Of a DNA stretch of 64,000 bases, positions 1 through 64,000 are shown in pieces. The first letter of the stretch is position 1, and each line of letters opens with the position of its first letter. Both the position numbers and the translations under genes were made by a program. This stretch comes from Desulfarculaceae bacterium (GTDB taxonomy: Bacteria; Desulfobacterota; Desulfarculia; Desulfarculales; Desulfarculaceae), in NCBI GenBank assembly GCA_020444545.1, contig JAHLKT010000005.1, positions 186,001 to 250,000 of the forward strand. The letters are read 5' to 3'. Under the pieces are notes generated by a model. It was not told the DNA's origin, did no database searches, and saw only the letters and a program-made list of their open reading frames with translations.

Positions 1-2
1 AG

Positions 3-1100
3 CGCGGGGTGAAGGCCCAGAGCGCCTGGCAGGATATGTTCTCCCGCTACTCCGACCAGCACCCCGAGCTGGCCCGCCGCTTCCAGGACCAGCTGGCCGG
101 CCGCCTGCCCAAGGGCTGGGACAGCGAAGTGCCGGTGTTCGAGGCGGGCGAGAAGATCGCCACCCGCGCGGCCAGCGGCAAGGTGCTCAACGCCCTGGCC
201 GCCAAGGTGCCTAATCTGGTGGGCGGCTCGGCCGACCTGGCCCCCTCCAACAAGACCTTCATCAACGGCAGCCCGGACATGCGCCCCAACCAGGAGCCCG
301 GCGGCCGCAACATCCACTTCGGGGTGCGCGAGCTGGGCATGGGCGCCATCGTCAACGGCATGGCCCTGCACGGCGGGGTGATCCCCTACGGCGGCACCTT
401 CTTCGTATTCAGCGACTACATGCGCCCGGCTCTGCGCCTGTCGGCCATCATGGGCTGCCACAGCATCTGGATCTTCACCCACGACAGCATCGGGGTGGGC
501 GAGGACGGCCCCACCCACCAGCCGGTGGAGCACCTGATGTCCCTGCGCACCATGCCCGGCTTCACCCTGCTGCGCCCGGCCGAGGGCAACGAGACCGCCG
601 CGGCCTGGAAGGTGGCCATGGAGCACAAGAACGGCCCGGTGGCCCTGGTGCTCACCCGCCAGAAGCTGCCCTGCCTGGACGCAGACAGGCACGCCATCGC
701 CAAGGGCGTGGCCAAGGGAGCCTATGTGCTCTCCGACTGCGAGGGCACCCCGGACCTGCTGATGATGGCCACCGGCTCGGAGGTGACTCTGGCCCTGGCC
801 GCCCAGGAGGAGCTGGCCAAGAAGAAGGTGGCGGCCCGGGTGGTGTCCATGCCTTCCTGGGAGCTTTTCGCGGCCCAGGATCAGGACTACCGCGACAAGG
901 TGCTGCCGCCCAAGATTAGGGCCCGCCTGGCCATCGAGGCCGGCGCGGTGCTGGGCTGGGAGCGCTACGTGGGCCTGGACGGCGCGGTGGTGGGCCTGGA
1001 GCGCTTCGGCGAGAGCGCCCCCGGCCCGGTGGTCATGGACAAACTGGGCTTCAACGTTGAGCACGTGGTCAAGACCGCCCTCAAGCTGGTCAAGGACTAG
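3..1100 (+). CDS. tkt: Transketolase, C-terminal part (5' end outside window)
   Basis: Transketolase moves two-carbon ketol units between sugar phosphates in the non-oxidative pentose phosphate pathway, using thiamine diphosphate (ThDP), in the cytoplasm. The frame is open from the first bases, so the visible 366 residues are the C-terminal part of a protein usually about 660 residues long. They hold the end of the first domain, the pyrimidine-binding domain with the GVRELGMG segment that contains the family's ThDP-activating Glu, the conserved THDSIGVGEDGPTHQPVEHL stretch, and the C-terminal domain. The start lies upstream of base 1. A strong terminator follows 21 bases after the stop, and zwf and pgl come next, so pentose phosphate genes are grouped here although transketolase is probably transcribed separately. 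Confidence 0.96.
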   Translation, partial: RGVKAQSAWQDMFSRYSDQHPELARRFQDQLAGRLPKGWDSEVPVFEAGEKIATRAASGKVLNALAAKVPNLVGGSADLAPSNKTFINGSPDMRPNQEPGGRNIHFGVRELGMGAIVNGMALHGGVIPYGGTFFVFSDYMRPALRLSAIMGCHSIWIFTHDSIGVGEDGPTHQPVEHLMSLRTMPGFTLLRPAEGNETAAAWKVAMEHKNGPVALVLTRQKLPCLDADRHAIAKGVAKGAYVLSDCEGTPDLLMMATGSEVTLALAAQEELAKKKVAARVVSMPSWELFAAQDQDYRDKVLPPKIRARLAIEAGAVLGWERYVGLDGAVVGLERFGESAPGPVVMDKLGFNVEHVVKTALKLVKD

Positions 1101-1120
1101 CCCCTCCCCCAAGCACAAGC

Positions 1121-1156
1121 AAGGCCCGGACGGAGAGCAACCGTCCGGGCCTTTTT
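1121..1156 (+). terminator. Rho-independent terminator after transketolase
   Basis: The inverted repeat AAGGCCCGGACGG / CCGTCCGGGCCTT with a 7-base loop is followed directly by a T run. It ends transcription of the transketolase gene and separates it from zwf. Confidence 0.93.
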
Positions 1157-1251
1157 GCCTCCGCCCGACCCAAGGCCCGCCTAATCCTTTACAATGAGAG
1201 GGGACCATCACTCGGCGCGGCACGCTCAGGCAAGCCGCGAGGGGAGGCGAC

Positions 1252-2784
1252 ATGGCCGAGGAAAAAGCGCGACGCGAGACCAGGCCCCCGGTCCCCCGGC
1301 GGCCCGAGGATTGCGCCATCATCATCTTCGGGGCCTCGGGCGACCTTACCGGCCGCAAGCTGGTGCCCGCCTTGTACCATCTGTTCGCAAACGGCGCGGT
1401 GCCCGAGCATTTCTACATCTGCGGGGCGGCGCGCAGCGAGCTGAGCGACGAGGACTTCCGCAAGAAGATGCACGCCGCCGTGGCCGAGGCGGGGGGCGAC
1501 GCCGGGGCCTGGGACGAGTTCGCGGCGCGCCTGCACTACCAGGCCGTGGATTACGACGACGAGGCCTCCTACCAGGCCCTGGCCAAGCGTCTGGATGAGC
1601 TGGACGCGGCGCACGGGGTGCCGGGCAACCGCATCTTCGAGTGCGCCATCCCGCCCACCCTCTACATGACCGTGGCCGGCATGCTGGCCTCGGCCGGGCT
1701 ATCGCGCGAGGGGGGCGGCTGCTGGCGGCGGCTGGTGGTGGAGAAGCCTTTTGGCAGCGACCTGGCCACCAGCCGGGAGCTGAACCGGGCCATCGGCCGG
1801 GGTTTCAAGGAGCATCAGGTATTCCGCATCGACCACTACCTGGCCAAGGAGACGGTGCAGAACATCATGATGTTCCGCTTCGCCAACGCCATCTTCGAGC
1901 CGCTGTGGAACCGTAACTACATCGAGCAGGTGTCGATCCTTTCGGCCGAGACCCTGGGGGTGGAGCACCGGGCGGGATACTACGAAAAGGCCGGGGTCCT
2001 GCGCGACATGTTCCAGAACCACATGATGCAGCTCTTGGCCCTGGTGGCGGCCGAGCCGCCCAGCATCTTCGCGGCCGACCGGGTGCGCGACGAGAAGACC
2101 AAGCTCTTTAGGAGCCTCCGCCCCTTTCCCACGGAGGAGCTCTACGACTACCTGGTGCTGGCCCAGTACGAGGCCGGCGAGCTGAGCGGCCGCGAGTTCC
2201 CGGCCTATAGGGCCGAGCCGGGGGTGGACCCCAGCTCCCTGACCCCCACCTACGCCACCATGAAGGTGTTCGTGGACAACTGGCGCTGGCAAGGGGTGCC
2301 GTTCTACATCACCAGCGGCAAGCGCCTGGCCCAGAAGCTGACCCGCATCGAGATCATCTTCCGCGAGGTGCCCCACTCGCTGTTCCGCCAGGTGCTGGGC
2401 GAGGAGATCATGGCCAACCGCCTGGTCCTGGACGTGCAGCCCAACGAGGAGATAACCCTCTACTTCCAGGCCAAGCAGCCGGGGGCCGAGGTGGACCTGC
2501 GCACCGTGGGCCTGCATTTCGAGTATCAGGACGGGGCCTCCCGCCGGGGCATGGAGGCCTACGAGAAGGCCCTGGCCGACGCCATGCTGGGCGACCAGAT
2601 GCTTTTCTGGCGGCAAGACGGAGTGGAGCTTTGCTGGGCCTTCCTGGACCCGGTGCTGGAGGCCTGCGAGTCCTGCGGCGACCGGGCCGACCGTTTGCAC
2701 CGCTACCGCGCCGGCTCCTGGGGCCCCCGCGACGCGGCCAAGATGTGGCCCGGACATCCCTTGAATCATCTGGAGCGCTATTGA
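1252..2784 (+). CDS. zwf: Glucose-6-phosphate 1-dehydrogenase
   Basis: This enzyme oxidises glucose 6-phosphate to 6-phosphogluconolactone with NADP or NAD, the first step of the oxidative pentose phosphate pathway. The 510-residue product has the N-terminal nucleotide-binding motif GASGDLTGRKL at about residues 27-37. It has the substrate-binding and catalytic segment RIDHYLAKE at about 192-200, and a second family segment, MFQNHMMQ, near 252-259 with the catalytic His. The first 20 residues are a charged extension before the Rossmann fold. The ATG at 1252 follows a GGGGAGG ribosome site. The gene is followed after 2 bases by pgl, whose product hydrolyses the lactone made here. Confidence 0.97.
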   Translation: MAEEKARRETRPPVPRRPEDCAIIIFGASGDLTGRKLVPALYHLFANGAVPEHFYICGAARSELSDEDFRKKMHAAVAEAGGDAGAWDEFAARLHYQAVDYDDEASYQALAKRLDELDAAHGVPGNRIFECAIPPTLYMTVAGMLASAGLSREGGGCWRRLVVEKPFGSDLATSRELNRAIGRGFKEHQVFRIDHYLAKETVQNIMMFRFANAIFEPLWNRNYIEQVSILSAETLGVEHRAGYYEKAGVLRDMFQNHMMQLLALVAAEPPSIFAADRVRDEKTKLFRSLRPFPTEELYDYLVLAQYEAGELSGREFPAYRAEPGVDPSSLTPTYATMKVFVDNWRWQGVPFYITSGKRLAQKLTRIEIIFREVPHSLFRQVLGEEIMANRLVLDVQPNEEITLYFQAKQPGAEVDLRTVGLHFEYQDGASRRGMEAYEKALADAMLGDQMLFWRQDGVELCWAFLDPVLEACESCGDRADRLHRYRAGSWGPRDAAKMWPGHPLNHLERY

Positions 2785-2786
2785 TC

Positions 2787-3506
2787 ATGTGGTTCGAGGT
2801 GTTCGACAGCCCAGAGGACCTGAGCCGGGCCAGCGCGGAGTTCATCACCCGGGCCGCCCACGAGGCGGTGGACGCGCGGGGGGTGTTCATCCTGGCGCTC
2901 TCGGGCGGCTCCTCGCCCCTGGGGGCCTATCGCCTCATCGGCGCGGACCCGGATTTCCCTTGGCCCTCCACCCAGCTATTCTGGGGCGACGAGCGCTGCG
3001 TGCCCCCGGACCACCCGGAGAGCAACCGCCGCGCCGGACTGGAGGCCCTGGGCCCGCCGCCGGGCCTGTACAAGGAAAACATCCACCCCATCCGGGGCCA
3101 GCTCAGCCCCCGCGAGGCGGCCCAGGATTACGAGTGGCGGTTGCGCGGTTTTTTCGAGGGCGAGGAGCGCCCCCGCTGGGATCTCATGCTCCTGGGCCTG
3201 GGGCCGGACGGCCACATTGCCAGCCTGTTCCCCGGCGTCCCGGCCCTGGCCGAGGAGGAGGCCTGGGTGGCTCCGGTGGCCGCGCCCACTCACCTGGAGC
3301 CCCACGTGGCGCGGGTGAGCCTGACCCTGCCGGCCATCAACGCGGCCCGCAAGGTGCTGTTCATCGTGGCCGGGGAGAGCAAGCGGCCGGTGGTGGCGGC
3401 CATCCGCGCCGACCGGGAGCGGGCGGCCCGGGACTACCCCGCCGCGCGGGTGCGGCCCAAGGGCGAGGTGATCTGGCACCTGGACCGGGCGGCGGCGGGC
3501 GATTGA
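2787..3506 (+). CDS. pgl: 6-phosphogluconolactonase
   Basis: It hydrolyses 6-phosphogluconolactone to 6-phosphogluconate, the step after zwf. The 239-residue protein shows the glucosamine-6-P isomerase/PGL family motifs: LSGGSSPLGAYR at about 33-44, WGDERCVPPDHPESN near 66-80 and LGLGPDGHIASLFPG near 136-150. A longer in-frame opening runs back to 2631 inside zwf. I chose the ATG at 2787, just after the zwf stop, because homologous sequence starts there and upstream codons only shadow zwf. The 2-base spacing indicates translational coupling with zwf. Confidence 0.94.
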   Translation: MWFEVFDSPEDLSRASAEFITRAAHEAVDARGVFILALSGGSSPLGAYRLIGADPDFPWPSTQLFWGDERCVPPDHPESNRRAGLEALGPPPGLYKENIHPIRGQLSPREAAQDYEWRLRGFFEGEERPRWDLMLLGLGPDGHIASLFPGVPALAEEEAWVAPVAAPTHLEPHVARVSLTLPAINAARKVLFIVAGESKRPVVAAIRADRERAARDYPAARVRPKGEVIWHLDRAAAGD

Positions 3507-3540
3507 TTCCGCCCCCTGGCTGTGGTCCAATGGGCCTGTC

Positions 3541-4239
3541 ATGTGCGGGCGTTTTCAACAAAGCAGCGACCTGGCGGCCTTGCAGGACCGCTTCGCCTTT
3601 TCGAGCGAAGGCCTGGCCTACCGGCCCCGTTGGAACCTGGCCCCGGGCCAGGACGCCCTGGTGGTGCGCTTGGGGGAGGAGGGCCGCTCGGGTAGCCTCC
3701 TGCGCTGGGGCCTGGTGCCCGCCTGGGCCAAGGAGCCATCCACCGGCTACAAGATGATCAACGCCCGGGCCGAAGGCATCGCGGCCAAGCCCGCTTTTCG
3801 CGGGCCTTTCAAGCGCTCGCGCTGCCTGATACCGGCGGACGCCTTTTACGAGTGGGCCAAGAGCAAGGGCGGCAAGCAGCCTTATCGCCTGGGGCTGATC
3901 GACGATGAGCCTTTCGCCCTGGCCGGGCTGTGGGACCGCTGGCAGGGCCCCGAGGGCCCGGAGCTGGAGAGCTTCACCATCATCACCACCGAGGCCAATG
4001 CGCTGGTGGAGGCCATCCACGACCGCATGCCGGTGATGCTGCCGCGCGAGGCCGAGGCCGCGTGGCTGGACCCGGCCAGCGGGCCCGAGAAGCTGGAGAG
4101 CCTGCTCAAGCCCTATGCCGCCGAGGGGATGCGATCCCAGGCGGTGTCGCGGCGGCTCAACCCGCCGGCCAACGAGGGGCCGGAGCTGACCGAGCCGGTG
4201 GAGACCCAGGGCGGTTTGTTTGAGGAGGGGGAGGGGTAA
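3541..4239 (+). CDS. SRAP (YedK/HMCES-like) abasic-site protein
   Basis: SRAP proteins covalently trap abasic sites in single-stranded DNA through the amino-terminal Cys, protecting stalled forks. The 232-residue product starts MCGRF, so Cys2 becomes the N-terminal residue after Met removal. The other family residues are present and correctly spaced: Asn74 in the NARAE segment, Glu104 in FYEW, and His160 before DRMPVML. There is a 34-base gap after pgl. The stop overlaps the start of the following DUF362 gene by one base, so the two may be cotranslated. No LexA box was identified upstream. Function is inferred from family membership. Confidence 0.93.
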   Translation: MCGRFQQSSDLAALQDRFAFSSEGLAYRPRWNLAPGQDALVVRLGEEGRSGSLLRWGLVPAWAKEPSTGYKMINARAEGIAAKPAFRGPFKRSRCLIPADAFYEWAKSKGGKQPYRLGLIDDEPFALAGLWDRWQGPEGPELESFTIITTEANALVEAIHDRMPVMLPREAEAAWLDPASGPEKLESLLKPYAAEGMRSQAVSRRLNPPANEGPELTEPVETQGGLFEEGEG

Positions 4240-5672
4240 TGAAGCACAGGGTGATCATCCGGCGCTGCGATCGCTACGACATGGAGCGCATTGCGGGCAT
4301 CATCGCCGAGGGCATGCAAGAGCTGGGGGCCAAGCCTCGGGGCCGCGTATTGGCCAAGCCCAACGTGGTGCTGGCCCACCGCGAGATATTTCCCTACGCC
4401 TTCACCCGGGCCGAGTTCCTGGAGGGCGCGCTCCTGGCCGCCAAGCGGGTGGGCGGCGGGGAGATCAGCGAGCTGGCCGTGGGCGAGCGCTCGGGCATCA
4501 CCGTGCCCACGCGCTTTTGCTTCAAGGAGGCGGGCTACCCCAAGGTGCTGCGGCGGCAGGGGGCCAAGGCCTATTACTTCGACGAGTGCGCTCACCAGGC
4601 GGTGCCCGTGCCCCACGGCGGGGCCCTGCGCGAGGCGATGTATCTGCCCAAGCCGGTGACCCAGGCCGACTTCATACTCAACCTGCCCAAGTTCAAGGCT
4701 CATCCCTGGACCCGCATGACCCTGAGCCTCAAGAACTTCATCGGCATCCAGGACGACCAGCACCGCCTGCTGGACCACAACACCTTCCTGGAGCACAAGA
4801 TCGTGGACCTGAACCTGGCCGCACGCCAGGACTTCATCGCCATCGACGGCATCGTGGCCGGACAAAAGATGATGCTCACCCCGGACCCCTTTGACCTGGG
4901 GGCCATCGTCATGGGCACCAACCCCTGCGCGGTGGACGCGGTGGGCTGCGCCATGGTCAGCGTGGAGCCCAAGGACCTGGTGCATCTCAGGATGGCCTCG
5001 GCCCACGGCCTGGGGCCCCTGGACCTGAATGAGATCGAGATTCTGGGCGACTTCCCGCTGGAGGAGGTGCAACGCCGCACCGAGAATTTCCAGTTTTGTT
5101 TGGAGCGGGTGGATGACTACTTCGCGGGCGGGGCGCTGACCTGCACGGTGGGCAGCTTCCCGGAGGAGCACTCGCGCGACTATTGTTGGGGCGGCTGCCC
5201 CGGGGCCTTGCAGGAGGCCATGCACATCCTCAGGGGCTTCGACCCAGAGGTGGATAGCAAGATGGGGCCGGTGCGCTACGTGGTGGGCCGGGTGGAGGGC
5301 CCGCTGGACCTGGCGCCCGACGAGAAGGTGCTCTTCGCCGGGGCCTGCACCTCCTGGGAGGGGGAGATCGACGGCAAGCACGTGAAGATCGAGCCCACCT
5401 ATCGCCCGCCCAAGGAGCACGACCCTCACCGCCGCCCCAGCAACGACATGCTCCTAAAAACAGGCCAGGCCCTGGGCCGCTGCCTGGCCAACCGGGGCCG
5501 CCGCTGGCTGCACGCGCCTTCGTGCACCATGAGCGTGGCCGACCACGTGCACTACATCGCCAGCCTGGCCGGGGTGAGCAACCCCAACTTCGACCCTCGC
5601 CTGCTCTTACCCATCAACCTGGCATATATGCGCATGAAGGCGGGCCGGATGGCCTCGCGCCTGGGCGCTTGA
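4239..5672 (+). CDS. DUF362 domain protein
   Basis: A 477-residue cytosolic-looking protein without signal peptide. It matches my memory of the DUF362 family: an LAKPNVV-type N-terminal segment near 39-45, and a conserved LNLPKFKAHPWTRMTLSLKN block near 148-167. Two cysteine-containing segments, CWGGCPG near 309 and GACTSW near 368, could bind a metal or cluster, but no canonical ferredoxin motif is present. DUF362 proteins have no settled biochemical role; some are linked to iron-sulfur or redox enzymes. The start overlaps the SRAP stop (TAATG). The gene precedes an aldehyde dehydrogenase and a radical SAM protein in the same run, which suggests co-expression but not a defined pathway. Confidence 0.85.
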   Translation: MKHRVIIRRCDRYDMERIAGIIAEGMQELGAKPRGRVLAKPNVVLAHREIFPYAFTRAEFLEGALLAAKRVGGGEISELAVGERSGITVPTRFCFKEAGYPKVLRRQGAKAYYFDECAHQAVPVPHGGALREAMYLPKPVTQADFILNLPKFKAHPWTRMTLSLKNFIGIQDDQHRLLDHNTFLEHKIVDLNLAARQDFIAIDGIVAGQKMMLTPDPFDLGAIVMGTNPCAVDAVGCAMVSVEPKDLVHLRMASAHGLGPLDLNEIEILGDFPLEEVQRRTENFQFCLERVDDYFAGGALTCTVGSFPEEHSRDYCWGGCPGALQEAMHILRGFDPEVDSKMGPVRYVVGRVEGPLDLAPDEKVLFAGACTSWEGEIDGKHVKIEPTYRPPKEHDPHRRPSNDMLLKTGQALGRCLANRGRRWLHAPSCTMSVADHVHYIASLAGVSNPNFDPRLLLPINLAYMRMKAGRMASRLGA

Positions 5673-5692
5673 CGAGATAGGAAAGGGACGCC

Positions 5693-7249
5693 ATGAGCGC
5701 GTTGGAAACCATTTGCATCAATCCCGCCACCGGCCAGGAGATCGGCCGGGTGCCCTTGCAGGAGCCGGACGACGTGCTTGCCGCGGCCCAAGCCGCGCGC
5801 GCGGCCCAGCCCGCCTGGGCGGCCACGCCGGTGCGCCAAAAGGCCCAGGCCATCCGCCGGGTGCGCGACTACCTGGTGGCCCACGCCGACGAGCTGGCCG
5901 CCACCATCGCGGCGGACAACGGCAAGACCCTCACCGATGCCATGCTCACCGAGGTGCTGCCCACCACGGTGGCGGCCAATTACTACGCCAAGAAAGCCCC
6001 CTGTTGGTTGCGCGACCAGAAGCTCGGCCCGGCCCTGTGGCTGATGATCAACAAACGCACCCGCCTGGTGCCCCAGCCCTGGGGCGTGGTGGGCATCATC
6101 AGCCCTTGGAACTATCCCTTTTCCATACCCTTCAGCGAGGTGGTTTGCGGCCTCTTGGCGGGCAACTGCGTGCTGCTCAAGGTGGCCAGCGAGACCCAGA
6201 TGGTGGGCCAGGCCCTGGCCCGCTGCATCGAGGCGGCCGGGCTGCCGCCCGGGGTAATCACCTGCCTGAACCTGCCTGGGCGCCAGGCCGGGCCGGCCAT
6301 GCTGGCCGCCGGGGTGGACAAGCTGTTCTTCACTGGCTCGGTGGGCGTGGGTAAACAGCTTATGGCCCTGGCCGCCGAGAGCCTGACCCCGGTGAACCTG
6401 GAGCTGGGGGGCAACGACGCCATGCTGGTCTGCCCGGACGCCGATCTGGAGCGGGCCGCGGCCGGGGCGGCCTGGGGCGGGCTGGTCAACACCGGCCAGA
6501 CCTGCGGCGGGGTGGAGCGGGTCTACGTGCACCAAAGCGTGGCTCCGGAGTTTCTGCGCCGCCTCAAAGCCAAGGTGGAGGCCCTGCGCGTGGGCCACGA
6601 TACGGAGTTCAACGCGGACCTGGGAGCCATGACCACCGCCCGCCAGGTGGAGCTAGTCAAGGCCCACCTTGCCGACGCGGCGGAGCGCGGGGCCGAGGTT
6701 TTCGCCCAGAGCGCCTGCCCGGAAGGGCCGCATTGGCTGCCCGCCACGGTGCTCACCAAGGTGGATCACACCATGCGGGTGATGACCGAGGAGACCTTCG
6801 GCCCGGTGATCGCGGTGATGGAAGTGGAGAGCATGGACCAGGCGGTGGAGCTGGCCAACGATTCGGACCTGGGGCTCACCGGCTCGGTTTGGGCCTGCGA
6901 CCGCGCGGCGGCCATGGCCCTGGCCCGGCGGGTCAAGGCCGGGGTGGTGATGATCAACGACCACCTGATGAGCCACGGCCTGGCCGAGGCGCCTTGGGGC
7001 GGCTTCAAGAACTCGGGCATCGGGCGCAGCCACGGGCGGCCCGGTTTCATGGAGATGGTGCAGATGCAGGCGGTGGTGGACGACCTGGCCTCCCGCCTCA
7101 AGGGCGAGATGTGGTGGCACCCCCAGGACCGCACGCAGTACGAGGGCCTCCGGGGCATCCCCCGCTTCCTCTACGCCAAGGGCCTGGGTGCGCGACTGGC
7201 CGGCCTGCGCGCCCTGATGAAGCTCATGCCCCGCATGTTCAAGGGCTGA
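5693..7249 (+). CDS. NAD(P)-dependent aldehyde dehydrogenase
   Basis: A member of the aldehyde dehydrogenase superfamily, oxidising an aldehyde to a carboxylate through a thiohemiacetal. In the 518-residue product, the general-base Glu237 lies in LELGGND and the nucleophile Cys271 in NTGQTCGG, with the normal 34-residue spacing. The cofactor-binding IISPWNYPF segment is near 126-134 and the C-terminal FGPV motif is present. About 50 residues after the usual C terminus form an extra tail with basic and hydrophobic stretches. The gene begins 20 bases after the DUF362 gene, with an AGGAAAGGGACGCC ribosome region. The substrate cannot be read from sequence; succinate semialdehyde or aromatic aldehyde dehydrogenases are alternatives. 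Confidence 0.93.
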   Translation: MSALETICINPATGQEIGRVPLQEPDDVLAAAQAARAAQPAWAATPVRQKAQAIRRVRDYLVAHADELAATIAADNGKTLTDAMLTEVLPTTVAANYYAKKAPCWLRDQKLGPALWLMINKRTRLVPQPWGVVGIISPWNYPFSIPFSEVVCGLLAGNCVLLKVASETQMVGQALARCIEAAGLPPGVITCLNLPGRQAGPAMLAAGVDKLFFTGSVGVGKQLMALAAESLTPVNLELGGNDAMLVCPDADLERAAAGAAWGGLVNTGQTCGGVERVYVHQSVAPEFLRRLKAKVEALRVGHDTEFNADLGAMTTARQVELVKAHLADAAERGAEVFAQSACPEGPHWLPATVLTKVDHTMRVMTEETFGPVIAVMEVESMDQAVELANDSDLGLTGSVWACDRAAAMALARRVKAGVVMINDHLMSHGLAEAPWGGFKNSGIGRSHGRPGFMEMVQMQAVVDDLASRLKGEMWWHPQDRTQYEGLRGIPRFLYAKGLGARLAGLRALMKLMPRMFKG

Positions 7250-7252
7250 GCC

Positions 7253-8197
7253 GTGAGCGAGCTGCCTCCCCCGGAGGCATATGAGCGCGTTGCCGCCCGC
7301 CTGGAAAAGGCGCTCAGCTCCTGTGTGTTGTGCCCCCGCCGCTGCCGGGTGGACCGCCGGGCCGGGGAGCTGGGCTTTTGCCGCGCCCGGGCCGCCACCG
7401 CGCCGGTGAACACCTCCCAGCTGCACTTCGGCGAGGAGCCGCCCATCTCCGGGAGCAAGGGCTCGGGCACCGTGTTTTTCGCGGGCTGCACCCTGGCCTG
7501 CCGCTTTTGCCAAAATTGGCAGATCAGCCAAGGCCAAGCCTCCGGCGAAGAGACCAACCCCGAGGACCTGGCCGGCATCTTCCTGGGCCTGGAGATGGCC
7601 GGGGCCCACAACCTGAACCTGGTCACCCCCACCCCGCATCTGGTGGTGATCCTGAAGGCCTTGGCCATTGCCCGGGGCTACGGCTGCGCCCTGCCCGTGG
7701 TCTACAACACCTCGGGCTACGAGAGCGCGGCGGTGCTGCGCCAGCTGGAGGGGCTGGTGGAGATCTATTTGCCCGACCTCAAGTATGACGACGAGGCGGT
7801 GGCCGAGCGCCTCTCGGGCGCAAGCAACTACGTGGCCAGCGCCCGGGCCGCGCTAAAGGAGATGGTGCGCCAGGTAGGCAACCTCAAGCTGGACTACGAC
7901 GGCTTGGCCTGGAGCGGGGTGCTGGTCAGGCACCTGGTGCTGCCGAACGGCCTGTCGGGCACGCCCGAGGTTTTGGCCTACATCGCCGACGTCTGCGGGC
8001 CCAAGGCGGCGGTGAGCCTCATGTCGCAGTACTTCCCCACCTACAAGGCGGCCGAGACGCCGGGCCTGGAGCGGGGCATCAACCTGGCCGAGTACCAGGA
8101 GGCGGTGGACGCCCTAGACGAGCTGGGCATCAGCCGGGGCTACGTGCAGGGCCTGGCCTCGGCCACCGACGAGATGGTGCCCCGCTGGCGGGAGTAG
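7253..8197 (+). CDS. PflA-like (PflX-type) radical SAM protein
   Basis: A 314-residue radical SAM protein resembling pyruvate formate-lyase activating enzymes of the PflX/COG1313 type. The SAM-cluster motif CTLACRFC (Cys79, Cys83, Cys86) lies after AG, followed by QNWQIS. An N-terminal cysteine set, CVLCPRRCRVDR plus a later GFCRA, could hold a second cluster or zinc. The GTG start is 3 bases after the aldehyde dehydrogenase stop, so the genes are almost certainly cotranscribed. COG1313 proteins have no firmly known partner; no glycyl radical enzyme is seen in this window. The activating role is therefore inference. Confidence 0.88.
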   Translation: MSELPPPEAYERVAARLEKALSSCVLCPRRCRVDRRAGELGFCRARAATAPVNTSQLHFGEEPPISGSKGSGTVFFAGCTLACRFCQNWQISQGQASGEETNPEDLAGIFLGLEMAGAHNLNLVTPTPHLVVILKALAIARGYGCALPVVYNTSGYESAAVLRQLEGLVEIYLPDLKYDDEAVAERLSGASNYVASARAALKEMVRQVGNLKLDYDGLAWSGVLVRHLVLPNGLSGTPEVLAYIADVCGPKAAVSLMSQYFPTYKAAETPGLERGINLAEYQEAVDALDELGISRGYVQGLASATDEMVPRWRE

Positions 8198-8635
8198 GGG
8201 AGAGAGAAAAAAGAGGCGGGTAGGGTAAGAAGCTTGATCCCGCCCTTGATCGCCGCCCCGCCCGGCACAAGATTTCTTGCGCCTGCCTCGCCCCACTGGC
8301 AGAGCTGTCGGGGCAACAGGAAGAGCCCCTTCTGCCGCCCGCGAGCCACCCATCGCTAGCCACGCGCGTTAAATTTTTTCTCAAGCTATAAAAAGTTCGG
8401 CCCTGGCGCGGTGCAGATCGCAACGGCGAGAAGTCGCGTATCTCCCAGTCCGCGGCTGGGCGAAACGGCATGGCCGCCAGCGCCGGGCGGGCGCGGCCCG
8501 TGCGTGGCCTGTGTGGGACCGGAATTCGTATCTAGCTGATTTTACAGGGGCTAAAAATAAGAATCCCTGCGTGCCAGCGCCTCTTAAAAATTAAATAAAA
8601 CAGACGCCGGCACGCAGGGGTGGGGGGCTATGTAG
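8198..8635. other. Gene-free 438-base stretch between convergent operons
   Basis: No convincing gene on either strand. It holds the por terminator at 8565-8619. An isolated AT-rich patch at about 8369-8395 (TTAAATTTTTTCTCAAGC and following bases) stands out, followed by GC-rich sequence with a small hairpin CCCAGTCCGCGGCTGGG near 8447-8463. That could be an untranslated RNA or a relic, but I see no diagnostic motif. Confidence 0.5.
8565..8619 (-). terminator. Terminator of the porGDAB operon
   Basis: An inverted repeat, CCCTGCGTGCCAGCG against CGCCGGCACGCAGGG, pairs over about 14 positions with a 25-base AT-rich loop. Read on the minus strand it lies just after porB and is followed by TTCTTATTTTTAG, fitting a rho-independent terminator. 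Confidence 0.8.
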
Positions 8636-9592
8636 TTAGGCCTCCGGGTTGGTGGCCTGGACTAACTTTAGCAGACGATCATAGTCCGCGTCCACACGTT
8701 TTTGTATGTAGGCCACATCCTCGGGCTTCAGATGGCCGAAGCGCCGCTGGGTCTTGAGGTACTCCTCGACCGGGATGGGCTTCTTGATGTCGCGGGTCAG
8801 GATGAACTGGCCGTCGATCACCTCGAACAGGGGGAAGACCTTGCTCTGGACCACCTTGCGGGCGGTCTCGATGGAGGTCTCCGGAGGGCAGCGCCAGCCG
8901 GTGGGGCAGGGGCTGTAGATGTGAATGTAGGCCGGTCCGGGAATGCTGACCGCCTTCTTGACCTTGTTCATCAGATCCACGTGCCAGGCCGGGGAGGCGG
9001 TGGCCACGTAGGGGATGTTGTGGGCCGCGGCGATCATGGGCATGTTCTTCTTCCAGGTCATCTGACCCTTGGAGACCTTGCCCGGAGGGCTGGTGGTGGT
9101 CATGGCCCCGAAGGGGGTCGAGCTGGAACGCTGAATGCCCGTGTTCATGTAGGCTTCGTTGTCCAGGCAGATGTAGGTGAAGTCGTGCCCGCGCTCCAGG
9201 GCGCCGGAAAGGGCCTGCAGGCCGATGTCGGCGGTGGCGCCGTCGCCCGCGAAGGCCACGATCTTGGAGCCGTTGTCCTTGATCTTGCCCTTGCGGATCA
9301 TGGCCTTGCGGCCGGCCTCCACGCCGGAAGCCACGGCGGCCGCGTTCTCAAAGGCCACGTGGATCCAGGGGGTCTCCCAGGCGGTCTGGTAGGACGAGGA
9401 GATGATCTCCATGCAGCCGGTGGCCGACACGGCGATCATGTCCATGCCCACGGCCTTGGCGGCCATGCGCAGGGCCAAGACCTCGCCGCAGCCCTGGCAG
9501 GCGCGGTGACCCTTGGAGAAAGGCTCCACCAAAGGAATGGTCTTGGGGGTTATCTTTTGGAAGTCCTTGAGTGCTTCGGCTGCGCTTATCAT
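8636..9592 (-). CDS. porB: 2-oxoacid:ferredoxin oxidoreductase, beta subunit (ThDP-binding)
   Basis: The beta subunit holds ThDP and one 4Fe-4S cluster and works with the alpha, gamma and delta subunits to interconvert pyruvate (or a related 2-oxoacid), CoA and acyl-CoA plus CO2 with reduced ferredoxin. The 318-residue product has CQGCGEVLA and a later GCME cysteine segment for the cluster, and the ThDP motif GDGATADIG followed by the LDNEAYMNTG segment. I start at the ATG at 9592, which overlaps the porA stop (ATGA). A longer reading to 10288 merely shadows porA. This is the last gene of the operon, ending before a terminator. Pyruvate is the likely substrate from the four-subunit layout. 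Confidence 0.94.
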   Translation of the reverse strand: MISAAEALKDFQKITPKTIPLVEPFSKGHRACQGCGEVLALRMAAKAVGMDMIAVSATGCMEIISSSYQTAWETPWIHVAFENAAAVASGVEAGRKAMIRKGKIKDNGSKIVAFAGDGATADIGLQALSGALERGHDFTYICLDNEAYMNTGIQRSSSTPFGAMTTTSPPGKVSKGQMTWKKNMPMIAAAHNIPYVATASPAWHVDLMNKVKKAVSIPGPAYIHIYSPCPTGWRCPPETSIETARKVVQSKVFPLFEVIDGQFILTRDIKKPIPVEEYLKTQRRFGHLKPEDVAYIQKRVDADYDRLLKLVQATNPEA

Positions 9593-10764
9593 TCTTTCAC
9601 CCCCACCATCTGGCAGGTCATTTCCTCGCCGCTGGCCGCCGCCTTGGTTGCCGTCTGGTACATCTCGACGAACTGGGAGCGGGTCACATCCCGGCCGCCC
9701 AGGCCGCACACGAAGTTGGCCACGTACTGCTTGGCGCCCTTGGCGTACAGCAGGCCCCTGAGCTCGGTGCCCACCGGGCCGGCCGGCAGGCCGGGGCTCA
9801 GGGCGCGGTCGATAACGATAAGGGTCTTGGCCCCGGCGATGGCCTCCATGAAGTCTTCCACCGGGAAAGGCCGCCACAGGCGGATGCGCACCTGGCCGAC
9901 CTTGATGCCGTCGTCGCGCATCTGGTCCACGGCGCTCATGGTGGTCTCGCCCAGGGAGCCCATGGTCACGAACACGGTGTCCGCGTCGTCGGTGCGGTAG
10001 GTCTCGATGGGCTTGTAGGTGCGGCCGAACTTTTCGGCCAGGCCCGCCCAATGCTCCTTGATCACCTCGTAGGATTCTTCCAAGGCCACCGCGTTGGCCT
10101 TTTTGGCCTCGGTGTAGATCTCGGGCATGCCCACGATGCCCATGGAGATGGGATTGGCCGTGTCCAGGCTTTGGCTGGGCTCGAAGGAAGGCAGATAGGC
10201 GTCCACCTCTTCCTGGTCCGGCAACTCGATGGGCTCGATGACGTGGGTGAGGATGAAGCCGTCCAGGTTGACCGCCACCGGCAGGCAAACCCGCTTGTCC
10301 TCGGCCACCTTGAAGGCGTGCATGGTCAGGTCCACCACCTCCTGGCCGTTCTCGGCGAAGGTCTGGATCCAGCCGATGTCGCGCTCGGCCATGATGTCGC
10401 TATGGTCGTTCCAGATGCTGATGGGGCCGCTCAGGGAGCGGTTGGCCACGGCCATGACGATGGGCAGCCTCAGGGAGGCGGCGATGAACAGGATCTCGTG
10501 CATCAGGGCCAGGCCCTGGCTGCTGGTGCTGGTGAAGGTGCGGGCGCCGGCCGCGCTGCTGCCCACGCAGCAGCTCATGGCGCTGTGCTCGCTCTCCACG
10601 GGCACGAACTCGGCGTCCAGGTGGCCGTCGGCCACCATCTCCGAGAGGTGTTCAACTATATGGGTTTGGGGAGTGATGGGATACGCCGCCACCACATCCG
10701 CATTGCAAAGTCCAACGACCTCGGCGCAGGCCAAGGAAACCTCAAGCCCCACACGCCGGCCCAT
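9589..10764 (-). CDS. porA: 2-oxoacid:ferredoxin oxidoreductase, alpha subunit
   Basis: The alpha subunit binds the pyrimidine side of ThDP and the substrate. The 391-residue product contains the AAYPITPQTHIVE segment near 28-40, typical of pyruvate:ferredoxin oxidoreductase alpha chains, VESEHSAMS near 60 with the ThDP Glu, and a C-terminal transketolase-C-like domain. I chose the ATG at 10764, which follows an AAGGAGGAGGACAA ribosome site. This overlaps the end of porD by 23 bases, while porB overlaps its stop by 4 bases. The compact gamma-delta-alpha-beta order is the classic archaeal/anaerobe four-subunit type. Confidence 0.95.
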   Translation of the reverse strand: MGRRVGLEVSLACAEVVGLCNADVVAAYPITPQTHIVEHLSEMVADGHLDAEFVPVESEHSAMSCCVGSSAAGARTFTSTSSQGLALMHEILFIAASLRLPIVMAVANRSLSGPISIWNDHSDIMAERDIGWIQTFAENGQEVVDLTMHAFKVAEDKRVCLPVAVNLDGFILTHVIEPIELPDQEEVDAYLPSFEPSQSLDTANPISMGIVGMPEIYTEAKKANAVALEESYEVIKEHWAGLAEKFGRTYKPIETYRTDDADTVFVTMGSLGETTMSAVDQMRDDGIKVGQVRIRLWRPFPVEDFMEAIAGAKTLIVIDRALSPGLPAGPVGTELRGLLYAKGAKQYVANFVCGLGGRDVTRSQFVEMYQTATKAAASGEEMTCQMVGVKE

Positions 10765-11071
10765 ATTTGTCCTCCTCCTTCTCTTCTTTCCAGCTGATGG
10801 CGTCCTTGGGACACTCCTCAAGGCAGATGCCACAGCCTTTGCAGTAATAGCCGTCCCAGGTGTAATAGCCCTCGGCCTCGGGATCGGGGCTATAGGCCAT
10901 GTCCGGGCAGATGATCCAACACAGGCCGCACTTGATGCAGGTGTCGCGATCGGTCACCGGATAGCGGCGGCTGCGCCAGTCGCCGGTGTTGAAGCGCCGG
11001 CTGGAGCCGGGCTCAGTTCCGGCGCAACCCAGGGGTATATCTTTCCACGGGAACATGCCTTCGTCGGCCAT
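10742..11071 (-). CDS. porD: 2-oxoacid:ferredoxin oxidoreductase, delta subunit (2x[4Fe-4S])
   Basis: A 109-residue ferredoxin-like electron-transfer subunit. Two cluster motifs are visible: CIKCGLCWIICP near residues 45-56 and CKGCGICLEECP near 76-87, so two 4Fe-4S clusters carry electrons from the ThDP site in porB to external ferredoxin. The first ~40 residues (GMFPWKDIPLGC and onward) are the usual docking extension of the delta chain. It starts 4 bases after porG and overlaps porA at its end. Confidence 0.95.
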   Translation of the reverse strand: MADEGMFPWKDIPLGCAGTEPGSSRRFNTGDWRSRRYPVTDRDTCIKCGLCWIICPDMAYSPDPEAEGYYTWDGYYCKGCGICLEECPKDAISWKEEKEEDKYGPACGA

Positions 11072-11075
11072 GATC

Positions 11076-11624
11076 CTACTCCTCGATTACGGTTTCGGAA
11101 TATGCCCGGTTCAGGGCGTTCCAGTTTTTGGCGGCGATCTTGCCGAAGCGGTGGTCGAGAGGGGCCTTGATGCTGTTGATATCGATCAGGCCAGCCGCCT
11201 GGAGCAGAGCGCCCAGCATGGTGGTGTTGGTGATGGGAACCCCCAACTCCTCCTCGGCGATCTTGCTGGCATCCACCACGGCGGTGCGCCCGTTGAAGCC
11301 GCACTCTCCGCGCACCGCGGACACGTTCTTGGAGCTGTTGGCCACCAAAGTGCCGCCCGGCTTAAGACCGTTCTTCACCCCGCCGGTTGCCAGCAGGGAA
11401 GGATCCAAGACCAGCACCACGTCCGGCTCGTAAATCTTCTCGCGGAGCCGGATGGGCTCGTCGCTGATGCGCAAAAAGGCCTGTACGGGGGCGCCGCGCC
11501 GCTCGGGTCCGAAGCTGGGGAAGGCCTGGGCATATTTGCCTTCCTCAATGGCCGCCAGGGCCATGAGCTCCGCCGAGGTGACGGCTCCCTGGCCGCCTCG
11601 GCCGTGGAAACGAACCTCAATCAT
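11076..11624 (-). CDS. porG: 2-oxoacid:ferredoxin oxidoreductase, gamma subunit
   Basis: The 182-residue gamma subunit opens with IEVRFHGRGGQGAVTSAELMA, the signature of POR/KOR gamma chains, and includes QAFPSFGPERRGAPVQAF. It helps form the CoA and intersubunit site. It is the first gene of the por operon and lies about 50 bases downstream of a strong predicted promoter at 11673-11700. A ribosome site AAGGAG precedes the ATG (minus strand). Ordering, length and motifs all agree with the pyruvate enzyme; 2-oxoglutarate or 2-oxoisovalerate forms are less likely alternatives. Confidence 0.94.
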   Translation of the reverse strand: MIEVRFHGRGGQGAVTSAELMALAAIEEGKYAQAFPSFGPERRGAPVQAFLRISDEPIRLREKIYEPDVVLVLDPSLLATGGVKNGLKPGGTLVANSSKNVSAVRGECGFNGRTAVVDASKIAEEELGVPITNTTMLGALLQAAGLIDINSIKAPLDHRFGKIAAKNWNALNRAYSETVIEE

Positions 11625-11672
11625 GGGAAACTCCTTGTAAAATAGCGTTCGCGCGCAAGTCGAAGCAAGAAT

Positions 11673-11725
11673 TCTATAGGCAGGTTCCCGCGCCTGTCAA
11701 GGCGCGGGGTGAATTTGATTCACCC
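11673..11725 (-). promoter_or_regulatory. Promoter and palindromes upstream of porGDAB
   Basis: On the minus strand, TTGACA (11695-11700) is separated by 16 bases from TATAGA (11673-11678), a near-consensus sigma-70 promoter aimed at porG. The -35 box is the loop of a perfect 8-base inverted repeat, CCCGCGCC-N6-GGCGCGGG (11687-11708). Next to it is another, GGGTGAAT-TTG-ATTCACCC (11707-11725). The pair could also act as the terminator of the upstream BAX-inhibitor gene. An operator role is inference. Confidence 0.72.
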
Positions 11726-11742
11726 AACAACCGGAGCCGGGA

Positions 11743-12474
11743 TCAGCGCCGGTCGCCCAGGATCCTCAAAAGCATCAGGAATAGGTTGATGAAGTCCAGA
11801 TAGAGCTTCAGCGCCCCGATGACCGCCACCTTGTTGCCGGTCTCGGCGTCCATCTCCCCGGACAGGGCCACGTGCTTGAGCCACTGGGTGTCATAGGCGG
11901 TGAGCCCCACGAAGATGCCCACCCCCACGTAGCTCACGATCCAGTAGATCATGGACGAGGCCAGGAAGATGTTGACGATGGAGGCGATGACGATGCCTAT
12001 CAGCCCCATGAACAGGAACTGACCCCAGCCGCTAAGGTCCTTCTTGGTGCTGTAGGCCCATACACTCACCACCGCGAAAGTGCCCGCGGTGATGAAGAAG
12101 GTGCTCACCAAAGAAGCCTGGGTGTAGACCAGGAAAATGAACGAGAGAGTAAGGCCGTTGAGGGCCGAGTAGAGGCCGAACAACAGCCCGGCGGTGGAAG
12201 CGCTCATGCGGTTGATCATGCCGCTCAGGCCGAAGACCAGGGCGAGCTCGCCGATGGCCAGGAGCCAGAAGAGCCCGGTGGGGCCGCCGGTCTGGGTGTT
12301 GAACAGGGCGTTCACCACCGTGGGCGAGCCCTGGGCCCACCAAGCCACCAGGCCGGTAAGGGCCAGGCCGCCGGCCATCCAGTTATAGACGCGCCGCATG
12401 AAGGCGCTGACCAACTCCTGTTGCCGGGAGGTCAGGCTGGCCGGCACTTGGGGCTGGGTAAAGGCATTCTGCAT
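11743..12474 (-). CDS. BAX inhibitor-1/YccA family membrane protein
   Basis: A 243-residue integral membrane protein with about seven hydrophobic segments after a 30-residue polar N terminus. It has the BI-1 family C-terminal pattern: YDTQWLKH near 208, then ALKLYLDFINLFLMLLRILG. Bacterial BI-1 proteins (YccA, YbhL, YetJ) sit in the inner membrane; some are pH-sensitive calcium leaks and YccA modulates FtsH. I start at the ATG at 12474, which has an upstream GGAG and begins right before the family sequence. An in-frame ATG at 12528 lacks a ribosome site. It stands alone, about 120 bases before porG. Confidence 0.92.
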   Translation of the reverse strand: MQNAFTQPQVPASLTSRQQELVSAFMRRVYNWMAGGLALTGLVAWWAQGSPTVVNALFNTQTGGPTGLFWLLAIGELALVFGLSGMINRMSASTAGLLFGLYSALNGLTLSFIFLVYTQASLVSTFFITAGTFAVVSVWAYSTKKDLSGWGQFLFMGLIGIVIASIVNIFLASSMIYWIVSYVGVGIFVGLTAYDTQWLKHVALSGEMDAETGNKVAVIGALKLYLDFINLFLMLLRILGDRR

Positions 12475-12730
12475 CTTGTCAGTCACTCCATGATGTTTTT
12501 CTTGCTTCGCTGCAATTGCTCTAAGCATACGTCCGGTTCCCGGGTGCGGTCAACCGCAACCGCACTGCGATAACCGGGGAAGCACTCCAAAAGGCCCGGC
12601 CGCGCATCCCGGAGAAATAGCGGGGATATTCCTGGTTGGAGGCCAACCGGCCGCGATGCTAGCTTGAAGATGCCCCCGGGGCCCTTGCCGGGGGGAGGCC
12701 TGTCCCGCAGCTTTTCCAAGGAGGGGGGAA

Positions 12731-13207
12731 ATGACCCGTGGCGACGAGCGGAGCGAGAGCGGGGAGCTGGCCGGGTCCGCCTGGACGCAGGCGGCGCTGG
12801 GCGAGATGAACCGCGGGGTGCGGGAATACCCCGGCAGCCAGGCAGACAATCCCCGCATCCTGGAGTACTTCCGGAGCACCACCTATGTCGCCGAGCACGA
12901 CGAGGTTCCCTGGTGCTCGGCTTTTGTGAACTGGTGCATGAAAGAGGCCGGGCAACAAGGCACCGGCTCGGCGGCGGCGCGCTCCTGGCTGGGCTGGGGG
13001 CAGGAGCTGGCCTCCCCGGTGCCTGGCTGCGTGGCCGTGTTGTGGCGGGGCAGCCCGGACTCGAACCAGGGACACGTGGGCTTTTACCTGGGCCCCAGCC
13101 CGGACTGGTCGGCCCACGTGAACCTCCTGGGCGGCAACCAAGGCAACCAGGTGAGCGTGAAGGCCTACCCCCGGGGGAGGGTGCTCTCCTACCGCGCGCC
13201 GCTCTAG
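12731..13207 (+). CDS. TIGR02594-type CHAP-like cysteine hydrolase
   Basis: A 158-residue protein resembling the TIGR02594 group of NlpC/P60-CHAP-like proteins, which are probably peptidoglycan amidases or endopeptidases. The likely catalytic Cys62 lies in PWCSAFVNWC, His115 in GHVGFY, and an Asn/Gln-rich GGNQGNQV near 134-141 supplies the third polar site. The ATG follows a strong AAGGAGGGGGGAA ribosome site. No signal peptide or membrane segment is visible, so export, if any, needs a holin or another route; a small phage-derived or toxin-type role is possible. Neighbours are an acetyltransferase and, divergently, the BAX-inhibitor gene. Confidence 0.82.
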   Translation: MTRGDERSESGELAGSAWTQAALGEMNRGVREYPGSQADNPRILEYFRSTTYVAEHDEVPWCSAFVNWCMKEAGQQGTGSAAARSWLGWGQELASPVPGCVAVLWRGSPDSNQGHVGFYLGPSPDWSAHVNLLGGNQGNQVSVKAYPRGRVLSYRAPL

Positions 13208-13293
13208 GCCGCTTGCGGCTTGACCTGCCGGCCTTGGACATATAGGGTCTGGCCCTCGAAGCCAACGCGACTATTTATATAAGGAGAGGGCGG

Positions 13294-13830
13294 TTGATCA
13301 TCCGAGAAAGCACCCCTGACGAGATCGAGCTGGTATGGCAGGTGGAGCGCGACGCCTTCGGCTATCGCAAGGAAGCGGACCTGGTGCGCGAGCTGCTGGC
13401 CGATCCCACGGCCCAGCCCTCGTACTCCCTGCTGGCCTGGGAGGGTGAGGAGCCCGCGGGCCACATCCTGTTCACCAAGGCCCGCCTGGAGGGCGCCGAC
13501 CCCGAGCCCTCGGTCTATCTCTTGGCCCCCCTGGCCGTGATGCCCGGCTGCCAGAACCAGGGCGTGGGCGGCAAACTGATCATGCGCGGGCTGGAGCTGC
13601 TTAAGGAGGCGGGAGCCGACCTGGTCTTCGTGCTGGGGCATCCGGGCTACTACCCCCGCTACGGCTTCGCGCCCGCTGGAGTGCACGGCCTGGACGCGCC
13701 TTATCTCATCCCTCCGGAGCACGCCGGGGCCTGGATGGTGCAGGAGCTGGGTTCGGGGGTGATCGGTTCGGTGCAAGGCACCGTGCGCTGCGCCCAGGCC
13801 CTGGACCGGCCCGAGCACTGGCGGGAGTAG
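13294..13830 (+). CDS. GNAT family N-acetyltransferase (YhbS-like)
   Basis: A 178-residue acetyltransferase of the GNAT fold. The acetyl-CoA binding loop appears as QNQGVGGKLI near residues 87-96, followed by a helix RGLELLKEAG and the VLGHPGYYPRYGF segment typical of YhbS-like proteins. It begins with TTG at 13294, chosen because AAGGAGAG lies 5 bases before it and the sequence IIRESTPDE is a normal GNAT start. The substrate is unknown. It lies 86 bases after the CHAP-like gene. Confidence 0.9.
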   Translation: MIIRESTPDEIELVWQVERDAFGYRKEADLVRELLADPTAQPSYSLLAWEGEEPAGHILFTKARLEGADPEPSVYLLAPLAVMPGCQNQGVGGKLIMRGLELLKEAGADLVFVLGHPGYYPRYGFAPAGVHGLDAPYLIPPEHAGAWMVQELGSGVIGSVQGTVRCAQALDRPEHWRE

Positions 13831-13838
13831 GGCAGAGA

Positions 13839-13907
13839 AGGGCCTGCCCACCGGACCGGGCGGCGGGGGGAGCCGCGCCGGCCCTGTGGGGGCAGGCGGG
13901 CAGGCCC
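13839..13907. terminator. Long hairpin between convergent genes
   Basis: AGGGCCTGCCC and GGGCAGGCCCT form a perfect 11-base inverted repeat around a GC-rich 47-base interior. It lies between the acetyltransferase and the convergent lipoprotein gene and probably terminates both. The following T tract (ATTTTG) is weak. Confidence 0.55.
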
Positions 13908-13926
13908 TAAGCGATTAGATTTTGTT

Positions 13927-14358
13927 CTAGCGCCAGCCGCCCCGCCACTGGCTGTTGTTGGGGTAGTTGTCGCACACCCCGTCGCCGTTGTTGTCGACCC
14001 AGGAACCGGCGTTGGTCCGGTTCCACAGGTACAGGTTCTGGGCGTAGTCGCAGATACCGTCGCCGTTGGTGTCGCGCCAGGCCGGGGAGGGGTTGCCGTT
14101 TCCCCGCCAGGCGCGGGTCTGGGCCGCCCAGGCCGCGCGGGGGGCCAGCCAGCCCGAGGCCGAGGAGGTGACGGTCTGGTTCATCTGGCTCCACAGGGAG
14201 GAGTCCTGATAGGGGTCGTAGATGCCGTCGTTGTTGGCGTCCACCCAGTCGCCGCTCTTGGCCGAGGTCTCGCTGCCGCCACCGCCTCCGCTGCTGCAAG
14301 CCACCACCAAAATCAAAGCTGCCATTACCAGGCCCGCGCGCCACAAGATTCGCGTCAT
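13927..14358 (-). CDS. Small lipoprotein with three calcium-type DxNxDGxxD loops
   Basis: A 143-residue exported protein. The N terminus has Arg residues, a hydrophobic stretch and lipobox VVAC, giving lipidated Cys21, then a Gly/Ser linker. Three EF-hand-like loops follow, each after a Trp: DANNDGIYD (40-48), DTNGDGICD (96-104) and DNNGDGVCD (122-130). They resemble dockerin or thrombospondin type-3 calcium loops. The C terminus is rich in Trp, Asn and Gly. The ATG has an AAGGAG ribosome site. I know no named family for the full protein. Calcium binding at the cell surface is inferred from the loops only. Confidence 0.72.
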   Translation of the reverse strand: MTRILWRAGLVMAALILVVACSSGGGGGSETSAKSGDWVDANNDGIYDPYQDSSLWSQMNQTVTSSASGWLAPRAAWAAQTRAWRGNGNPSPAWRDTNGDGICDYAQNLYLWNRTNAGSWVDNNGDGVCDNYPNNSQWRGGWR

Positions 14359-14521
14359 GCCGTGTTCTCCTTATTCAGATGCCGGATTATCTAGGGCCGT
14401 TCGCGTTTGAAACAGACACCTGAAAAATAGCGGTATTTGGGGCCCACCACAATAGGGCTGTGGCGTTTTTTGTAAAATAATCGCACTGTTAACAATTATT
14501 AACAGGTGTTAGCCAACGCCA

Positions 14522-14559
14522 GGCCCGGCCGAGAGACGACAGCGCTTCCCGGCCGGGCC
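14522..14559 (-). terminator. Hairpin downstream of the beta-keto acid cleavage gene
   Basis: GGCCCGGCCG and CGGCCGGGCC form a perfect 10-base stem with an 18-base loop, 17 bases past the stop of the minus-strand gene. There is no T run, so termination strength is uncertain. Confidence 0.5.
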
Positions 14560-14575
14560 GTGGGGCGACGATTGG

Positions 14576-15439
14576 TCAGGCGGCCAGGGGCTTGAGACCC
14601 AGGATCTGGCGGGCCTCGGCCGGGGTGGCCGGCTCTTTGCCCAGCTCGCGGGCGATGCGCGCGATGCGGGCCACCAGTTGGGCGTTGCTCTCGGCCAGCT
14701 GGCCCTTGGCGTAATAAATATTGTCCTCCAGGCCCACCCGCACGCAGCCGCCCATGAGCATGCCCATGAGCCCCATGGTGGTCTGGGCCGAGCCCACGGC
14801 GGTGGTGTTGAAAATGGAGTTTTCGGGAAGCTGGCTGACAATGGAGTTCAGGGTGCGCGCGTCGGCCGGCTCGGCGCCTTGGTAGCGCATGCCCAGCACG
14901 ATGTTGATGTAGTAAGGCGGCTGCACCTTGCCCTGGGCGATGAGGCGGCGCACGTCCTGGAGCATGGCGTGGTTGTAGACCTCCATCTCGGGCTTGATGC
15001 CCTTGAGGGCCATCTGCTCCACGAACCAATCGATCTCCTCGGGCAGGTTGGACCAGGCCACCCCCTTGTAGGGGCCGCTGACCCGCATGAGGGAGCCCAT
15101 GTTCAGCGAGGCCATTTCCGGGGCCGCGTTGAGGCAGTTGATGCGCTGCTCCTGGGTCAGGTTGGGGCCGCCGCCGGTGCTGTCCTGGATGATCAGGTCG
15201 CACTTGGCCCGGATGCGGGAGTGGATGTCCTGGAAAATGTCCAGCTCCGAGGTGTTCACGCCCTCGGTGTCGCGGGCGTGCACGTGCACGATGGCCGCGC
15301 CCTCGTTGAAGCAGTCATAGGCCGAGGCCGCGATCTCGTCCGGCTGCTCGGGCACCGCCGGGTTCAGCTGCTTGTTGGTGATGGCCCCGGTCTGGGCCAC
15401 GGTGATGATCACCTTGTTCGAAGGTATTGCCTGCGCCAT
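14576..15439 (-). CDS. Beta-keto acid cleavage enzyme (BKACE, DUF849)
   Basis: BKACE enzymes condense a beta-keto acid with acetyl-CoA and release acetoacetate plus a new CoA ester; the founder is 3-keto-5-aminohexanoate cleavage enzyme. The 287-residue product has the family metal site HVHAR (His52, His54, Arg56) and the GLEDNIYY segment near 235-242 with the conserved Glu. The ATG follows AAAGGAGTGAGA. The substrate specificity is not evident. The gene follows the LacI-type regulator on the same strand, and an operator identical to the one before the regulator lies 63 bases upstream of this start. It is therefore probably the regulator's target. Confidence 0.92.
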   Translation of the reverse strand: MAQAIPSNKVIITVAQTGAITNKQLNPAVPEQPDEIAASAYDCFNEGAAIVHVHARDTEGVNTSELDIFQDIHSRIRAKCDLIIQDSTGGGPNLTQEQRINCLNAAPEMASLNMGSLMRVSGPYKGVAWSNLPEEIDWFVEQMALKGIKPEMEVYNHAMLQDVRRLIAQGKVQPPYYINIVLGMRYQGAEPADARTLNSIVSQLPENSIFNTTAVGSAQTTMGLMGMLMGGCVRVGLEDNIYYAKGQLAESNAQLVARIARIARELGKEPATPAEARQILGLKPLAA

Positions 15440-15501
15440 GGTTTAGGTCTCACTCCTTTGGGTTGGCCGCCCGGCCGTGGGTCCGGGCCCAAGCGGTTGT
15501 T

Positions 15502-15516
15502 CTCAAACGTTTGCGT
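15502..15516. promoter_or_regulatory. LacI-type operator, copy 1
   Basis: CTCAAACGTTTGCGT contains the perfect palindrome CAAACGTTTG with a central CpG, the standard LacI/GalR-family half-site design. The same 15 bases recur at 16586-16600. This copy lies between the regulator's stop and the cleavage enzyme gene. Confidence 0.82.
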
Positions 15517-15544
15517 TGATGCGGCCGCGCTCGGGCCTCCTAAT

Positions 15545-16552
15545 TCATCGGCAGACGCCAGTTGATTCCCGCACGATGAAGTCGGCCGGGATGATGGTAT
15601 GCTGCTCCGGGCAGCGCCCGGTTTCTATCAATTGTATGAGCCGTTGGGCCAGGGTCCGGCCGATGGCCACGGCCGGGATGCGCACCGTGGTCAGGGGGGG
15701 CAGGGTCAAATCCAGGATGTCCGAGCAGCCGATGGCCACCACCGAGATGTCCTCGGGAACCTTGAGGCCCCGCTGGAGTATCTGGCGCAAGACGCCCGGG
15801 GTGATGGTGTCGTTGAGGCAGATCACCGCCGTGGGCGGCTGGTCCAGATCCAATAGCTGACCCATCAGGCGGAAGGCGTCGGGCTTGGAAAAATCGCTCT
15901 CCACAATGTAGGCCGGGTCGGGAGCCAGGCCGTGGTCCGCGAAGGCCTTTTGATAGGCCGCCAGGCGCTCGAAGGAGAACTTGGAGGACATGCTGCCCAG
16001 GACGAAGGCTATTTTTCGGTGCCCCAGGCCCAGGAGATAGCTCACCGCCCGGTGGATGCTTTGGAAGTTCTCGGAGTTTACGCTGGCGATGCCCTCGTGC
16101 GAACCCGAGGCAAAGCCGGGCACCACCGCCGCCGGGACGCCCTTTTCCTCCAGCTCGATGGTGCGCTCGTCGTTGACGCGGTTGCCCACCACGATCACCC
16201 CGTCCACCTGCCGCCGGTAATAGAACGAGGCGTAGGAGCGCCGGTCGTTGATGATCAGCATGAGGTTGTAGTCGTGCCGGGCGGCCGTTTCGCTCAGGCC
16301 CAGGAGCACGTGATTGTAAAAGGGGCTCTGAAAGGCGAAATCGCTGGTACGGGGGATGATCACCCCGATGACCCCCACCCGGTTTCGCACCAGGGCCCGA
16401 GCCGAGGAGTGGGGGAAATAGCTCAGCTCCTGGGCGATCTTGACGATCTTTTCGCGCACCTCGTCGCTCACGCCCTTTTTGTCGTTAAGGGCCCGCGAGA
16501 CCGTGGAGCAGGACACCCGCGCCGCCTTGGCTATTTCCTTGATGGTTGACAA
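15545..16552 (-). CDS. LacI/GalR family transcriptional regulator
   Basis: A 335-residue repressor-type protein. The N-terminal helix-turn-helix reads TIKEIAKAARVSCSTVSRAL (residues 3-22), with the hinge near 45-60 and a periplasmic-binding-like sensor domain after it (for example VGVIIPRTSDF near 63-73). The start is TTG at 16552, with GGAG upstream and the HTH beginning immediately. Identical operators sit in its own promoter and before the downstream BKACE gene, so it probably represses itself and that gene. The inducer is unknown; LacI-family sensors usually bind sugars or nucleosides, which is unusual for a keto-acid enzyme. Confidence 0.95.
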   Translation of the reverse strand: MSTIKEIAKAARVSCSTVSRALNDKKGVSDEVREKIVKIAQELSYFPHSSARALVRNRVGVIGVIIPRTSDFAFQSPFYNHVLLGLSETAARHDYNLMLIINDRRSYASFYYRRQVDGVIVVGNRVNDERTIELEEKGVPAAVVPGFASGSHEGIASVNSENFQSIHRAVSYLLGLGHRKIAFVLGSMSSKFSFERLAAYQKAFADHGLAPDPAYIVESDFSKPDAFRLMGQLLDLDQPPTAVICLNDTITPGVLRQILQRGLKVPEDISVVAIGCSDILDLTLPPLTTVRIPAVAIGRTLAQRLIQLIETGRCPEQHTIIPADFIVRESTGVCR

Positions 16553-16579
16553 ATGGGTGCTCCGGTGAATGCCTGGCCC

Positions 16580-16608
16580 ACCCTACTCAAACGTTTGCGT
16601 AAATTCAA
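16580..16608 (-). promoter_or_regulatory. Promoter of the LacI-type gene with operator copy 2
   Basis: On the minus strand TTGAAT (16603-16608) and TAGGGT (16580-16585) are 17 bases apart. The spacer holds the operator ACGCAAACGTTTGAG (16586-16600), so bound regulator would block RNA polymerase. This indicates autoregulation. The -10 box is weak. Confidence 0.72.
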
Positions 16609-16732
16609 GCCCCTTTGGGAGAATTTTTTGGCGGGCGTTCGCCAGGGAGGAGCCGGATGGCTGTGTCCGGGAAAATAGCCGTATGATAAGGCAGTTGCCT
16701 GGTGAGGCGCCGCCCGGGCCACGCCCCGGCAC

Positions 16733-17530
16733 CTAACCGGCCACGGGCAAGGGGCCCTGTTCCAGCCAGGCGCCGTCGTCCCAGGTAAAGGAACGGCCCA
16801 GGGCCGGGGCGAACACGCCCTGGCTCAGGTGATAGGCGGCCACGTTCACCCGATCCACGCCCAGGGTGAGCACGTTGAAGGCGTTGGGTTCGCCGCGCAG
16901 GCGGTTGGAGGTGGCGGTGCCCGCTTCCACCACCAGCAAGCGTTGCTGGTCCCAAGGGCGGATCACCGTGTGGTGGAAATGCCCCGACAGGGCCAGGCGC
17001 ACCTCGAATCGGCGGGCCACCTCTGCCACCCGGGCCTGCCAGGCCTGCTGGCGTTCGCCCTCTTGGGCAAAGGCGGGATGGTGGGTGACCAGCAGGCGGG
17101 TGGCCCCGGCCGGGAGCTGGCTCAAACGGCGCTCCAGGCGTTCCAGCTTTTGACGGGGCGCGCCGCCGCCCTTCCAGCGCCAGGGGTTGGTGGTGTCAAG
17201 GCAGAGGACGGCCAGGCCCCCGTTCAACAGATAGGGGGAGTCCTTGGGGGTGACGTAGCGGTGAAAGTCCCGCAGTGGATCGGACACGCGCAGCACGGGT
17301 CGGTGCAGGGGCATGTCGTGGTTGCCGGGCAGGACCAGGCGGGGCCAGCGCAACTTGTCCAGAAAACGGCGGACCCCCAAAAACTGGCCGGGGCAGGCCC
17401 GCTGGGTCAGGTCGCCGCTGACGATGACCAGGGAGGGCTCCAGCTCGCCCAGGCATTGCAACAGGGCCTGGGGCGCGCCGGGTTGCAGGCTGCCGAAGTG
17501 CAGGTCCGAGATGTGGGCGATCACCGTCAC
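16733..17530 (-). CDS. Calcineurin-like metallophosphoesterase
   Basis: A 265-residue member of the metallophosphoesterase superfamily, hydrolysing phosphodiesters or monoesters with two metals. The metal motifs are in order: ISDLHFG (Asp9, His11), VSGDLTQ, GNHDMP, THHP and SGHFHH. I start at GTG 17530, which overlaps the stop of the preceding lipid kinase (GTGA). The frame upstream of it is only the shadow of that gene. Translational coupling with a lipid kinase hints at a phospholipid or nucleotide substrate; CpdA-like cAMP phosphodiesterases share this motif set. Confidence 0.92.
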   Translation of the reverse strand: MTVIAHISDLHFGSLQPGAPQALLQCLGELEPSLVIVSGDLTQRACPGQFLGVRRFLDKLRWPRLVLPGNHDMPLHRPVLRVSDPLRDFHRYVTPKDSPYLLNGGLAVLCLDTTNPWRWKGGGAPRQKLERLERRLSQLPAGATRLLVTHHPAFAQEGERQQAWQARVAEVARRFEVRLALSGHFHHTVIRPWDQQRLLVVEAGTATSNRLRGEPNAFNVLTLGVDRVNVAAYHLSQGVFAPALGRSFTWDDGAWLEQGPLPVAG

Positions 17531-18411
17531 GGAACCAACACCTCCAGGGCGCCGGGCAAGGAGGCCAGCTCCAGGGGCGGCTTGAAGCGCAGCACCTCGC
17601 CGTCGCACACCGCCTGCAGGCTGGGCTTGCGGCTCTCTAGCCGGGCCGAGGAAGCCCAGCACTGAGCCGCCTCTGGCAAAGGGTAGCGGCCCCGGGCGTC
17701 GTAAAAAGCGGCCTTTAACAGGGCCCAGGGCCCGCTGGCTGGGGACCAGAAAATGTCCAGGCCGCCTTGGTCCAGGGCCGCGCGGCTGGCCGGGTTGCCC
17801 TGGCCGTCCAGATAGCGGTTGTTGCCCACGAAGATAAGGTGGGAGCGGATGTCCTGGCGCTCGCCGTCGGCCTCCAGCACCACCTCCTCGCGGGGGCTGT
17901 GGGTCAGCACCTTGGCCAGGGCCCAGCCGGTGCTTACGAACTGCCCGGTCCAGGAGAGCCAGGACGCCTTTTCCCGCTCCCTCACCGCGCGAGGATAGAG
18001 CCCCAGGCTGAGGTTGTTGATGAACACCCGGTCATTGACTCGGGCCAAATCCACCCTGCGCCGCCGCCCCCGGGCGATGACCTCCACCGCCTCGTCCAGC
18101 TCCAGGGGAAGGCCCAGGTCCTTGGCAAAATGGTTTAGCGTGCCGGTGGGCAACACGCCCAGGGCCAGGCCGCGCTCATGGGCCAGGCCGGCGGCGTGGC
18201 TGATGGTGCCGTCCCCTCCGCCCACCACCAGCAGCTCCGAGGCCTGCCCGGCCGCCCGCTGCATGGCCTCGGCGATCTGGTCCGAGGGCTCGGCCCAGAG
18301 ACGCGCCTCCAGGCCCGCAGCCTCCAGGGCCTGGGAAACCTCCTGGGCCAACTCCCGCTCCGGGGTGGGGCCGGAGGAGAGGTTGACCACCACGTGAATG
18401 GCTTGGGTCAT
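17527..18411 (-). CDS. Diacylglycerol/sphingosine-kinase-like lipid kinase (YegS/DgkB type)
   Basis: A 294-residue lipid kinase with the DAGK catalytic motif GGGDGT at residues 64-69, and the GVLPTGTLNHFAKDLG segment at about 85-100. The C-terminal half carries the beta-sandwich typical of YegS. It phosphorylates a lipid or isoprenoid head group at the inner membrane. It is coupled to the following phosphoesterase by a 4-base overlap. The real lipid substrate cannot be told from sequence. Confidence 0.92.
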   Translation of the reverse strand: MTQAIHVVVNLSSGPTPERELAQEVSQALEAAGLEARLWAEPSDQIAEAMQRAAGQASELLVVGGGDGTISHAAGLAHERGLALGVLPTGTLNHFAKDLGLPLELDEAVEVIARGRRRRVDLARVNDRVFINNLSLGLYPRAVREREKASWLSWTGQFVSTGWALAKVLTHSPREEVVLEADGERQDIRSHLIFVGNNRYLDGQGNPASRAALDQGGLDIFWSPASGPWALLKAAFYDARGRYPLPEAAQCWASSARLESRKPSLQAVCDGEVLRFKPPLELASLPGALEVLVP

Positions 18412-18520
18412 GCTGCCGCCTCGCGCTGCTGGTGCCGAAAATCGCCGCGCGGCCTTTTCCGCCGCCGCATTTCCATGATACGCCAGGCGGTTTTTTCAGA
18501 TGGGCCGCCGGTCCCGGCCT

Positions 18521-20050
18521 CTAGGCCATCACCCGGTCCAGGCTGCGGTAGCCGATGGCCTCGCTGATATGGGGCAGCTCGATCTTCTCGCTGCCCTCCA
18601 GGTCGGCGATGGTGCGCGCGATCTTGTGGATGCGGCCATAGGCCCGGGCCGAGAGCCCCAGGCGCTCCATGGCCCGCTCCAGCAGGGTGAGGCCCTCGTT
18701 GCTAAGGCGGCAGTGCTCCCGGGTCTGGGCGGTGCTCATTTGGGCATTGGCGAATATGCCGCTGCCCCCCAGGCGCGCGGCCTGGCGCTCCCGGGCGGCC
18801 ACCACCGTCTGGCGCACCTGCGATGACGGCGGCCCGGCGGTGTCGGCGGCCAGTTCCTTGAAGGGCACCGCCGGCACCTCCACCTGGATGTCGATGCGGT
18901 CCATGAGCGGGCCGGAGACCCGGTTCAGGTAGTTGCGCACCTGGTGGGGGCCGCAGGTGCACTGGCGCTTGGGGTCGCCGTAGAACCCGCAGGGGCAGGG
19001 GTTCATGGCCCCCACCAGCATGAAGCGGGCCGGGAAATCCACCGTGGCCGCCGCCCGGGTAATGGTCACCCGGCCGGACTCCAGCGGCTGACGCAGTACC
19101 TCCAGGACGCTCTTTTTGAACTCGGGCAGCTCGTCCAAAAACAGCACCCCCTGGTGGGCCAGGCTCACCTCGCCGGGGCGGGGGATGGTGCCGCCGCCGA
19201 TAAGCCCGGCGTCGGAGATAGTGTGGTGCGGCGAGCGAAAGGGGCGGGTGCTCACCAGGGCCTGGCGGGGGGGCAGCACCCCGGCCACCGAGGCTACCTG
19301 GGTCACTTGCAGGGCTTCGGCAAAGCTGAGCGGGGGCAGGATTCCGGCCAGACGCCGGGCCAGCATGGTCTTGCCGCTGCCCGGAGGGCCCACCATCAAG
19401 ACGTTGTGCCCCCCGGCCGCGGCGATGGTCAGGGCGCGCTTCACGTGTTCCTGGCCCCGCACCTCGTTCAGGTCCAAGCCGCTACCCGCCTGGTCCCCGG
19501 CCAACAGGGCCGGGTCCGCCGTGGCCCGGGGCAGCTCCTCGCGGCCCACCAAGTGGTTGGCCACCTGGCCCAGGCGCGCGGCGGTGTACACGGTGAGCCC
19601 TTCCACCACCGCCGCTTCGGGCCCGTTGTCCGTGGGCACGATCACCGCTTTGAGGCCCTCGGCCTTGGCCCGCACCGCCATGGGCAGCACCCCGCGCACC
19701 GGCCGGATGGCCCCGTCCAGGGCCAGCTCGCCCACCACCCCCACGCCCATGAGCGCCTCGGAGGGCACCGTGCCCGAGGCGGCCAGAATCCCCAGGGCCA
19801 TAGGCAGGTCAAAGGCCGCGCCTTCTTTTTTGATGTCCGCGGGGGCCAGGTTCACGGTGATGCGGTTCACCGGCAGGGAGGCTCCGCTGTTGGCCAGGGC
19901 GGCGCGCACCCGCTCCTTGGACTCGCGCACCGCGCCGTCGGGCAGGCCCACCGTGTTGAAGGCGGGCAGCCCGGGGGCCAGGTCCACCTCCACTGATACG
20001 GTGTAGGCCTCCACCCCCAGCACGGCCATTGACGTGACGGTTGCCAGCAT
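18521..20050 (-). CDS. comM: YifB/ComM family Mg-chelatase-like AAA+ ATPase
   Basis: ComM is a hexameric helicase that promotes branch migration during natural transformation; YifB homologues are widespread even in species with no known competence. The 509-residue product has the N-terminal Lon-protease/S5-like domain (residues ~10-170), Walker A GPPGSGKT near 219-226, and a Mg-chelatase AAA+ module with the CPCGFYGDP cysteine segment near 350-360. I chose the ATG at 20050, since MLATVTSMAVLG is the conserved start; a longer frame begins at 20116. Confidence 0.95.
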   Translation of the reverse strand: MLATVTSMAVLGVEAYTVSVEVDLAPGLPAFNTVGLPDGAVRESKERVRAALANSGASLPVNRITVNLAPADIKKEGAAFDLPMALGILAASGTVPSEALMGVGVVGELALDGAIRPVRGVLPMAVRAKAEGLKAVIVPTDNGPEAAVVEGLTVYTAARLGQVANHLVGREELPRATADPALLAGDQAGSGLDLNEVRGQEHVKRALTIAAAGGHNVLMVGPPGSGKTMLARRLAGILPPLSFAEALQVTQVASVAGVLPPRQALVSTRPFRSPHHTISDAGLIGGGTIPRPGEVSLAHQGVLFLDELPEFKKSVLEVLRQPLESGRVTITRAAATVDFPARFMLVGAMNPCPCGFYGDPKRQCTCGPHQVRNYLNRVSGPLMDRIDIQVEVPAVPFKELAADTAGPPSSQVRQTVVAARERQAARLGGSGIFANAQMSTAQTREHCRLSNEGLTLLERAMERLGLSARAYGRIHKIARTIADLEGSEKIELPHISEAIGYRSLDRVMA

Positions 20051-20126
20051 GGTTTCCCCCCAGGATGAAAAGGCGCAACGGCCCCAAGTCTTAGCAAAAT
20101 AGTGCGGCTCGCACAAGGCTTAGGCC

Positions 20127-20155
20127 TTGACGGCCCCATACGGGGGCGGTATAAA
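20127..20155 (+). promoter_or_regulatory. Promoter of tRNA-Phe
   Basis: TTGACG (20127-20132), a 17-base spacer and TATAAA (20150-20155) form a good sigma-70 promoter about 45 bases before the tRNA. Confidence 0.82.
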
Positions 20156-20199
20156 AAGCACCGTACTTGGCGCCGCGCCCGCGGGGCCGAGCTATACGG

Positions 20200-20275
20200 G
20201 CCGAGGTAGCTCAGTTGGTAGAGCAGGGGACTGAAAATCCCCGTGTCGGCGGTTCAACTCCGTCCCTCGGCACCA
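20200..20275 (+). tRNA. tRNA-Phe (GAA)
   Basis: A complete 76-base cloverleaf: acceptor arms GCCGAGG / CCTCGGC, D arm GCTCAGTTGGTAGAGC, anticodon arm GGGGA-CTGAAAA-TCCCC with anticodon GAA, T arm GGCGG-TTCAACT-CCGTC, and an encoded CCA end. It lies just before an accessory region. tRNA genes are common integration targets, but I found no copy of its 3' end elsewhere in the window. Confidence 0.97.
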
Positions 20276-20284
20276 AAAAATATC

Positions 20285-20318
20285 AGCCACTTAGCCAATA
20301 TCGGCTAGGTGGCTTTTT
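20285..20318 (+). terminator. Terminator after tRNA-Phe
   Basis: AGCCACTTAGCC and GGCTAGGTGGCT pair around a short loop and lead into TTTTTG, a rho-independent terminator 9 bases after the tRNA. Confidence 0.88.
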
Positions 20319-20671
20319 GTGTGTAAACGCAATTTATCCCCGGACTCTCCCCGTGAAGTTTGGTACGGAGGACTATCTACCGGGCCGCGTACTGAGGAGG
20401 GTAAAGCTAAATCGGCCCAAAATGGCTTCAAGCCGGGATGGTCCAATACGAAGCCCATGGATGGTTGAAAAAACCTTACATTGAAGAGGCTGAAGCGCCG
20501 CACGAGAAAGCCCGAAAGATCGTGCTGATGCAGCCTACAACAATTGATCGTAGCAACAACATGTTGATTCAAGTTGATGCAGTTCAGAATTCAACCTTGC
20601 TTAGCACTATTTAAATTCTCATATTGGCCAAAGAGATATTGGTGCAAAGCTATTTGGATGTGCGGCCGACC
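20319..20671. other. AT-richer gene-poor stretch after tRNA-Phe
   Basis: Composition shifts toward AT compared with the flanking genes. The only open frame worth noting is 20438-20614 (+), 58 codons, starting MVQYEAHGWLKK; it has no clear ribosome site and I do not recognise it. No integrase fragment is recognisable. The stretch may be what remains of an integrated element. Confidence 0.4.
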
Positions 20672-21043
20672 TTAATCCTCTTTCAACCGCCCGCCACAAG
20701 AAGCGCAAAAACGATCTCCTGGCCCGGCTTCCCGACCACATCCTGGGCAGGTGGCTTGGTCAGCCTTTTCCACGGCCGCCGCGCCTGACTGCGGCAGTGA
20801 TGCCAGGAAATCATCCTGGGCCTGTAAGACAACCTGGGCCGGAGGGGCGCACACTACGGCCCGGGGGTTGGTCCCGCCTTGACAATCCAGCATCCACAGC
20901 GACTCAATGGTGCGCAGCAGACCCAGATGGGAGCGGGCCAGTTCACCATTTTCCCACCGGGGGACGGCCAGGAAGCCGTAGGCTAGAAAGCGGCTCAGAC
21001 GCCTGGCAGGGATATGGAATCCGTCTCCCCAGGCCCAAAAAGA
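20672..21043 (-). pseudogene. C-terminal remnant of a zinc-ribbon protein
   Basis: The minus-strand frame is open from a TAG at 21044-21046 down to the stop at 20672 and reads like protein throughout (for example FHIPARRLSRFLAYGFLAV, then RSHLGLLRTIESLWMLD). It ends in a zinc ribbon, CPGCGREAGPGDRFCASCGG. The only ATG, at 20893, would drop the first 50 plausible residues and has no good ribosome site, so this looks like the 3' end of a larger gene. A small functional 73-residue protein from 20893 is the alternative. I do not recognise the family. Confidence 0.5.
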
Positions 21044-21057
21044 CTAGGGCAGGAGGA

Positions 21058-22014
21058 CTACAATACATCGTCTTTATTGGTCATGGAGCGGCTTATGTTT
21101 CTTTTGCGTCTAATTGTTTCTAAATGAAAGAAATCTTCGTGATTAAAGCATCGTTCAGTGCGCGAGAAATTACATGGCTCATATGGCGCTGCTCTTAGGG
21201 ATAGATCGAAATCATCATCAAATATATTGCCCAGGGTGGTATTGCGATCTTTCAAGAAATATTGAAAGCACCGGTATATGTCCCCCGCCGGAGATATATA
21301 AATGTAGTCATGGCCTGTGGAACAATTTTCCTGCCAGTGATTGCTTATATTCTCGCTGAGGATTAAATCATTACCGTATAGGCTTCTGGTCCTTGCCTCG
21401 TCATCATAAAACGCCGGTATGAACCCTTCCTCGCTGGTGGGACAGTGCAAATCATAGCCGACATCCGTGCTAACCTTGAGTCCGTTGGCTTGGGCCAACG
21501 CCCTGATATGTTCCACTTGTTCAAAGTTGTCAGGAAACACCAAGCTGTTCACCACCACGTGAACGCCCTGGTCCCGCGCGAACCGCGCTGCCTCCACCAA
21601 CTTTTCGGCCGAGATCTGGGTGTGGTGATAGGTCATCCACAGGGATATTTTGTCGAGATTCGCTCCCTGGGCGAGCATATCCCAACGGCTTTTGACCAGC
21701 GACCCGTTGGTCACCAGTTCCAGATAATGGATGTTGGGCTGCTTGGACAGCCATGCGGCACCCCTCAGGAACTCTTCGCACGTGAACGGCTCACCAACAG
21801 TCTGCAGCCTTATCCCCACGGTCACCGGAAGCTGACTGACCCATTTGATTATCTTTTGGAACTTTTCGCTTCCAGTATCATCCTCCCAGAATTTGTCCTT
21901 GGAGCGTTGTTGGTCATGCTCTGGCTTGGTAGACGCGCAGTATGGACAATTGAAGTTGCACCTGACCATATCGATGATGGTCCATATCTCTAAAATGGAC
22001 GCGTTAATGCTCAT
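21058..22014 (-). CDS. Radical SAM protein with SPASM-like C terminus
   Basis: A 318-residue radical SAM protein. The cluster motif is CNFNCPYC (Cys19, Cys23, Cys26). A C-terminal cysteine set, with one Cys before TGHDYIYISPAGDIYRCF and others near PCNF and RCFNHE, looks like a SPASM or twitch domain for extra clusters. Proteins like this modify peptides or small molecules. Its codon use is more AT-rich than that of most genes here, which suggests transfer. It starts with AGGAAA before the ATG, 46 bases after the double transporter, and is the last gene of the minus-strand operon. No precursor peptide was identified next to it. Confidence 0.85.
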   Translation of the reverse strand: MSINASILEIWTIIDMVRCNFNCPYCASTKPEHDQQRSKDKFWEDDTGSEKFQKIIKWVSQLPVTVGIRLQTVGEPFTCEEFLRGAAWLSKQPNIHYLELVTNGSLVKSRWDMLAQGANLDKISLWMTYHHTQISAEKLVEAARFARDQGVHVVVNSLVFPDNFEQVEHIRALAQANGLKVSTDVGYDLHCPTSEEGFIPAFYDDEARTRSLYGNDLILSENISNHWQENCSTGHDYIYISPAGDIYRCFQYFLKDRNTTLGNIFDDDFDLSLRAAPYEPCNFSRTERCFNHEDFFHLETIRRKRNISRSMTNKDDVL

Positions 22015-22060
22015 GGCTTTCCTGTAAACCCCTCAATCTTTTCTTAAAGGCAAAATGGAC

Positions 22061-24778
22061 TCACTGTGGCGGCGGCTCCGCTCCCCCTCCCGTTGGGGAG
22101 ACCCTCTCCCCGGACCAGGAGGCCTCTATCTCCTCCAGAGTCCGCCCCTTGGTCTCCGGGAGATATTTCCAGCAAAGCAGTGCTCCGGCTGCCCCGATGG
22201 CTCCGAAGATCCAGAAGGTCAAGGCCGAACCTAGGGCGCTGAAGAATATGGGGAACAGCAGGGCGAACAGAAAGGAGAAGATGCTGTTAGCCCCCAGCAC
22301 CAAGCCCAGAGCCGCTCCCCTGACGCGTTGGGGATATATTTCGGACACCACCACGTTGGAGACCGGCCCCAGGCTGGCGGCGAAGGCTCCCACGAAGACG
22401 CCCAGTCCGCCCAAAAGCAGAGCGCGGGCCCAGAAGCCGCTCCACCCGGAATGGCCCAGCACCACCCCGGTCAGGATTAGAGCGGCGATCATTACCAACA
22501 GCCCCCACATGATCAGGGGCTTTCGGCCCAGGCGTTCCACCAGCCACATGGAAACCAGGGTAAAGGCCAGGTTCATCGCGCCCAAGCCGAAGGTGGCCAA
22601 AACCGAGGCGGTGTAGGAGCCGAAGCCGGCGCTTTGGAAAATGGTGGGGGCATACAGGATCAAGGCGTCGAAGCCGGTGAACACGGCCAGGAACATTAAT
22701 GCCATGCCCAACAGCAGGGGCGGCAGAAGCCTGGGGTTGAGCAACTCGTGCCACCCTCCCGCCTCTTCTTCGTCCCCTCCCTGGCTCATGGCCGCCAGAG
22801 CTGCCTGGGGGTCGCCGATCCCCATGCCCCTGAGCATCCTCAGGCTGGCGCTGCGCCGGCCGCGGCTGTAGAGCCAGCGGGGGGACTCGGGCAAAAAGAG
22901 CAGGCCCAGCCCGAAAACCGCGCTGGGGGCGGCCGCCGCCGCGAACATGTAGCGCCAGCCATCGGGCAGGGTCTCAAAGACCAGGGCCGCCAGGTAGGAC
23001 AGCAATATCCCCACCGCCAGGGTCGCCTGGCTTAGGGTCAGCAATCTGCCCCGGATCTCCGGCGGAGCTATCTCCGAGATATAGACGTAGCTGGCCACCG
23101 CCGCCACGCCCATGGTCAGGCCGATCAGGAACCTGGCCCCGATCAAGACGGGCAGGGTGTGCGCCAGGGCGCTGCCAAAGGCGCCGGCCACGAACAGGGC
23201 CGCCGTGGACATGAGCAAATAGCGCCGGCCAAAGAGGTCCGAAGCCTTACCCGCCATGATTTGACCGATGAACAGCCCGGCGCTCAACGAGCTGACCAGC
23301 ACGCCCTGTTCCAGGTTGCTGAGCCCCCACTCCTTGGTGAGCAGCACCACCGCCCCGGCGATTATGCCCACGTTGTACCCGATTATCAGCGCTCCCGTCC
23401 CGGCCACCGTGGTTATGGCGTAGTAGACCAGGTTGCCCTTCTTGAGGGCCTGGGCCCGTTCGACGAACAGGCGCTGGATTCGCTCCAGGGCCAGGCCCCC
23501 GGTCTCCATGAAATTTTTTCTGAGGAACCATAGCCCGGCAAAGGCCACGATGGCGAAGATCAGATAGAACCCGGTGTCCTCCAACTCCCGCAGGAAAAAC
23601 ACCGCGCCCGAGGCGTTGACCATGGCGAAGAGCCAGTGCGCCGCCACGGGGATGCTCATGGCCGCCCCCCGGATGCGCTGGGGGAAGACCTCGGCCACGA
23701 TCACCCAGAGCAGCGGACCCCAACTGAAGGAAAAGAAGGCGATATAGCTGGTGAGGCAGATCACGGCCAGGCGGCTGGAGATAAAAACATCGTGATCCAA
23801 AAAGCCCGATCCGGCCGCCAGAACGCTAAGGCTGAGGCCCATGCCCACCAGCCCGATGCGCAACAGCAGGCGGCGGCTGACCTTGTCCACCAGGGCCATG
23901 GCCACCAAGGTCATGACCAGGTTGACCAGGCTGAGCCCGATGGTGACCGCCAGGTTGGTGTCGGCCACGGCAAAGCCCTCATAGGTCAGGATGGTGGAGG
24001 CGTTGTAAAGAAAGGCGTTGATCCCCACGAACTGCTGGAAGAAGAACAGGCCCACCACGAAGAACAGGGCCAGGCGGATGGGCGGCGCGGCCAGGCGCAT
24101 CCAGGCGTCCTCGGACTGATGGGACAGGGACTCCTTGAGGTCGCGGATGATGGCCTCCGCGTCCGGGTCGCCGATTTTCCGGAAGTTGATGCGGGCTTCT
24201 TCTTCGTCCCCCATGGAGAGCAGCCAGCGGGGCGACTCCACCAGCCACAGCGAGGCCATGCTCAAAAAAACGCCGGGCACGGTGCCGATGATCAGCATGT
24301 GCCGCCAGCTCTCCTGGATGCCCTGCAAAAAATAGGGGACCACGTAGGACAGCATGATGCCGAAGGTAATGCCTAGCTGGTTGACCGTCACCAGCCTTCC
24401 GCGCATACGAGCCGGCGCGATTTCGGCGATGTAGAGCGGCGCGACCAGGGAGACCGCGCCCAGGGCGACCCCCACCAAGGCCCGGCAGGCGATAAACGCC
24501 TCGGGCGAATTGATCATGGCCCCGGAGAAGCTGCCCAGCACGAACAGGGCGGCGGTGGCCATGATGCAGTCGCGCCGGCCGATGTGATCGGCCACTATCC
24601 CCACCAGGGCCGCTCCGACCACGGCCCCGATCAGGACGGCACTTACCGCGAGCTCTTCCTGTAGGGGGGTGAGCTTCCAGGCCACGTTGAGCTGGGGCAG
24701 CACGCTGGAGATGACCCCGGTGTTATACCCGAACAACAGGCCCCCGATGGAGGCGATGCAGGCCATGAGCCAGGCCAT
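22061..24778 (-). CDS. Tandem fusion of two MFS sugar-porter domains (905 aa)
   Basis: Two complete sugar-porter-type MFS transporters are joined in one frame. Domain 1 (about 1-430) starts LLFGYNTGVISSVLP and has DHIGRRD, VESPRWLL and a degraded exit motif METGGLALERI. Domain 2 (about 445-890) starts IIGYNVGIIAGAVV and has DLFGRRY, LPESPRWL, ERLGRKP and LPETKGRTLEEIE. Each should have 12 membrane helices, giving about 24. A normal sugar porter is 450-500 residues. I see no stop or frameshift in the linker (about 425-460), so the fusion is intact. The ATG directly follows the aminotransferase stop (TAG-ATG), showing tight coupling. Substrate unknown; sugars, inositol or related polyols are usual. 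Confidence 0.93.
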   Translation of the reverse strand: MAWLMACIASIGGLLFGYNTGVISSVLPQLNVAWKLTPLQEELAVSAVLIGAVVGAALVGIVADHIGRRDCIMATAALFVLGSFSGAMINSPEAFIACRALVGVALGAVSLVAPLYIAEIAPARMRGRLVTVNQLGITFGIMLSYVVPYFLQGIQESWRHMLIIGTVPGVFLSMASLWLVESPRWLLSMGDEEEARINFRKIGDPDAEAIIRDLKESLSHQSEDAWMRLAAPPIRLALFFVVGLFFFQQFVGINAFLYNASTILTYEGFAVADTNLAVTIGLSLVNLVMTLVAMALVDKVSRRLLLRIGLVGMGLSLSVLAAGSGFLDHDVFISSRLAVICLTSYIAFFSFSWGPLLWVIVAEVFPQRIRGAAMSIPVAAHWLFAMVNASGAVFFLRELEDTGFYLIFAIVAFAGLWFLRKNFMETGGLALERIQRLFVERAQALKKGNLVYYAITTVAGTGALIIGYNVGIIAGAVVLLTKEWGLSNLEQGVLVSSLSAGLFIGQIMAGKASDLFGRRYLLMSTAALFVAGAFGSALAHTLPVLIGARFLIGLTMGVAAVASYVYISEIAPPEIRGRLLTLSQATLAVGILLSYLAALVFETLPDGWRYMFAAAAAPSAVFGLGLLFLPESPRWLYSRGRRSASLRMLRGMGIGDPQAALAAMSQGGDEEEAGGWHELLNPRLLPPLLLGMALMFLAVFTGFDALILYAPTIFQSAGFGSYTASVLATFGLGAMNLAFTLVSMWLVERLGRKPLIMWGLLVMIAALILTGVVLGHSGWSGFWARALLLGGLGVFVGAFAASLGPVSNVVVSEIYPQRVRGAALGLVLGANSIFSFLFALLFPIFFSALGSALTFWIFGAIGAAGALLCWKYLPETKGRTLEEIEASWSGERVSPTGGGAEPPPQ

Positions 24779-26134
24779 CTAGGCCACCGCCCGGCTGAAG
24801 AGGGAGGACCGTCGATAGTCCCGCACCGCCTCGATGACCCGGTCCTGCTCCTCCAGGGACAGTCCGTTGAAGACAGGCAAGGAGAGTTTGCGCGCTTGCA
24901 GGTCCTCGGTCATTGGGAGCTTGGCGTCCTGGTAAGCCGTGCGCCTAAGGGGCGTGTCCTGCTGGTGGGACAACTTGGAGTAGATCACCTCGCTCGGCAA
25001 ACCCCGGGCGGCCAGGAAGGCCCGCAGCCCGTCCCTGGCCTCACGGTTGGCCAAGGTGATGGTGTATTGGTGCCAGGCATGGGCGGGCCGTCCCTGGGGC
25101 CGGGACAGGACCCCGGCCTGCTCCAGCTCTTGCAAGGCGTAGTCATAGCGGCGGGAGAGGACCAGCCGCCGGAAGTTGATCAGGGAGAGATAGGGCAGGC
25201 GGGCCAAGAGGGTGGCGGCCTGGAGGTTGTCGATCAGGCAGTTGAAGCCGAAGGCCAGGCGCTTGACCATTTTCCGTCCCGGCTCGAAACCGTGATAGGC
25301 GATCATGGCCGCCCTGGCTGCCAACTCGTGGTCGTCGGTCACCACGGCCCCGGCCTTGCCGCAGCCGGCGAAGTTCTTGTAGGTGTTGAAGCTCAAGGTG
25401 GCTAGATGCGCCTTTTTGCCGAGCCCGCTGACGCCTATGGCCTGGCAGGCGTCCTCCAGGAGCGCCAAGCCGTGTTGGTCAGCGAGCAGCCGTAGGGCGT
25501 CCAGGTCGGCCCGGCCGCCGTAAAGGTCCACTGGCAGGATGACCCGGGTGCGCGGGGTGATGGCCCGTTCCACGCTCACGGGGTCCAGGTTGTGGGTGCC
25601 TTCCCGGACGTCGGCCAGAACCGGGGCGGCCCCGATAGCCAGGACCGCGTTCTCGGTGGCCGCGAAGCTGTTGGCCGGGATGATCACCTCGTCGCCGGGG
25701 CCAACCTCCAGGGCCAACAAGGCCACCGTGAGGGCGGCGGTGCCGCTGGCGCAGAGGATGACGTGGCTCACCTCCAGAAATTCGCCCAGATGGCCGGCCA
25801 GGGCCTCGATCTCCGGGCCGTAGATGCAGGCGCCCCGCCGGATGCAATCGGCCGCCGCCGCGATGCAGGCGTCCTGCTCCTCGTCGCGCAACATGCGTTC
25901 GAAGGGCTCGAACTCAAAAGGCCCCGGCCCGGGGCTTGGCGGGAAAAGCCCCTCCACCCAGCGGGCTCGGCCGCCATCCGGGATATCCTGGAAATAGGCT
26001 GCCAGCTCGCGGTTGGCCAGAACCTCCGTGAAGGTGGGTGCCTGGGGCCGGGCCTTGGATTCACGGGCCTCACTCATCCACTCATATAGCGCGTGCAAGC
26101 CGTCGCTGCGGCCGTTGCAGGTTACTGGGAGCAT
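24779..26134 (-). CDS. DegT/DnrJ/EryC1 family PLP aminotransferase with N-terminal extension
   Basis: These enzymes transfer an amino group to a keto-sugar, usually nucleotide-bound, or act as related PLP enzymes. The 451-residue product is about 80 residues longer than usual. Residues 1-85 form an extension with a Pro-rich part (FPPSPGPGPFEF), and the catalytic domain begins around 95 (CIRRGACIYGPEIEALA). Landmarks are ASGTAALTVALLAL, LEDACQAIG and SFNTYKNFAGCGKAG, with the likely PLP Lys at about 253. I start at the ATG at 26134, which overlaps the preceding HAD gene by 13 bases; the longer frame to 26548 shadows that gene. The context suggests an aminosugar or aminocyclitol-type product. 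Confidence 0.9.
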   Translation of the reverse strand: MLPVTCNGRSDGLHALYEWMSEARESKARPQAPTFTEVLANRELAAYFQDIPDGGRARWVEGLFPPSPGPGPFEFEPFERMLRDEEQDACIAAAADCIRRGACIYGPEIEALAGHLGEFLEVSHVILCASGTAALTVALLALEVGPGDEVIIPANSFAATENAVLAIGAAPVLADVREGTHNLDPVSVERAITPRTRVILPVDLYGGRADLDALRLLADQHGLALLEDACQAIGVSGLGKKAHLATLSFNTYKNFAGCGKAGAVVTDDHELAARAAMIAYHGFEPGRKMVKRLAFGFNCLIDNLQAATLLARLPYLSLINFRRLVLSRRYDYALQELEQAGVLSRPQGRPAHAWHQYTITLANREARDGLRAFLAARGLPSEVIYSKLSHQQDTPLRRTAYQDAKLPMTEDLQARKLSLPVFNGLSLEEQDRVIEAVRDYRRSSLFSRAVA

Positions 26135-26988
26135 GCTTGGCCCTTCGCGTTCCAGACGAATCGATGCAACAAGGCGTCTGGCATGACGCCCTCCTTTTGG
26201 CATAGGGCCGTTATGGCGGCCTCGTCGGACGCGCCCGCCAGGAGCGCGGCCACCCCGTTGGCCAGTAGCACGGCATAGAGGCCGGCGGCCTTGGCCCCCC
26301 GCAGGTCGGTGGCTGGGCTGTCTCCCACCACCGCGGTGTCGGCCTTGGGCAACCCCGGCAATTGGGCCAAGGCGCGCTGGTAGATTCCGGGGAGAGGCTT
26401 GCCGTAACGATAGACCACCCCGCCGAGCTCTTCGTACATCAGGGCGATGCTGCCGGCGCAGGGAGTCAAGGAGCCGTCCGGGCCCGCGTAACCCAAATCG
26501 GGATTGGCGCAGTAAAGGGGCAGGCCGCGCTCGATGGCCTCGTTCCACGCGCCGGCATAGTCACCGGGGTCGGGCCGCTGATCGTCCAGTCCGGTGACCA
26601 ACAGGAAATCCGCCCGCCCCAGTTCGTGGGTCACCGCAAAACCCAGCCCGTCCAGCAGGCCGGAGCGGTCCTGGGGGCCGATGTGCATTAGGCGGCTCCC
26701 GGCTCGCTCTTGCCGGGCGATGGCCTCCCTGGTGATCTCCCCGGAGGTGGTCAAGCCGTCATAGAGCTCCGGGGAAATACCCAACTCCGCCAGCTCGCGG
26801 GCCAGGACCGCCTCGCTGGAAGGGGTGTTGGAAACCAAGAGCACCCGGCGGCCGCTTTTTTTCAGCTCCCGCAGGCCATCCACCGCGCCGGGGTAGGGCG
26901 TGGAGCCGTCGTGCAGAACCCCCCAGACATCGATGACCATGGCCTTGAATGGGGCGGCAAGTTCCGCGAGGTCGGGGAAGCTCCTCAC
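26122..26988 (-). CDS. HAD-IIA phosphatase (TIGR01459-like)
   Basis: A 288-residue HAD superfamily, class IIA (NagD-like) hydrolase, probably removing phosphate from a sugar or other small phosphoester. Motif I is VIDVWGVLHDG: nucleophile Asp20 is present, but the usual second Asp is Trp22, as I recall for the TIGR01459 subgroup. Motif II is LLVSNTPSS, and the C-terminal GKPLPGIY and VVGDSPATDLRGAKAAG hold the Lys and the metal Asp. The start overlaps the glycosyltransferase stop by 4 bases (ATGA). Activity is a family inference and may be altered by the Trp. Confidence 0.9.
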   Translation of the reverse strand: MRSFPDLAELAAPFKAMVIDVWGVLHDGSTPYPGAVDGLRELKKSGRRVLLVSNTPSSEAVLARELAELGISPELYDGLTTSGEITREAIARQERAGSRLMHIGPQDRSGLLDGLGFAVTHELGRADFLLVTGLDDQRPDPGDYAGAWNEAIERGLPLYCANPDLGYAGPDGSLTPCAGSIALMYEELGGVVYRYGKPLPGIYQRALAQLPGLPKADTAVVGDSPATDLRGAKAAGLYAVLLANGVAALLAGASDEAAITALCQKEGVMPDALLHRFVWNAKGQACSQ

Positions 26989-27830
26989 AGGCGGATCTCG
27001 CGGCTCTGCATCTGGTATTGCTGGGACTTGAATTGTTCAAAACCCGGTATCCGTTTGATGATCCTGCGCCAGTTGGGGTTGTCGCGCTTATTGAAGCGGT
27101 CCAGGGCGTGGGAGCTTTCGCTGTCTTGATGAAGGCACTCGATACCCGGCAGGTAGCGGGGTGTGGCGCCCCCCAGAGTGATCATGCGGTAGGCGAAATC
27201 GATGTCTTCATAGCCCCAGACACCGTCGAACGCCTCGTCGAAGCCCCCAATCCGCATGGCGGTGGATTTCCGGTAGATCATGTTGCAGGTATGAAAATAG
27301 GCCCAGGGGTGTTCGGAATCGACGAGCCGCTGGAGGTAAGGCAGCCGCCGGTCCACGACCTTGCGGTAATTAGCCGGGCTGGCCACTTGGGGAAGCGCAT
27401 CAAAGTCCACCCGCCCGGCAAGGATGTCTTCATCGCTGTATCCGCCCAAATCCACGAATTTCCGCAGCCCGGTGACCATGGGGTTTTGCCGTCCGGTCCA
27501 TTCGAGGTAAGCCGCGATGCGGGACAGGTAGCCGGGTATGGGAACGCAGTCGGAGTCGAGGTTTATGATCCATTCCCCGTGGGCCAGCTGTAAGCCCAGG
27601 TTGCGCGCCCGGCTGGTGGCCCTGGGGTGGGGCAGGCGAGGCTGGCGAATCAGGTACAGTTCCAGGCGGTTGACATATTTGCGGTAGACCGCATCTATGT
27701 CTTCTTCAAAAGAATTGTTATCCGCCAAAAAAACCTCGAACTCCGGCCCCTTCAGGTTCAAGCAGAGGCCTGCCAGGGTTTTCTTTAGCAGGTCAATGTC
27801 GTTGTGGCATGGCAAGACAAAAGAAAACAT
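26985..27830 (-). CDS. Family 2 glycosyltransferase
   Basis: A 281-residue GT-A fold glycosyltransferase. It starts MFSFVLPCHNDIDLL, with the sugar-nucleotide Asp in FLADNNS near 34-40, the metal-binding DSD in INLDSDCVP near 90-98, and an acceptor-side GVWGYEDIDFAYRM near 205-220. The C-terminal part recalls GT27-like galactosyltransferases. There is no membrane segment, so it is cytosolic. It is coupled to the HAD gene by a 4-base overlap and sits 12 bases after the GMC oxidoreductase. Donor and acceptor are unknown. Confidence 0.9.
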   Translation of the reverse strand: MFSFVLPCHNDIDLLKKTLAGLCLNLKGPEFEVFLADNNSFEEDIDAVYRKYVNRLELYLIRQPRLPHPRATSRARNLGLQLAHGEWIINLDSDCVPIPGYLSRIAAYLEWTGRQNPMVTGLRKFVDLGGYSDEDILAGRVDFDALPQVASPANYRKVVDRRLPYLQRLVDSEHPWAYFHTCNMIYRKSTAMRIGGFDEAFDGVWGYEDIDFAYRMITLGGATPRYLPGIECLHQDSESSHALDRFNKRDNPNWRRIIKRIPGFEQFKSQQYQMQSREIRL

Positions 27831-27842
27831 GGGGAACCTCCA

Positions 27843-29480
27843 TCAAGCGGACCCGGGGCGGTGATAAAGGGAGGGTGCATTTTCGGCCAAGTGCCGGCCC
27901 AGACGATGAGCCAAGGCCATGATCGTCAGGGTTAGATGCTTTTCCGGCAGTTTGGGGATCACGCTCCCATCGCAAACATAAAGGTTGGGGTGGTCGAAAC
28001 AGCGCAGGTCGGCGTCCACCACCCCCTGGCTGGGCCCGGCGGCCATGCGCGCCGTGCCCGCGTAGTGGATGCCCAGCCCGGCGGCGGCTCCTTCCTTGAG
28101 GATCACCGTGGCGGACGCCTTCTTGAGAAGTTTTTCGCCCAGGTCCAGCATGGCCTGCTTCATGGCCTTTTCCCGGGCCGACTCGCGGTAAACCACCTCC
28201 ACCTGCGGCACGCCGAAAGCATCGGTTCGTTGGGAGGGAATCACGCGATTGCCGGACTCGTCGTCCGCCGGCGCGAAAAAGGCCAGAGTGGCGTAGCTTC
28301 TGAAGAGCTGCTTGGCCAGCCAGGGTTTTAAAGCCGGGGGGCATTTCTTGAGCCAGGGAAGGTACAAGGGAATGGACGGCAACTGGTGCACGAATTGCCC
28401 CAGGCAGGGAAAGCTCTCCCCGTCCGGCGTCCTGGCTTTGGCCAGCACCAGTAGATGATCGCCATAACCCTGGGGGTATTTTTTTCGTGAGCCCCACAGG
28501 CGCCACAGCGAGGTGCTCAGCAGAACCTTGGGGTTGTCCTGTAGGCCTTGGCCCAGCAGCCCCGACGAGTTGGCCGGCCCCTGGGGGGAATGGCCGTTGG
28601 CGGTGTTGAATAGAATGCGCGGCGTTTCCAGCGCGCCGGCCGACAGGACATAGGCCTTAGCCCTGACCACGTCCCCTTCGCCGGTGCGCGGGTCTATCAC
28701 CCGCAGGCCGCGCACCTCACCGCCGAGGGCGTCGTATTCCAGCCCCACCGCCTTGCTATTGAGACGTAGGGTGAAACGGCCCGAGTCCTTAATAGCGGGC
28801 AGCAGATGAGACGAGAACTTGTACACCGAATGGTAGGGGCAGCCTGAAATGCAGCCGCCGGTGTCTTGGCATCGGTTCGGTTGCTCCGGCCGGGTTTCCA
28901 CCGCCTTGCGGTTGGGGATGACCCGAACGCCGTACCCCCGCACTTTGCCCGCCGCCGTGCGAAAAAGCCGGTCGGGCGGCCGCAGCTCCTTGGGCGCCAT
29001 GAATTCGCCGTCCGGGATGTCCGGCAGGTCTTCGCGGGTGCCGCACACTCCCACGATCCGCTCCACCGCGCGGTAGTGCTCCTCCAGATCAGAGTAGCTC
29101 AGAGGCCACCCGGTGAAGTCTCCGGGCGCCAACCTTACGGACACGCCGTTCCAAAGGTTGGTCAGGCCATCCAAGGCGAAAATCTGAAATTGCCGGAAGG
29201 CGTCCGGTTCGGCCGGATGGGACGAAAGCATCTCCGGTTTGGAATAGAGCTGATGCTCAAAGGCAAACCCATGCGGGTCCAACGGAAGGGGGACATCGGA
29301 TTTCAGGCCGAAGTCGATCGAGTTGCCCGGCGGGTTTATCCGGGTGAAGTAGTCCTCAGGCAGGGCGTCGCCCTGTTCCACCGAAATCACCCGCATCCCC
29401 GCTTGGACCAGGGTATGGGCCAGAATGCCACCGCCGGCTCCGGTGCCAACAACACAGATGTCATATGGTTCAGCGTTCAC
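27843..29480 (-). CDS. GMC family FAD-dependent oxidoreductase
   Basis: GMC enzymes oxidise alcohols, sugars or polyols with FAD. The 545-residue product has the FAD motif VVGTGAGGGILA (residues 10-21) and VEQGDALPED next to it. A CISGCPYHS cysteine segment near 205-213 resembles that of gluconate or sorbose dehydrogenase-type GMC enzymes. At the C terminus, HYAGTARM carries the catalytic His and KHLTLTIMALAHRLG closes the FAD site. The first 11 bases overlap the upstream small-subunit gene, typical of two-subunit periplasmic or membrane sugar dehydrogenases. No twin-arginine signal is visible. It could make the keto-sugar used by the aminotransferase. Confidence 0.93.
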   Translation of the reverse strand: MNAEPYDICVVGTGAGGGILAHTLVQAGMRVISVEQGDALPEDYFTRINPPGNSIDFGLKSDVPLPLDPHGFAFEHQLYSKPEMLSSHPAEPDAFRQFQIFALDGLTNLWNGVSVRLAPGDFTGWPLSYSDLEEHYRAVERIVGVCGTREDLPDIPDGEFMAPKELRPPDRLFRTAAGKVRGYGVRVIPNRKAVETRPEQPNRCQDTGGCISGCPYHSVYKFSSHLLPAIKDSGRFTLRLNSKAVGLEYDALGGEVRGLRVIDPRTGEGDVVRAKAYVLSAGALETPRILFNTANGHSPQGPANSSGLLGQGLQDNPKVLLSTSLWRLWGSRKKYPQGYGDHLLVLAKARTPDGESFPCLGQFVHQLPSIPLYLPWLKKCPPALKPWLAKQLFRSYATLAFFAPADDESGNRVIPSQRTDAFGVPQVEVVYRESAREKAMKQAMLDLGEKLLKKASATVILKEGAAAGLGIHYAGTARMAAGPSQGVVDADLRCFDHPNLYVCDGSVIPKLPEKHLTLTIMALAHRLGRHLAENAPSLYHRPGSA

Positions 29481-29811
29481 CGGAAATACCCTTATATGCT
29501 TCCGGAGTGGAGAAATAGATGAATTCCAGGAAATCCTGGAGCAGGCTGAATTGCTCTTTCATCCGGGGGTCGGCGCGAAACGAGCGGGGACTGACAGGTC
29601 CCTTTCGGTACACTTTGGCCATGGTCTGGGAAATTTGGTGGTGACCCGCCGCGATCCGGTCGATGTCCTGCTCATATCTGCTCAGCACTCGGCGGTAAGG
29701 GCTCGCCGCGATGAGCATCCGGAGGAGTTCGCGTCTATTCTGTGGAGACAAAGCAAGGTCCAATGCATACCCCTTGTGCCCGGCTGCTGCTCTTCGCTCG
29801 GCTGAAGACAT
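29470..29811 (-). CDS. Small partner of the GMC oxidoreductase (gluconate 2-dehydrogenase subunit 3-like)
   Basis: A 113-residue, largely helical protein with no signal peptide. Its C terminus, FLEFIYFSTPEAYKGISG, resembles the end of the gluconate 2-dehydrogenase subunit 3 family, a usual neighbour of GMC enzymes. It overlaps the GMC gene by 11 bases and opens the minus-strand operon. I assign it from position and weak similarity by eye; it could be an unrelated helical protein. The ATG at 29811 lies about 50 bases after a TAGGAGGAGG sequence, so the actual start or leader is uncertain. Confidence 0.65.
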   Translation of the reverse strand: MSSAERRAAAGHKGYALDLALSPQNRRELLRMLIAASPYRRVLSRYEQDIDRIAAGHHQISQTMAKVYRKGPVSPRSFRADPRMKEQFSLLQDFLEFIYFSTPEAYKGISGER

Positions 29812-30729
29812 CAGTCCCAGGCAATCACGGTAGGCCTACACCCCTCTGTAATATCGCCTCCTCCTATGTTCAATTGTGAAGGCATTTGTAATTTCAAACA
29901 AGGCTGAACGGTCACGGGCCATTTTTGCCGCATAATTATTGATTTTATGTAAAATCAATAATTATATTGGGCGTTTGTCCCACCCGGCCTCGACGAATAT
30001 CTCGGAGGGGGAATTCCTGTCTAGGGGAGGTTGAGCAGCCGGCAGATTTTAGGATAGGCGCAATACCAGAAATGGGTATGCTGGTGCGGTTCCGGCTATG
30101 GTCTATTCGGCAAAAAGGGGCAGTAATGGGCCCAATAACCGTTGCGGGGCCTGCACCTCGTGCAATAAATGGTGCAATGTCTCCCTTGAATAGTGGACCG
30201 TAGGGTCAAGTTGCACCTGCCGGCTTCTCCTTAAACCGAAGGCACCATCGTCAAAATTTAAAGGCGCAAATGCAAGTGATCCAGCCCAGGTTTTTCGGGC
30301 ACCGAGTGAAGCGAGCAAATTGCTTGACGGAGGTGATACATGACAACGCAGAAGAATCAAAAGCGGGTAATCAGGAGGTACTATACTGCGGGATGACGTC
30401 ACAATATTACCTAGCCAAAACCTCAAACTAAAACTTTTTAAAAAAGACCAAATCCTCCCTTTTGAGCGGAACTACTGATTTGAGGTGACATCCAGGGCCA
30501 ACTAAAACCTTTGCCGGGCGATCCTGCCAAGGGAGTTTCGTTTATTAAAACATAATACCGGTATCGCCATCTATGATCAGAAACATCGGATCGGCTGATA
30601 AAATTAACAATAACGGGGCAGTAGGGTGCTTCTGGGATGCAAGCTGGCCTTGGAGTTTCCTTGTAAGTTATCCTGAAATGCATTATACAATTTAAACGTG
30701 TTTACCACCCCTCAAACGTTGACGCCTTC
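29812..30729. other. AT-rich gene-poor stretch with a long palindrome
   Basis: More than 900 bases between divergent operons with no supported gene. It holds the palindrome at 29932-29965. It also holds a short frame at 30340-30396 (MTTQKNQKRVIRRYYTAG) with an excellent GGAGGTGATAC ribosome site but only 18 codons, possibly the cut start of a transposase gene or a leader peptide. Two other open frames at 30103-30426 and 30438-30683 (minus) look spurious. The promoters of the flanking operons must lie here. Confidence 0.5.
29932..29965. repeat. Perfect 34-base AT-rich palindrome
   Basis: ATAATTATTGATTTTA, then TG, then TAAAATCAATAATTAT: two 16-base arms match perfectly around 2 bases. It lies about 120 bases upstream of the GMC operon. 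A TTGATT/17/TTAT(A/G) promoter-like pair can be read in either direction across it, so it may be an operator, a terminator, or an element end. Confidence 0.85.
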
Positions 30730-31653
30730 ATGAGCACTCCTCTGTTCTCGATCATCACCCCGACCCTGAATCGGGCTCACACCATTAAAGAGGCGGTGAG
30801 GAGTGTCATGGATCAAAATTTCCAATCATTTGAGCACATCGTGGTCGACGGCTGCTCCACGGACAATACTTTGGAGGTTTTGGCGGAGTTTCCCCACCTA
30901 AAAGTCATCAGCGGACCGGACCAGGGCCTGTGGGACGCCCTCAACAAGGGGATCGCCCTAAGCCGAGGTGAAATCGTCGGGCACTTAAACAGCGACGACC
31001 GCTACTTGCCTGGCGCCTTCAAAAAGGTGGCCCGCGTTTTGAGCGATGATCCCGGGGCCGGGGCGGCCTGCGGCGGGGCGGAGATATTCCAAACCGGACC
31101 CAACGGCGACAGGGTGCTGTACCGCTACAACCGCCCTGGCCTTAAAGAAATGCGGCTTAGCGACATCACACGCTATGTGCCCATTACCAACGCCCGTTTT
31201 TTCCGCAAGGAGGTATACAAAAAAGTCGGTTTTTATAACCAGGGCTATCCCCTGGCGGCTGACCGCGAGTTTTTCCTCCGGGTATGGCTGGCCGGCATAA
31301 GAACCGCCCAGGTCCGGGGCGTGGTGTATCAGTACCGCTGGCACAGGGGATCGCTCACCATAAAGGGCTCAACCGGCCTGACCAACCTGGCCCGGGGCGA
31401 TTACCTGAAGTTATGCGCTTCCTTTTTGGCAAAGCCGGATTTGCCGGAAGAGGTGCGAAAGGAGCTTCTCAACTGGCGTGCCTGGGAATTGATCTGCCAA
31501 TCACTTAGCCAGCTGAAGGAGAAGGGCGGCAGGCAGGCACTGGCTTCGTTTTGGCGGGCCATAAAGACCGACCCGGCCGCGCCGCTGCGTTTTGCCGCTG
31601 TGGGCCTGGCGCGGCTGCCCGGCAGGGGAAAGCGGGGCCACGATGCCGCCTGA
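30730..31653 (+). CDS. Family 2 glycosyltransferase (WcaA-like)
   Basis: A 307-residue cytosolic GT2. It starts FSIITPTLNRAHTIKEA, with VVDGCSTDNT near 37-46 and the metal-binding LNSDDRYLPG near 88-97. A C-terminal helix bundle (SLSQLKEKGGRQALASFWR) may contact the membrane. The ATG at 30730 follows a gene-poor stretch with no clear ribosome site. The stop overlaps the next glycosyltransferase by 11 bases, so the two act together, probably adding sugars to a surface glycan. Confidence 0.9.
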   Translation: MSTPLFSIITPTLNRAHTIKEAVRSVMDQNFQSFEHIVVDGCSTDNTLEVLAEFPHLKVISGPDQGLWDALNKGIALSRGEIVGHLNSDDRYLPGAFKKVARVLSDDPGAGAACGGAEIFQTGPNGDRVLYRYNRPGLKEMRLSDITRYVPITNARFFRKEVYKKVGFYNQGYPLAADREFFLRVWLAGIRTAQVRGVVYQYRWHRGSLTIKGSTGLTNLARGDYLKLCASFLAKPDLPEEVRKELLNWRAWELICQSLSQLKEKGGRQALASFWRAIKTDPAAPLRFAAVGLARLPGRGKRGHDAA

Positions 31654-32518
31654 ACCCACGGTCAGCGTGGTCATCCCGGCCTACAACATGGCCGGGAGCC
31701 TGCCCCGGGCGATCAAGAGCGTGCTGTCCCAGACCTACTCCGACCTGGAGCTGATCGTGGTGGACGATGGCTCCCGGGACGATCCGGCCGGCGCCATGGC
31801 GAAGATCGCCGATCCCAGGCTGCGGATGATCCGGCTCAAGGCCAAGCAAGGCGCGGCCCATGCCCGCAACACCGGAGCCCAGAGCGCCTCGGGGCGCTTG
31901 CTGGCCTTTTTGGACGCGGACGATTACTGGCTGCCGGAAAAGCTACAAGCCCAGATGAAGTGCTTGGAAGCCGCTCCGCAAAGGGCCCGGGCCTGCTGCA
32001 CCGGCTATCTCTACTGCCGGCCCCCGGCGGCCGAAAGGGAGGTGCGCCTGCCAAACCTGGGGGACGGCTGGCTGAGGCGCTTTTTGGATGTCTGCCAGGT
32101 GAGCCCGGGCAGCACCCTGTTGGTGGAGCGCGAGGTGTTTCTGTCCCTGGGGGGCCTGGACGTGGACCTGGAGCGCTTCGAGGACTGGGACTGGCTTTTG
32201 GCCTATTGCTCCCAGTACCAATTGGAAGTGGTCAGCCGTCCTCTCGCGGTGGTGGAAAACAGTGGGTGGCCATCACCGGAGACGGTGTTGGCCGCGGGGG
32301 AAATGATACTGGCCAAAAAATCAGAGTTCTTGAGGACCTCCCTGGGAGACGAAGCCATCAGGCGTCTTGCATCTTCGGTTCAGATAGAGGTGGCAATAGC
32401 CCACATCAAGGCCGGAAGACATCTGGCTGCGGCCGGCAGCCTTCTCCAGGCCGGGCAGCGGTCTCCGGGCAGGCTGATGGATTTTATCTTGCACGCCCTG
32501 AAGTGGCGCTTGCGCTAG
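31643..32518 (+). CDS. Family 2 glycosyltransferase
   Basis: A 291-residue GT2. It starts TVSVVIPAYNMAGSL, with VVDDGSRDD near 36-44 and LDADDYWLPEK near 90-100, followed by an FEDWDWLL acceptor segment. I start at the ATG at 31643, which overlaps the preceding glycosyltransferase by 11 bases, because family homology begins five residues later; the frame before it is a shadow. The pair is followed by insertion-sequence debris, so the original cluster may have been longer. Confidence 0.9.
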   Translation: MPPEPTVSVVIPAYNMAGSLPRAIKSVLSQTYSDLELIVVDDGSRDDPAGAMAKIADPRLRMIRLKAKQGAAHARNTGAQSASGRLLAFLDADDYWLPEKLQAQMKCLEAAPQRARACCTGYLYCRPPAAEREVRLPNLGDGWLRRFLDVCQVSPGSTLLVEREVFLSLGGLDVDLERFEDWDWLLAYCSQYQLEVVSRPLAVVENSGWPSPETVLAAGEMILAKKSEFLRTSLGDEAIRRLASSVQIEVAIAHIKAGRHLAAAGSLLQAGQRSPGRLMDFILHALKWRLR

Positions 32519-32854
32519 CAGCGCATTATTGCTTATGGGCCAGGAAGGAAAAGAGACGCCCCGGTGTATGCTCCCGCTTGGAGCGCAAAAGGTTCAGGCG
32601 GCGGCATAGCCAAGGGCCCACGGTGAGCCGTTCAGCGGTCATGCATGTCCCAACCAGCGTTGAATGCACTTGCAGGGTAGGAAGGCCTGGGGGGCAGCAG
32701 CCGAAAGCGGGCCTGCGGCTGGAACGCAACCGTTCCTCGGAGTAATTTTGCCTGTCTTGTCATTGAAGATCTCCAAGGCCTTTCGGACGCCTTTGTTCAA
32801 CAACTGGAACCATTGTTTATAAAGTGACAAGGTTGGATGTAGGTATGTATATCG
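32519..32854. other. Gene-free stretch before transposase remnant
   Basis: No supported gene. Minus-strand fragments such as LYKQWFQLLNKGVRKALEIF (near 32760-32825) read like a protein tail but are broken by stops. It is probably decayed DNA linked to the insertion-sequence remnant beside it. Confidence 0.4.
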
Positions 32855-33232
32855 TCATCTAATTTGGCACAGAAGATGCTGTTCTTCTAAGTCGTAGAGT
32901 TTGGTCCCCTCCGGCATCGGGCTGTTTACGTTATACCACTTCCGCCTGGCCATGGTCTTGCTCTTGAGCTTGGCCCGGTATTCCAGGATTGAGTTCTTCC
33001 CGCCATAGTAAACATAGTCCGGCGTCACGTTGCCCAGGGCCTCGTGACACCGCCTGGTGTTGTAGTAATCGACGGATTTTCCTGTTTCCTCTCTCAAGGC
33101 ATTTGGAGGCTCCCATACCATCAGGTTGATCTGCTTCTTGAAAGAGCGGTGGTAGCGCTCGATCTCGCCGTTGGTCTGAGGATGGTAGGGGGAGGCCAGG
33201 ATATGGCCCAGGCCCTGAACCGCCTTGAGTGC
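32855..33232 (-). pseudogene. Truncated DDE transposase (rve type, IS3/IS481-like), C-terminal fragment
   Basis: The frame encodes the end of an integrase-core transposase: SPYHPQTNGEIERYHRSFK, which includes the last catalytic Glu of the DDE triad, then VDYYNTRRCHEALGNVTPDY, typical of IS481/IS3 transposases. It is cut at the N-terminal side by a TAG at 33233-33235. The first two Asp residues and the helix-turn-helix are missing, so it cannot be active. No terminal inverted repeats are evident. It marks past mobile-element activity at the right edge of the accessory region. Confidence 0.85.
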
Positions 33233-33310
33233 CTAGGGGCGGCCCCTGTGTATTTTAATTGACAAAATGTCTATTAAATATTATTTGTCTTTCCCAGAAA
33301 GCGAGAAATC

Positions 33311-33823
33311 ATGTACGACTTCTCGGTGATTAAAACTCTCCGCAGGAAGCGGAATCTCAGCGCCGACGAGTTGGCGGCAAGGTCTGGACTGACCCGGGCC
33401 ACGGTGACCAAGATGGAGGCCGGGGAGGGCAACCCCACCGCGGCTACCCTGCACGCCCTGGCCCAGGCTCTGGGCATGAGTGGCAGCCAACTCATGGGCC
33501 TGGCCGAGAACGAGGGATTGCGCCGCCCGGAGGTCAGCCGGGTGCGCCGGGCCCATTACCAGGGGCGGCGCTACCGCCTGGGCAGCCTGGAGTTCTTTCA
33601 GCTTAGCGCCGAGGCGGGGCACACCCTGCAATTCGACACCTCCTGGCACGAGGACACCGGCGAGGTGATCCTTTTGCTGCACGGGCGGCTGTTGTTGCAG
33701 GTGTCGGAGCAGGAGCATGAATTGCGGCCCGGTCAAGCCATCGGCTTCAAGGCGCTGCACGAGCACCAACTGCGGGTTCTGGAAGATTCCGAGCTGGTGA
33801 TAATCCACCACAGCTTGATCTAA
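33311..33823 (+). CDS. XRE-family regulator with cupin sensor domain
   Basis: A 170-residue regulator. The helix-turn-helix spans about residues 6-60 (LSADELAARSGLTRATVTKME), and a C-terminal cupin barrel about 95-168 (EVILLLHGRLLLQV, then LRPGQAIGF). Such proteins bind a small ligand in the cupin and often control the adjacent gene. The ATG follows AT-rich DNA with TTGACA at 33259-33264. A terminator-like hairpin separates it from the flavin-reductase gene, yet the same-strand order suggests it controls the downstream transport genes. Confidence 0.93.
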   Translation: MYDFSVIKTLRRKRNLSADELAARSGLTRATVTKMEAGEGNPTAATLHALAQALGMSGSQLMGLAENEGLRRPEVSRVRRAHYQGRRYRLGSLEFFQLSAEAGHTLQFDTSWHEDTGEVILLLHGRLLLQVSEQEHELRPGQAIGFKALHEHQLRVLEDSELVIIHHSLI

Positions 33824-33847
33824 TAGCGGCGCCGAACGCCGCCTAGC

Positions 33848-33901
33848 AAGGCCATGAAGGTCGGCCCCTGAAGAGGGGGCCCACCGTCGTGGCCTTTTTT
33901 T
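33848..33901 (+). terminator. Strong terminator or attenuator after the regulator
   Basis: AAGGCCATGAAGGTCGGCCCC pairs with GGGGGCCCACCGTCGTGGCCTT around a TGAAGA loop, and a run of seven T follows. It ends just before the ribosome site of the next gene (GAGGAG at 33904), so readthrough control by a ligand or protein is possible, but simple termination of the regulator transcript is as likely. Confidence 0.82.
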
Positions 33902-33917
33902 ATTGAGGAGCATCGTA

Positions 33918-34526
33918 ATGGACTTTCAACCTATGGACCGAGAAATGGCTTTTGTGCTGCCGGTGGTGCTGGTTTCCACCCTCAGCTCCCAGGGAGTGCG
34001 CAACCTGGCCCCTTATTCCAATTTCACTCCCTTGCTGCGCTCCACGGACATGATCATGCTGGCTTCCTGGCACCGCCGGGACACCCTCAAAAACATCAGG
34101 GCCAACGGCGAATTCGTGGTCAGCGTGCCCAGCGTGGACATGGCCGACAAGATCATGCCCACGGCCATGCACTACCCGCCGCATGTGGACGAGTTCGTTC
34201 AGGCGGAGTTGGAGCCGCGCCCTTCTTCTTTGGTTGCCCCTCCCGGGGTGGAAGGGTGCCTGGCCTGGTTGGAGTGCCGCTTGGCCAAACAGTACGTGGA
34301 GAAGTCCTACGTGCTGGTGGTGGGGCAGGTGCTGCGCATGGAGGTGGAAGACAGCCTGGTCAACGAGCGCGGTGGCCTGGACCTGGAAAAGGCCCGGCCC
34401 TTGCTGGCCAGCCTGGACCAGCAAGGGATGCGTTGGGCCACTGCCACCGACCTGGGCAAAGGCGAGCCCTATGGCGCCATGTTCCCCGGCGGGCAGGACC
34501 CCTTGGCCCAGCGTAGACGCCAATAG
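33918..34526 (+). CDS. Flavin reductase-like / flavoredoxin (FMN-binding split barrel)
   Basis: A 202-residue FMN-binding split-barrel protein. The flavin-reductase landmarks are VLVSTLSSQGVRNLAPYSNF near 17-36, then TLKNIRANGEFVVSV near 56-70. Such proteins shuttle electrons or reduce free flavin. I start at the ATG at 33918 with GAGGAG 8 bases before it; the TTG at 33903 would overlap this ribosome site. It sits between the XRE-cupin regulator and a TonB receptor, where it might reduce the imported metal or ligand. That role is inference. Confidence 0.88.
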   Translation: MDFQPMDREMAFVLPVVLVSTLSSQGVRNLAPYSNFTPLLRSTDMIMLASWHRRDTLKNIRANGEFVVSVPSVDMADKIMPTAMHYPPHVDEFVQAELEPRPSSLVAPPGVEGCLAWLECRLAKQYVEKSYVLVVGQVLRMEVEDSLVNERGGLDLEKARPLLASLDQQGMRWATATDLGKGEPYGAMFPGGQDPLAQRRRQ

Positions 34527-34581
34527 GCCGGAGGGTTTGTATTCACCTGTTTACCATTTCTAGCCATAAGGATTGTTCGTC

Positions 34582-36750
34582 ATGAGTGCCAAACGCCTAA
34601 TTGCCTGTGCGTTTATTTTGTCCTTTTGCCTGTGCCTTCCCGTGGCCGCCGGGGCCCAAACCACCGCTGACAAGCCCGCTTCCTCATCACCGTCCGATAC
34701 ACGCGGACAGGTGCAAAAGCTGGATGAGGTGGAGGTAACCGCCAGCTTTCCCGGAGCGGCCGACGAGGCCATGGGGCAGTCGATGGTGCCCAGCGAAGAG
34801 TTGGAGGTGCCCATAATCTCCGGCACGGTTTTGGAGCCGCTAAGCCACCAATCAGGCCTGCAGGTGATGGGCACTTCCCTGCTGGGCGGCAAGCAGGCCG
34901 AGGTGCGCCTGCGAGGCTTTGACCAATGGCGCTACCGGGTGATGCTCGACGGCATGCCCATGCAGCGGGACGGCTCCTATGGCCGCGGAGCCATGGATTG
35001 GAGCCTGATCGCCCCGGAGGAAATTCAGAGCATAACGATCTTTCGCGGCTCCCTGCCGGCCAAATACGGCAATGCTCCCGGCGGCCTCATAGAAATAGTC
35101 AGCCAGCAGCCCAGCGAGGAATCCAAGAGCCAGGTGAGCGCCCAATACGGCTCGTTGGGCACCTGGAGCGCCAGCGCCAGCAACCGTTGGAAAGCCGGGC
35201 CGGTGGGCTGGGCCCTGTCCGCCCGCCAATATGAGACCGACGGTTATCTGCGCAACAATTACGCCGACAACTTCAATTTCAACGGCAACCTGACCTTTGA
35301 TCTGCCCTGGCAAATGCAGGCTGGGGTGGGGCTGTTGTATTCCAAGGGCACCACCGGCATGCCGGTGTACAACCGCAAGGACAGCCCCTATTACAACTCC
35401 GGCAAGCCCAACGCCGACCAGGAAGAGTTAGGTGGCCCGGGCATTTCCTCCCGCCTGATAAACGGGGTCTACGCCTGGGGCGACAACAGCGAGATCAAGG
35501 ACACCAGCAGCTTTGTCAACGCCTTTATAATGAAGAAGTTCGAGGGCGGCCACGCCCGCTTGCGGGGCATGCTGTGGAACGAGGAAACCACGGAGAAATT
35601 TTATGATGCCGCCGACAGCGGCAAGAAGATCTACGAGCGTGACTCCACTCCCGAGGATAACAACTGGCAGCTTCTGGGCGATGTGGTCTACACCCTGGGA
35701 GCACATACCCTGGAGGTGGGCGGCGAGACCCGCACCTACGGCTGGGGCGACCAAAGCGTGCCCTACATCAACCGTTCTTACTTCACGCCGGCCATCAACT
35801 ATTTCAGCTTCGTGAGCGAGGGCTTTGAGGGCCAGCCCAACTGCTTGCACTACAGCGCCCTGTACGCCCAGGACACCTGGAAGGCCCTGAGCAACCTGGA
35901 TGTGGAGTTCGGGCTGCGCGGCGAATGGTTCGATGCCGATGAGATAGACCCCGCCGCCTTTGGTTTCCCGGCCACCGCCGTGCCCACCTCAATGTCCGAA
36001 AGCAACCTGGACCCCCGCCTGGCGGTGCGGCTGCGCCCCTGGGAAGATGGCGAACTGGGGCTGCGTCTGGGCGTCACCCACCGCTACCCCAACTCGCCGG
36101 AGTACTTCTGGTGGTATCTCAACCGGGGCAGCGGCTTTTTCAACACCGACCTGAGCCCGGAGCGGGCGATGCAATACGAGCTGGGGTTTGAGCAGAAGTT
36201 TGCTCAGAGGGCAAGCCTGGCGTTGCGCGGATATTACTACGATGTCAGCGACTACATCTCCTCCACCACCGTCCCCGGCGTGGGCACCGTGGTCTATAAC
36301 ATCGACGAAGTGAAGATATACGGCGGCGAGCTGGAGGGAGTGCTGGCCCTGCCCTGGAACTTCAGCCTCTGGGCCAACCTGACCCTGCAAAAGGCCGACA
36401 AGAGCGGCGACCCCTGGGACGTGGACAACCAGGCCAGCAATCAGCTTTCCAACTTCCCCGAGGTGATGGCCAACCTTGGCCTGGACTACCGTTGGGGCGA
36501 GTTGCTCAGGGCCGGAGTGTCCATGAACTACGTGGGGCCGCGCGACTACATGAAGGGCACCCAAGCCACGGAATTAGACTCCTACGTGCTGGTCAATTGC
36601 TACGCGACCTACCGCTTCCTCAAGACCTCCTGGGGCACCTGGGAAGCCCTGTTCAGCGCGGCCAACCTGCTGGACCAAGACTATGAACTGGAAACCGGCT
36701 ACCCCATGCCCGGCCTTACGGTCATGGGCGGCCTGCGCTTCCTGTTCTAA
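34582..36750 (+). CDS. TonB-dependent outer-membrane receptor
   Basis: A 722-residue receptor with a signal peptide (about 1-28, ending VAAGAQ), a TonB-box-like LDEVEVTAS near 47-55, a plug domain (LRGFDQWRYRVMLDG, then ITIFRGSLPAKYGNAPGG), and a 22-strand barrel that ends in LRFLF with a terminal Phe. It imports a large or scarce ligand across the outer membrane using TonB energy. I start at the ATG at 34582 with AAGGA 9 bases upstream. The ligand is not evident. The next gene, 15 bases later, encodes an exported FmdE-domain protein, so a metal or metal-cofactor ligand is a reasonable guess. Confidence 0.95.
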   Translation: MSAKRLIACAFILSFCLCLPVAAGAQTTADKPASSSPSDTRGQVQKLDEVEVTASFPGAADEAMGQSMVPSEELEVPIISGTVLEPLSHQSGLQVMGTSLLGGKQAEVRLRGFDQWRYRVMLDGMPMQRDGSYGRGAMDWSLIAPEEIQSITIFRGSLPAKYGNAPGGLIEIVSQQPSEESKSQVSAQYGSLGTWSASASNRWKAGPVGWALSARQYETDGYLRNNYADNFNFNGNLTFDLPWQMQAGVGLLYSKGTTGMPVYNRKDSPYYNSGKPNADQEELGGPGISSRLINGVYAWGDNSEIKDTSSFVNAFIMKKFEGGHARLRGMLWNEETTEKFYDAADSGKKIYERDSTPEDNNWQLLGDVVYTLGAHTLEVGGETRTYGWGDQSVPYINRSYFTPAINYFSFVSEGFEGQPNCLHYSALYAQDTWKALSNLDVEFGLRGEWFDADEIDPAAFGFPATAVPTSMSESNLDPRLAVRLRPWEDGELGLRLGVTHRYPNSPEYFWWYLNRGSGFFNTDLSPERAMQYELGFEQKFAQRASLALRGYYYDVSDYISSTTVPGVGTVVYNIDEVKIYGGELEGVLALPWNFSLWANLTLQKADKSGDPWDVDNQASNQLSNFPEVMANLGLDYRWGELLRAGVSMNYVGPRDYMKGTQATELDSYVLVNCYATYRFLKTSWGTWEALFSAANLLDQDYELETGYPMPGLTVMGGLRFLF

Positions 36751-36765
36751 TAAGGAGTACATTTG

Positions 36766-37836
36766 ATGAAAACCAAAGCTCTCCTTCTTATTATCTTGAG
36801 CGTTATCTTGTGCGCCGCTCCAGCCTGGGCCGCAAACGACGCCGTAGCTGACCTAACCCAACAAGCAGTGTCCCTGGCCACCCAGCGTTTGGGAGCTCTG
36901 GACAAGCCCGCATCGGTGGCCTGCCTCACCAACGCGGGCTACGCCACCTATAAGAACCAAAGCACCTTACCCCTGTACGACGAATTGGCCCGTCTGACGG
37001 CCATCAGCCCCGGCCGGGGCAACCTGCTGGTGAGGCCTGGAGCGCCGCAAGAGGCGCTGTATCTCATGTTCCTTAAAAAGGACGGTCCCGACAAGTTGAT
37101 GATGACCTTCCTGACAGATCGGGGCGGCACCCTCACCGCCGGCCCGGCCATGAACATTCACGTGGGGGTGGGCACCTCTTTCAAACCCTTTGGCAAGGCG
37201 CTGGGGCCGCATGCTTTCAATCTGGTTACCTTGGCCAACGGCTGGGCAATGGGCTTGCCTCACGACCTCATGCGCGCCGCCCTGAGGCACGGCCACCTAT
37301 GCTGCGGGGTGACCACCGGCTATTTCACCGCGCGCTATATCGCCGAGCACATGCCTCTGAAGCCGGGACAGCGCTACGTGTACATCGGAGCGCCGGCCTG
37401 GTGCCAGGATGACTACATCACCGACTACCTGCGCATAACCCCCGGCACCCACGGCTACCTGACCATGAGCTACCCCTGGTCAAGGCCCTGGAAGAGCGAA
37501 GGGCGCACTTACCGGAACCTGGGCGGGGTGGTGATCCGCTGGGACCCCAAGGCCCAAAAGGGGCGGGCCTGGGTGCTGTCTTTTGATTGGCACTTCGACG
37601 CCTTTCGCCAATACCTGGGAAAGCCGAAGCTGAAGCTGGATTGGCGAAGCATGCCCTGGCTGCACACGGAATGCGACCGCTGGTTCATGACCAAACTGGA
37701 CCAACCCGGGTATTTCGTCTCGGTGATAAAAAGCGTTCCCATCCAAGACAAAGCGCAGTTGGAGGGCCTGACCCGCCTGGGAGCCAACCCCTTGCAGGTC
37801 TTACTGGGCCCGGACCCGTCTTGGCCTGGTGAATAG
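36766..37836 (+). CDS. Exported FmdE-domain protein
   Basis: A 356-residue protein with a clear signal peptide (MKTKALLLIILSVILCAAP, cleaved near AWA-AND). The central part carries an FmdE-like domain: RHGHLCCGVTTGYF near 173-186, and YIGAPAWCQDDYI near 204-216, with Cys and His residues that could bind a metal. FmdE was first named as the E subunit beside the molybdenum/tungsten formylmethanofuran dehydrogenase. Stand-alone exported versions next to TonB receptors have no proven role. It starts with TAAGGAG 8 bases before the ATG and is cotranscribed with the receptor. Metal or cofactor capture in the periplasm is inference. Confidence 0.85.
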   Translation: MKTKALLLIILSVILCAAPAWAANDAVADLTQQAVSLATQRLGALDKPASVACLTNAGYATYKNQSTLPLYDELARLTAISPGRGNLLVRPGAPQEALYLMFLKKDGPDKLMMTFLTDRGGTLTAGPAMNIHVGVGTSFKPFGKALGPHAFNLVTLANGWAMGLPHDLMRAALRHGHLCCGVTTGYFTARYIAEHMPLKPGQRYVYIGAPAWCQDDYITDYLRITPGTHGYLTMSYPWSRPWKSEGRTYRNLGGVVIRWDPKAQKGRAWVLSFDWHFDAFRQYLGKPKLKLDWRSMPWLHTECDRWFMTKLDQPGYFVSVIKSVPIQDKAQLEGLTRLGANPLQVLLGPDPSWPGE

Positions 37837-37862
37837 GGGCAACAACCTTGAAATGAGTTGGG

Positions 37863-37891
37863 GGTGATCAGGCCGACCAGGCCTGATCACC
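37863..37891. terminator. Hairpin between convergent FmdE and glycosyltransferase genes
   Basis: GGTGATCAGGCC, loop GACCA, GGCCTGATCACC: a perfect 12-base stem. T runs are weak on both sides, but the position between convergent genes fits a bidirectional terminator. Confidence 0.75.
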
Positions 37892-37962
37892 TTGCAAGAT
37901 ACGGGGAAACATGGTGCCGCGCCTGGCCTAGGCCGGGAGAGGCTGCTTTCGGGCCGGTCCGC

Positions 37963-39078
37963 TCAGGCCGGCTTCCACTCCCTCATGCAATCCACCATCT
38001 GCCCGGCCAGCAAGGGCCAGGCCACGCTTTGGGCCACGTAGCGCATGGCTCCGGCGGATAGCCGCCCGTAGAGTTCCGGGTCCCCGGCCAGGCGCGCGAT
38101 GGCTTCGGCCAAGGCCGGGGCGTTCACTCCCCGGGCCAGCAGGCCGGTCTGGCCGTCAAGCACCTGCTCGCGCAGGCCGCCCACCGGCGTGGCTACCACG
38201 GGCAGGGCGTGGGCATAGGCCAAGGGCAGCACCCCGGACTGGCTGGAGGAGGTGTAGGGCGCCACCAGGATATCGCCGTGCTGGATTATGCGGGACACCT
38301 CCTCCGCGGCCAGCCAGCGGTTGATCACCGTGGCCCCCAGATTGTCCAGGGCCGCCGTCTGGCTCTGGGTCAGGCGGCCTTGGCCCGCGACCACCAGCTC
38401 CAGGCGTGGCTGCTCGAGGCGCAGCAGGTTCATGGCCTCCAGCAAAAGGTCCAGCCCCTTGTAGGTCAGGATGCGCCCGAAGAACAGCACTCGCAGGGGA
38501 CGCTTCCGGGGCATGGAGCGCGGCTCCAGGGAAGGCTTGCCGTAAAAGAAGGGCCCGTGGGGTATCACCTGGATGCTCCCGGGCGCGAGGCCGAAGTGTT
38601 TCACCGCCTGGTCCCGCACGTAATTGCTCAGGGTGACCACCGCGTCGGCGGAGCGGGTTTCTCGCCGCAGGAGCCGCGCCCGGACCAGGTCGCGCTCGCC
38701 GGGGTGCAGCAGGGCGTCGTGCAGCACCAGGAGGCGGCGCGCCCCGCTGGCGCGCACCTGGCCCAGCATGAAATTGTCCCAGAGGTGGGTCATGGTGGTG
38801 CATACCCAGTCAAAGTTCTCGCGGCGCAGATAGCGGCCAAAGGAGGAGCGTAGGCGGGGCAGGCGGAGGCAGGCGCGCAGGGCGCTGAAATGGTCGGTGT
38901 AGGTGTCCACGTCCCAACCGGGCAGGCCCAGGTCTTGCGAGGCCCGCCAAAGCTCGGATTGCCGCGACAGCGAGAGGTACACCTCCAATGAGGGAAGGGC
39001 CGCCATGGCCTTGGCCATTTCGTAGGTGTACATGGGCCCGCCGCCTCTGCGGCCCCAATGCCACAGCAGCAGCTTCAT
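37963..39078 (-). CDS. Family 4 (group 1) glycosyltransferase
   Basis: A 371-residue GT-B fold glycosyltransferase. The N-terminal half starts MKLLLWHWGRRGGGPMYTYE. The C-terminal nucleotide-binding half includes LFFGRILTYKGLDLLLEAM near 185-205 and a SQSGVLPLAYAHALPVV segment, where a Glu of the usual EX7E motif is replaced. It works in the cytoplasm on a lipid-linked or surface glycan. It ends the minus-strand pair with the family 2 enzyme 22 bases upstream. Confidence 0.92.
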   Translation of the reverse strand: MKLLLWHWGRRGGGPMYTYEMAKAMAALPSLEVYLSLSRQSELWRASQDLGLPGWDVDTYTDHFSALRACLRLPRLRSSFGRYLRRENFDWVCTTMTHLWDNFMLGQVRASGARRLLVLHDALLHPGERDLVRARLLRRETRSADAVVTLSNYVRDQAVKHFGLAPGSIQVIPHGPFFYGKPSLEPRSMPRKRPLRVLFFGRILTYKGLDLLLEAMNLLRLEQPRLELVVAGQGRLTQSQTAALDNLGATVINRWLAAEEVSRIIQHGDILVAPYTSSSQSGVLPLAYAHALPVVATPVGGLREQVLDGQTGLLARGVNAPALAEAIARLAGDPELYGRLSAGAMRYVAQSVAWPLLAGQMVDCMREWKPA

Positions 39079-39100
39079 GAGCGGTCCTCGGCGGCGCGGG

Positions 39101-39958
39101 TCATGAGGGCAGCTCCTTGCGCCCGTGGGAGAACAGCCCGTCCCATATCCCCAGGGCCGCCTGGGGCCGCCCTTGCAGAGCCCGGCGGACCAGGCGCGCT
39201 CCGGCGCTAAGGCCCAGGGGCAGCCAGGGCAGGGGGGCGTGCTTGGCGAAAAAACGCGACGAGCCGTAGGTGTAGAGCCGGTGCCAGGCCCGCTCGTTGT
39301 CCCCCAGCGCGGCGGCGTGCTGATGCTCCACCAGCGACTCCGGCGCCACGGCCAGCCGCCAGCCGGCCCGGCGCAGCCGCCAGCTCAGGTCCGCGTCTTC
39401 CCAATAGAGCGGGAAGCCGGGGTCCAGCAGACCCACCCGGGCCAGAGCCTCGGCCCTGAGCAGCAGGCTGCCGCCGCACAGGTAGTCCGGGCCTTGCCCG
39501 GAGGGCGGCGCGCTCAGGTGGCGGGAGCGCCCGGTGAGCAGGCTCACGTTGCCCCCGCCCCAGGCCTGCACCCGGCCGCCGCCGGCCCAGAGCAGCACCG
39601 AGGCCGCCGCGCCCGCTTGGGGGTCGTCCTCCAGGGCGCGCAGCAAGGCAGCCAGGGCCCGGGGCCGGGCCACCGCATCGGGGTTGAGCAGCCAGACCGC
39701 CTCCGCGCCCTGGTCCAGGGCCGCTTGCAGGCCCAGGTTGGCCCCCTGGGCAAAGCCGCCGTTATGCGGCGCGGCCAAAAGCGTCGCCTGGGGAAAGCGC
39801 TCCTTGATGGCCTGGGGCGATCCGTCGCGGGAGGCGTTGTCCACCACCACGATCCGGCCGGGAGGCATGGTTTGCCCTTGCAGAGACCCCAGGCAGTCCA
39901 GCACCTGGGGCAGGCCGTTGTAGTTGACCACCACCGCCCACACGGCTTCCGCTCTCAT
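39101..39958 (-). CDS. Family 2 glycosyltransferase (rhamnosyltransferase-like)
   Basis: A 285-residue GT2. It starts AVVVNYNGLPQVLDCL, with VVDNASRDGS near 41-50, LLNPDAVARP near 91-100 and the acceptor motif YWEDADLSWRLRRAGW near 180-195, typical of WbbL-like rhamnosyltransferases. I use the ATG at 39958; a GTG six codons earlier (39976) is the alternative start, and neither has a strong ribosome site. The intergenic region to the divergent ABC transporter (180 bases) is AT-richer and must hold both promoters. Confidence 0.9.
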   Translation of the reverse strand: MRAEAVWAVVVNYNGLPQVLDCLGSLQGQTMPPGRIVVVDNASRDGSPQAIKERFPQATLLAAPHNGGFAQGANLGLQAALDQGAEAVWLLNPDAVARPRALAALLRALEDDPQAGAAASVLLWAGGGRVQAWGGGNVSLLTGRSRHLSAPPSGQGPDYLCGGSLLLRAEALARVGLLDPGFPLYWEDADLSWRLRRAGWRLAVAPESLVEHQHAAALGDNERAWHRLYTYGSSRFFAKHAPLPWLPLGLSAGARLVRRALQGRPQAALGIWDGLFSHGRKELPS

Positions 39959-40159
39959 TTTTTGCTTGGAGCCCACGATACGGCGCTTAATAAAGATGCT
40001 TTGCCAAGGGCACTGGGGACCACCCGCAAACGATACAGTGATGATTTAGATGCACATAGCCGTGGCCGCGGCAGTGAATTAGCCCTATTATACATAAAAT
40101 GTAAGCTCTCAACCGCAGAACGCCCCTAACGGCGAATTCAGGGAATCCACTACGAGGCC

Positions 40160-41965
40160 ATGAACCAACTCCCGCACAAAGAGCCTTCCGAGGAGATGAT
40201 CAGCCTGGGCGGTCTGGGCGTGAGCCGGGGGTTGGTGGTGTGGCTGCTCTTTCTCACCCTGGCCCTGGCGCTGCTGGAGGGCATGGGCCTGGGGATGCTC
40301 CTGCCGGTGCTGGCCTACATGCGCGGGGGCGGGCTGCCCGCGTCGGGTCCCCTGGGCGATCTGCTGCAAGGCGCCTTGGGGTGGCTGACCGCCTGGGGCC
40401 GGGGCTGGGACTTGGCCGGGCTCCTGGTGATCACCCTGGGGGTCATCGTCCTGCGCTACTTCGTCAACTACCTGCGCGACGTGCGGCTCATGCGCATGCA
40501 GCTTTCCATCACCCGTCTGCTGCGCGAGAAGCTGGTGGCCGCCCTGGTGCGCTCGGACCTGGGCTACCTGCTGTCGCGGCGCAGCGGGGAGCTGCTCTCC
40601 ACCCTGACCTTGGAGACCGACCGGGCCGGGCAATCGGCCTCGGCCCAGGTGAGCATCATCACCTCCCTGATCCTCATCGCGGTGTACCTCGCCATTCTCT
40701 TGATGATCTCGCCCCTGCTCACCGTGTGCACCTTCCCCATCCTGGGCCTGGTGGCCCTGGTTATGCGCTGGCAGAGCAAGAAGGCCCGCGCCCTCACCGA
40801 GGCGGTGAGCGAGCAGAACCTGCGCCTGGGCGACCAGGCCGCGGAGCTCTTGGGAGGCATGGCCCGCATCAAGATGCGCAACCAGGAGGCCGAGACCGAG
40901 CGCAGGCTCTCGGAAACGGTGGGGCGCATCTTCCAGGGCATGTACCGCCTGGACCGCATGCGCCTGGGCGTGGAGATTTCGGCCCACCCCCTCATGGCCG
41001 CGGCCGGGCTGCTGGTCATCCTCTTGGCCGTGGTGGCCGCGGACCTGGACCTGGCCGCCACCGGGGTGTTCCTGTTCGTGCTGGTGCGCATGGCCCCCCA
41101 GGTCTCTCTGCTGATCAACCTCTGGGCCCTGCGCAACGCCTGCCTGGCCAGCCTGCGCCGGGTGAGCGGTTTGTTGGCCATGGCCGACGAGCAGCGTGAG
41201 CACCTGGGAGGCGAGCGCGAAACGCCGGCCCCGGGCGAGAGCATCGAGTTCGAGGACGTCTGGTTCGCCTATCCCGGACAAGAGGGGCGGGGCTTTGCCT
41301 TGCAGGGAATCGGCTGCCGCATCCCGGCCAACAGCCTCACCGCCGTGGTGGGGCGCTCGGGCGCGGGCAAGACCACCCTGGTCAGCCTGATCAGCGCCTA
41401 TCGCCTGCCCAGCCGGGGCCGGGTGCTCCTGGACGGGCACCCCCTGGAGAGCTACCGCCTGGCCGCCCTGCGCAAGGGCATGGCCTTCGTGGATCAGGTG
41501 CCGTTCTTCTTCAACGACACCATCCGCGAGAACCTCAATTTCGGGGTGGAGCCGCCCCTGGATGACGCCGCCTTGAAGCGGGTGCTCGTCGACAGCGGGA
41601 GCTGGGAGTTCGTCAGCCACCTGGACCAAGGCCTGGACACCCTGGTGGGCGAGCGCGGCTCGCGGCTATCCCAGGGCCAGAAGCAACGCTTGGCCATCGC
41701 CCACGCCCTGGCCGTGAACGCCCGGGTGCTCGTCCTGGACGAGCCCACCAGCGCCCTGGACCAGGCCTCGGAGCAGATCATCGCCCGCACGGTGCGCGAG
41801 CTGGCCTCGCGCATGACGGTGATCGTCATCGCCCACCGCCTTGAAACGGTGCGCCGGGCGGACAATATCCTGGTGCTGGAAGACGGCAGGCTGGTGGCCC
41901 AAGGCGGCCACGAGTCGCTCCTGGCCCAGAGCCCCCAATACAACGAGCTGTTCGGAAGCCGCTGA
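40160..41965 (+). CDS. ABC exporter/flippase (MsbA/PglK-like half transporter)
   Basis: A 601-residue half-transporter. Six membrane helices lie in residues ~25-320, and the ATP-binding domain is in ~355-600. Walker A GRSGAGKTT is near 397-405, the signature LSQGQ near 503, Walker B VLVLDEPTSALD near 522-533 and the switch His in IAHRLE near 558. It probably flips a lipid-linked oligosaccharide or lipid A-like molecule, since it sits amid glycosyltransferases. It is transcribed alone on the plus strand and converges on the next glycosyltransferase with a 5-base gap. Confidence 0.94.
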   Translation: MNQLPHKEPSEEMISLGGLGVSRGLVVWLLFLTLALALLEGMGLGMLLPVLAYMRGGGLPASGPLGDLLQGALGWLTAWGRGWDLAGLLVITLGVIVLRYFVNYLRDVRLMRMQLSITRLLREKLVAALVRSDLGYLLSRRSGELLSTLTLETDRAGQSASAQVSIITSLILIAVYLAILLMISPLLTVCTFPILGLVALVMRWQSKKARALTEAVSEQNLRLGDQAAELLGGMARIKMRNQEAETERRLSETVGRIFQGMYRLDRMRLGVEISAHPLMAAAGLLVILLAVVAADLDLAATGVFLFVLVRMAPQVSLLINLWALRNACLASLRRVSGLLAMADEQREHLGGERETPAPGESIEFEDVWFAYPGQEGRGFALQGIGCRIPANSLTAVVGRSGAGKTTLVSLISAYRLPSRGRVLLDGHPLESYRLAALRKGMAFVDQVPFFFNDTIRENLNFGVEPPLDDAALKRVLVDSGSWEFVSHLDQGLDTLVGERGSRLSQGQKQRLAIAHALAVNARVLVLDEPTSALDQASEQIIARTVRELASRMTVIVIAHRLETVRRADNILVLEDGRLVAQGGHESLLAQSPQYNELFGSR

Positions 41966-41970
41966 GGCGC

Positions 41971-42897
41971 TCAGCCTTTCTTGGGCAACAGGGCGCTGAG
42001 GCGCACCTGCACCGCCTTGAGCAGATGCCGAAGGGCCAGGTGGCGGCCCAGGAAGCGGCGCAGGCGGATCTGCCAGCCGGGCATGGTGGCGGTGCCCTGG
42101 GGAAGGGCCTCGGGCAGGTTAAGGGCCGGGCGGGGTTCCAGGGAGTCCCAGTGGATCAGCCCGCGCATGATCGCGTCCCAGGCCATGACCAAAGCCATGG
42201 CCTTGGAGATATCGCCGTCGGTGTCCGGGTCGGAGCGCATGGCCATCTGCTCCTGGGCCCGGGCCAGGTAGGCCGCGAAGTCGAAGCTGGCCGGGTCGCC
42301 GGGGTACACGTCGCTCAGGGCGTAGTCGAGCTGCCGAGCGATGAGCTGGCGCAGGTCGCGGTAGTTGCGGTGATGGATGTGCGGCCCCTGGCCGGGGATC
42401 ACCTCGTACAAGCGCCCCGGGCCGCTGGTGACCTGCGGCGGGGTGTGGTGGGCGTCGGGCCAGAGCACCATGCCTTTTCTGAACAGGCGCACCTGGTAGT
42501 CCGGGTGGCGACCCCCGCCCAGCATGACCTGGTCGCCCAGGTAGTTGTAGCGGGGCAGGGCGAAGGCATCGTATCTGTCGCCCTTTTCGGCGATGAGCCC
42601 GCGCACCAGCTCGGGCGCGTCGTCCGAGAGATACTCGTCGGAATCCAGCACCAGCACCCAGTCCCCCGAGGCCTGGGCCGTGAAGCGGTTGCGCACCCCG
42701 TCGATACGCGGGGCCACCTCCACCTGGTGCACCACCGCGCCGTGGCGGCGGGCGATCTCCACGCTGTGGTCGCTGCTGGCCATGTCCACCACCATCAGCT
42801 CGTCCACCCAGGCCAGGCTGGCCAGGGCCGCCTCCAGGGTTTCGGCCGAGTCGCGGGTGTGCACGATACCGGTGATCTTGGGCTGGGCCATTTTCAT
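41971..42897 (-). CDS. Family 2 glycosyltransferase (KdtX/SunS-like)
   Basis: A 308-residue GT2 with a short first strand, ITGIVHTRDSAETLEAAL, and VVDMASSDHS near 38-47. The metal site is LDSDEYLSDD near 80-90, and a long helical C terminus follows. This arrangement matches the KdtX/WaaE group (LPS core glucosyltransferases). Its ATG overlaps the preceding gene's stop by 4 bases (ATGA), so I place the start at 42897; the longer frame is a shadow. Confidence 0.9.
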   Translation of the reverse strand: MKMAQPKITGIVHTRDSAETLEAALASLAWVDELMVVDMASSDHSVEIARRHGAVVHQVEVAPRIDGVRNRFTAQASGDWVLVLDSDEYLSDDAPELVRGLIAEKGDRYDAFALPRYNYLGDQVMLGGGRHPDYQVRLFRKGMVLWPDAHHTPPQVTSGPGRLYEVIPGQGPHIHHRNYRDLRQLIARQLDYALSDVYPGDPASFDFAAYLARAQEQMAMRSDPDTDGDISKAMALVMAWDAIMRGLIHWDSLEPRPALNLPEALPQGTATMPGWQIRLRRFLGRHLALRHLLKAVQVRLSALLPKKG

Positions 42898-43640
42898 CCG
42901 TCCAGGGTGTAGCGTCCCTGCCAGCGGGACATGAACAGGCGGCGGCTGGGCACGTCCTTGGCGCTGCGCCCCGGGGTCTGCGACTCGAAGTGCAGCGACT
43001 CGGCGCCCTGGCAGCAGAATATGCGCCAGCCCGCCTGCCGCGCCCGCAGGCAGAAATCTATGTCTTCCAGGCCGAAGGGATAGTCCTCGTCCAGGCCGCC
43101 GAGCTGCTCCCACAGCTCGCCGCGCACCATCATGCAGCCGCCGGTGACCGCCTGGAACTCGCGCTCCAGGCGGGGCATGCAATGGCTGGGCTTGGTGCGC
43201 AGCAGATGATAGGGCCCCACCTTGCCCGGCCCGAACACCACGCCCACGTGTTGCAGGCTGCCGTCGGGGAAAACCATGCGCGCCCCGCAGATGCCCGCCT
43301 GGGGCCGCCGCTCCAGCCGCTCCAGCATTTCCGCAATGGCCTGCTCGTGGAGCAGCACGTCGTTGTTGAGCATCAGGTAGAAGCGGGCGGGATAGCCCTG
43401 GGCGGCCAGGTTGTTGGCGTTGGCAAAGGAGTGGTGCGCGTCCAGGCGGATGAGCTCGGCCCCGGCCTCGGCGATGCGCTTGGGCGGCAGGGGCGGGTGG
43501 CTGGCGTTGTCCACCACCACCGCATGGGCCGAGGCCACCCCGGCCACCGCCAGGGAGCGGTGCAGGGCGATGAGGCAGTGCTCCAGCAGGGGCAGCAGGC
43601 CCCGGGAAGGGATGATCGCGGTGATCAGGGCTTGCTCCAA
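42894..43640 (-). CDS. Family 2 glycosyltransferase (WbbL-like)
   Basis: A 248-residue GT2. It starts ALITAIIPSRGLLPLLEHCL, with VVDNASHPP near 42-50, LNNDVLLH near 91-98 and FGLEDIDFCLRARQAGW near 190-206. It begins with TTG, supported by AAGGGAG 6 bases upstream, and overlaps the B12-radical SAM gene by 16 bases. It is short for the family but has all catalytic parts. Confidence 0.88.
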   Translation of the reverse strand: MEQALITAIIPSRGLLPLLEHCLIALHRSLAVAGVASAHAVVVDNASHPPLPPKRIAEAGAELIRLDAHHSFANANNLAAQGYPARFYLMLNNDVLLHEQAIAEMLERLERRPQAGICGARMVFPDGSLQHVGVVFGPGKVGPYHLLRTKPSHCMPRLEREFQAVTGGCMMVRGELWEQLGGLDEDYPFGLEDIDFCLRARQAGWRIFCCQGAESLHFESQTPGRSAKDVPSRRLFMSRWQGRYTLDG

Positions 43641-45043
43641 CCTACGCTCCCTTCCTCTTGGGCCAGGTTTCGCGAACGCCAGCGGTAAAGATAGTGTTGC
43701 AGCCGGGGCCGCCAGAAGCGGCGGTAGCTGGCTTGCACCGGGGCCAGCATCCTCTCCAGCTCGGGGTAGTCTACCCCCTTTAGGATAACCCGCCCCGGCC
43801 TGCGGCTGCCTTCCTGGGCGCGGTCCTGGTGCAGCATGAGCCCAGACTCACGGGCCCAGGCGTACAGCGGCGAGCCGGGCACCGGGCTGAAGAAGGAGGG
43901 GGAGAAATACGCTGGCCGGATTTCCCTGATCGCCCGGAGCCCGGCCTCGTCGTCCTCGCGCCGCCACACGCCGTCCTCGCGAGGCACCCCCAGGATCAGG
44001 TTGGCGAAGATCTCCAAGCCCAGGGCGTGGCAGATCTCGGCCGCCTTGCGGTTAACCGCCGCGCTGGTGCCCTTGCCCAGCCAGGCCAGCAGCGGGTCGC
44101 TGAAAGACTCGAAGCCAATGCTGATCACCTTGAGCCCGGCCCGTCGCATCTCGGCGATGAGTTCGGGGCGCCGGCAGATCATGTCCGCCCGGCAGGCGGC
44201 CCACCAGCCCACCTTGCGGCGCGGGTAGCCCGCCTGGTGCATGGCCTCGCAAAAGCCTCGCAGCCAATCCGCCTCGATGAAAAACTCGTCGTCGTTGAAG
44301 ATGATCCCCCGGAAACGGTAGCGTTCCCAAAGCCCGGCCAGCTCGGCCATCACGTGCTCCACCGGGCGGCGGCGCAGATAAGGGATGCGCTTGTCCGGGT
44401 TGTGAGGAGAGGGCCGGGTGTAGAGGTTCTTCTCGCCCGGCCCGCAGCAAAAGCGGCAACTCCAGGGGCAACCCCGGCTGGTGAGCATGTCCACCACCGG
44501 CGGGGTCAGGCTCCACACCGGGTAGAGCTGGCGGCGGCGGTAGCCGGGCAGCAGCTCCCTCTCGGCAAAGGGCAGGGCGCCCAGGTCCGGGGGCTCGCCC
44601 CAGCTAACCTCGGGGAAGCTATCCGGCGCGGCGATGAGCCGGGGCAGGCTGGCCTCGGCCTCGCCGCGCAAAACCTTGTGAGCCCCGGCCTCCAGGGCCT
44701 CCTGGGGGAACATGGTGAAGTGGATGCCCCCTGCCAGGCGCAGGGCCCGGGGCGCGGCCTCGGCGGCCAGGCCCAGGCAGCGGGCCGCCTCGCCGGCGTT
44801 CTGGGTGAAGGCGGTGACCCCCACCACCTCGGGGGCGGCTTGCGCGATGGCCGCGCGGGCCTCGTCCCAATCTGCCATGAGGCGCAGGTCCAGCAGACCC
44901 GCCTCATGCCCCTCCCCGCGCAGCACGGCGGCGATCTGGGCCAGGCCGTGATGAGGCAACAGGTCGTCCAGGCTGAGGGGGTCGCGGCCCGAGCCCCAGC
45001 CTCGCGCGCCGGGTTGGGGGTTTATGAGCAGAACCCGGGCCAT
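43625..45043 (-). CDS. B12-binding radical SAM protein
   Basis: A 472-residue protein with an N-terminal cobalamin-binding-type domain (residues ~1-150, ARVLLINPQPG) and a radical SAM domain with cluster motif CPWSCRFC near 191-198, followed by CGPGEKN. Members methylate unactivated carbons or rearrange rings; several sit in polysaccharide or secondary-metabolite loci. Here it lies inside a run of glycosyltransferases, so it may methylate a sugar or lipid carrier. That is inference. It starts 38 bases after the DUF2142-like gene and overlaps the next gene by 16 bases. Confidence 0.9.
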   Translation of the reverse strand: MARVLLINPQPGARGWGSGRDPLSLDDLLPHHGLAQIAAVLRGEGHEAGLLDLRLMADWDEARAAIAQAAPEVVGVTAFTQNAGEAARCLGLAAEAAPRALRLAGGIHFTMFPQEALEAGAHKVLRGEAEASLPRLIAAPDSFPEVSWGEPPDLGALPFAERELLPGYRRRQLYPVWSLTPPVVDMLTSRGCPWSCRFCCGPGEKNLYTRPSPHNPDKRIPYLRRRPVEHVMAELAGLWERYRFRGIIFNDDEFFIEADWLRGFCEAMHQAGYPRRKVGWWAACRADMICRRPELIAEMRRAGLKVISIGFESFSDPLLAWLGKGTSAAVNRKAAEICHALGLEIFANLILGVPREDGVWRREDDEAGLRAIREIRPAYFSPSFFSPVPGSPLYAWARESGLMLHQDRAQEGSRRPGRVILKGVDYPELERMLAPVQASYRRFWRPRLQHYLYRWRSRNLAQEEGSVGWSKP

Positions 45044-45081
45044 GGGCTAAGCGAGCGGCCCAGGCGAAGAGGGCGGCGCGA

Positions 45082-46452
45082 TCATAGCGACAGATAGGAG
45101 AAGCCAGGCCATATCACCCCGAAGAAGACGTAGAGGTCCCAAAAAGTCATGCCCCCCAGCACGGCCCAGGCCGCCACGCTTCGTTTCGCCCGGGGGACGA
45201 GGAGCAACAGCCCTCCGGCTTGCAAATAGGCCAGGGCCCAACCGGCGGGATAGAGAAGCCGTCCCTGAGAGGCATAGACCCCGCTATTGTAGATGAGAAA
45301 GGCGCCAAAGGCCAACAGCAGCCAGGCCGGAGCCAGGCATTGCACCAGGCGCTCGCGAAAATCCGGGCCGTGCCAAATACACTTGGTCCAGAAAGCCAGA
45401 CCCAACAAACCGCTCACGACCAGCAGGGCATCCAGCACCCGGTAGGCGGCGTGGTGCATGAGCAGGCCGAACTGGCCGTACACCGCATAGTAGCTCCAGC
45501 GGAAGCCTTCGAACTCCTCGCGGAAAAAATCCCAGGGATACATCACCGCCTGCCGCGTGGCCACGTAGGGGGCCCACAGGGAGCGCTCCACCAGCAAGGC
45601 GTCGCCGAACACCGCATAATTGCGGGCCAGCCAGGGGGCCAAGAGCAATAGGGTGCTTGCGGCGGCCGCCGCGGCCAGGGCCAGGCAGCGCACCCAGGAG
45701 AGGCCCCAGGCGCGGCCCCCCAGGAACAAGGCCCCGGCGCAGACCCCGGCCAGGGCCACGGCGTTCATCTTGGCGTAGGCGGCCAGGGCGCAAAGGGCCC
45801 CCAGCAGGGCGGCCCGCCATAGCGAGGGCGGGTCGGCGGCGCGCAGGGTGCGGGTCAGGGCGTACAGGGCAAGCCCGGCCAGGGCGGTGGCGGCCACGTC
45901 GTTGCCCACCGAGGCGCAGGTCTCCAACCAGCGGGGGTTGAGGGCCCACAGCGCCCCGGCGGCCAGGGTGAGGGCCGGGTCGCGGTTGCTCAGCTCCCAG
46001 AACAGCCCCAGGCCCAGGAGCACCGCGCCCAGGCCCCAGAGCAGGGAGGTGGCCCGCATGGCGTACATCGCCCGGACGGCGCCCCGCTGGTCCAGGCCGC
46101 TCAGGGGGCGGTAGCGGCGGTGAGGGCCTTGCCCGGGCGGCACCGGTTGGCAACGAAACTCTGGGTCGATACTGGGGAAGGCCAGGGGGCCGTGGAAATC
46201 GCTGAGCCACACCACCGGGGCCAGGCTCAGGTAATAGAGCGGGGTCTGGAACTTCTCCTGCCGAGCTATGATGCGGGCCTGGTGAGCCAGGCGGTGGTCG
46301 CGCTCCAGCAGCTTGGCCTCCCAGTACACCGCCTGGCAAAAGTGGCCCCGCTCGTCGGGGTTCTCGTAGGGCGGCATAAGCACGGCCATGGCCGCGGCCC
46401 CCAGCCAGAACAAGATCAGGAGCGCCGCCCATCCGGGAGGGAGGGATTTCAA
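45082..46452 (-). CDS. DUF2142-like polytopic membrane protein (GT-C-like)
   Basis: A 456-residue integral membrane protein with about ten hydrophobic segments. The first extracellular loop has PPYENPDERGHF, the acidic motif typical of DUF2142 and other GT-C-like proteins that use polyprenyl-phosphate sugars. It probably transfers sugars outside the membrane, or assists in polymer assembly. The ATG overlaps the preceding gene's stop (ATGA). Family assignment is from memory of the motif. Confidence 0.8.
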   Translation of the reverse strand: MKSLPPGWAALLILFWLGAAAMAVLMPPYENPDERGHFCQAVYWEAKLLERDHRLAHQARIIARQEKFQTPLYYLSLAPVVWLSDFHGPLAFPSIDPEFRCQPVPPGQGPHRRYRPLSGLDQRGAVRAMYAMRATSLLWGLGAVLLGLGLFWELSNRDPALTLAAGALWALNPRWLETCASVGNDVAATALAGLALYALTRTLRAADPPSLWRAALLGALCALAAYAKMNAVALAGVCAGALFLGGRAWGLSWVRCLALAAAAAASTLLLLAPWLARNYAVFGDALLVERSLWAPYVATRQAVMYPWDFFREEFEGFRWSYYAVYGQFGLLMHHAAYRVLDALLVVSGLLGLAFWTKCIWHGPDFRERLVQCLAPAWLLLAFGAFLIYNSGVYASQGRLLYPAGWALAYLQAGGLLLLVPRAKRSVAAWAVLGGMTFWDLYVFFGVIWPGFSYLSL

Positions 46453-47330
46453 GCCGTCAGCTCCCGCAAAGGTCCTTCAAGCAAAGAGGCCAGGCGCGCC
46501 TTTTGGGCGTAGGGGTGATAGGCATAGGCCGTGGCCCGCGCCCGGAGGCGCATCAGCTGCCGCTCTCCGGCCCGGCTGGGCTGCATCATCTCTTCCAGGC
46601 GCCCCAGCAGGGGGCCGGGCTCGTCCAGCAGACAGTTGTAGCCGTCGCGCAGGTATTCGCTGCCGCCCTTCACCGGCACCGAGGCCACCAGGCACCCGGC
46701 GGCCATGGCCTCCAGGGCGGGCAAGCCGAAGTCCTCGCCCAGCGAGGTGGCCAGATACACCCCGGCCTGCTGAAGATATGCGCAGAGCTTCCCTTCGTTC
46801 AGGCCGTCCAGGGGCCGCCAGTTCAGCTTGCTCAGGGAGCGCGCCGCCCGGGTGGCGATCTCCAGGCCGCGCCGGGGCATGTAGGCCGCCTCGTTGTCCA
46901 GCTTGGCCGGGCCCGGGGCAAAGAAGCAGGGCGACACGCTGATGCCCACGGGCACGGTATCGCGGCCGTAGTCCTCGCGGGCCACGCGGTCGGCGTCCTC
47001 CCAGCAGGTGAGCAGGGTGATGCGCGGGTCCCCGAAGATCCGGCTCATGTTGGTCACGCCCTGCACATGGCAGGCAAGGCGGCATCCGGTTTCGCCCACC
47101 AACTCTAGGTCCGGGGGCCAGGTGATGAAGGCCCAATCGCGGGGTGTGATGCGTTCCAGAGCTTCCCCTTGCTTCATTACCGGCACGGCGCAAGGGAACC
47201 AGGCGGGAGCGTCTCCCTTTGGCGTGGCCACCACCCCGGGCGCGCCCAGGGAGATGAGCATCTCCATGAACTGGCAGCCGACCTTCACCCCGCCGGCGAT
47301 GCCCGCGGTGGGCAGGAAGTAATAGATCAC
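46449..47330 (-). CDS. Family 4 glycosyltransferase (short)
   Basis: A 293-residue GT-B type enzyme whose C-terminal half carries GEDFGLPALEAMAAGCLVASV near 200-220, the donor-binding EX7E-type segment. The N terminus VIYYFLPTAGIAGGVKVG is a glycine-rich strand that fits a GT4 start. It starts with GTG at 47330, overlapping the upstream stop (GTGA). The long frame that extends to 48308 is a shadow. It is shorter than usual (350-400), mainly in the N-terminal domain. Confidence 0.88.
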   Translation of the reverse strand: MIYYFLPTAGIAGGVKVGCQFMEMLISLGAPGVVATPKGDAPAWFPCAVPVMKQGEALERITPRDWAFITWPPDLELVGETGCRLACHVQGVTNMSRIFGDPRITLLTCWEDADRVAREDYGRDTVPVGISVSPCFFAPGPAKLDNEAAYMPRRGLEIATRAARSLSKLNWRPLDGLNEGKLCAYLQQAGVYLATSLGEDFGLPALEAMAAGCLVASVPVKGGSEYLRDGYNCLLDEPGPLLGRLEEMMQPSRAGERQLMRLRARATAYAYHPYAQKARLASLLEGPLRELTA

Positions 47331-48121
47331 TTGAGCACCCCCTTGGCCCACATGCCGGGCAGGGTGATGAGCCCCATGGCCACGGCGAAAAACGCGCCGT
47401 AGTGCCGGGCCGCGAACTTGAGCCGCCCCCGGGCCAGGAGCCAGCGGCGGCGGGCGGTGGTCACGCGGGAGCCTTGTGCGGTGAGGTGGGGCAGGGTGTA
47501 GGGCAGCTCGACCACGCGGCCGCCGGCCTGGTGCAGTCGGAGGCCCAGCTCCACATCCTCCATGTACATGAAGTAGGCGGTGGGCAACCCCCCCAGCTCG
47601 AAAAACAAATCTCTTCGCACGAACAGGCAGGCCCCATGGGCCCATTGCCAGGACTCGTTCTGATAGCCCGGCAAACGGCGCATCCACTCCAGCCTCCGGG
47701 GCCAGGGCCAGCCCAGCACCATGAGGTCGTGGGCAAGCTTCCAGCGGCTGTAGCCGGGCTGGCGGCCGGGCACCCGCCGGCCGTGGTCGTCCAGGGCCGG
47801 GGCGGCGATGATCTTGCCGCCCTGGCGCAGCGCCTCCAGGCCCATTTCGAAAAGCTCGGGCCGGGCCAGGCAGTCCGGGTTGAGCAGGCACAGGTATTCG
47901 CTGTCCGTCGCCCGCGCACCCTGGTTCACCGCGCGGGCAAAGCCCAGATTGGCGGGCATCCCGAGAACCCGCGCCCCCGCCTTCTGGGCCAAGATCGCGC
48001 TCTGGTCGCTGGAGGCATTGTCCACCACCAGGGCCGCGTCCTTCCAGGGGCCCAGCGCTTCCAGGCAATCGGCGATCACTTCGGCCGAGTTGTAGGTCAC
48101 GATGATAACGCTCAGCTTCAC
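47327..48121 (-). CDS. Family 2 glycosyltransferase (rhamnosyltransferase-like)
   Basis: A 264-residue GT2. It starts with GTG at 48121 and KLSVIIVTYNSAEVIADCL, with VVDNASSDQS near 33-42, LLNPDCLARP near 80-89 and YMEDVELGLRLHQAGG near 170-185. A C-terminal hydrophobic segment (ALYG-FFAVAMGLITLPG-like) may anchor it to the membrane. It is coupled to both neighbours by 4-base GTGA overlaps. Confidence 0.9.
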   Translation of the reverse strand: MKLSVIIVTYNSAEVIADCLEALGPWKDAALVVDNASSDQSAILAQKAGARVLGMPANLGFARAVNQGARATDSEYLCLLNPDCLARPELFEMGLEALRQGGKIIAAPALDDHGRRVPGRQPGYSRWKLAHDLMVLGWPWPRRLEWMRRLPGYQNESWQWAHGACLFVRRDLFFELGGLPTAYFMYMEDVELGLRLHQAGGRVVELPYTLPHLTAQGSRVTTARRRWLLARGRLKFAARHYGAFFAVAMGLITLPGMWAKGVLK

Positions 48122-48933
48122 GCCTGGTCCACCCCCCGCCGCCAAGTGCGGCGGATGCGCAGGGTTTGCCGCCAGCCGGGGCGCATGCAAAAGTTGCTGA
48201 AGTGGCACACGAAGGCCCCGGGGCGGGGAAAGCCCTGGTCCCAGTGCTCGCAGTGGTTCCAATGCCAGGGCAGCTCCCGGCAGGCCTGGGGCCGAAGGCT
48301 GTTGGCATAGTATTGAAAGTAATCCTGGTCGGCCACCATGTGCTCGCCTACCCGATGGTCGCCGGGCCGCAGGGTCAGCATCTCCTGGGCCCAGGCGCTG
48401 AAGCGCTCCAGCTCGTCCCGCCGGCCCAGCACCACCCCGGAATTATAATAGCGGTATTGCTCCAAGGGAGGCGGCGATTCATCCGGGGCCAGCCAGGCCA
48501 GGGAGTGCTCCTGGTAGTGACGCAGGAAATCGGCCCGGCTCATGCTGGAGCCCAGGATGGTGGTCTGCTCCACCAGACCCAGGCCACGGCGGTCCAGGGC
48601 CCGGCGGATGTGGTCCGGCGTCAGGTCGCGCACCAGCACCGCGTCCGCGTCCAGAAGCATGATCAGCTCGGAGTCGGTCCGCTCCAAGAGGGCCTTCAGG
48701 CCGGTGAGCTTGGCCAGAAAGCGCCGTGCCCGCACCCGGCTTTGCACCGGCCCCAAGGGATGGACCAGCATGCGTCGCCGGGGCAGCAGACCGGTCTTGA
48801 GCAGATGGTCGGTGACCAGGAACACCTTGAAGCCGCTGCGTTTGAGCACCGATAGGGCCGCCTGACGTCCGGCGAGGTAATAGGCCGGGTGTCCGTGTAT
48901 GGTGAGACACACCCAAACTTCGGCGGAATTCAT
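48118..48933 (-). CDS. GT-A glycosyltransferase-like protein
   Basis: A 271-residue protein with a GT-A type metal motif LLDADAVLV near 90-98, in a segment (TDSELIMLLDAD) like GT8 or related nucleotide-diphospho-sugar transferases. The YYNSGVVLGRRDELERF segment near 155-171 is also typical of these. I use the ATG at 48933 (AAGG 7 bases upstream); 48966 is an alternative start. It opens the minus-strand polysaccharide run. The donor is unknown, and it is the least certain glycosyltransferase of the set. Confidence 0.75.
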   Translation of the reverse strand: MNSAEVWVCLTIHGHPAYYLAGRQAALSVLKRSGFKVFLVTDHLLKTGLLPRRRMLVHPLGPVQSRVRARRFLAKLTGLKALLERTDSELIMLLDADAVLVRDLTPDHIRRALDRRGLGLVEQTTILGSSMSRADFLRHYQEHSLAWLAPDESPPPLEQYRYYNSGVVLGRRDELERFSAWAQEMLTLRPGDHRVGEHMVADQDYFQYYANSLRPQACRELPWHWNHCEHWDQGFPRPGAFVCHFSNFCMRPGWRQTLRIRRTWRRGVDQA

Positions 48934-49088
48934 GGTGGCGCCTTTGCTTCTCTCTCGCTTACCCATGCCCCTCTAGTATCGCAAAGGGCGATGGCCGGAC
49001 CAGGAGGGACGGGATCAGCATTTGCTCAATGTACCACTTTAGGAAGGGACTCTGGGGAATTCGGAGCGCAAGGATGAGGGAAGGGGGG

Positions 49089-49919
49089 CTAGTGGCGGCC
49101 GCCCAGGGGCTTGGCCTCGTGGCGCATCAGGGTGACCGTGGACACGAAGATCAGGGCCCCGCCCAGGAGCACCCAGGGGCCGATGGCCTCGTCGAAGAGG
49201 AACCAGCCCAACAGGGCGGCAAAGATGAGGCGGGTGAAGTCCAGGGGCAGGATGGCCGTGGTTTGGCCCTGGCCGAAGGCGCGGGTGACCGAGTGCTGCA
49301 GCCCGGTGGCCAGGGCGCCCAGGAGCAGAAGGCCTGCCAGCTCGGCCCAGCTGGGGGCTTGCCAGAAAAATAGCGCCACGGCCAGGGACATGGGGGTCAT
49401 GAGCATGGCGTTGTAGAGCACGATGGCGTTGGCCGACTCGGTCTTGGCCAGGGAGCTGATCAGGAGCAGGTTCACCGCGATCAACAATGCTCCGGCCAGG
49501 GCGTAGAGCGAGCCGGGGTCGAAGATGTGGCTCCCCGGCCGCAGGATGATGATCATGCCCGCGAAGCTGACCGCCGTGGCCAGCAGCCGCGAGGCGCGCG
49601 GCTTTTCCTTGAAAAAGATCATCGCGCCGATGGTGGTGAACAGCGGCGCGGTGAAGGTGATGGCCGTGGCCTCGGCAATGGGGATCACGGTGAAGGCGTG
49701 GAACAGGGCCAGGGTGGCGAGGGTGGCGGCCACGGCCCGGGCCAGGTGCATGCCCAGGCGGTGGGTCTTCATGTTGCGCAGGCCCCGGCGGTGCCAGACC
49801 AGCATGGCCAGGAAGATGACCGTTGTGCGGAAGAACACGATCTCCGGCGAGCTGAGGCTCTGGGAGAACAGGCGCACCGTGGCCGCCACCAGGGCGAACA
49901 GGATGCAATAGGCCAGCAT
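49089..49919 (-). CDS. EamA/DMT family transporter
   Basis: A 276-residue inner-membrane protein with ten hydrophobic helices and two EamA repeats: FHAFTVIPIAEATAITFTAP near 75-94, and GQTTAILPLDFTRLIFAALLG near 215-235. These transporters export or import metabolites such as amino acids or sugar derivatives. I use the ATG at 49919, but the open frame extends upstream with LRGSLWMLAYC, which looks like family sequence, so a few N-terminal residues may be missing from this call. It follows the first MDR dehydrogenase gene on the same strand. Confidence 0.9.
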   Translation of the reverse strand: MLAYCILFALVAATVRLFSQSLSSPEIVFFRTTVIFLAMLVWHRRGLRNMKTHRLGMHLARAVAATLATLALFHAFTVIPIAEATAITFTAPLFTTIGAMIFFKEKPRASRLLATAVSFAGMIIILRPGSHIFDPGSLYALAGALLIAVNLLLISSLAKTESANAIVLYNAMLMTPMSLAVALFFWQAPSWAELAGLLLLGALATGLQHSVTRAFGQGQTTAILPLDFTRLIFAALLGWFLFDEAIGPWVLLGGALIFVSTVTLMRHEAKPLGGRH

Positions 49920-49981
49920 CCACAGGCTGCCTCGCAGGTGGCTGCCCGGAGGCGGGGGGCTTTGTCTTGCGGCTATGGCGC

Positions 49982-51034
49982 TCAGGGCCGGAGCACCGTC
50001 TTGAAGCCCTGGCCCGCGGCCAGGCGCTGGAAGGCCTCCACCGCCTGGGACAGGGGCAGGGTCTCGCCGATGGCCTTTACGAAGCGGTCCTGGTCGGCGG
50101 CCGGGAGCTGGGCCAGGTAATCCAGCAGGCGGCTCCAGGTGCGCTCCGGCGCGGCCGGGCTGCCGATGATGGCCGTCTCGGTGCGCACCGCCAGATTGGT
50201 GTTCACCCGCGCCTCAGCGGCCACGATGCCCAGAACCACCACCAGGCCCCGCTTGCGCACCATGCGCAGGCCCAGGTCCAGGCCCATTGGCGCGCCGCTT
50301 ACCTCGAACACCGCATCCGCGCCCCGGCCCTTGGTCTGCTCCGTGATGAGCCCTTGCAGCTCTTCCAGGCTGGTGGCAACGTGGACCCGGGCCAGGTTGG
50401 ACCGGAAGATGGCCAGGCGTTCTTCGTCTTGGGGCAGACCGAGGACGAAGACGCGGGAGGCCCCACCCAGCTCGGCCAGCAGGGCGGTTAGGTAGCCCAG
50501 GGGGCCGGGGCCTATGATGGCCACATTGCGCCCTTGCAGGCCGCCCGCCTTGAGCACCGCGTTGAAGGCAATGGATATGGGCTCGGACAATACGGCCAGT
50601 TCCGCCGGATAGCCGGTTGGCAGCACATGGCAGTTGCGCGCGGGCACGGCCACGTACTGGGCCATGGCCCCGGAGTAGTGCACCCCCAGGAGTTGGCGGT
50701 GGTCGCAGATGGCCTCTTGCCCGGCCAGACAAGAGGGGCAGCGGCCGCAGGAGATGGGGGTGCGCGAGACCACCCGGTCGCCAATGGACACGCCCTCCGC
50801 GCCGGGGCCCAGCTCCTCCACGATGCCGGTGTACTCGTGGCCCAGGATGGCGGGCAACATGCCCGCGAAGCGCTCCTGATAATCCGGGGTCCAGTGATAG
50901 GCGTGCAGATCGCTGCCGCAGATGCCGGCCAGCTCCACCCGCACCAGCACCCAGCCGGGCTTAAACTCGGGCGAGGGCACCTCCATCACCGCGACGCGCT
51001 GGGCCTGGGGCAGGTCCTTGACCACCGCGAGCAT
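49982..51034 (-). CDS. Zinc-dependent MDR dehydrogenase 1
   Basis: A 350-residue medium-chain dehydrogenase/reductase. The catalytic zinc site is CGSDLHAYH and GHEYTG, the structural zinc lobe is CGRCPSCLAGQEAIC with four Cys, and the NAD fold is IIGPGPLGYLTALLAELGG near 170-188. It oxidises a secondary alcohol, probably a polyol or hydroxy acid such as L-threonine or sorbitol-type substrates. The ATG at 51034 has AGGAGA upstream; the frame beyond it is a shadow of the SDR gene. It forms a pair with the SDR that precedes it. Confidence 0.94.
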   Translation of the reverse strand: MLAVVKDLPQAQRVAVMEVPSPEFKPGWVLVRVELAGICGSDLHAYHWTPDYQERFAGMLPAILGHEYTGIVEELGPGAEGVSIGDRVVSRTPISCGRCPSCLAGQEAICDHRQLLGVHYSGAMAQYVAVPARNCHVLPTGYPAELAVLSEPISIAFNAVLKAGGLQGRNVAIIGPGPLGYLTALLAELGGASRVFVLGLPQDEERLAIFRSNLARVHVATSLEELQGLITEQTKGRGADAVFEVSGAPMGLDLGLRMVRKRGLVVVLGIVAAEARVNTNLAVRTETAIIGSPAAPERTWSRLLDYLAQLPAADQDRFVKAIGETLPLSQAVEAFQRLAAGQGFKTVLRP

Positions 51035-51066
51035 GGCTCTTCTCCTTGGTCCCGGCCGGGCCGGGC

Positions 51067-51810
51067 CTAGTCCATCAGGGTGCCGCCGTTCACGTCCAGG
51101 GTGTGGCCGGTGATGAAGGCGGCATTCTCCGAGCATAGGAAATGGGCGGCCTCGGCGATCTCCTCGGGCTTGCCCAGGCGCTTGAGCGGCACCTTGGCGG
51201 CCACCGCCTCCCACTGGGCCGAGGGTATCATCTCGCCCTCGATGGGGCCGGGAGCCACGCAGTTTACCCGGATGCCGTCCAAAGACAGCTCCACGGCCAG
51301 GGACTTGGTGAGCGAGATCACCCCGGCCTTGGAGGCGCAGTAGTGGGCCTTGGTGGCTCCGGGGTTGGCCCCCAGGGCCGCGAACCCGGTCTTGGCCGCC
51401 CGCGAGCTGACCAGCACCATGGCCGCGCCCGGCCCGGCGGCGCGCAGGGCCGGTATGGCCGCGCGGCACAGGTTGAACGCGCCGGTGAGGTTCACCCGGA
51501 TCACGCTCTCCCACTCTTCCAGGCTGGTCTGTTCGATGGACTTGGCCGGCTTGGTGATGCCCGCCGAATGCACCAGGGCCTTGAGCGGCCCGCGCTCCCG
51601 GGCCAGGGCCACCCAGCGGGCGCAGTCCTCGGGCTTGGTCACGTCGCCTTGCACGGCCAGCGCGCCGTTGCCGATGGCCGCGGCCTGCTCGGAAGCGTCC
51701 TGCAGGTCGGCCAGGACCACCAGATGATCGCGGGCAAACACCCGGGCGCAGGCCAGGCCGATGTTGCTGGCCGCGCCGCTGATCAGGGCCACGCCTTTTG
51801 GCTCGCTCAT
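51067..51810 (-). CDS. SDR family oxidoreductase 1
   Basis: A 247-residue short-chain dehydrogenase. The cofactor motif is SGAASNIGLA (a TGxxxGxG variant) at 11-20, the acidic loop VLADLQDA points to NAD, the catalytic Tyr-Lys is in YCASK near 160, and the C terminus is DVNGGTLMD. It is clearly a paralogue of SDR 2 at 52877-53647, which ends in the same residues. It oxidises or reduces a hydroxyl next to a carbonyl in the same pathway. Substrate unknown. Confidence 0.95.
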   Translation of the reverse strand: MSEPKGVALISGAASNIGLACARVFARDHLVVLADLQDASEQAAAIGNGALAVQGDVTKPEDCARWVALARERGPLKALVHSAGITKPAKSIEQTSLEEWESVIRVNLTGAFNLCRAAIPALRAAGPGAAMVLVSSRAAKTGFAALGANPGATKAHYCASKAGVISLTKSLAVELSLDGIRVNCVAPGPIEGEMIPSAQWEAVAAKVPLKRLGKPEEIAEAAHFLCSENAAFITGHTLDVNGGTLMD

Positions 51811-51833
51811 AACAGGCTACTTTCCCCGGGCCC

Positions 51834-52856
51834 CTAAAACTCGGGCCCGATCTTGAGCAAGGTCTTGATGCTTTTGCCGGCCAGGATGCGTTGCTCGAAC
51901 ACTTCGGGCAACTCCTCCAGGCCGATGAGTTCGCTGATCATGGGCCGCCCGTCCAGCTTACCCTCGGCCATCCACGCCAGGATCTGCTTGTTCTCCTCGT
52001 GGGTGTTGGAGATGCTGGCGGTGAGCTTGGCCTCGGTGAAAGTGAGCCGCCGCATGGGGATGCGCGCGAAATCGCTGATCACGCTGACCACGGTGATGCG
52101 CCCCTGCACGGCTATGAAGTCCAGGGCCAGGGGCACGTTGCTGGCAATGCCCGAGCACTCGAAGATGGCGTCGAATCCCCGGTTGTCGGTCAGGTCGAAG
52201 ACGTTGTAACCCAGGTTGTCGCTGATTGGGTCCACCGCGCGCTCAGCCCCGAACTTCAGGCCCAGCTCGCGCTTGGCCTCCACCGGCTCGCTGAGCAGGA
52301 TGGGCCCGAAGCCGTGCAGCTTGAGCAGAGCCACCATGGCCAGGCCTATGGGCCCCCCGCCCATGACCAAGGCCGAGCCACCGGTGGCCCCGGAGCAGTT
52401 AAGGCCGTGGTAGGACGAGGCGAACATCTCGGCCAGGGCCGCGTTGCGCGAGTCCACCCCGTCGGGGATGGGGATGAGCATCCCCGGCAACACCCGCACG
52501 TACTCGGCAAAGCCGCCGGGCAGATCGCGCACCCCCAGCAGGCGGCGGTACTCGGAGCAGAAGTGGGGCTTGCCGCTCAGGCAGGCCTCGCAGCCGCCGC
52601 AAAAGGTGGGGCGCATCATCACCCGCTGGCCGGGCTGCCAGCCTTCGACGCCTTGCCCCACCTCGTGGATCACCGCGCTGATCTCGTGCCCCAGGATATA
52701 GCCTTCCTCGAAGAAACCCTTCTTGATGAAGGATATGTCCGAGCCGCAGACTCCGGTGTCGGCCACCCGCACCACCACCTCGTTCGGCCCGGCGGTGGGC
52801 GTGGGCACCTCGGTGAAGCGCAGGCCGTGCTGGCGGGAACAGACTACTGCTTTCAT
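51834..52856 (-). CDS. Zinc-dependent MDR dehydrogenase 2
   Basis: A 340-residue MDR enzyme similar in plan to MDR 1. The catalytic zinc site is CGSDISFI and GHEISAV, the four-Cys lobe is CGGCEACLSGKPHFC, and the NAD fold is MGGGPIGLAMVALLKLHG. It starts at the ATG at 52856; the frame beyond it shadows SDR 2. Its similarity to MDR 1 is lower than that between the two SDRs. It lies 20 bases after SDR 2 and 23 bases before SDR 1, so all are one transcript. Confidence 0.94.
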   Translation of the reverse strand: MKAVVCSRQHGLRFTEVPTPTAGPNEVVVRVADTGVCGSDISFIKKGFFEEGYILGHEISAVIHEVGQGVEGWQPGQRVMMRPTFCGGCEACLSGKPHFCSEYRRLLGVRDLPGGFAEYVRVLPGMLIPIPDGVDSRNAALAEMFASSYHGLNCSGATGGSALVMGGGPIGLAMVALLKLHGFGPILLSEPVEAKRELGLKFGAERAVDPISDNLGYNVFDLTDNRGFDAIFECSGIASNVPLALDFIAVQGRITVVSVISDFARIPMRRLTFTEAKLTASISNTHEENKQILAWMAEGKLDGRPMISELIGLEELPEVFEQRILAGKSIKTLLKIGPEF

Positions 52857-52876
52857 GCCGCTGGCTCCCAGGCCCC

Positions 52877-53647
52877 TCAATCCATGAGGGTGCCGCCGTT
52901 TACGTCCATGGTGTGTCCGGTGATGAAGCGGGCTTTGTCCGAGCACAGGAACCAGCAGGCGTCGGCAATGTCCTCGGGATCGCCCATGCGCTTCAGGGGC
53001 ACCTTCTGGGCGATGCTCTCCCAGAAGTCCGGATTAATGGTGGCGCCCGGGCGCCCATCGGGATTGACGCTCCTGATGGGGCCCGGAGCCACGCTGTTCA
53101 CTCTTATCTGGTCTTCGCTCAGTTCATAGGCCAGGCACTTGACCAAGCAGATCACCCCGGCCTTGGAGCAGCAATAATGCGCCTTGGACATCTTGGTGGC
53201 GCCCAGGCTGGCGGTGCCGCCCTTGCCCGAACGCGAGGAGATCAAGACGATGGACTTGTCCTCGAAGCCGGAGCGTTTCAGGGCGGGGATGGCCGCCCGG
53301 GACAAGTAGAAGCTGCCCGTCAGGTTCACCTTTAGCACCTGGTCCCATTCGCCCAGGTCCAGGTTTTCCACGAACTCGCCGGGTGAGCTGATGCCCACCG
53401 TGTTGATCACGCTCTTGAGGCCACCGTGCTTTTCGGCCTCGGCCACCCAGGCCAGGCAATCGTCGTAGTTGCTGATGTCGCCGCGCAGGCCCATGGCCCG
53501 CTCCGGCCCAAGCTCCTCGACCACCGCCGAGGGGTCGCCCATGTCGGCCACCACCACGAAATGATCCTGGGCCATGAGGCGGGCGCAGGCCGCGCCGATG
53601 TTGTTGGCTCCTCCGGCCACCAGGGCCACGGGCTTATTGCTGCTCAT
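52877..53647 (-). CDS. SDR family oxidoreductase 2
   Basis: A 256-residue short-chain dehydrogenase with AGGANNIGAA at 11-20, Tyr-Lys in YCCSK near 160, and an insert SVNPDGRPGATINPDFWE near 195-212 compared with SDR 1. It ends DVNGGTLMD, identical to SDR 1. A GAGGATAAC ribosome site precedes the ATG. It begins 17 bases after the ThDP enzyme and is part of its transcript. Confidence 0.95.
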   Translation of the reverse strand: MSSNKPVALVAGGANNIGAACARLMAQDHFVVVADMGDPSAVVEELGPERAMGLRGDISNYDDCLAWVAEAEKHGGLKSVINTVGISSPGEFVENLDLGEWDQVLKVNLTGSFYLSRAAIPALKRSGFEDKSIVLISSRSGKGGTASLGATKMSKAHYCCSKAGVICLVKCLAYELSEDQIRVNSVAPGPIRSVNPDGRPGATINPDFWESIAQKVPLKRMGDPEDIADACWFLCSDKARFITGHTMDVNGGTLMD

Positions 53648-53664
53648 GTTATCCTCGCTCCCCG

Positions 53665-55368
53665 CTAGGAAAGGGAGCCGGTGTCCGTGGCGTCGGAGTG
53701 CCGCGCCTCGGGGTCCAGGGCCACTTCGATCACCGTCACCTTGTTGCTGTCGTGGGAGGCCTTCAGCGCGTCCATGAAGCTATCGCTGGTGCCCACCTGC
53801 ATGGCCTGGGCGCCCATGCCCTTGGCCATTTCGGCGAAGTTGATGTACTCGAAGTCGCAGTAGACCTTGTTGGGGATCTGGTTGTCGCGCACCATGCCCA
53901 GGCCCGAGTTGTTGAGCACCACGAAGGTGATGGGCTGGTTGAACTGCACGGCGGTGGCCACCGCGTCGTGGGTCATCATGAAGCCGCCGTCGCCGGCGAT
54001 CATGGTCACGCGCTTGTCCGGGCGGGCGAACTTGACGCCCACCGCGGCGGGAGCGCCCCAGCCCATGGCCCCGGTGCCGCCGGGGGTGATGTAGTTGCCC
54101 GGGAAGCGGCAGCGGATGACGTGCTTGCACCAGATGCTGTTGTTGCCCGCGTCGGTCACCAGCAGGTCGTCGGCGGTCATGAAGCGGTTCATGGTGTTGT
54201 ACACGTCAACGTAGTGCATCTTGCCCGGGGCGGTCACGTAGGACATCACCTCGTCGTACTTGTTGCGCGCCTTGAGCTGGGTGATCCACTCGAAGCGGGC
54301 TTCCTTCTGGGAGGCGTCCAGCTTCTTGGCCAAGAGGTACTCCACCACGTCCTTGCAGTCGCCGGTGATGGGCAGGTCCACGGGCACCACCCAGGAGGCG
54401 TTGCGCGGGTCGATGTCCACCTGCACCAGCTTCTGGCTGCCCGGGCGGATCATGCCGGGGTCGCGGAAGCGGGTGTAGTCCGCGCCCAGGCTGGCGCCCA
54501 GCATGAGCACCAGGTCCGCCTCGGCCAGGAGGCGGTGGGAGGCCTTGGTGCCGCCGAAGGAGCCCAGGGTGCCAGCGCACACGGTGGAGGTCTCGTCGAT
54601 GATACTCTTGCCGTTGGTGCTGGTGACCACGCCGATGCCCAGCTCGTTGCACAGCTGGAACAGGGCCTCGCCCGCGCCGGACTGGCGCGCGCCGAAACCG
54701 GCCAGCACCACCGGGCGCTTGGCCTCATTGATCATCTCGGCCAGCTTGTCCATGGCCTCCACGCTGGGGTAGGGCGGGGTGTAGAGCAGGTAGTTGGGAG
54801 TGGGGTAGACCTCGCTTTTCATCACCGAGGGGTAGTCCTCGCGCACGAAGTCGGTGCGGAAGATGCACGCGCCCACGCCCTTGCGCGGGGTGTTGCAGTG
54901 CTTGAGGGCCATCTGCATGCCGAAGATCGCCTCGTCCGGGCGGGTGGCCAGGGCGGAGAACTTGCAGAGGTGGTCGATGGAGGCCTTGGCGTCGCCCGCG
55001 CCGTAGTCGCCGGTCATGGACTGGTACACGCCGTAGGCCCCCATGCCGTCATAGTCGCTGGTGCAGGCCAGGAACATCATGGGAGTGCCCGAGTAGAAGG
55101 CCTCCAGGCAGCCGAAGGCGCCGGTGGTCACCGCCCAGGGGCCCTGGCCCATGAACACGCCGGGGGCGTCCTTCATGCGGCCGTAGGCCTGGGCCATGAT
55201 GGAGGCGGACTGCTCGCTGCGTCCCAGGATGACCTGGATCTCGTCGCGGCGGTCATAAAATGCCGGAGCCAGCCAGGTGATGCCCAGCCCCGGAAAGGTG
55301 AAAACTTGCTTGATGCCGGCCTGGATGAGCACATCCACCATCTTGTCGCGGGTCTTGACCTCAGCCAC
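53665..55368 (-). CDS. ThDP-dependent enzyme 1 (acetolactate synthase-like, GQGPW subtype)
   Basis: A 567-residue ThDP enzyme of the acetolactate synthase/benzoylformate decarboxylase fold. Glu52 in the RSEQSAS segment activates ThDP. The N-terminal loop has FMGQGPW at 72-78 where acetolactate synthases usually have SGPG. The metal/ThDP motif GDGGFMMTHDA is near 457, followed by LNNSGLG. These enzymes make or break a C-C bond next to a carbonyl. It starts with GTG (GGAGGAAG upstream). It is a close paralogue of the partial gene at 63070. The substrate is unknown; decarboxylase or lyase are both possible. Confidence 0.93.
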   Translation of the reverse strand: MAEVKTRDKMVDVLIQAGIKQVFTFPGLGITWLAPAFYDRRDEIQVILGRSEQSASIMAQAYGRMKDAPGVFMGQGPWAVTTGAFGCLEAFYSGTPMMFLACTSDYDGMGAYGVYQSMTGDYGAGDAKASIDHLCKFSALATRPDEAIFGMQMALKHCNTPRKGVGACIFRTDFVREDYPSVMKSEVYPTPNYLLYTPPYPSVEAMDKLAEMINEAKRPVVLAGFGARQSGAGEALFQLCNELGIGVVTSTNGKSIIDETSTVCAGTLGSFGGTKASHRLLAEADLVLMLGASLGADYTRFRDPGMIRPGSQKLVQVDIDPRNASWVVPVDLPITGDCKDVVEYLLAKKLDASQKEARFEWITQLKARNKYDEVMSYVTAPGKMHYVDVYNTMNRFMTADDLLVTDAGNNSIWCKHVIRCRFPGNYITPGGTGAMGWGAPAAVGVKFARPDKRVTMIAGDGGFMMTHDAVATAVQFNQPITFVVLNNSGLGMVRDNQIPNKVYCDFEYINFAEMAKGMGAQAMQVGTSDSFMDALKASHDSNKVTVIEVALDPEARHSDATDTGSLS

Positions 55369-55580
55369 TTTTACTTCCTCCTAGAATGACGGCCGTGTAA
55401 AACGTGTTCAGGCCCGGCCTCCGGGGCCGAGCCTTGTTCAGGCAAACTAAGCAGGCTTTTCGCACTTGCCCCGGACGGCGGTTTACAAAGCCGCCAGCCC
55501 TGGCTTTCCTTGGCGAAGCTCGCCGTATTGCCCTGTATTTTCAACCCTTAATCCTTTTTGCCCCCCGCCGCCGAATTGGC

Positions 55581-55618
55581 TTGACAGGGATTCTTTGTTG
55601 CTGTTATGGTCGACCATA
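55581..55618 (+). promoter_or_regulatory. Promoter with palindromic operator before ThDP enzyme 2
   Basis: TTGACA (55581-55586), a 17-base spacer and TTATGG (55604-55609) form a promoter 52 bases before the ATG at 55670. The palindrome TATGGTCGACCATA (55605-55618) covers the -10 box. Its TGGT/ACCA arms resemble FCD-type GntR sites, and a GntR/FCD gene lies in the same locus. The rest of this 301-base divergent gap (55369-55669) holds no gene; a GC-rich hairpin lies near 55410-55435. Confidence 0.72.
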
Positions 55619-55669
55619 GCACAACGCAAAACTAGTATCAAATTAATTTTTGCAAGGGACGCGGACAAA

Positions 55670-57364
55670 ATGGCTCAAGCCGAGTCGACCAACGGGGCCC
55701 GGATCATCGCCGAAACCATCAAGGGATACGGCATCTCCCATGTCTTCTATGTAGAGGCAATCCTGCGGCAGACCCTAATCCGGCTGGAAGAGCTGGGCGT
55801 CAAGCGGATCGTGACCCACTCCGAGAAGTCCGCCGCCTACATGGCCGACGGCATGGCCCGCATCACCAAGAAGCCCGCGGTGTGCATGGCCCAGTCCGTG
55901 GGCGCGGGCAACCTGGCCGCCGGGCTGCAGGACGCCTGGCTGGGACACTCCCCGGTGATCGCCATCACCGGCCAGAAGCAGGTGGCTCACCGCTACCGCA
56001 ACGCCTACCAGGAGGTCTACCACCGGCCCTATTACGAGCCGGTGACCAAGTACAACGTGGAGGTCAACACCCTGGAGCAGCTCCCCCTGCTGCTGCGCCA
56101 GGCCTTCCGCGAGGCCACCACCGGCTGCCCCGGCCCGGCCCACCTGGAGGTCTACGGCATCCTGGGCGAGGAGCTGGAGCGCGAGACCGGCAACATTCCC
56201 CTGGTGTGCGAACAGCGCTACGCCACCATGCCCCCCGAGCGACCCGCCCCGGCCACGGCAGACGTGGAGGCGGCGGCCAAGGCCCTGGAGGCGGCCTCGC
56301 GCCCGGTGGTGGTCTTTGGCAGCGGCGCGGTGATCTCCGATGCCGGGGCCGAGATCCTGGCCCTGGCCGAGAAGCTGGCCATGCCCATTGCCTTCGCGGT
56401 GGACGGCAACGGCCTGGTGCCGCCCGACCATCCCTTGTGCCTGGGCCCGGTGGGCACCTACAGCCGCTGGTGCGCCAACCAGTGCGTGTCCGAGGCCGAT
56501 CTTGTGCTCTTCGTGGGCACGGGCACCGGCGACCAGGTGACCAACATGTGGAAGATCCCCGCCCCGGGCACCCAGGTCATCGAGGTGAACATCGAGCCCT
56601 CCCAGGTGGGGGTGAACTACCCCAACCTCTGCTCGCTCATCGGCGACGCCAAGCTAGCGGTGGGCATGTTGGCCGAGGCGGTGGGTGCCCGGCGGGGCGA
56701 GACCGAGTGGAGCCGCCACGCGGCCGGGTTGGTCAAGGCCTGGCGCGAGGAGGTGGAGCCCTTGATGAACTCCGACGCCCGGCCCATCCGGCCCGAGCGC
56801 CTCTGCCGCGAGATAAGCAAGGCCCTGCCCGACGACGGCATCCTGGTCTCCTGCACCGGCAACTCGGCCATCTGGTCCGGCACCATGATCGAGCTGACCA
56901 AGCCCGGCCAGACCTACATCCGGGCGGCGGGCGGCTCCCTGGGCTGGGCCTTCCCCGCCTCCCTGGGCGTGGCCTGCGGCGCGCCCGAGCGCCCGGTGAT
57001 CTGCTTCACCGGCGACGGCGGCTTCTACTATCACCTCAGCGAGCTGGAGACCGCGGCCCGCTGGAACATCCCGGTGGTGGTGCTGGTGAACAACAACGGC
57101 GGCTACGGCCAGTGCCTCAGGGGCATTCGCGGGGCTTATGGCGATCACCCCGGCCGCAAGGAAGACCAGTACCTTTTCCATCAGGTGAACCTGGCCAAGG
57201 TGGCCAAAGAGCTGGGCTGCGAGGGCGAGCGGGTGGAAGACCCGGCGCGCATCGGCGGGGCCATTGCAGATGCCGTGGCCTCCAAGCGCCCCACCGTGGT
57301 GGAGGTGATGACCGACATCGACTGCCTGAGCCCGGTGCCCTGGCAGCCGCCCCTGGCCGCTTAG
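55670..57364 (+). CDS. ThDP-dependent enzyme 2 (acetolactate synthase-like)
   Basis: A 564-residue ThDP enzyme. Glu52 lies in HSEKSAAYMADGMAR, ThDP/metal binding is GDGGFYYHLSELE near 447-459 followed by VNNNGGYG, and the middle domain is at ~190-330. It is only distantly related to ThDP enzymes 1 and 3, with QSVGAGN in place of the GQGPW loop. I start at the ATG at 55670 (AAGGGAC upstream), ignoring a longer frame to 55466. It opens the plus-strand run and is probably the regulated target of the palindrome in its promoter. Confidence 0.93.
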   Translation: MAQAESTNGARIIAETIKGYGISHVFYVEAILRQTLIRLEELGVKRIVTHSEKSAAYMADGMARITKKPAVCMAQSVGAGNLAAGLQDAWLGHSPVIAITGQKQVAHRYRNAYQEVYHRPYYEPVTKYNVEVNTLEQLPLLLRQAFREATTGCPGPAHLEVYGILGEELERETGNIPLVCEQRYATMPPERPAPATADVEAAAKALEAASRPVVVFGSGAVISDAGAEILALAEKLAMPIAFAVDGNGLVPPDHPLCLGPVGTYSRWCANQCVSEADLVLFVGTGTGDQVTNMWKIPAPGTQVIEVNIEPSQVGVNYPNLCSLIGDAKLAVGMLAEAVGARRGETEWSRHAAGLVKAWREEVEPLMNSDARPIRPERLCREISKALPDDGILVSCTGNSAIWSGTMIELTKPGQTYIRAAGGSLGWAFPASLGVACGAPERPVICFTGDGGFYYHLSELETAARWNIPVVVLVNNNGGYGQCLRGIRGAYGDHPGRKEDQYLFHQVNLAKVAKELGCEGERVEDPARIGGAIADAVASKRPTVVEVMTDIDCLSPVPWQPPLAA

Positions 57365-57387
57365 GCCAAAGCATTTACCAGGCAGAG

Positions 57388-58206
57388 ATGAGTCCAAGCA
57401 TGGAAACCTCGCCCCAACCAGCGGGCCCCCTGCGCGGCCAGGTGGCCATAGTCACCGGCGGCGGCCAGGGCATCGGACGGGAAATCGCCCTGCGCCTGGC
57501 CCATGACGGCGCGCGTCTGGTGCTGGCCGATGTGAACCTGGAGGGCTGCCGTGAGACCGCCGAGCTGATCGCCAACTGCGGCGGAGCCCCGGCCGTGTTG
57601 ATCCAGGCCGACGTGAGCCAAGAGGAGCAGGTGGCCGCGCTCATGGCCCAGGCCTTCGAGGCGGTCGGACGCATCGACATCCTGGTGAACAACTCCGGCA
57701 TCGCCGGGCCCAGCGCCCTGGTGGAGGACATAGCCCTGGAGGACTGGGAAGCCACCATGGCGGTGAATCTGCGCGGCGTATTCCTGGGCTGCAAGCACGT
57801 TCTGCCCTACATGAAAAAGGCGGGCCGGGGCTCAATCGTGAACGTCAGTTCGGTGACCGCCAAGCGCCCCTTGCCCCGGCGCACCCCTTACGGTGCCTCC
57901 AAGATGGCGGTGATCGGCTTCACCCGCACCCTGGCCGCCGAGGCCGGGGAAAAGGGCATCCGGGTGAACGCGGTGTGCCCCGGCGCAGTGGCCGGGCCCC
58001 GCCAAGACCAGATTCTTTTGAACACCTGCGCCCAGACCGGCCAGACCCTGGAAGAGGCGAGGGCGGCCAAGGCTTCCACCTCGCCGCTCAAGACGCTGGT
58101 GGAGCCTTCCCAGGTGGCGGCGGTGGTGTCCTTCCTGTGCGGCCCGGACGCCTCGGCCATTACCGGGCAGGACATCAACGTATCGGCCGGCGCGGTCATG
58201 TACTAG
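57388..58206 (+). CDS. SDR family oxidoreductase 3
   Basis: A 272-residue short-chain dehydrogenase: TGGGQGIGRE near 20-29 with the canonical glycine motif, NNSGIAG, and catalytic YGASK near 170-174. An insert with RTPYGAS follows the catalytic Ser. The ATG at 57388 (or 57400) lies 23 bases after the ThDP enzyme. It differs from SDR 1 and 2 in sequence, so it probably handles another intermediate of the pathway. Confidence 0.93.
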   Translation: MSPSMETSPQPAGPLRGQVAIVTGGGQGIGREIALRLAHDGARLVLADVNLEGCRETAELIANCGGAPAVLIQADVSQEEQVAALMAQAFEAVGRIDILVNNSGIAGPSALVEDIALEDWEATMAVNLRGVFLGCKHVLPYMKKAGRGSIVNVSSVTAKRPLPRRTPYGASKMAVIGFTRTLAAEAGEKGIRVNAVCPGAVAGPRQDQILLNTCAQTGQTLEEARAAKASTSPLKTLVEPSQVAAVVSFLCGPDASAITGQDINVSAGAVMY

Positions 58207-58218
58207 GGAGCGAGCAAG

Positions 58219-59205
58219 GTGAGCAAGCAGCAGCCGCAAGGAGACAACGCCTACACCGCCACGGTGATCGGGGCCGGGACCATGGGCCACGGCATTGCTC
58301 TGCTGTTCGCCCTGGGCGGCCACCGGGTGTGCCTGGTCGACAGCCAGCCCGGCCAGTTGGACCAGGCCCGGGCGCTGATGAGCTCCCACTTGGCCCACCT
58401 GGGCCTGGCCGAAGCCGCGGGCAGCACCCAGGAAGAGGTGCTGGCCAGGGTGGAGCTGGCCGAGGACTGGACCCGGGCGGTGGGCTCGTCCGAGCTGGTG
58501 GTGGAGGCGATCTTCGAGAACCGGGCGGCCAAGAAGGAGCTGTTCAAGGCCCTGGCCCCCTGCCTGGGGCCGGACACCCTGGTGAGCAGCAACACCTCCT
58601 TCCTCAACGCCTTCGAGCTGATCCCGCCGGAGCTGGGCGACCGCTTCATGATGACCCACTTCTTCACTCCGCCCTACATCATTCCCCTGGTGGAGCTGGT
58701 GGGCGCGCCCCGGACCAGCCCGGACAAGGTGGAGCGGGTCAAGGGGCTCATGGAGGGCTTGGGCACGGTCTGCGTGGTGCTGAACAAGTTCGTGCCCGGC
58801 TTCATCGTCAATCGTTTTCAAAGAGCCATCGGGCGCGAGGTGTTCCATCTGCTGGAGGAGCAGGTGGCCGATCCCCGCGAGATCGACCGGGCGGTGCGGG
58901 CCAGCATAGGCATCCGCCTGCCGGTCTTGGGCGCCATAGCCCGCTACGACTACGCCGGCCTGGACATGGTGCTCTCGGGCATCCAGGAGGCCCCCCTGAG
59001 CGAAGAGGAACGCCAGGAGGCCCCGGCCATCCTCAAGGAGCTGGTGGCCCAGGGGCACTACGGGGTCAAGACCGGGCGGGGCTTTTTCGATTACAGCGGC
59101 CGCGAGGCCGCCCAGGTTCTGCGCGAACGGGACCTCAAGCTGATCAAGATCAAAAAAGCGACCATGGAAATACTTTTGTCGGAAGAGTCGACAATAGGTT
59201 CCTGA
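58219..59205 (+). CDS. 3-hydroxyacyl-CoA dehydrogenase-family enzyme
   Basis: A 328-residue single-function HCDH-family dehydrogenase (also the lambda-crystallin/L-carnitine dehydrogenase group). The NAD motif is VIGAGTMGHGIALLFALGG near 16-34, SSNTSFLN is near 121-128, and the catalytic His/Glu pair is in MTHFFTPPY and LVELVG. Its length suits a hydroxy acid or hydroxyacyl-CoA substrate. The GTG start has AGGGAG 8 bases upstream and is 12 bases after SDR 3. The NHFxNP-type motif is altered to HFFTPP, so the substrate may not be a CoA ester. Confidence 0.92.
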   Translation: MSKQQPQGDNAYTATVIGAGTMGHGIALLFALGGHRVCLVDSQPGQLDQARALMSSHLAHLGLAEAAGSTQEEVLARVELAEDWTRAVGSSELVVEAIFENRAAKKELFKALAPCLGPDTLVSSNTSFLNAFELIPPELGDRFMMTHFFTPPYIIPLVELVGAPRTSPDKVERVKGLMEGLGTVCVVLNKFVPGFIVNRFQRAIGREVFHLLEEQVADPREIDRAVRASIGIRLPVLGAIARYDYAGLDMVLSGIQEAPLSEEERQEAPAILKELVAQGHYGVKTGRGFFDYSGREAAQVLRERDLKLIKIKKATMEILLSEESTIGS

Positions 59206-59255
59206 AAGAATAGGTTGCGTCAAGCAACCGGGGTTAACAAAGGAGGAGAAGTTAC

Positions 59256-60329
59256 ATGAAACGGTCTATTATCGCTGTGATGCTGGCCGCGCTGATGGTG
59301 GTGGCCATGGCTGGCCTGGCCTCGGCCAAACCCATCGTGATCCGTCTGGGCCACGGCTCGGAAAGCGCAATGCGCATTCCCGGCGCCGGCCGCACCGCCG
59401 GCATCCTGGCTTTTGCCAACTACGTGGAGTCGGCCACGAACGGTGAGATCACCTTCGAGATCCACCCCAACTCTTCCCTGGGCGGCACCAGGGCCATGAT
59501 CGAGCAGTGCCAGACCGGCGTCATCCAGATGGCCGGCGTGTACACCTCCATCATGGTGCCCTTCGCTCCTCAAGTGGCGGTCACCCAGATTCCCTATCTG
59601 TTCAAGAGCAATCAGGTGGCCTGGAAGGTCATGTCCGGCCCGGTAGGCGACGAGCTGGCCGCGCTGGTGCTCAAGAACACCGGCCTGCGCGTGCTGATCT
59701 GGCCCGAGGGCGCCGGCTACCGCAACCTCTACACCAAGGGCAAGATCGTCAAGAGCCCGGCCGACCTGAAGGGCATGAAGATCCGCGTGCCCGAGAACCC
59801 CGGCCTGCTGGCCATGTTCCGCGGCTGGGGCGCCCGCACCGTGACCGTGACCTGGAAGGAGCTCTACACCGCCCTGCAGACCGGCATGGCCAAGGGCTGC
59901 GACACCGAGCTCTACTCCATGTTCTACGCCAAGCTCTATGAGGTGTGCCCCAACATCACCATGAGCCGCCACAGCTACAACCTGCATCCCTTGCTGATCA
60001 ACGAGAAGTTCTTCCGCTCCCTGTCCGCCAAGCACCAGAAGATCATCCTCCAGGCGTCCGACCTCTGCCGCCAGGTGATGAACGGCTACTCCTACGCCAG
60101 CGAGATCGCGGTGGTGGAGGCCCTCAAGAAGCGGGGCTGCAAGTTCTACTACCCCACCGACGCCCAGCTCGAGCAGTTCAAGAAGCTGGGGCAGAAGCCT
60201 TACATGGACATCACCATGCGCAAGATCGGCGACAACGGCCAGATGTGGGTGGACAAGATCTTTGCCGCCGCCAAGAAGGCCGAGCAGGAGATCGATCAAC
60301 ATGTGCAGACCCAGTTGAACATCAAGTAG
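59256..60329 (+). CDS. dctP: TRAP transporter solute-binding protein (DctP type)
   Basis: A 357-residue periplasmic binding protein. The signal peptide ends near LASA-KP (about residue 25). The TRAP-SBP landmarks are GGTRAMIEQCQTGVIQM near 77-93 and GMKIRVPENPGLLAMF near 170-185, with the conserved Arg that binds carboxylates. It delivers a small organic acid to the DctQ/DctM pair. A strong AAAGGAGGAGAAG ribosome site precedes the ATG. A hairpin after its stop probably keeps its mRNA more abundant than that of the membrane genes. Confidence 0.95.
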   Translation: MKRSIIAVMLAALMVVAMAGLASAKPIVIRLGHGSESAMRIPGAGRTAGILAFANYVESATNGEITFEIHPNSSLGGTRAMIEQCQTGVIQMAGVYTSIMVPFAPQVAVTQIPYLFKSNQVAWKVMSGPVGDELAALVLKNTGLRVLIWPEGAGYRNLYTKGKIVKSPADLKGMKIRVPENPGLLAMFRGWGARTVTVTWKELYTALQTGMAKGCDTELYSMFYAKLYEVCPNITMSRHSYNLHPLLINEKFFRSLSAKHQKIILQASDLCRQVMNGYSYASEIAVVEALKKRGCKFYYPTDAQLEQFKKLGQKPYMDITMRKIGDNGQMWVDKIFAAAKKAEQEIDQHVQTQLNIK

Positions 60330-60341
60330 GCTGAACAGGCA

Positions 60342-60372
60342 GCCGGTCCGGGGGGGCGGCCCCTGGACCGGC
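60342..60372 (+). terminator. Hairpin between dctP and dctQ
   Basis: GCCGGTCC and GGACCGGC pair perfectly, with GGGG/CCCC extending the stem inward; no T run follows. It is better read as an mRNA-stabilising or partial terminator hairpin that favours dctP expression. Confidence 0.65.
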
Positions 60373-60407
60373 CGCCTCATTCATGGCTTGCAACCGGGAG
60401 CCTGGTT

Positions 60408-60908
60408 ATGCAAAAGGTGTTATCCGCCTACCACACGGTGTTGGATTACCTGGAGAAGGCAACCTACGCCGTGGTCATCATCTTGAGTGGCCTGCTACTT
60501 TTCAATACCTCCTTGGGGATGTTCTACGACACCTTCCTGGGTGAATCCATCCCCTGGACCGAGGAGGTCAACACCCTGTTGTTCGTCTGGTTGTCCCTGC
60601 TGGGGGCGGGGATCATCGCGCGTTACGGCGGGCACATCGGGGTTGATACTCTCACCGAGCGCTTTCCGGACAAGGTTCAATACGGCTTCAGGGTCCTGCA
60701 CACGCTCATGGCCCTGATTCTGGTGTGGGTGATGGTGGAATACGGGGTACAGCTGGCTAAATTCGTCGGCAAGTCCCAGTCATCCATTTACTTGGACATC
60801 AACCTGTTTTGGTACTACATCGCGGTCCCGGTCTCCGGGGTAATCCTGGGCCTGGCCAGCATCGCATACGTGCTGCCCGACCCCAGGAAAAGAGAACCGG
60901 GAGCGTAG
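60408..60908 (+). CDS. dctQ: TRAP transporter small membrane subunit
   Basis: A 166-residue inner-membrane protein with four hydrophobic helices: AVVIILSGLLLFNTSLGMF near 26-45, WLSLLGAGIIARYGGHIGVD, TLMALILVWVMVEYG, and WYYIAVPVSGVILGLAS. The conserved WTEEVNTLLF before helix 2 is typical of DctQ. It pairs with DctM to form the permease. There is a 78-base gap after dctP and 39 bases before dctM. Confidence 0.94.
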   Translation: MQKVLSAYHTVLDYLEKATYAVVIILSGLLLFNTSLGMFYDTFLGESIPWTEEVNTLLFVWLSLLGAGIIARYGGHIGVDTLTERFPDKVQYGFRVLHTLMALILVWVMVEYGVQLAKFVGKSQSSIYLDINLFWYYIAVPVSGVILGLASIAYVLPDPRKREPGA

Positions 60909-60947
60909 CCGGAGCACCCCTCCGGCACGGCAGGAAAGGTCGAAGTT

Positions 60948-62237
60948 ATGGTTAGCCTGATTTTTTCCACCTTCTTCCCCATGATGCTCATCGGGGTGCC
61001 GGTAGCCTTCTGCCTGGCCCTCACGACCATCTTCGTATACTTCCAGATGGGGGATCCGCGCATGTTCATGCAGATCCCCCAAAAGATGGTGGCCAGCATG
61101 GAGGACCCCCTGCTGCTGGCCATCCCCTTCTTCATCATGACCGGCGAGGTGATGAACCGGGCCAACATCACCGACAAGCTGATGAACATGGCCTCGGCCA
61201 TGGTCGGCTTCATGCGCGGCGGCCTGGCCCACACCAACATCGTGGCCAGCATGCTCTTCGCGGGCATCACCGGTTCGGCGGTCTCGGACACCGTGGCCAT
61301 CGGCTCGATCATGATCCCGGCCATGAACAAGCAGGGCTACGGCGAGACCTACAGCGCGGCGGTCACCGCCGCCAGCTCGGTCATCGGGCCCATCATCCCG
61401 CCCAGCATCCCCATGCTCATCTACGCCTCGGTGATGAACGTATCCATCGCCGGGCTGTTCCTGGGCGGCATGGTGCCGGGCATCCTGGTGGGCCTGGCCC
61501 TCATGGCCGCGGCCTACTTCGTGGCGGTGCGCAAGGGCTACGGCGAGCGGGTGCCTTTCATCGGCCTGAAGAACCTGCTCGTCGCCGTGCTTCGGGGCGT
61601 GCCCGCCCTGTTAATGCCGGTGATCATCATGGGCGGCATCCTGGGCGGCTTCTTCAGCCCCACCCAGGCCTCGGCCATTGCGGTGCTCTACGGCCTGCTG
61701 GTGGGCTTCATCTACTACCGGACCCTGAAGCTCAAGGATCTGGTGCCCATCTTCAAGCACACCGTGAAGTCCACGGCCATGCTCATGTTCCTCTTGGCCT
61801 GCGCCAAAAGCTTCAGCTGGCTGGTGACCTACTACAACCTGGTCGAGCATGTGGCCTCCATGTTCCTGGCCATCACCAACGACAAGTACATGTTCCTCTT
61901 GATCGTGAACGCGATGCTCTTGATCGTGGGCATGTTCCTGGACATGGGCTTCGCCATCATCGTGCTGGGCCCCCTGATGGCTCCGGTGGCCTACCAGATG
62001 GGCGTGGACCCCATCCACTTCGGCCTGATAATGTGCACCAACCTGACCATCGGCCTGGCCACCCCGCCCTTCGGCCTTGTGCTCTTCGCGGTCTGCGGCA
62101 TATGCAATACGACATTGACCAGGGTCAGCATAGGGATAATGCCATTCCTCCTCGCGGAGATTTCGGTGCTGTTCCTGGTCACCTATGTCCCGGCAATAAC
62201 AATGTTCTTCCCAAGGTACTTCGGATTTGCTAATTGA
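60948..62237 (+). CDS. dctM: TRAP transporter large permease subunit
   Basis: A 429-residue permease with about eleven to thirteen membrane segments. It includes FAGITGSAVSDTVAIGSIMIP and IGPIIPPSIPMLIYASV (two hairpin elements of the sodium-dependent ion transporter fold) and the C-terminal TIGLATPPFGLVLFAVCGIC. It moves the substrate delivered by DctP with sodium. It is complete and has no fusion with DctQ. Confidence 0.95.
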   Translation: MVSLIFSTFFPMMLIGVPVAFCLALTTIFVYFQMGDPRMFMQIPQKMVASMEDPLLLAIPFFIMTGEVMNRANITDKLMNMASAMVGFMRGGLAHTNIVASMLFAGITGSAVSDTVAIGSIMIPAMNKQGYGETYSAAVTAASSVIGPIIPPSIPMLIYASVMNVSIAGLFLGGMVPGILVGLALMAAAYFVAVRKGYGERVPFIGLKNLLVAVLRGVPALLMPVIIMGGILGGFFSPTQASAIAVLYGLLVGFIYYRTLKLKDLVPIFKHTVKSTAMLMFLLACAKSFSWLVTYYNLVEHVASMFLAITNDKYMFLLIVNAMLLIVGMFLDMGFAIIVLGPLMAPVAYQMGVDPIHFGLIMCTNLTIGLATPPFGLVLFAVCGICNTTLTRVSIGIMPFLLAEISVLFLVTYVPAITMFFPRYFGFAN

Positions 62238-62306
62238 TAGTGTAAATGTCGACCGCTGGGGGGTAACTTTCCGCGGGCAAGAAGATTGCCAAGGGAGAGG
62301 CGGCAA

Positions 62307-62981
62307 ATGACGGCGCGTTTCATAGACGAGATGGATTTCACACCCAAGGCCATAGGCCAGCAGCTCACCAGCATCCTCAAGGAGGCCATCGTCAACGGCG
62401 ATCTGGCCGGCGGGGAAAAGCTGGTGGAGCGCGACCTGCAAAAGAAGTTCGGGGTGAGCCGCTCGCCCATCCGCGAGGCCATCCGCGATCTGGAAAAGAT
62501 GGGCCTGGTGGATATCGTTCCCCGCAAGGGGACCATCGTCAAGGTCGTCACCAAGAAGGACATCGAGGAAGACTACATCGTGCGCGCTCCGCTGGAGGGC
62601 CTGGCCGCCAAGTACGCCTATGGGAACATGGACGAGGTGGACCGGGCGGCTCTTAGAAAGGCCCTCCAGCAGATGCGCGTGGCCACCGAGCACCATGATC
62701 ACGACAGTTTCTGGCTGGCCCACTCCAAGTATCACAACATCTTTATCAACAACTGCGGCGTGGGTCTGCTCTCGGCCCTGCTGCGCATGATGCGGCTGCA
62801 TTCCTTCCGCCACCGCCGGGTTTTCCCGCACTATGAGGACAGCTTGCAGCCCCATCTGGACAACCACGAGAAGATCATGAAGATGTTCGACGATCCCAAG
62901 ACCAAGCCGTCGGAGCTGGAGCGGTTCGTCACCGAACACATTGATCAGGCACGGGACAATTTCTTGAACAACATCAGATGA
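62307..62981 (+). CDS. GntR/FCD family transcriptional regulator
   Basis: A 224-residue regulator. The winged helix-turn-helix spans about 15-75 (LVERDLQKKFGVSRSPIREA, then LVDIVPRKGTIV), and the helical FCD ligand domain about 85-215. Such regulators bind carboxylic acids and sites with TGGT/ACCA arms, matching the palindrome before ThDP enzyme 2. I start at the ATG at 62307, with AGGGAGAGG upstream. It lies 69 bases after dctM and 88 bases before ThDP enzyme 3, so it probably controls this locus. This is inference from position. Confidence 0.93.
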   Translation: MTARFIDEMDFTPKAIGQQLTSILKEAIVNGDLAGGEKLVERDLQKKFGVSRSPIREAIRDLEKMGLVDIVPRKGTIVKVVTKKDIEEDYIVRAPLEGLAAKYAYGNMDEVDRAALRKALQQMRVATEHHDHDSFWLAHSKYHNIFINNCGVGLLSALLRMMRLHSFRHRRVFPHYEDSLQPHLDNHEKIMKMFDDPKTKPSELERFVTEHIDQARDNFLNNIR

Positions 62982-63069
62982 CCCGGCGCGCCGCCTAGGC
63001 GACCCCATCCGGGCATTTTCGGGCCCCCGGCGACCACCGGGCCTGATAAAAGCAGGAGCAAGTCAAATC

Positions 63070-64000
63070 ATGGCCATGTCACCGCTAAGCGCGGCACCCA
63101 CAAAAACCAACGAATTTGTGGTCGACAATATTATCAGAGCCGGGATCAAACGGGTCTTCACCCTGCCCGGCCTAGGCATCACCTGGTCCCTTCCGGCCTT
63201 TTACGAGCGCCGCGACGAGCTGGAGGTGTTCCTCACCCGCAGCGAGCAGGTGGCCTCGGTGATGGCCCAGGTGACCGGCCGCCTCACCGGCAAGCCCGGC
63301 GTGTTCATGGGCCAGGGGCCCTGGGTCTCCACCACCGGCTCCTTCGGCATCCTGGAGGCCCTGTTCTCGGGCTCACCCATGGTGGTGCTCACCGAGACCT
63401 CGGACTACGACGGTTTCGGCCAGCACGGCGTTTATCAGACCATGACCGGCGACTACGGCGGAGCGGACATCCAGCAGAGCCTCAAGGCCATCACCAAATA
63501 CTGCACCTATGCCACCGAGCCCGAGGCGGCGGTGTACGGCTTCCAGATGGCCTGGAAGCACGCCTCCACCCCGCGCATGGGCCCGGCGGCGGTGATCATG
63601 AAGTCCACCATCATAAAACAGGAGATGCCCGCCAACCTCAAGGCGCGGCTCTACCCGCCGGACGGCTACTGGCGCTACAGCCCGGCCAAGCCCGATCCCG
63701 AGGCCCTGGCGCAGCTGGCCCAGATGCTGGGTGAAGCCAAGCAGCCGGTGATCGTGTCGGGCCAGGGGGTGTACGACGCCCGGGTGGGCGGCGACTTGCA
63801 GGCCCTGGCCGAGCAGCTGGGCGTGGCGGTGGTCACCTCCTACAACGGCAAGGGCACGGTGGACGAGCTTTCGCCCGTGGCCTGCGGCATGTTGGGCACC
63901 TGGGGCAACCGCACCGCCAACCGCATGCTGAGCAAGGCCGACCTGGTGCTAATCCTGGGGGCCAGCATGGGCCCGGACTACACCCGCTTCCGCGACCCGG
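63070..64000 (+). CDS. ThDP-dependent enzyme 3 (partial, GQGPW subtype)
   Basis: The frame from the ATG at 63070 stays open to the end of the window, giving 310 residues of the N-terminal and middle domains; the 3' end lies outside. It is a close paralogue of ThDP enzyme 1: FTLPGLGITW near 30-39, RSEQVASVMAQ with Glu59, FMGQGPW near 79-85, TSDYDGFG and VYQTMTGDYGG. The C-terminal GDGG motif is not yet in view. AGGAG lies 11 bases before the ATG; a second ATG at 63076 is a possible start. It follows the GntR regulator on the same strand. Confidence 0.93.
   Translation, partial: MAMSPLSAAPTKTNEFVVDNIIRAGIKRVFTLPGLGITWSLPAFYERRDELEVFLTRSEQVASVMAQVTGRLTGKPGVFMGQGPWVSTTGSFGILEALFSGSPMVVLTETSDYDGFGQHGVYQTMTGDYGGADIQQSLKAITKYCTYATEPEAAVYGFQMAWKHASTPRMGPAAVIMKSTIIKQEMPANLKARLYPPDGYWRYSPAKPDPEALAQLAQMLGEAKQPVIVSGQGVYDARVGGDLQALAEQLGVAVVTSYNGKGTVDELSPVACGMLGTWGNRTANRMLSKADLVLILGASMGPDYTRFRDP

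Follow-up and report, generated by a model that had tools for sequence, protein, structure and literature searches.

To our knowledge, kanosamine-type chemistry, which yields the antibiotic sugar kanosamine, has so far been described in Bacillus and actinomycetes. In Bacillus subtilis, the porter GlcP is associated with ntdABC, and NtdB belongs to the HAD-IIB class. The kanosamine route encoded by ntdCAB and kabCAB proceeds from a ketone to an amine and then to dephosphorylation (PMC8788734), a logic that appears to be shared by an operon from a sulfate-reducer-related bacterium of the Desulfarculaceae, located in the window analyzed here (the whole stretch of DNA, 64,000 nucleotides). With somewhat less than even confidence, we favor the reading that this operon is a transferable unit for making and exporting a kanosamine-like amino sugar (3-amino-3-deoxyglucose), built by kanosamine-type chemistry and then tailored.

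Organization of the operon

Seven open reading frames, all confirmed to be present, form one operon-like block on the minus strand (21058-29811; Table 1). Pfam and NCBIfam searches confirmed the family assignments of six of the encoded proteins, the 113-aa protein being the exception. The genes overlap at the 113-aa/GMC (11 bases), GT2/HAD (4 bases) and HAD/DegT (13 bases, with the DegT start taken as the ATG at 26134) junctions, abut without spacing at the DegT/MFS junction, and are separated by gaps at the GMC/GT2 (12 bases) and MFS/radical SAM (46 bases) junctions. The preliminary description of overlaps of 4-13 bases or zero spacing thus holds for four junctions and is slightly too strong, because the other two of the six are gaps. 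A scan of the operon for promoters and terminators yielded no excess over shuffled sequences, and genes for resistance, regulation or activation (kinase, nucleotidyltransferase) are absent from it.

Table 1. Genes of the operon and the neighboring tRNA gene in the window
Feature	Position	Strand	Basis or remark
113-aa protein, first gene	29470..29811	-	ORF; no Pfam/NCBIfam/PHROG match
GMC oxidoreductase, FAD-glucose dehydrogenase type	27843..29480	-	PF05199/PF00732
GT2 glycosyltransferase, soluble, DxD and WGxED motifs	26985..27830	-	PF00535
HAD-IIA hydrolase	26122..26988	-	TIGR01459
PLP sugar aminotransferase (DegT), NtdA/KabA subclass (by sequence)	24779..26134	-	PF01041
Fused double sugar porter, 905 residues, 2 x ~445 aa	22061..24778	-	TIGR00879
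Radical SAM enzyme, twitch-like, last gene	21058..22014	-	PF04055
tRNA-Phe	20200..20275	+	Border between conserved chromosome and the variable region carrying the operon

Conservation and distribution

A second species of the genus, represented by the Desulfarculaceae MAG JAIPEN010000006, has all seven genes in identical order; the nucleotide identity is 82%. Its junctions of 50, 0, -1, -4, +12 and -11 bases (from the radical SAM end) are similar to those in the window, and its flanks are unrelated to those in the window. The conserved DNA block spans 21061-29745 of the window, and its limits coincide with the edges of the gene set. All seven genes are under purifying selection, with dN/dS values of 0.10-0.28 between the two species. 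The earlier proposal that the genes form one functional unit was borne out by the gene order retained in another genome with different flanks. The refuting outcome named with that proposal, neighbors that are conserved in no other genome, thus did not occur, although to date a single further species shares the gene order.

The operon is absent from the other six genus members and from about 390 sampled Desulfobacterota genomes. A scan of contigs matched only the second species and a 26% identical GMC relative, a weak negative result because the patterns used were two short peptides. Searches of viral contigs and phages returned no match, while plasmids contained only distant single homologues, with no two of the seven genes together in the inspected regions, all of them around matches to genes other than those for the GMC enzyme and the porter. 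Synteny with two relatives ends at 20285, next to the tRNA-Phe gene, where tRNA 3' ends are duplicated, and the cassette has probably moved between genomes.

An aminotransferase of the NtdA/KabA subclass

The aminotransferase is 44% identical to NtdA, and its matches among solved structures are led by NtdA 4k2b (E 2e-92) and by 7kz3 (E 4e-87), with other sugar aminotransferases far weaker. In an IQ-TREE phylogeny including DesV, 4qgr, ArnB, WecE and the host's own DegT proteins, all of which fell outside, it joined NtdA, KabA and a plasmid-borne E. coli enzyme in one clade (support 100/100). All four subclass motifs, namely SFNxYKN (with the PLP lysine), ANSFxATEN, YHGF and LSH, are present, and 19 of 36 clade-diagnostic residues are kept, whereas other sugar aminotransferases retain 2-9 of 37-44. 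Judged by its sequence, the enzyme belongs to the NtdA/KabA (3-oxo-glucose-6-phosphate aminotransferase) subclass. However, its substrate may differ, because the pair from the two species represents the earliest branch of the clade (branch length 0.67) and possible substrate residues are changed (CIY versus FTS near residue 104). On its plasmid, the E. coli relative is itself part of a full NtdA/HAD-IIB/Gfo-Idh operon that also includes a SemiSWEET transporter.

The oxidation step

A dehydrogenase of the NtdC/KabC (Gfo/Idh) type is missing from the operon by Pfam, and a search of the host genome with the NtdC-type enzyme from the E. coli plasmid operon found no match at E 1e-5. Since the genome lacks an NtdC homologue, another enzyme must produce the ketone. 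The GMC enzyme would be the obvious replacement and is predicted to be a sugar 3-dehydrogenase; relatives with known function act on C1, C5 or other positions, with no 3-dehydrogenase among those compared. Its closest solved relative is the FAD-glucose dehydrogenase of Burkholderia (BcGDH, 6a2u, E 7e-39), with Cys204/210/214 aligned to the 3Fe-4S ligands Cys212/218/222 and His472/His515 aligned to His476/Asn519, and its FAD motif, 3Fe-4S cysteines and catalytic His pair are all intact. The operon resembles the BcGDH and FDH (7w2j) complexes in having FAD and three 3Fe-4S cysteines in the catalytic subunit and a small gene directly upstream. In contrast to these complexes, His/His replaces the His/Asn pair, the GMC and 113-aa proteins carry no Tat signal or N-terminal hydrophobic segment, and the operon contains no cytochrome gene, including cytochrome c.

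The 113-aa protein, previously described as a small subunit, is a genuine and conserved first gene product (57% identity between the two species, dN/dS 0.20), but it shows no detectable similarity to the BcGDH/FDH small subunit or relation to other known GMC small subunits. It contains no Cys and no signal peptide, and its AlphaFold model consists of helices only (mean pLDDT 74). Profile searches against the PDB gave only chance matches, and Foldseek found no match to the model at E 0.001. VIA-align returned weak rows only (best Z 4.6, a poly(A)-binding-protein domain), and the fact that the BcGDH small subunit is not among them proves nothing. The protein is perhaps an accessory subunit of the GMC enzyme.

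Sugar transport, dephosphorylation and tailoring

The porter scores 646 bits against TIGR00879 (cut-off 237.8) in two stretches, placing it in the sugar porter family (TC 2.A.1.1), and each half matches GlcP (4lds) best. The N-terminal half retains QQxxxxN and the binding-site Trp, whereas the C-terminal half has AVxxxxD and an Asn at the Trp position; by alignment, with residue roles taken from XylE (PMC12942029), only the N-terminal half keeps the glucose-binding signature and the C-terminal binding site is altered. In both halves, the TM1 Asp of H+ symporters is replaced by Asn, as in the uniporter GLUT1 (PMC5491310). Both host genomes encode a PF02685 glucokinase, and a ROK glucokinase is absent from the host.

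The preliminary assignment of a HAD phosphatase was correct as to the family (TIGR01459, 146 bits against a cut-off of 104; class HAD-IIA), but motif I reads D-V-W, with Trp where phosphatases have the second Asp. Its best PDB relative, 6nq4, shares the DVWGV sequence, and a role as a sugar-phosphate phosphatase is predicted. The GT2 protein is 86% identical in the second species, and its best PDB relative is chondroitin synthase (2z86/2z87); a homologue in Streptomyces BHT-5-2 lies in different genomic surroundings.

The last gene encodes a radical SAM protein, as proposed earlier, yet not one with a full SPASM set. Cys19/23/26 and Cys231/249/281/289 are invariant in five homologues, and this arrangement of a CX3CX2C motif with four auxiliary cysteines (one cluster) agrees with the definition of a twitch domain, the type found in the aminocyclitol-oxidizing enzyme BtrN (PMC9012708). 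The closest homologue found outside the genus is encoded on actinobacterial plasmids (34-35% identity over the full length). Viperin and PHROG matches were weak superfamily matches, and a defense reading was dropped; an AlphaFold model from two sequences was too poor for use (mean pLDDT 43).

Proposed pathway and alternatives

In the scheme that we infer for the substrate, product, regiochemistry, order of steps and exit from the cell, glucose would enter via the N-terminal half of the fused porter and be converted to glucose-6-phosphate by the host glucokinase. The cytosolic GMC flavoenzyme with its 3Fe-4S cluster, perhaps together with the 113-aa subunit, would oxidize the C3 hydroxyl, with the quinone pool or a different carrier taking up the electrons, and the NtdA-type aminotransferase would convert the 3-keto group to an amine. 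After removal of the phosphate by the HAD enzyme, GT2 may add a sugar to the amino sugar or use it, the radical SAM enzyme may oxidize or otherwise modify it, and the product would leave via the C-terminal porter half with its changed binding site. This scheme parallels ntdABC-glcP and kabABCD, because the aminotransferase groups with NtdA and KabA and the porter halves are GlcP-like, and the earlier order of sugar uptake, ketone formation and transamination remains the best reading. It is supported by the aminotransferase clade, the lack of an NtdC homologue beside an intact GMC enzyme, the host glucokinase, the porter features and the BtrN-like cysteine pattern of the radical SAM protein. 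Counting against it are the divergence of the aminotransferase, the absence of a 3-dehydrogenase among the GMC relatives compared, the HAD protein, which lacks the second motif I Asp and differs in type from NtdB (HAD-IIB), the 113-aa protein without detectable relation to known GMC subunits, and the missing genes for resistance, regulation and activation. A bolder version, which we regard as rather doubtful, is a self-contained and transferable unit in which the NAD-dependent 3-dehydrogenase of the kanosamine route gives way to a cytosolic 3Fe-4S flavoenzyme, two fused porters without proton coupling admit glucose through one half and release a cationic amino sugar through the other (with Asn replaced by Asp in the C-terminal binding site), and the radical SAM enzyme acts on the amino sugar, giving a new amino-sugar natural product of anaerobic bacteria.

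The butirosin pathway employs GMC, DegT, glycosyltransferase, phosphatase and radical SAM enzymes, and GMC/aminotransferase pairs place an amine at C6 in aminoglycoside synthesis. The operon could accordingly encode a small pathway resembling those for aminoglycosides or aminocyclitols, in which the GMC and DegT enzymes aminate another position (e.g., C6) and a BtrN-like radical SAM dehydrogenase makes another ketone, at which a glycosylated scaffold would be aminated a second time. The shared enzyme types, including a radical SAM protein with four auxiliary cysteines, the BtrN precedent (PMC9012708) and a PDB match of the GMC enzyme to 7dve (6'''-hydroxyparomomycin C oxidase) favor this possibility. 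However, the operon contains no cyclitol synthase, the aminotransferase groups with NtdA and has no butirosin-type aminocyclitol aminotransferase among its close solved relatives, and the 7dve match is much weaker than that to FAD-glucose dehydrogenase, making such a pathway unlikely. It is distinctly unlikely that, in place of a secreted small molecule, the operon supplies a rare amino sugar for a surface glycan, such as exopolysaccharide or O-antigen, with GT2 attaching it to the polymer. Polysaccharide-type GT2 genes, by sequence, start at 30730 and 31592, adjoining the operon, whose own GT2 resembles polymer synthases, but the genes that surround the operon in the second species are unrelated, and the operon carries its own MFS porter and no nucleotidyltransferase, flippase or membrane anchor.

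A mycofactocin-related peptide cofactor or RiPP system is very improbable; in it, the radical SAM enzyme would modify the 113-aa protein as its precursor, GT2 would glycosylate it, and the GMC enzyme would use it as electron acceptor. The NCBIfam matches include MftF (GT2) and MftG (GMC), and the radical SAM homologues on actinobacterial plasmids adjoin a creatininase-family gene and a glycosyltransferase gene. However, membership in the mycofactocin system was rejected on scores far below the cut-offs (MftF 72 versus 280, MftG 53 versus 387) and the absence of MftB, MftC and MftD homologues by NCBIfam; the 113-aa protein has neither Cys nor a leader/core layout, and the system has no place for an NtdA-type aminotransferase or a double sugar porter. 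GMC dehydrogenases and sugar porters are also common in catabolism, and both families are confirmed here, so that the porter might import an unusual sugar or cyclitol for conversion by the GMC, DegT and HAD enzymes into central metabolism. This is the least probable of the alternatives, since the NtdA-clade aminotransferase, GT2 and radical SAM protein are biosynthetic types and no kinase, aldolase or dehydratase follows.

Comparison with known systems

The actinobacterial plasmid cassette (NZ_CP109567, NZ_CP108214, NZ_CP130721) shares with the operon the nearest radical SAM homologue outside the genus and a GT2 gene. Its genes (rSAM/SPASM, rSAM, creatininase, arylsulfotransferase, GT, methyltransferase and AAA) otherwise all differ, and DegT, GMC, HAD and porter genes are lacking. 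Butirosin-type enzymes (BtrN and partners) resemble those of the operon in the 3+4-cysteine radical SAM pattern and in the GMC, DegT, GT and phosphatase types, but the operon has no cyclitol synthase, its aminotransferase comes from a different clade, and its radical SAM protein is unrelated to BtrN in sequence beyond the domain.

The operon resembles ntdABC of B. subtilis and kabABC of B. cereus UW85 in its NtdA-clade aminotransferase, HAD-superfamily enzyme and GlcP-like porter. The earlier statement that no described system has this gene set needs correction in that the core has a precedent there, although the operon is not a member of ntdABC-glcP/kabABCD. If the kanosamine-type reading is true, this chemistry would extend to Desulfarculaceae with a different oxidizing enzyme, providing a second route to 3-amino sugars that could be useful in aminoglycoside engineering and hinting at a product yet to be explored. 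The fused porter, in which one sugar site is normal and the other altered, offers a test case for coupled substrate import and product export. In place of NtdC (Gfo/Idh type), the operon encodes a GMC flavoenzyme, and its HAD protein is of class IIA with a DVW motif, whereas those of ntdABC/kabABC and the E. coli plasmid operon are HAD-IIB. Compared with ntdABC/kabABC, it has no regulator gene and contains a fused double porter together with an additional GT2, a radical SAM protein and the 113-aa protein.

Operon structure and conservation

All seven minus-strand open reading frames were recovered as originally described, and Pfam and NCBIfam searches confirmed a GMC oxidoreductase, a GT2 glycosyltransferase, a HAD protein (assigned to HAD-IIA), a DegT aminotransferase, two fused sugar porters and a radical SAM protein, while the 113-aa protein encoded by the first gene had no match in Pfam, NCBIfam or further family and profile searches. 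The preliminary description had every junction overlapping by 4-13 bases or abutting; overlaps of 11, 4 and 13 bases and one abutting pair were found, but two junctions are gaps of 12 and 46 bases. Gene order is conserved as well: a second genome of the genus (G008, JAIPEN010000006) carries all seven genes in identical order with nearly equal junctions, and protein identities are 57% (113-aa protein), 84% (GMC), 86% (GT2), 71% (HAD), 77% (DegT), 90% (porter) and 84% (radical SAM). At the DNA level the match runs no further than the gene set itself, and dN/dS is 0.10-0.28 in each gene.

Coordinates of the features discussed
Feature	Location	Content
tRNA-Phe	window 20200-20275	
DNA match to G008	window 21061-29745	
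HAD gene	window 26122-26988	TIGR01459
IS3-like fragment	window 32855-33121	
Repeat of tRNA-Phe 3' end, G008	C7:232339	
Repeats of tRNA-Phe 3' end, relative G004	C1 3317166 and 3324488	
E. coli colicin plasmid operon	L014, NZ_CP054364.1 46197-51065	DegT, HAD-IIB, Gfo/Idh dehydrogenase, SemiSWEET, FAD-oxidoreductase
Nocardia/Streptomyces plasmid cassette	L011 10775-17240; L012 10794-17270; L013 10850-17237	

None of four proteins (GMC, DegT, radical SAM and GT2) has a close homologue in the six remaining genomes of this genus, in the remainder of the order or in the 297 to 395 Desulfobacterota genomes sampled, and other phyla were searched with two short peptide patterns only. A distribution this scattered points to transfer or to recurrent loss. 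Among the three species compared, the chromosome left of the tRNA-Phe gene is collinear with both relatives, whereas its right side differs in each; in G008, about 60 kb separate this tRNA from the operon on its right. The tRNA 3' end is repeated rightward in both relatives, the pattern anticipated where islands integrate at a tRNA gene; a search of the 68 kb following the tRNA on the window's own contig found no such repeat. With its conserved left side, variable right side and 3'-end repeats in two of three species, the tRNA gene is a hot spot. Two GT2 genes follow the operon, and a fragment resembling the end of an IS3-type transposase (judged by eye) separates this pair from the genes to its right. 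The block is a real operon under selection, and mobile-looking.

Transport, oxidation and tailoring

Each porter half is a complete sugar porter with GlcP as its nearest relative, and the halves share 32% identity. In both species, the N-half retains QQFVGIN and the Trp of SWGPLLW, equivalent to Gln288, Gln289, Asn294 and Trp392, which bind glucose in XylE (PMC12942029), whereas the C-half has AVFTGFD and SLGPVSN. Both halves carry Asn in helix 1 in place of the proton-symporter Asp (Asp27 in XylE; Asn29 in the uniporter GLUT1; PMC5491310). It is therefore reasonable to infer a putative glucose facilitator fused to a second facilitator for something else; an amine would fit the acidic residue of the C-half. 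The plasmid collection yielded no fused double porter.

The best PDB relative of the GMC protein is Burkholderia FAD-glucose dehydrogenase (catalytic subunit). Its Cys204/Cys210/Cys214 align with the 3Fe-4S ligands Cys212/Cys218/Cys222, and its His472/His515 with the catalytic pair His476/Asn519 (PMC6719666). Neither the GMC protein nor the 113-aa protein has an export signal, and the reaction therefore probably takes place in the cytosol; oxidation would occur at C3, judging from the aminotransferase. The 113-aa protein is a candidate GMC subunit: in both species its gene shares 11 bases with that of the GMC enzyme, and the protein is helical in a middling-quality model, but profile and fold searches gave no recognisable relative.

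HAD motif I reads DVW, with Trp replacing the second Asp typical of phosphatases, as in the nearest solved relative, 6nq4, which weakens the proposed dephosphorylation step. TIGR01459-type HAD proteins carry this Trp and may therefore catalyze a reaction other than ordinary phosphate hydrolysis. The GT2 protein is soluble, with chondroitin synthase nearest among solved proteins. In the radical SAM protein, CX3CX2C and four C-terminal Cys are kept in five homologues, the pattern of twitch enzymes, in which a single auxiliary cluster is fully ligated; BtrN, an enzyme of this kind, acts by oxidising an aminocyclitol (PMC9012708). Its nearest relatives elsewhere lie in an actinobacterial plasmid cassette. 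This conserved seven-gene cassette of Nocardia and Streptomyces plasmids encodes two radical SAM proteins, a creatininase-family protein, an arylsulfotransferase-like protein, a GT2, a methyltransferase and a small P-loop ATPase, and no matching known system was recognised.

Comparison with kanosamine operons

Among solved proteins, the DegT protein is closest to NtdA (E 2e-92), followed by 7kz3 (E 4e-87), presumably KabA; all others score 3e-59 or weaker. In a maximum-likelihood tree, NtdA, 7kz3, an enzyme from an E. coli plasmid and the window and G008 proteins share one clade with 100/100 support, and the window protein carries 19 of 36 clade-diagnostic residues, against 2-9 of 37-44 in other sugar aminotransferases. 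Since it branches first within the clade, a changed substrate is possible. The E. coli plasmid operon itself resembles a complete NtdABC-like kanosamine set plus a sugar transporter. NtdC, the partner of NtdA, is missing from the seven-gene operon of the window, and its E. coli plasmid counterpart has no match in the host genome at E 1e-5.

The outline of uptake, oxidation, transamination and glycosyl transfer stands, but the earlier view that no described system resembles the operon does not, given the comparable kanosamine operons. Because two defining components differ, the operon is not a member of ntdABC/kabABC; most likely, it follows the same working scheme as they do, but uses another type of enzyme for the oxidation and includes further tailoring steps.
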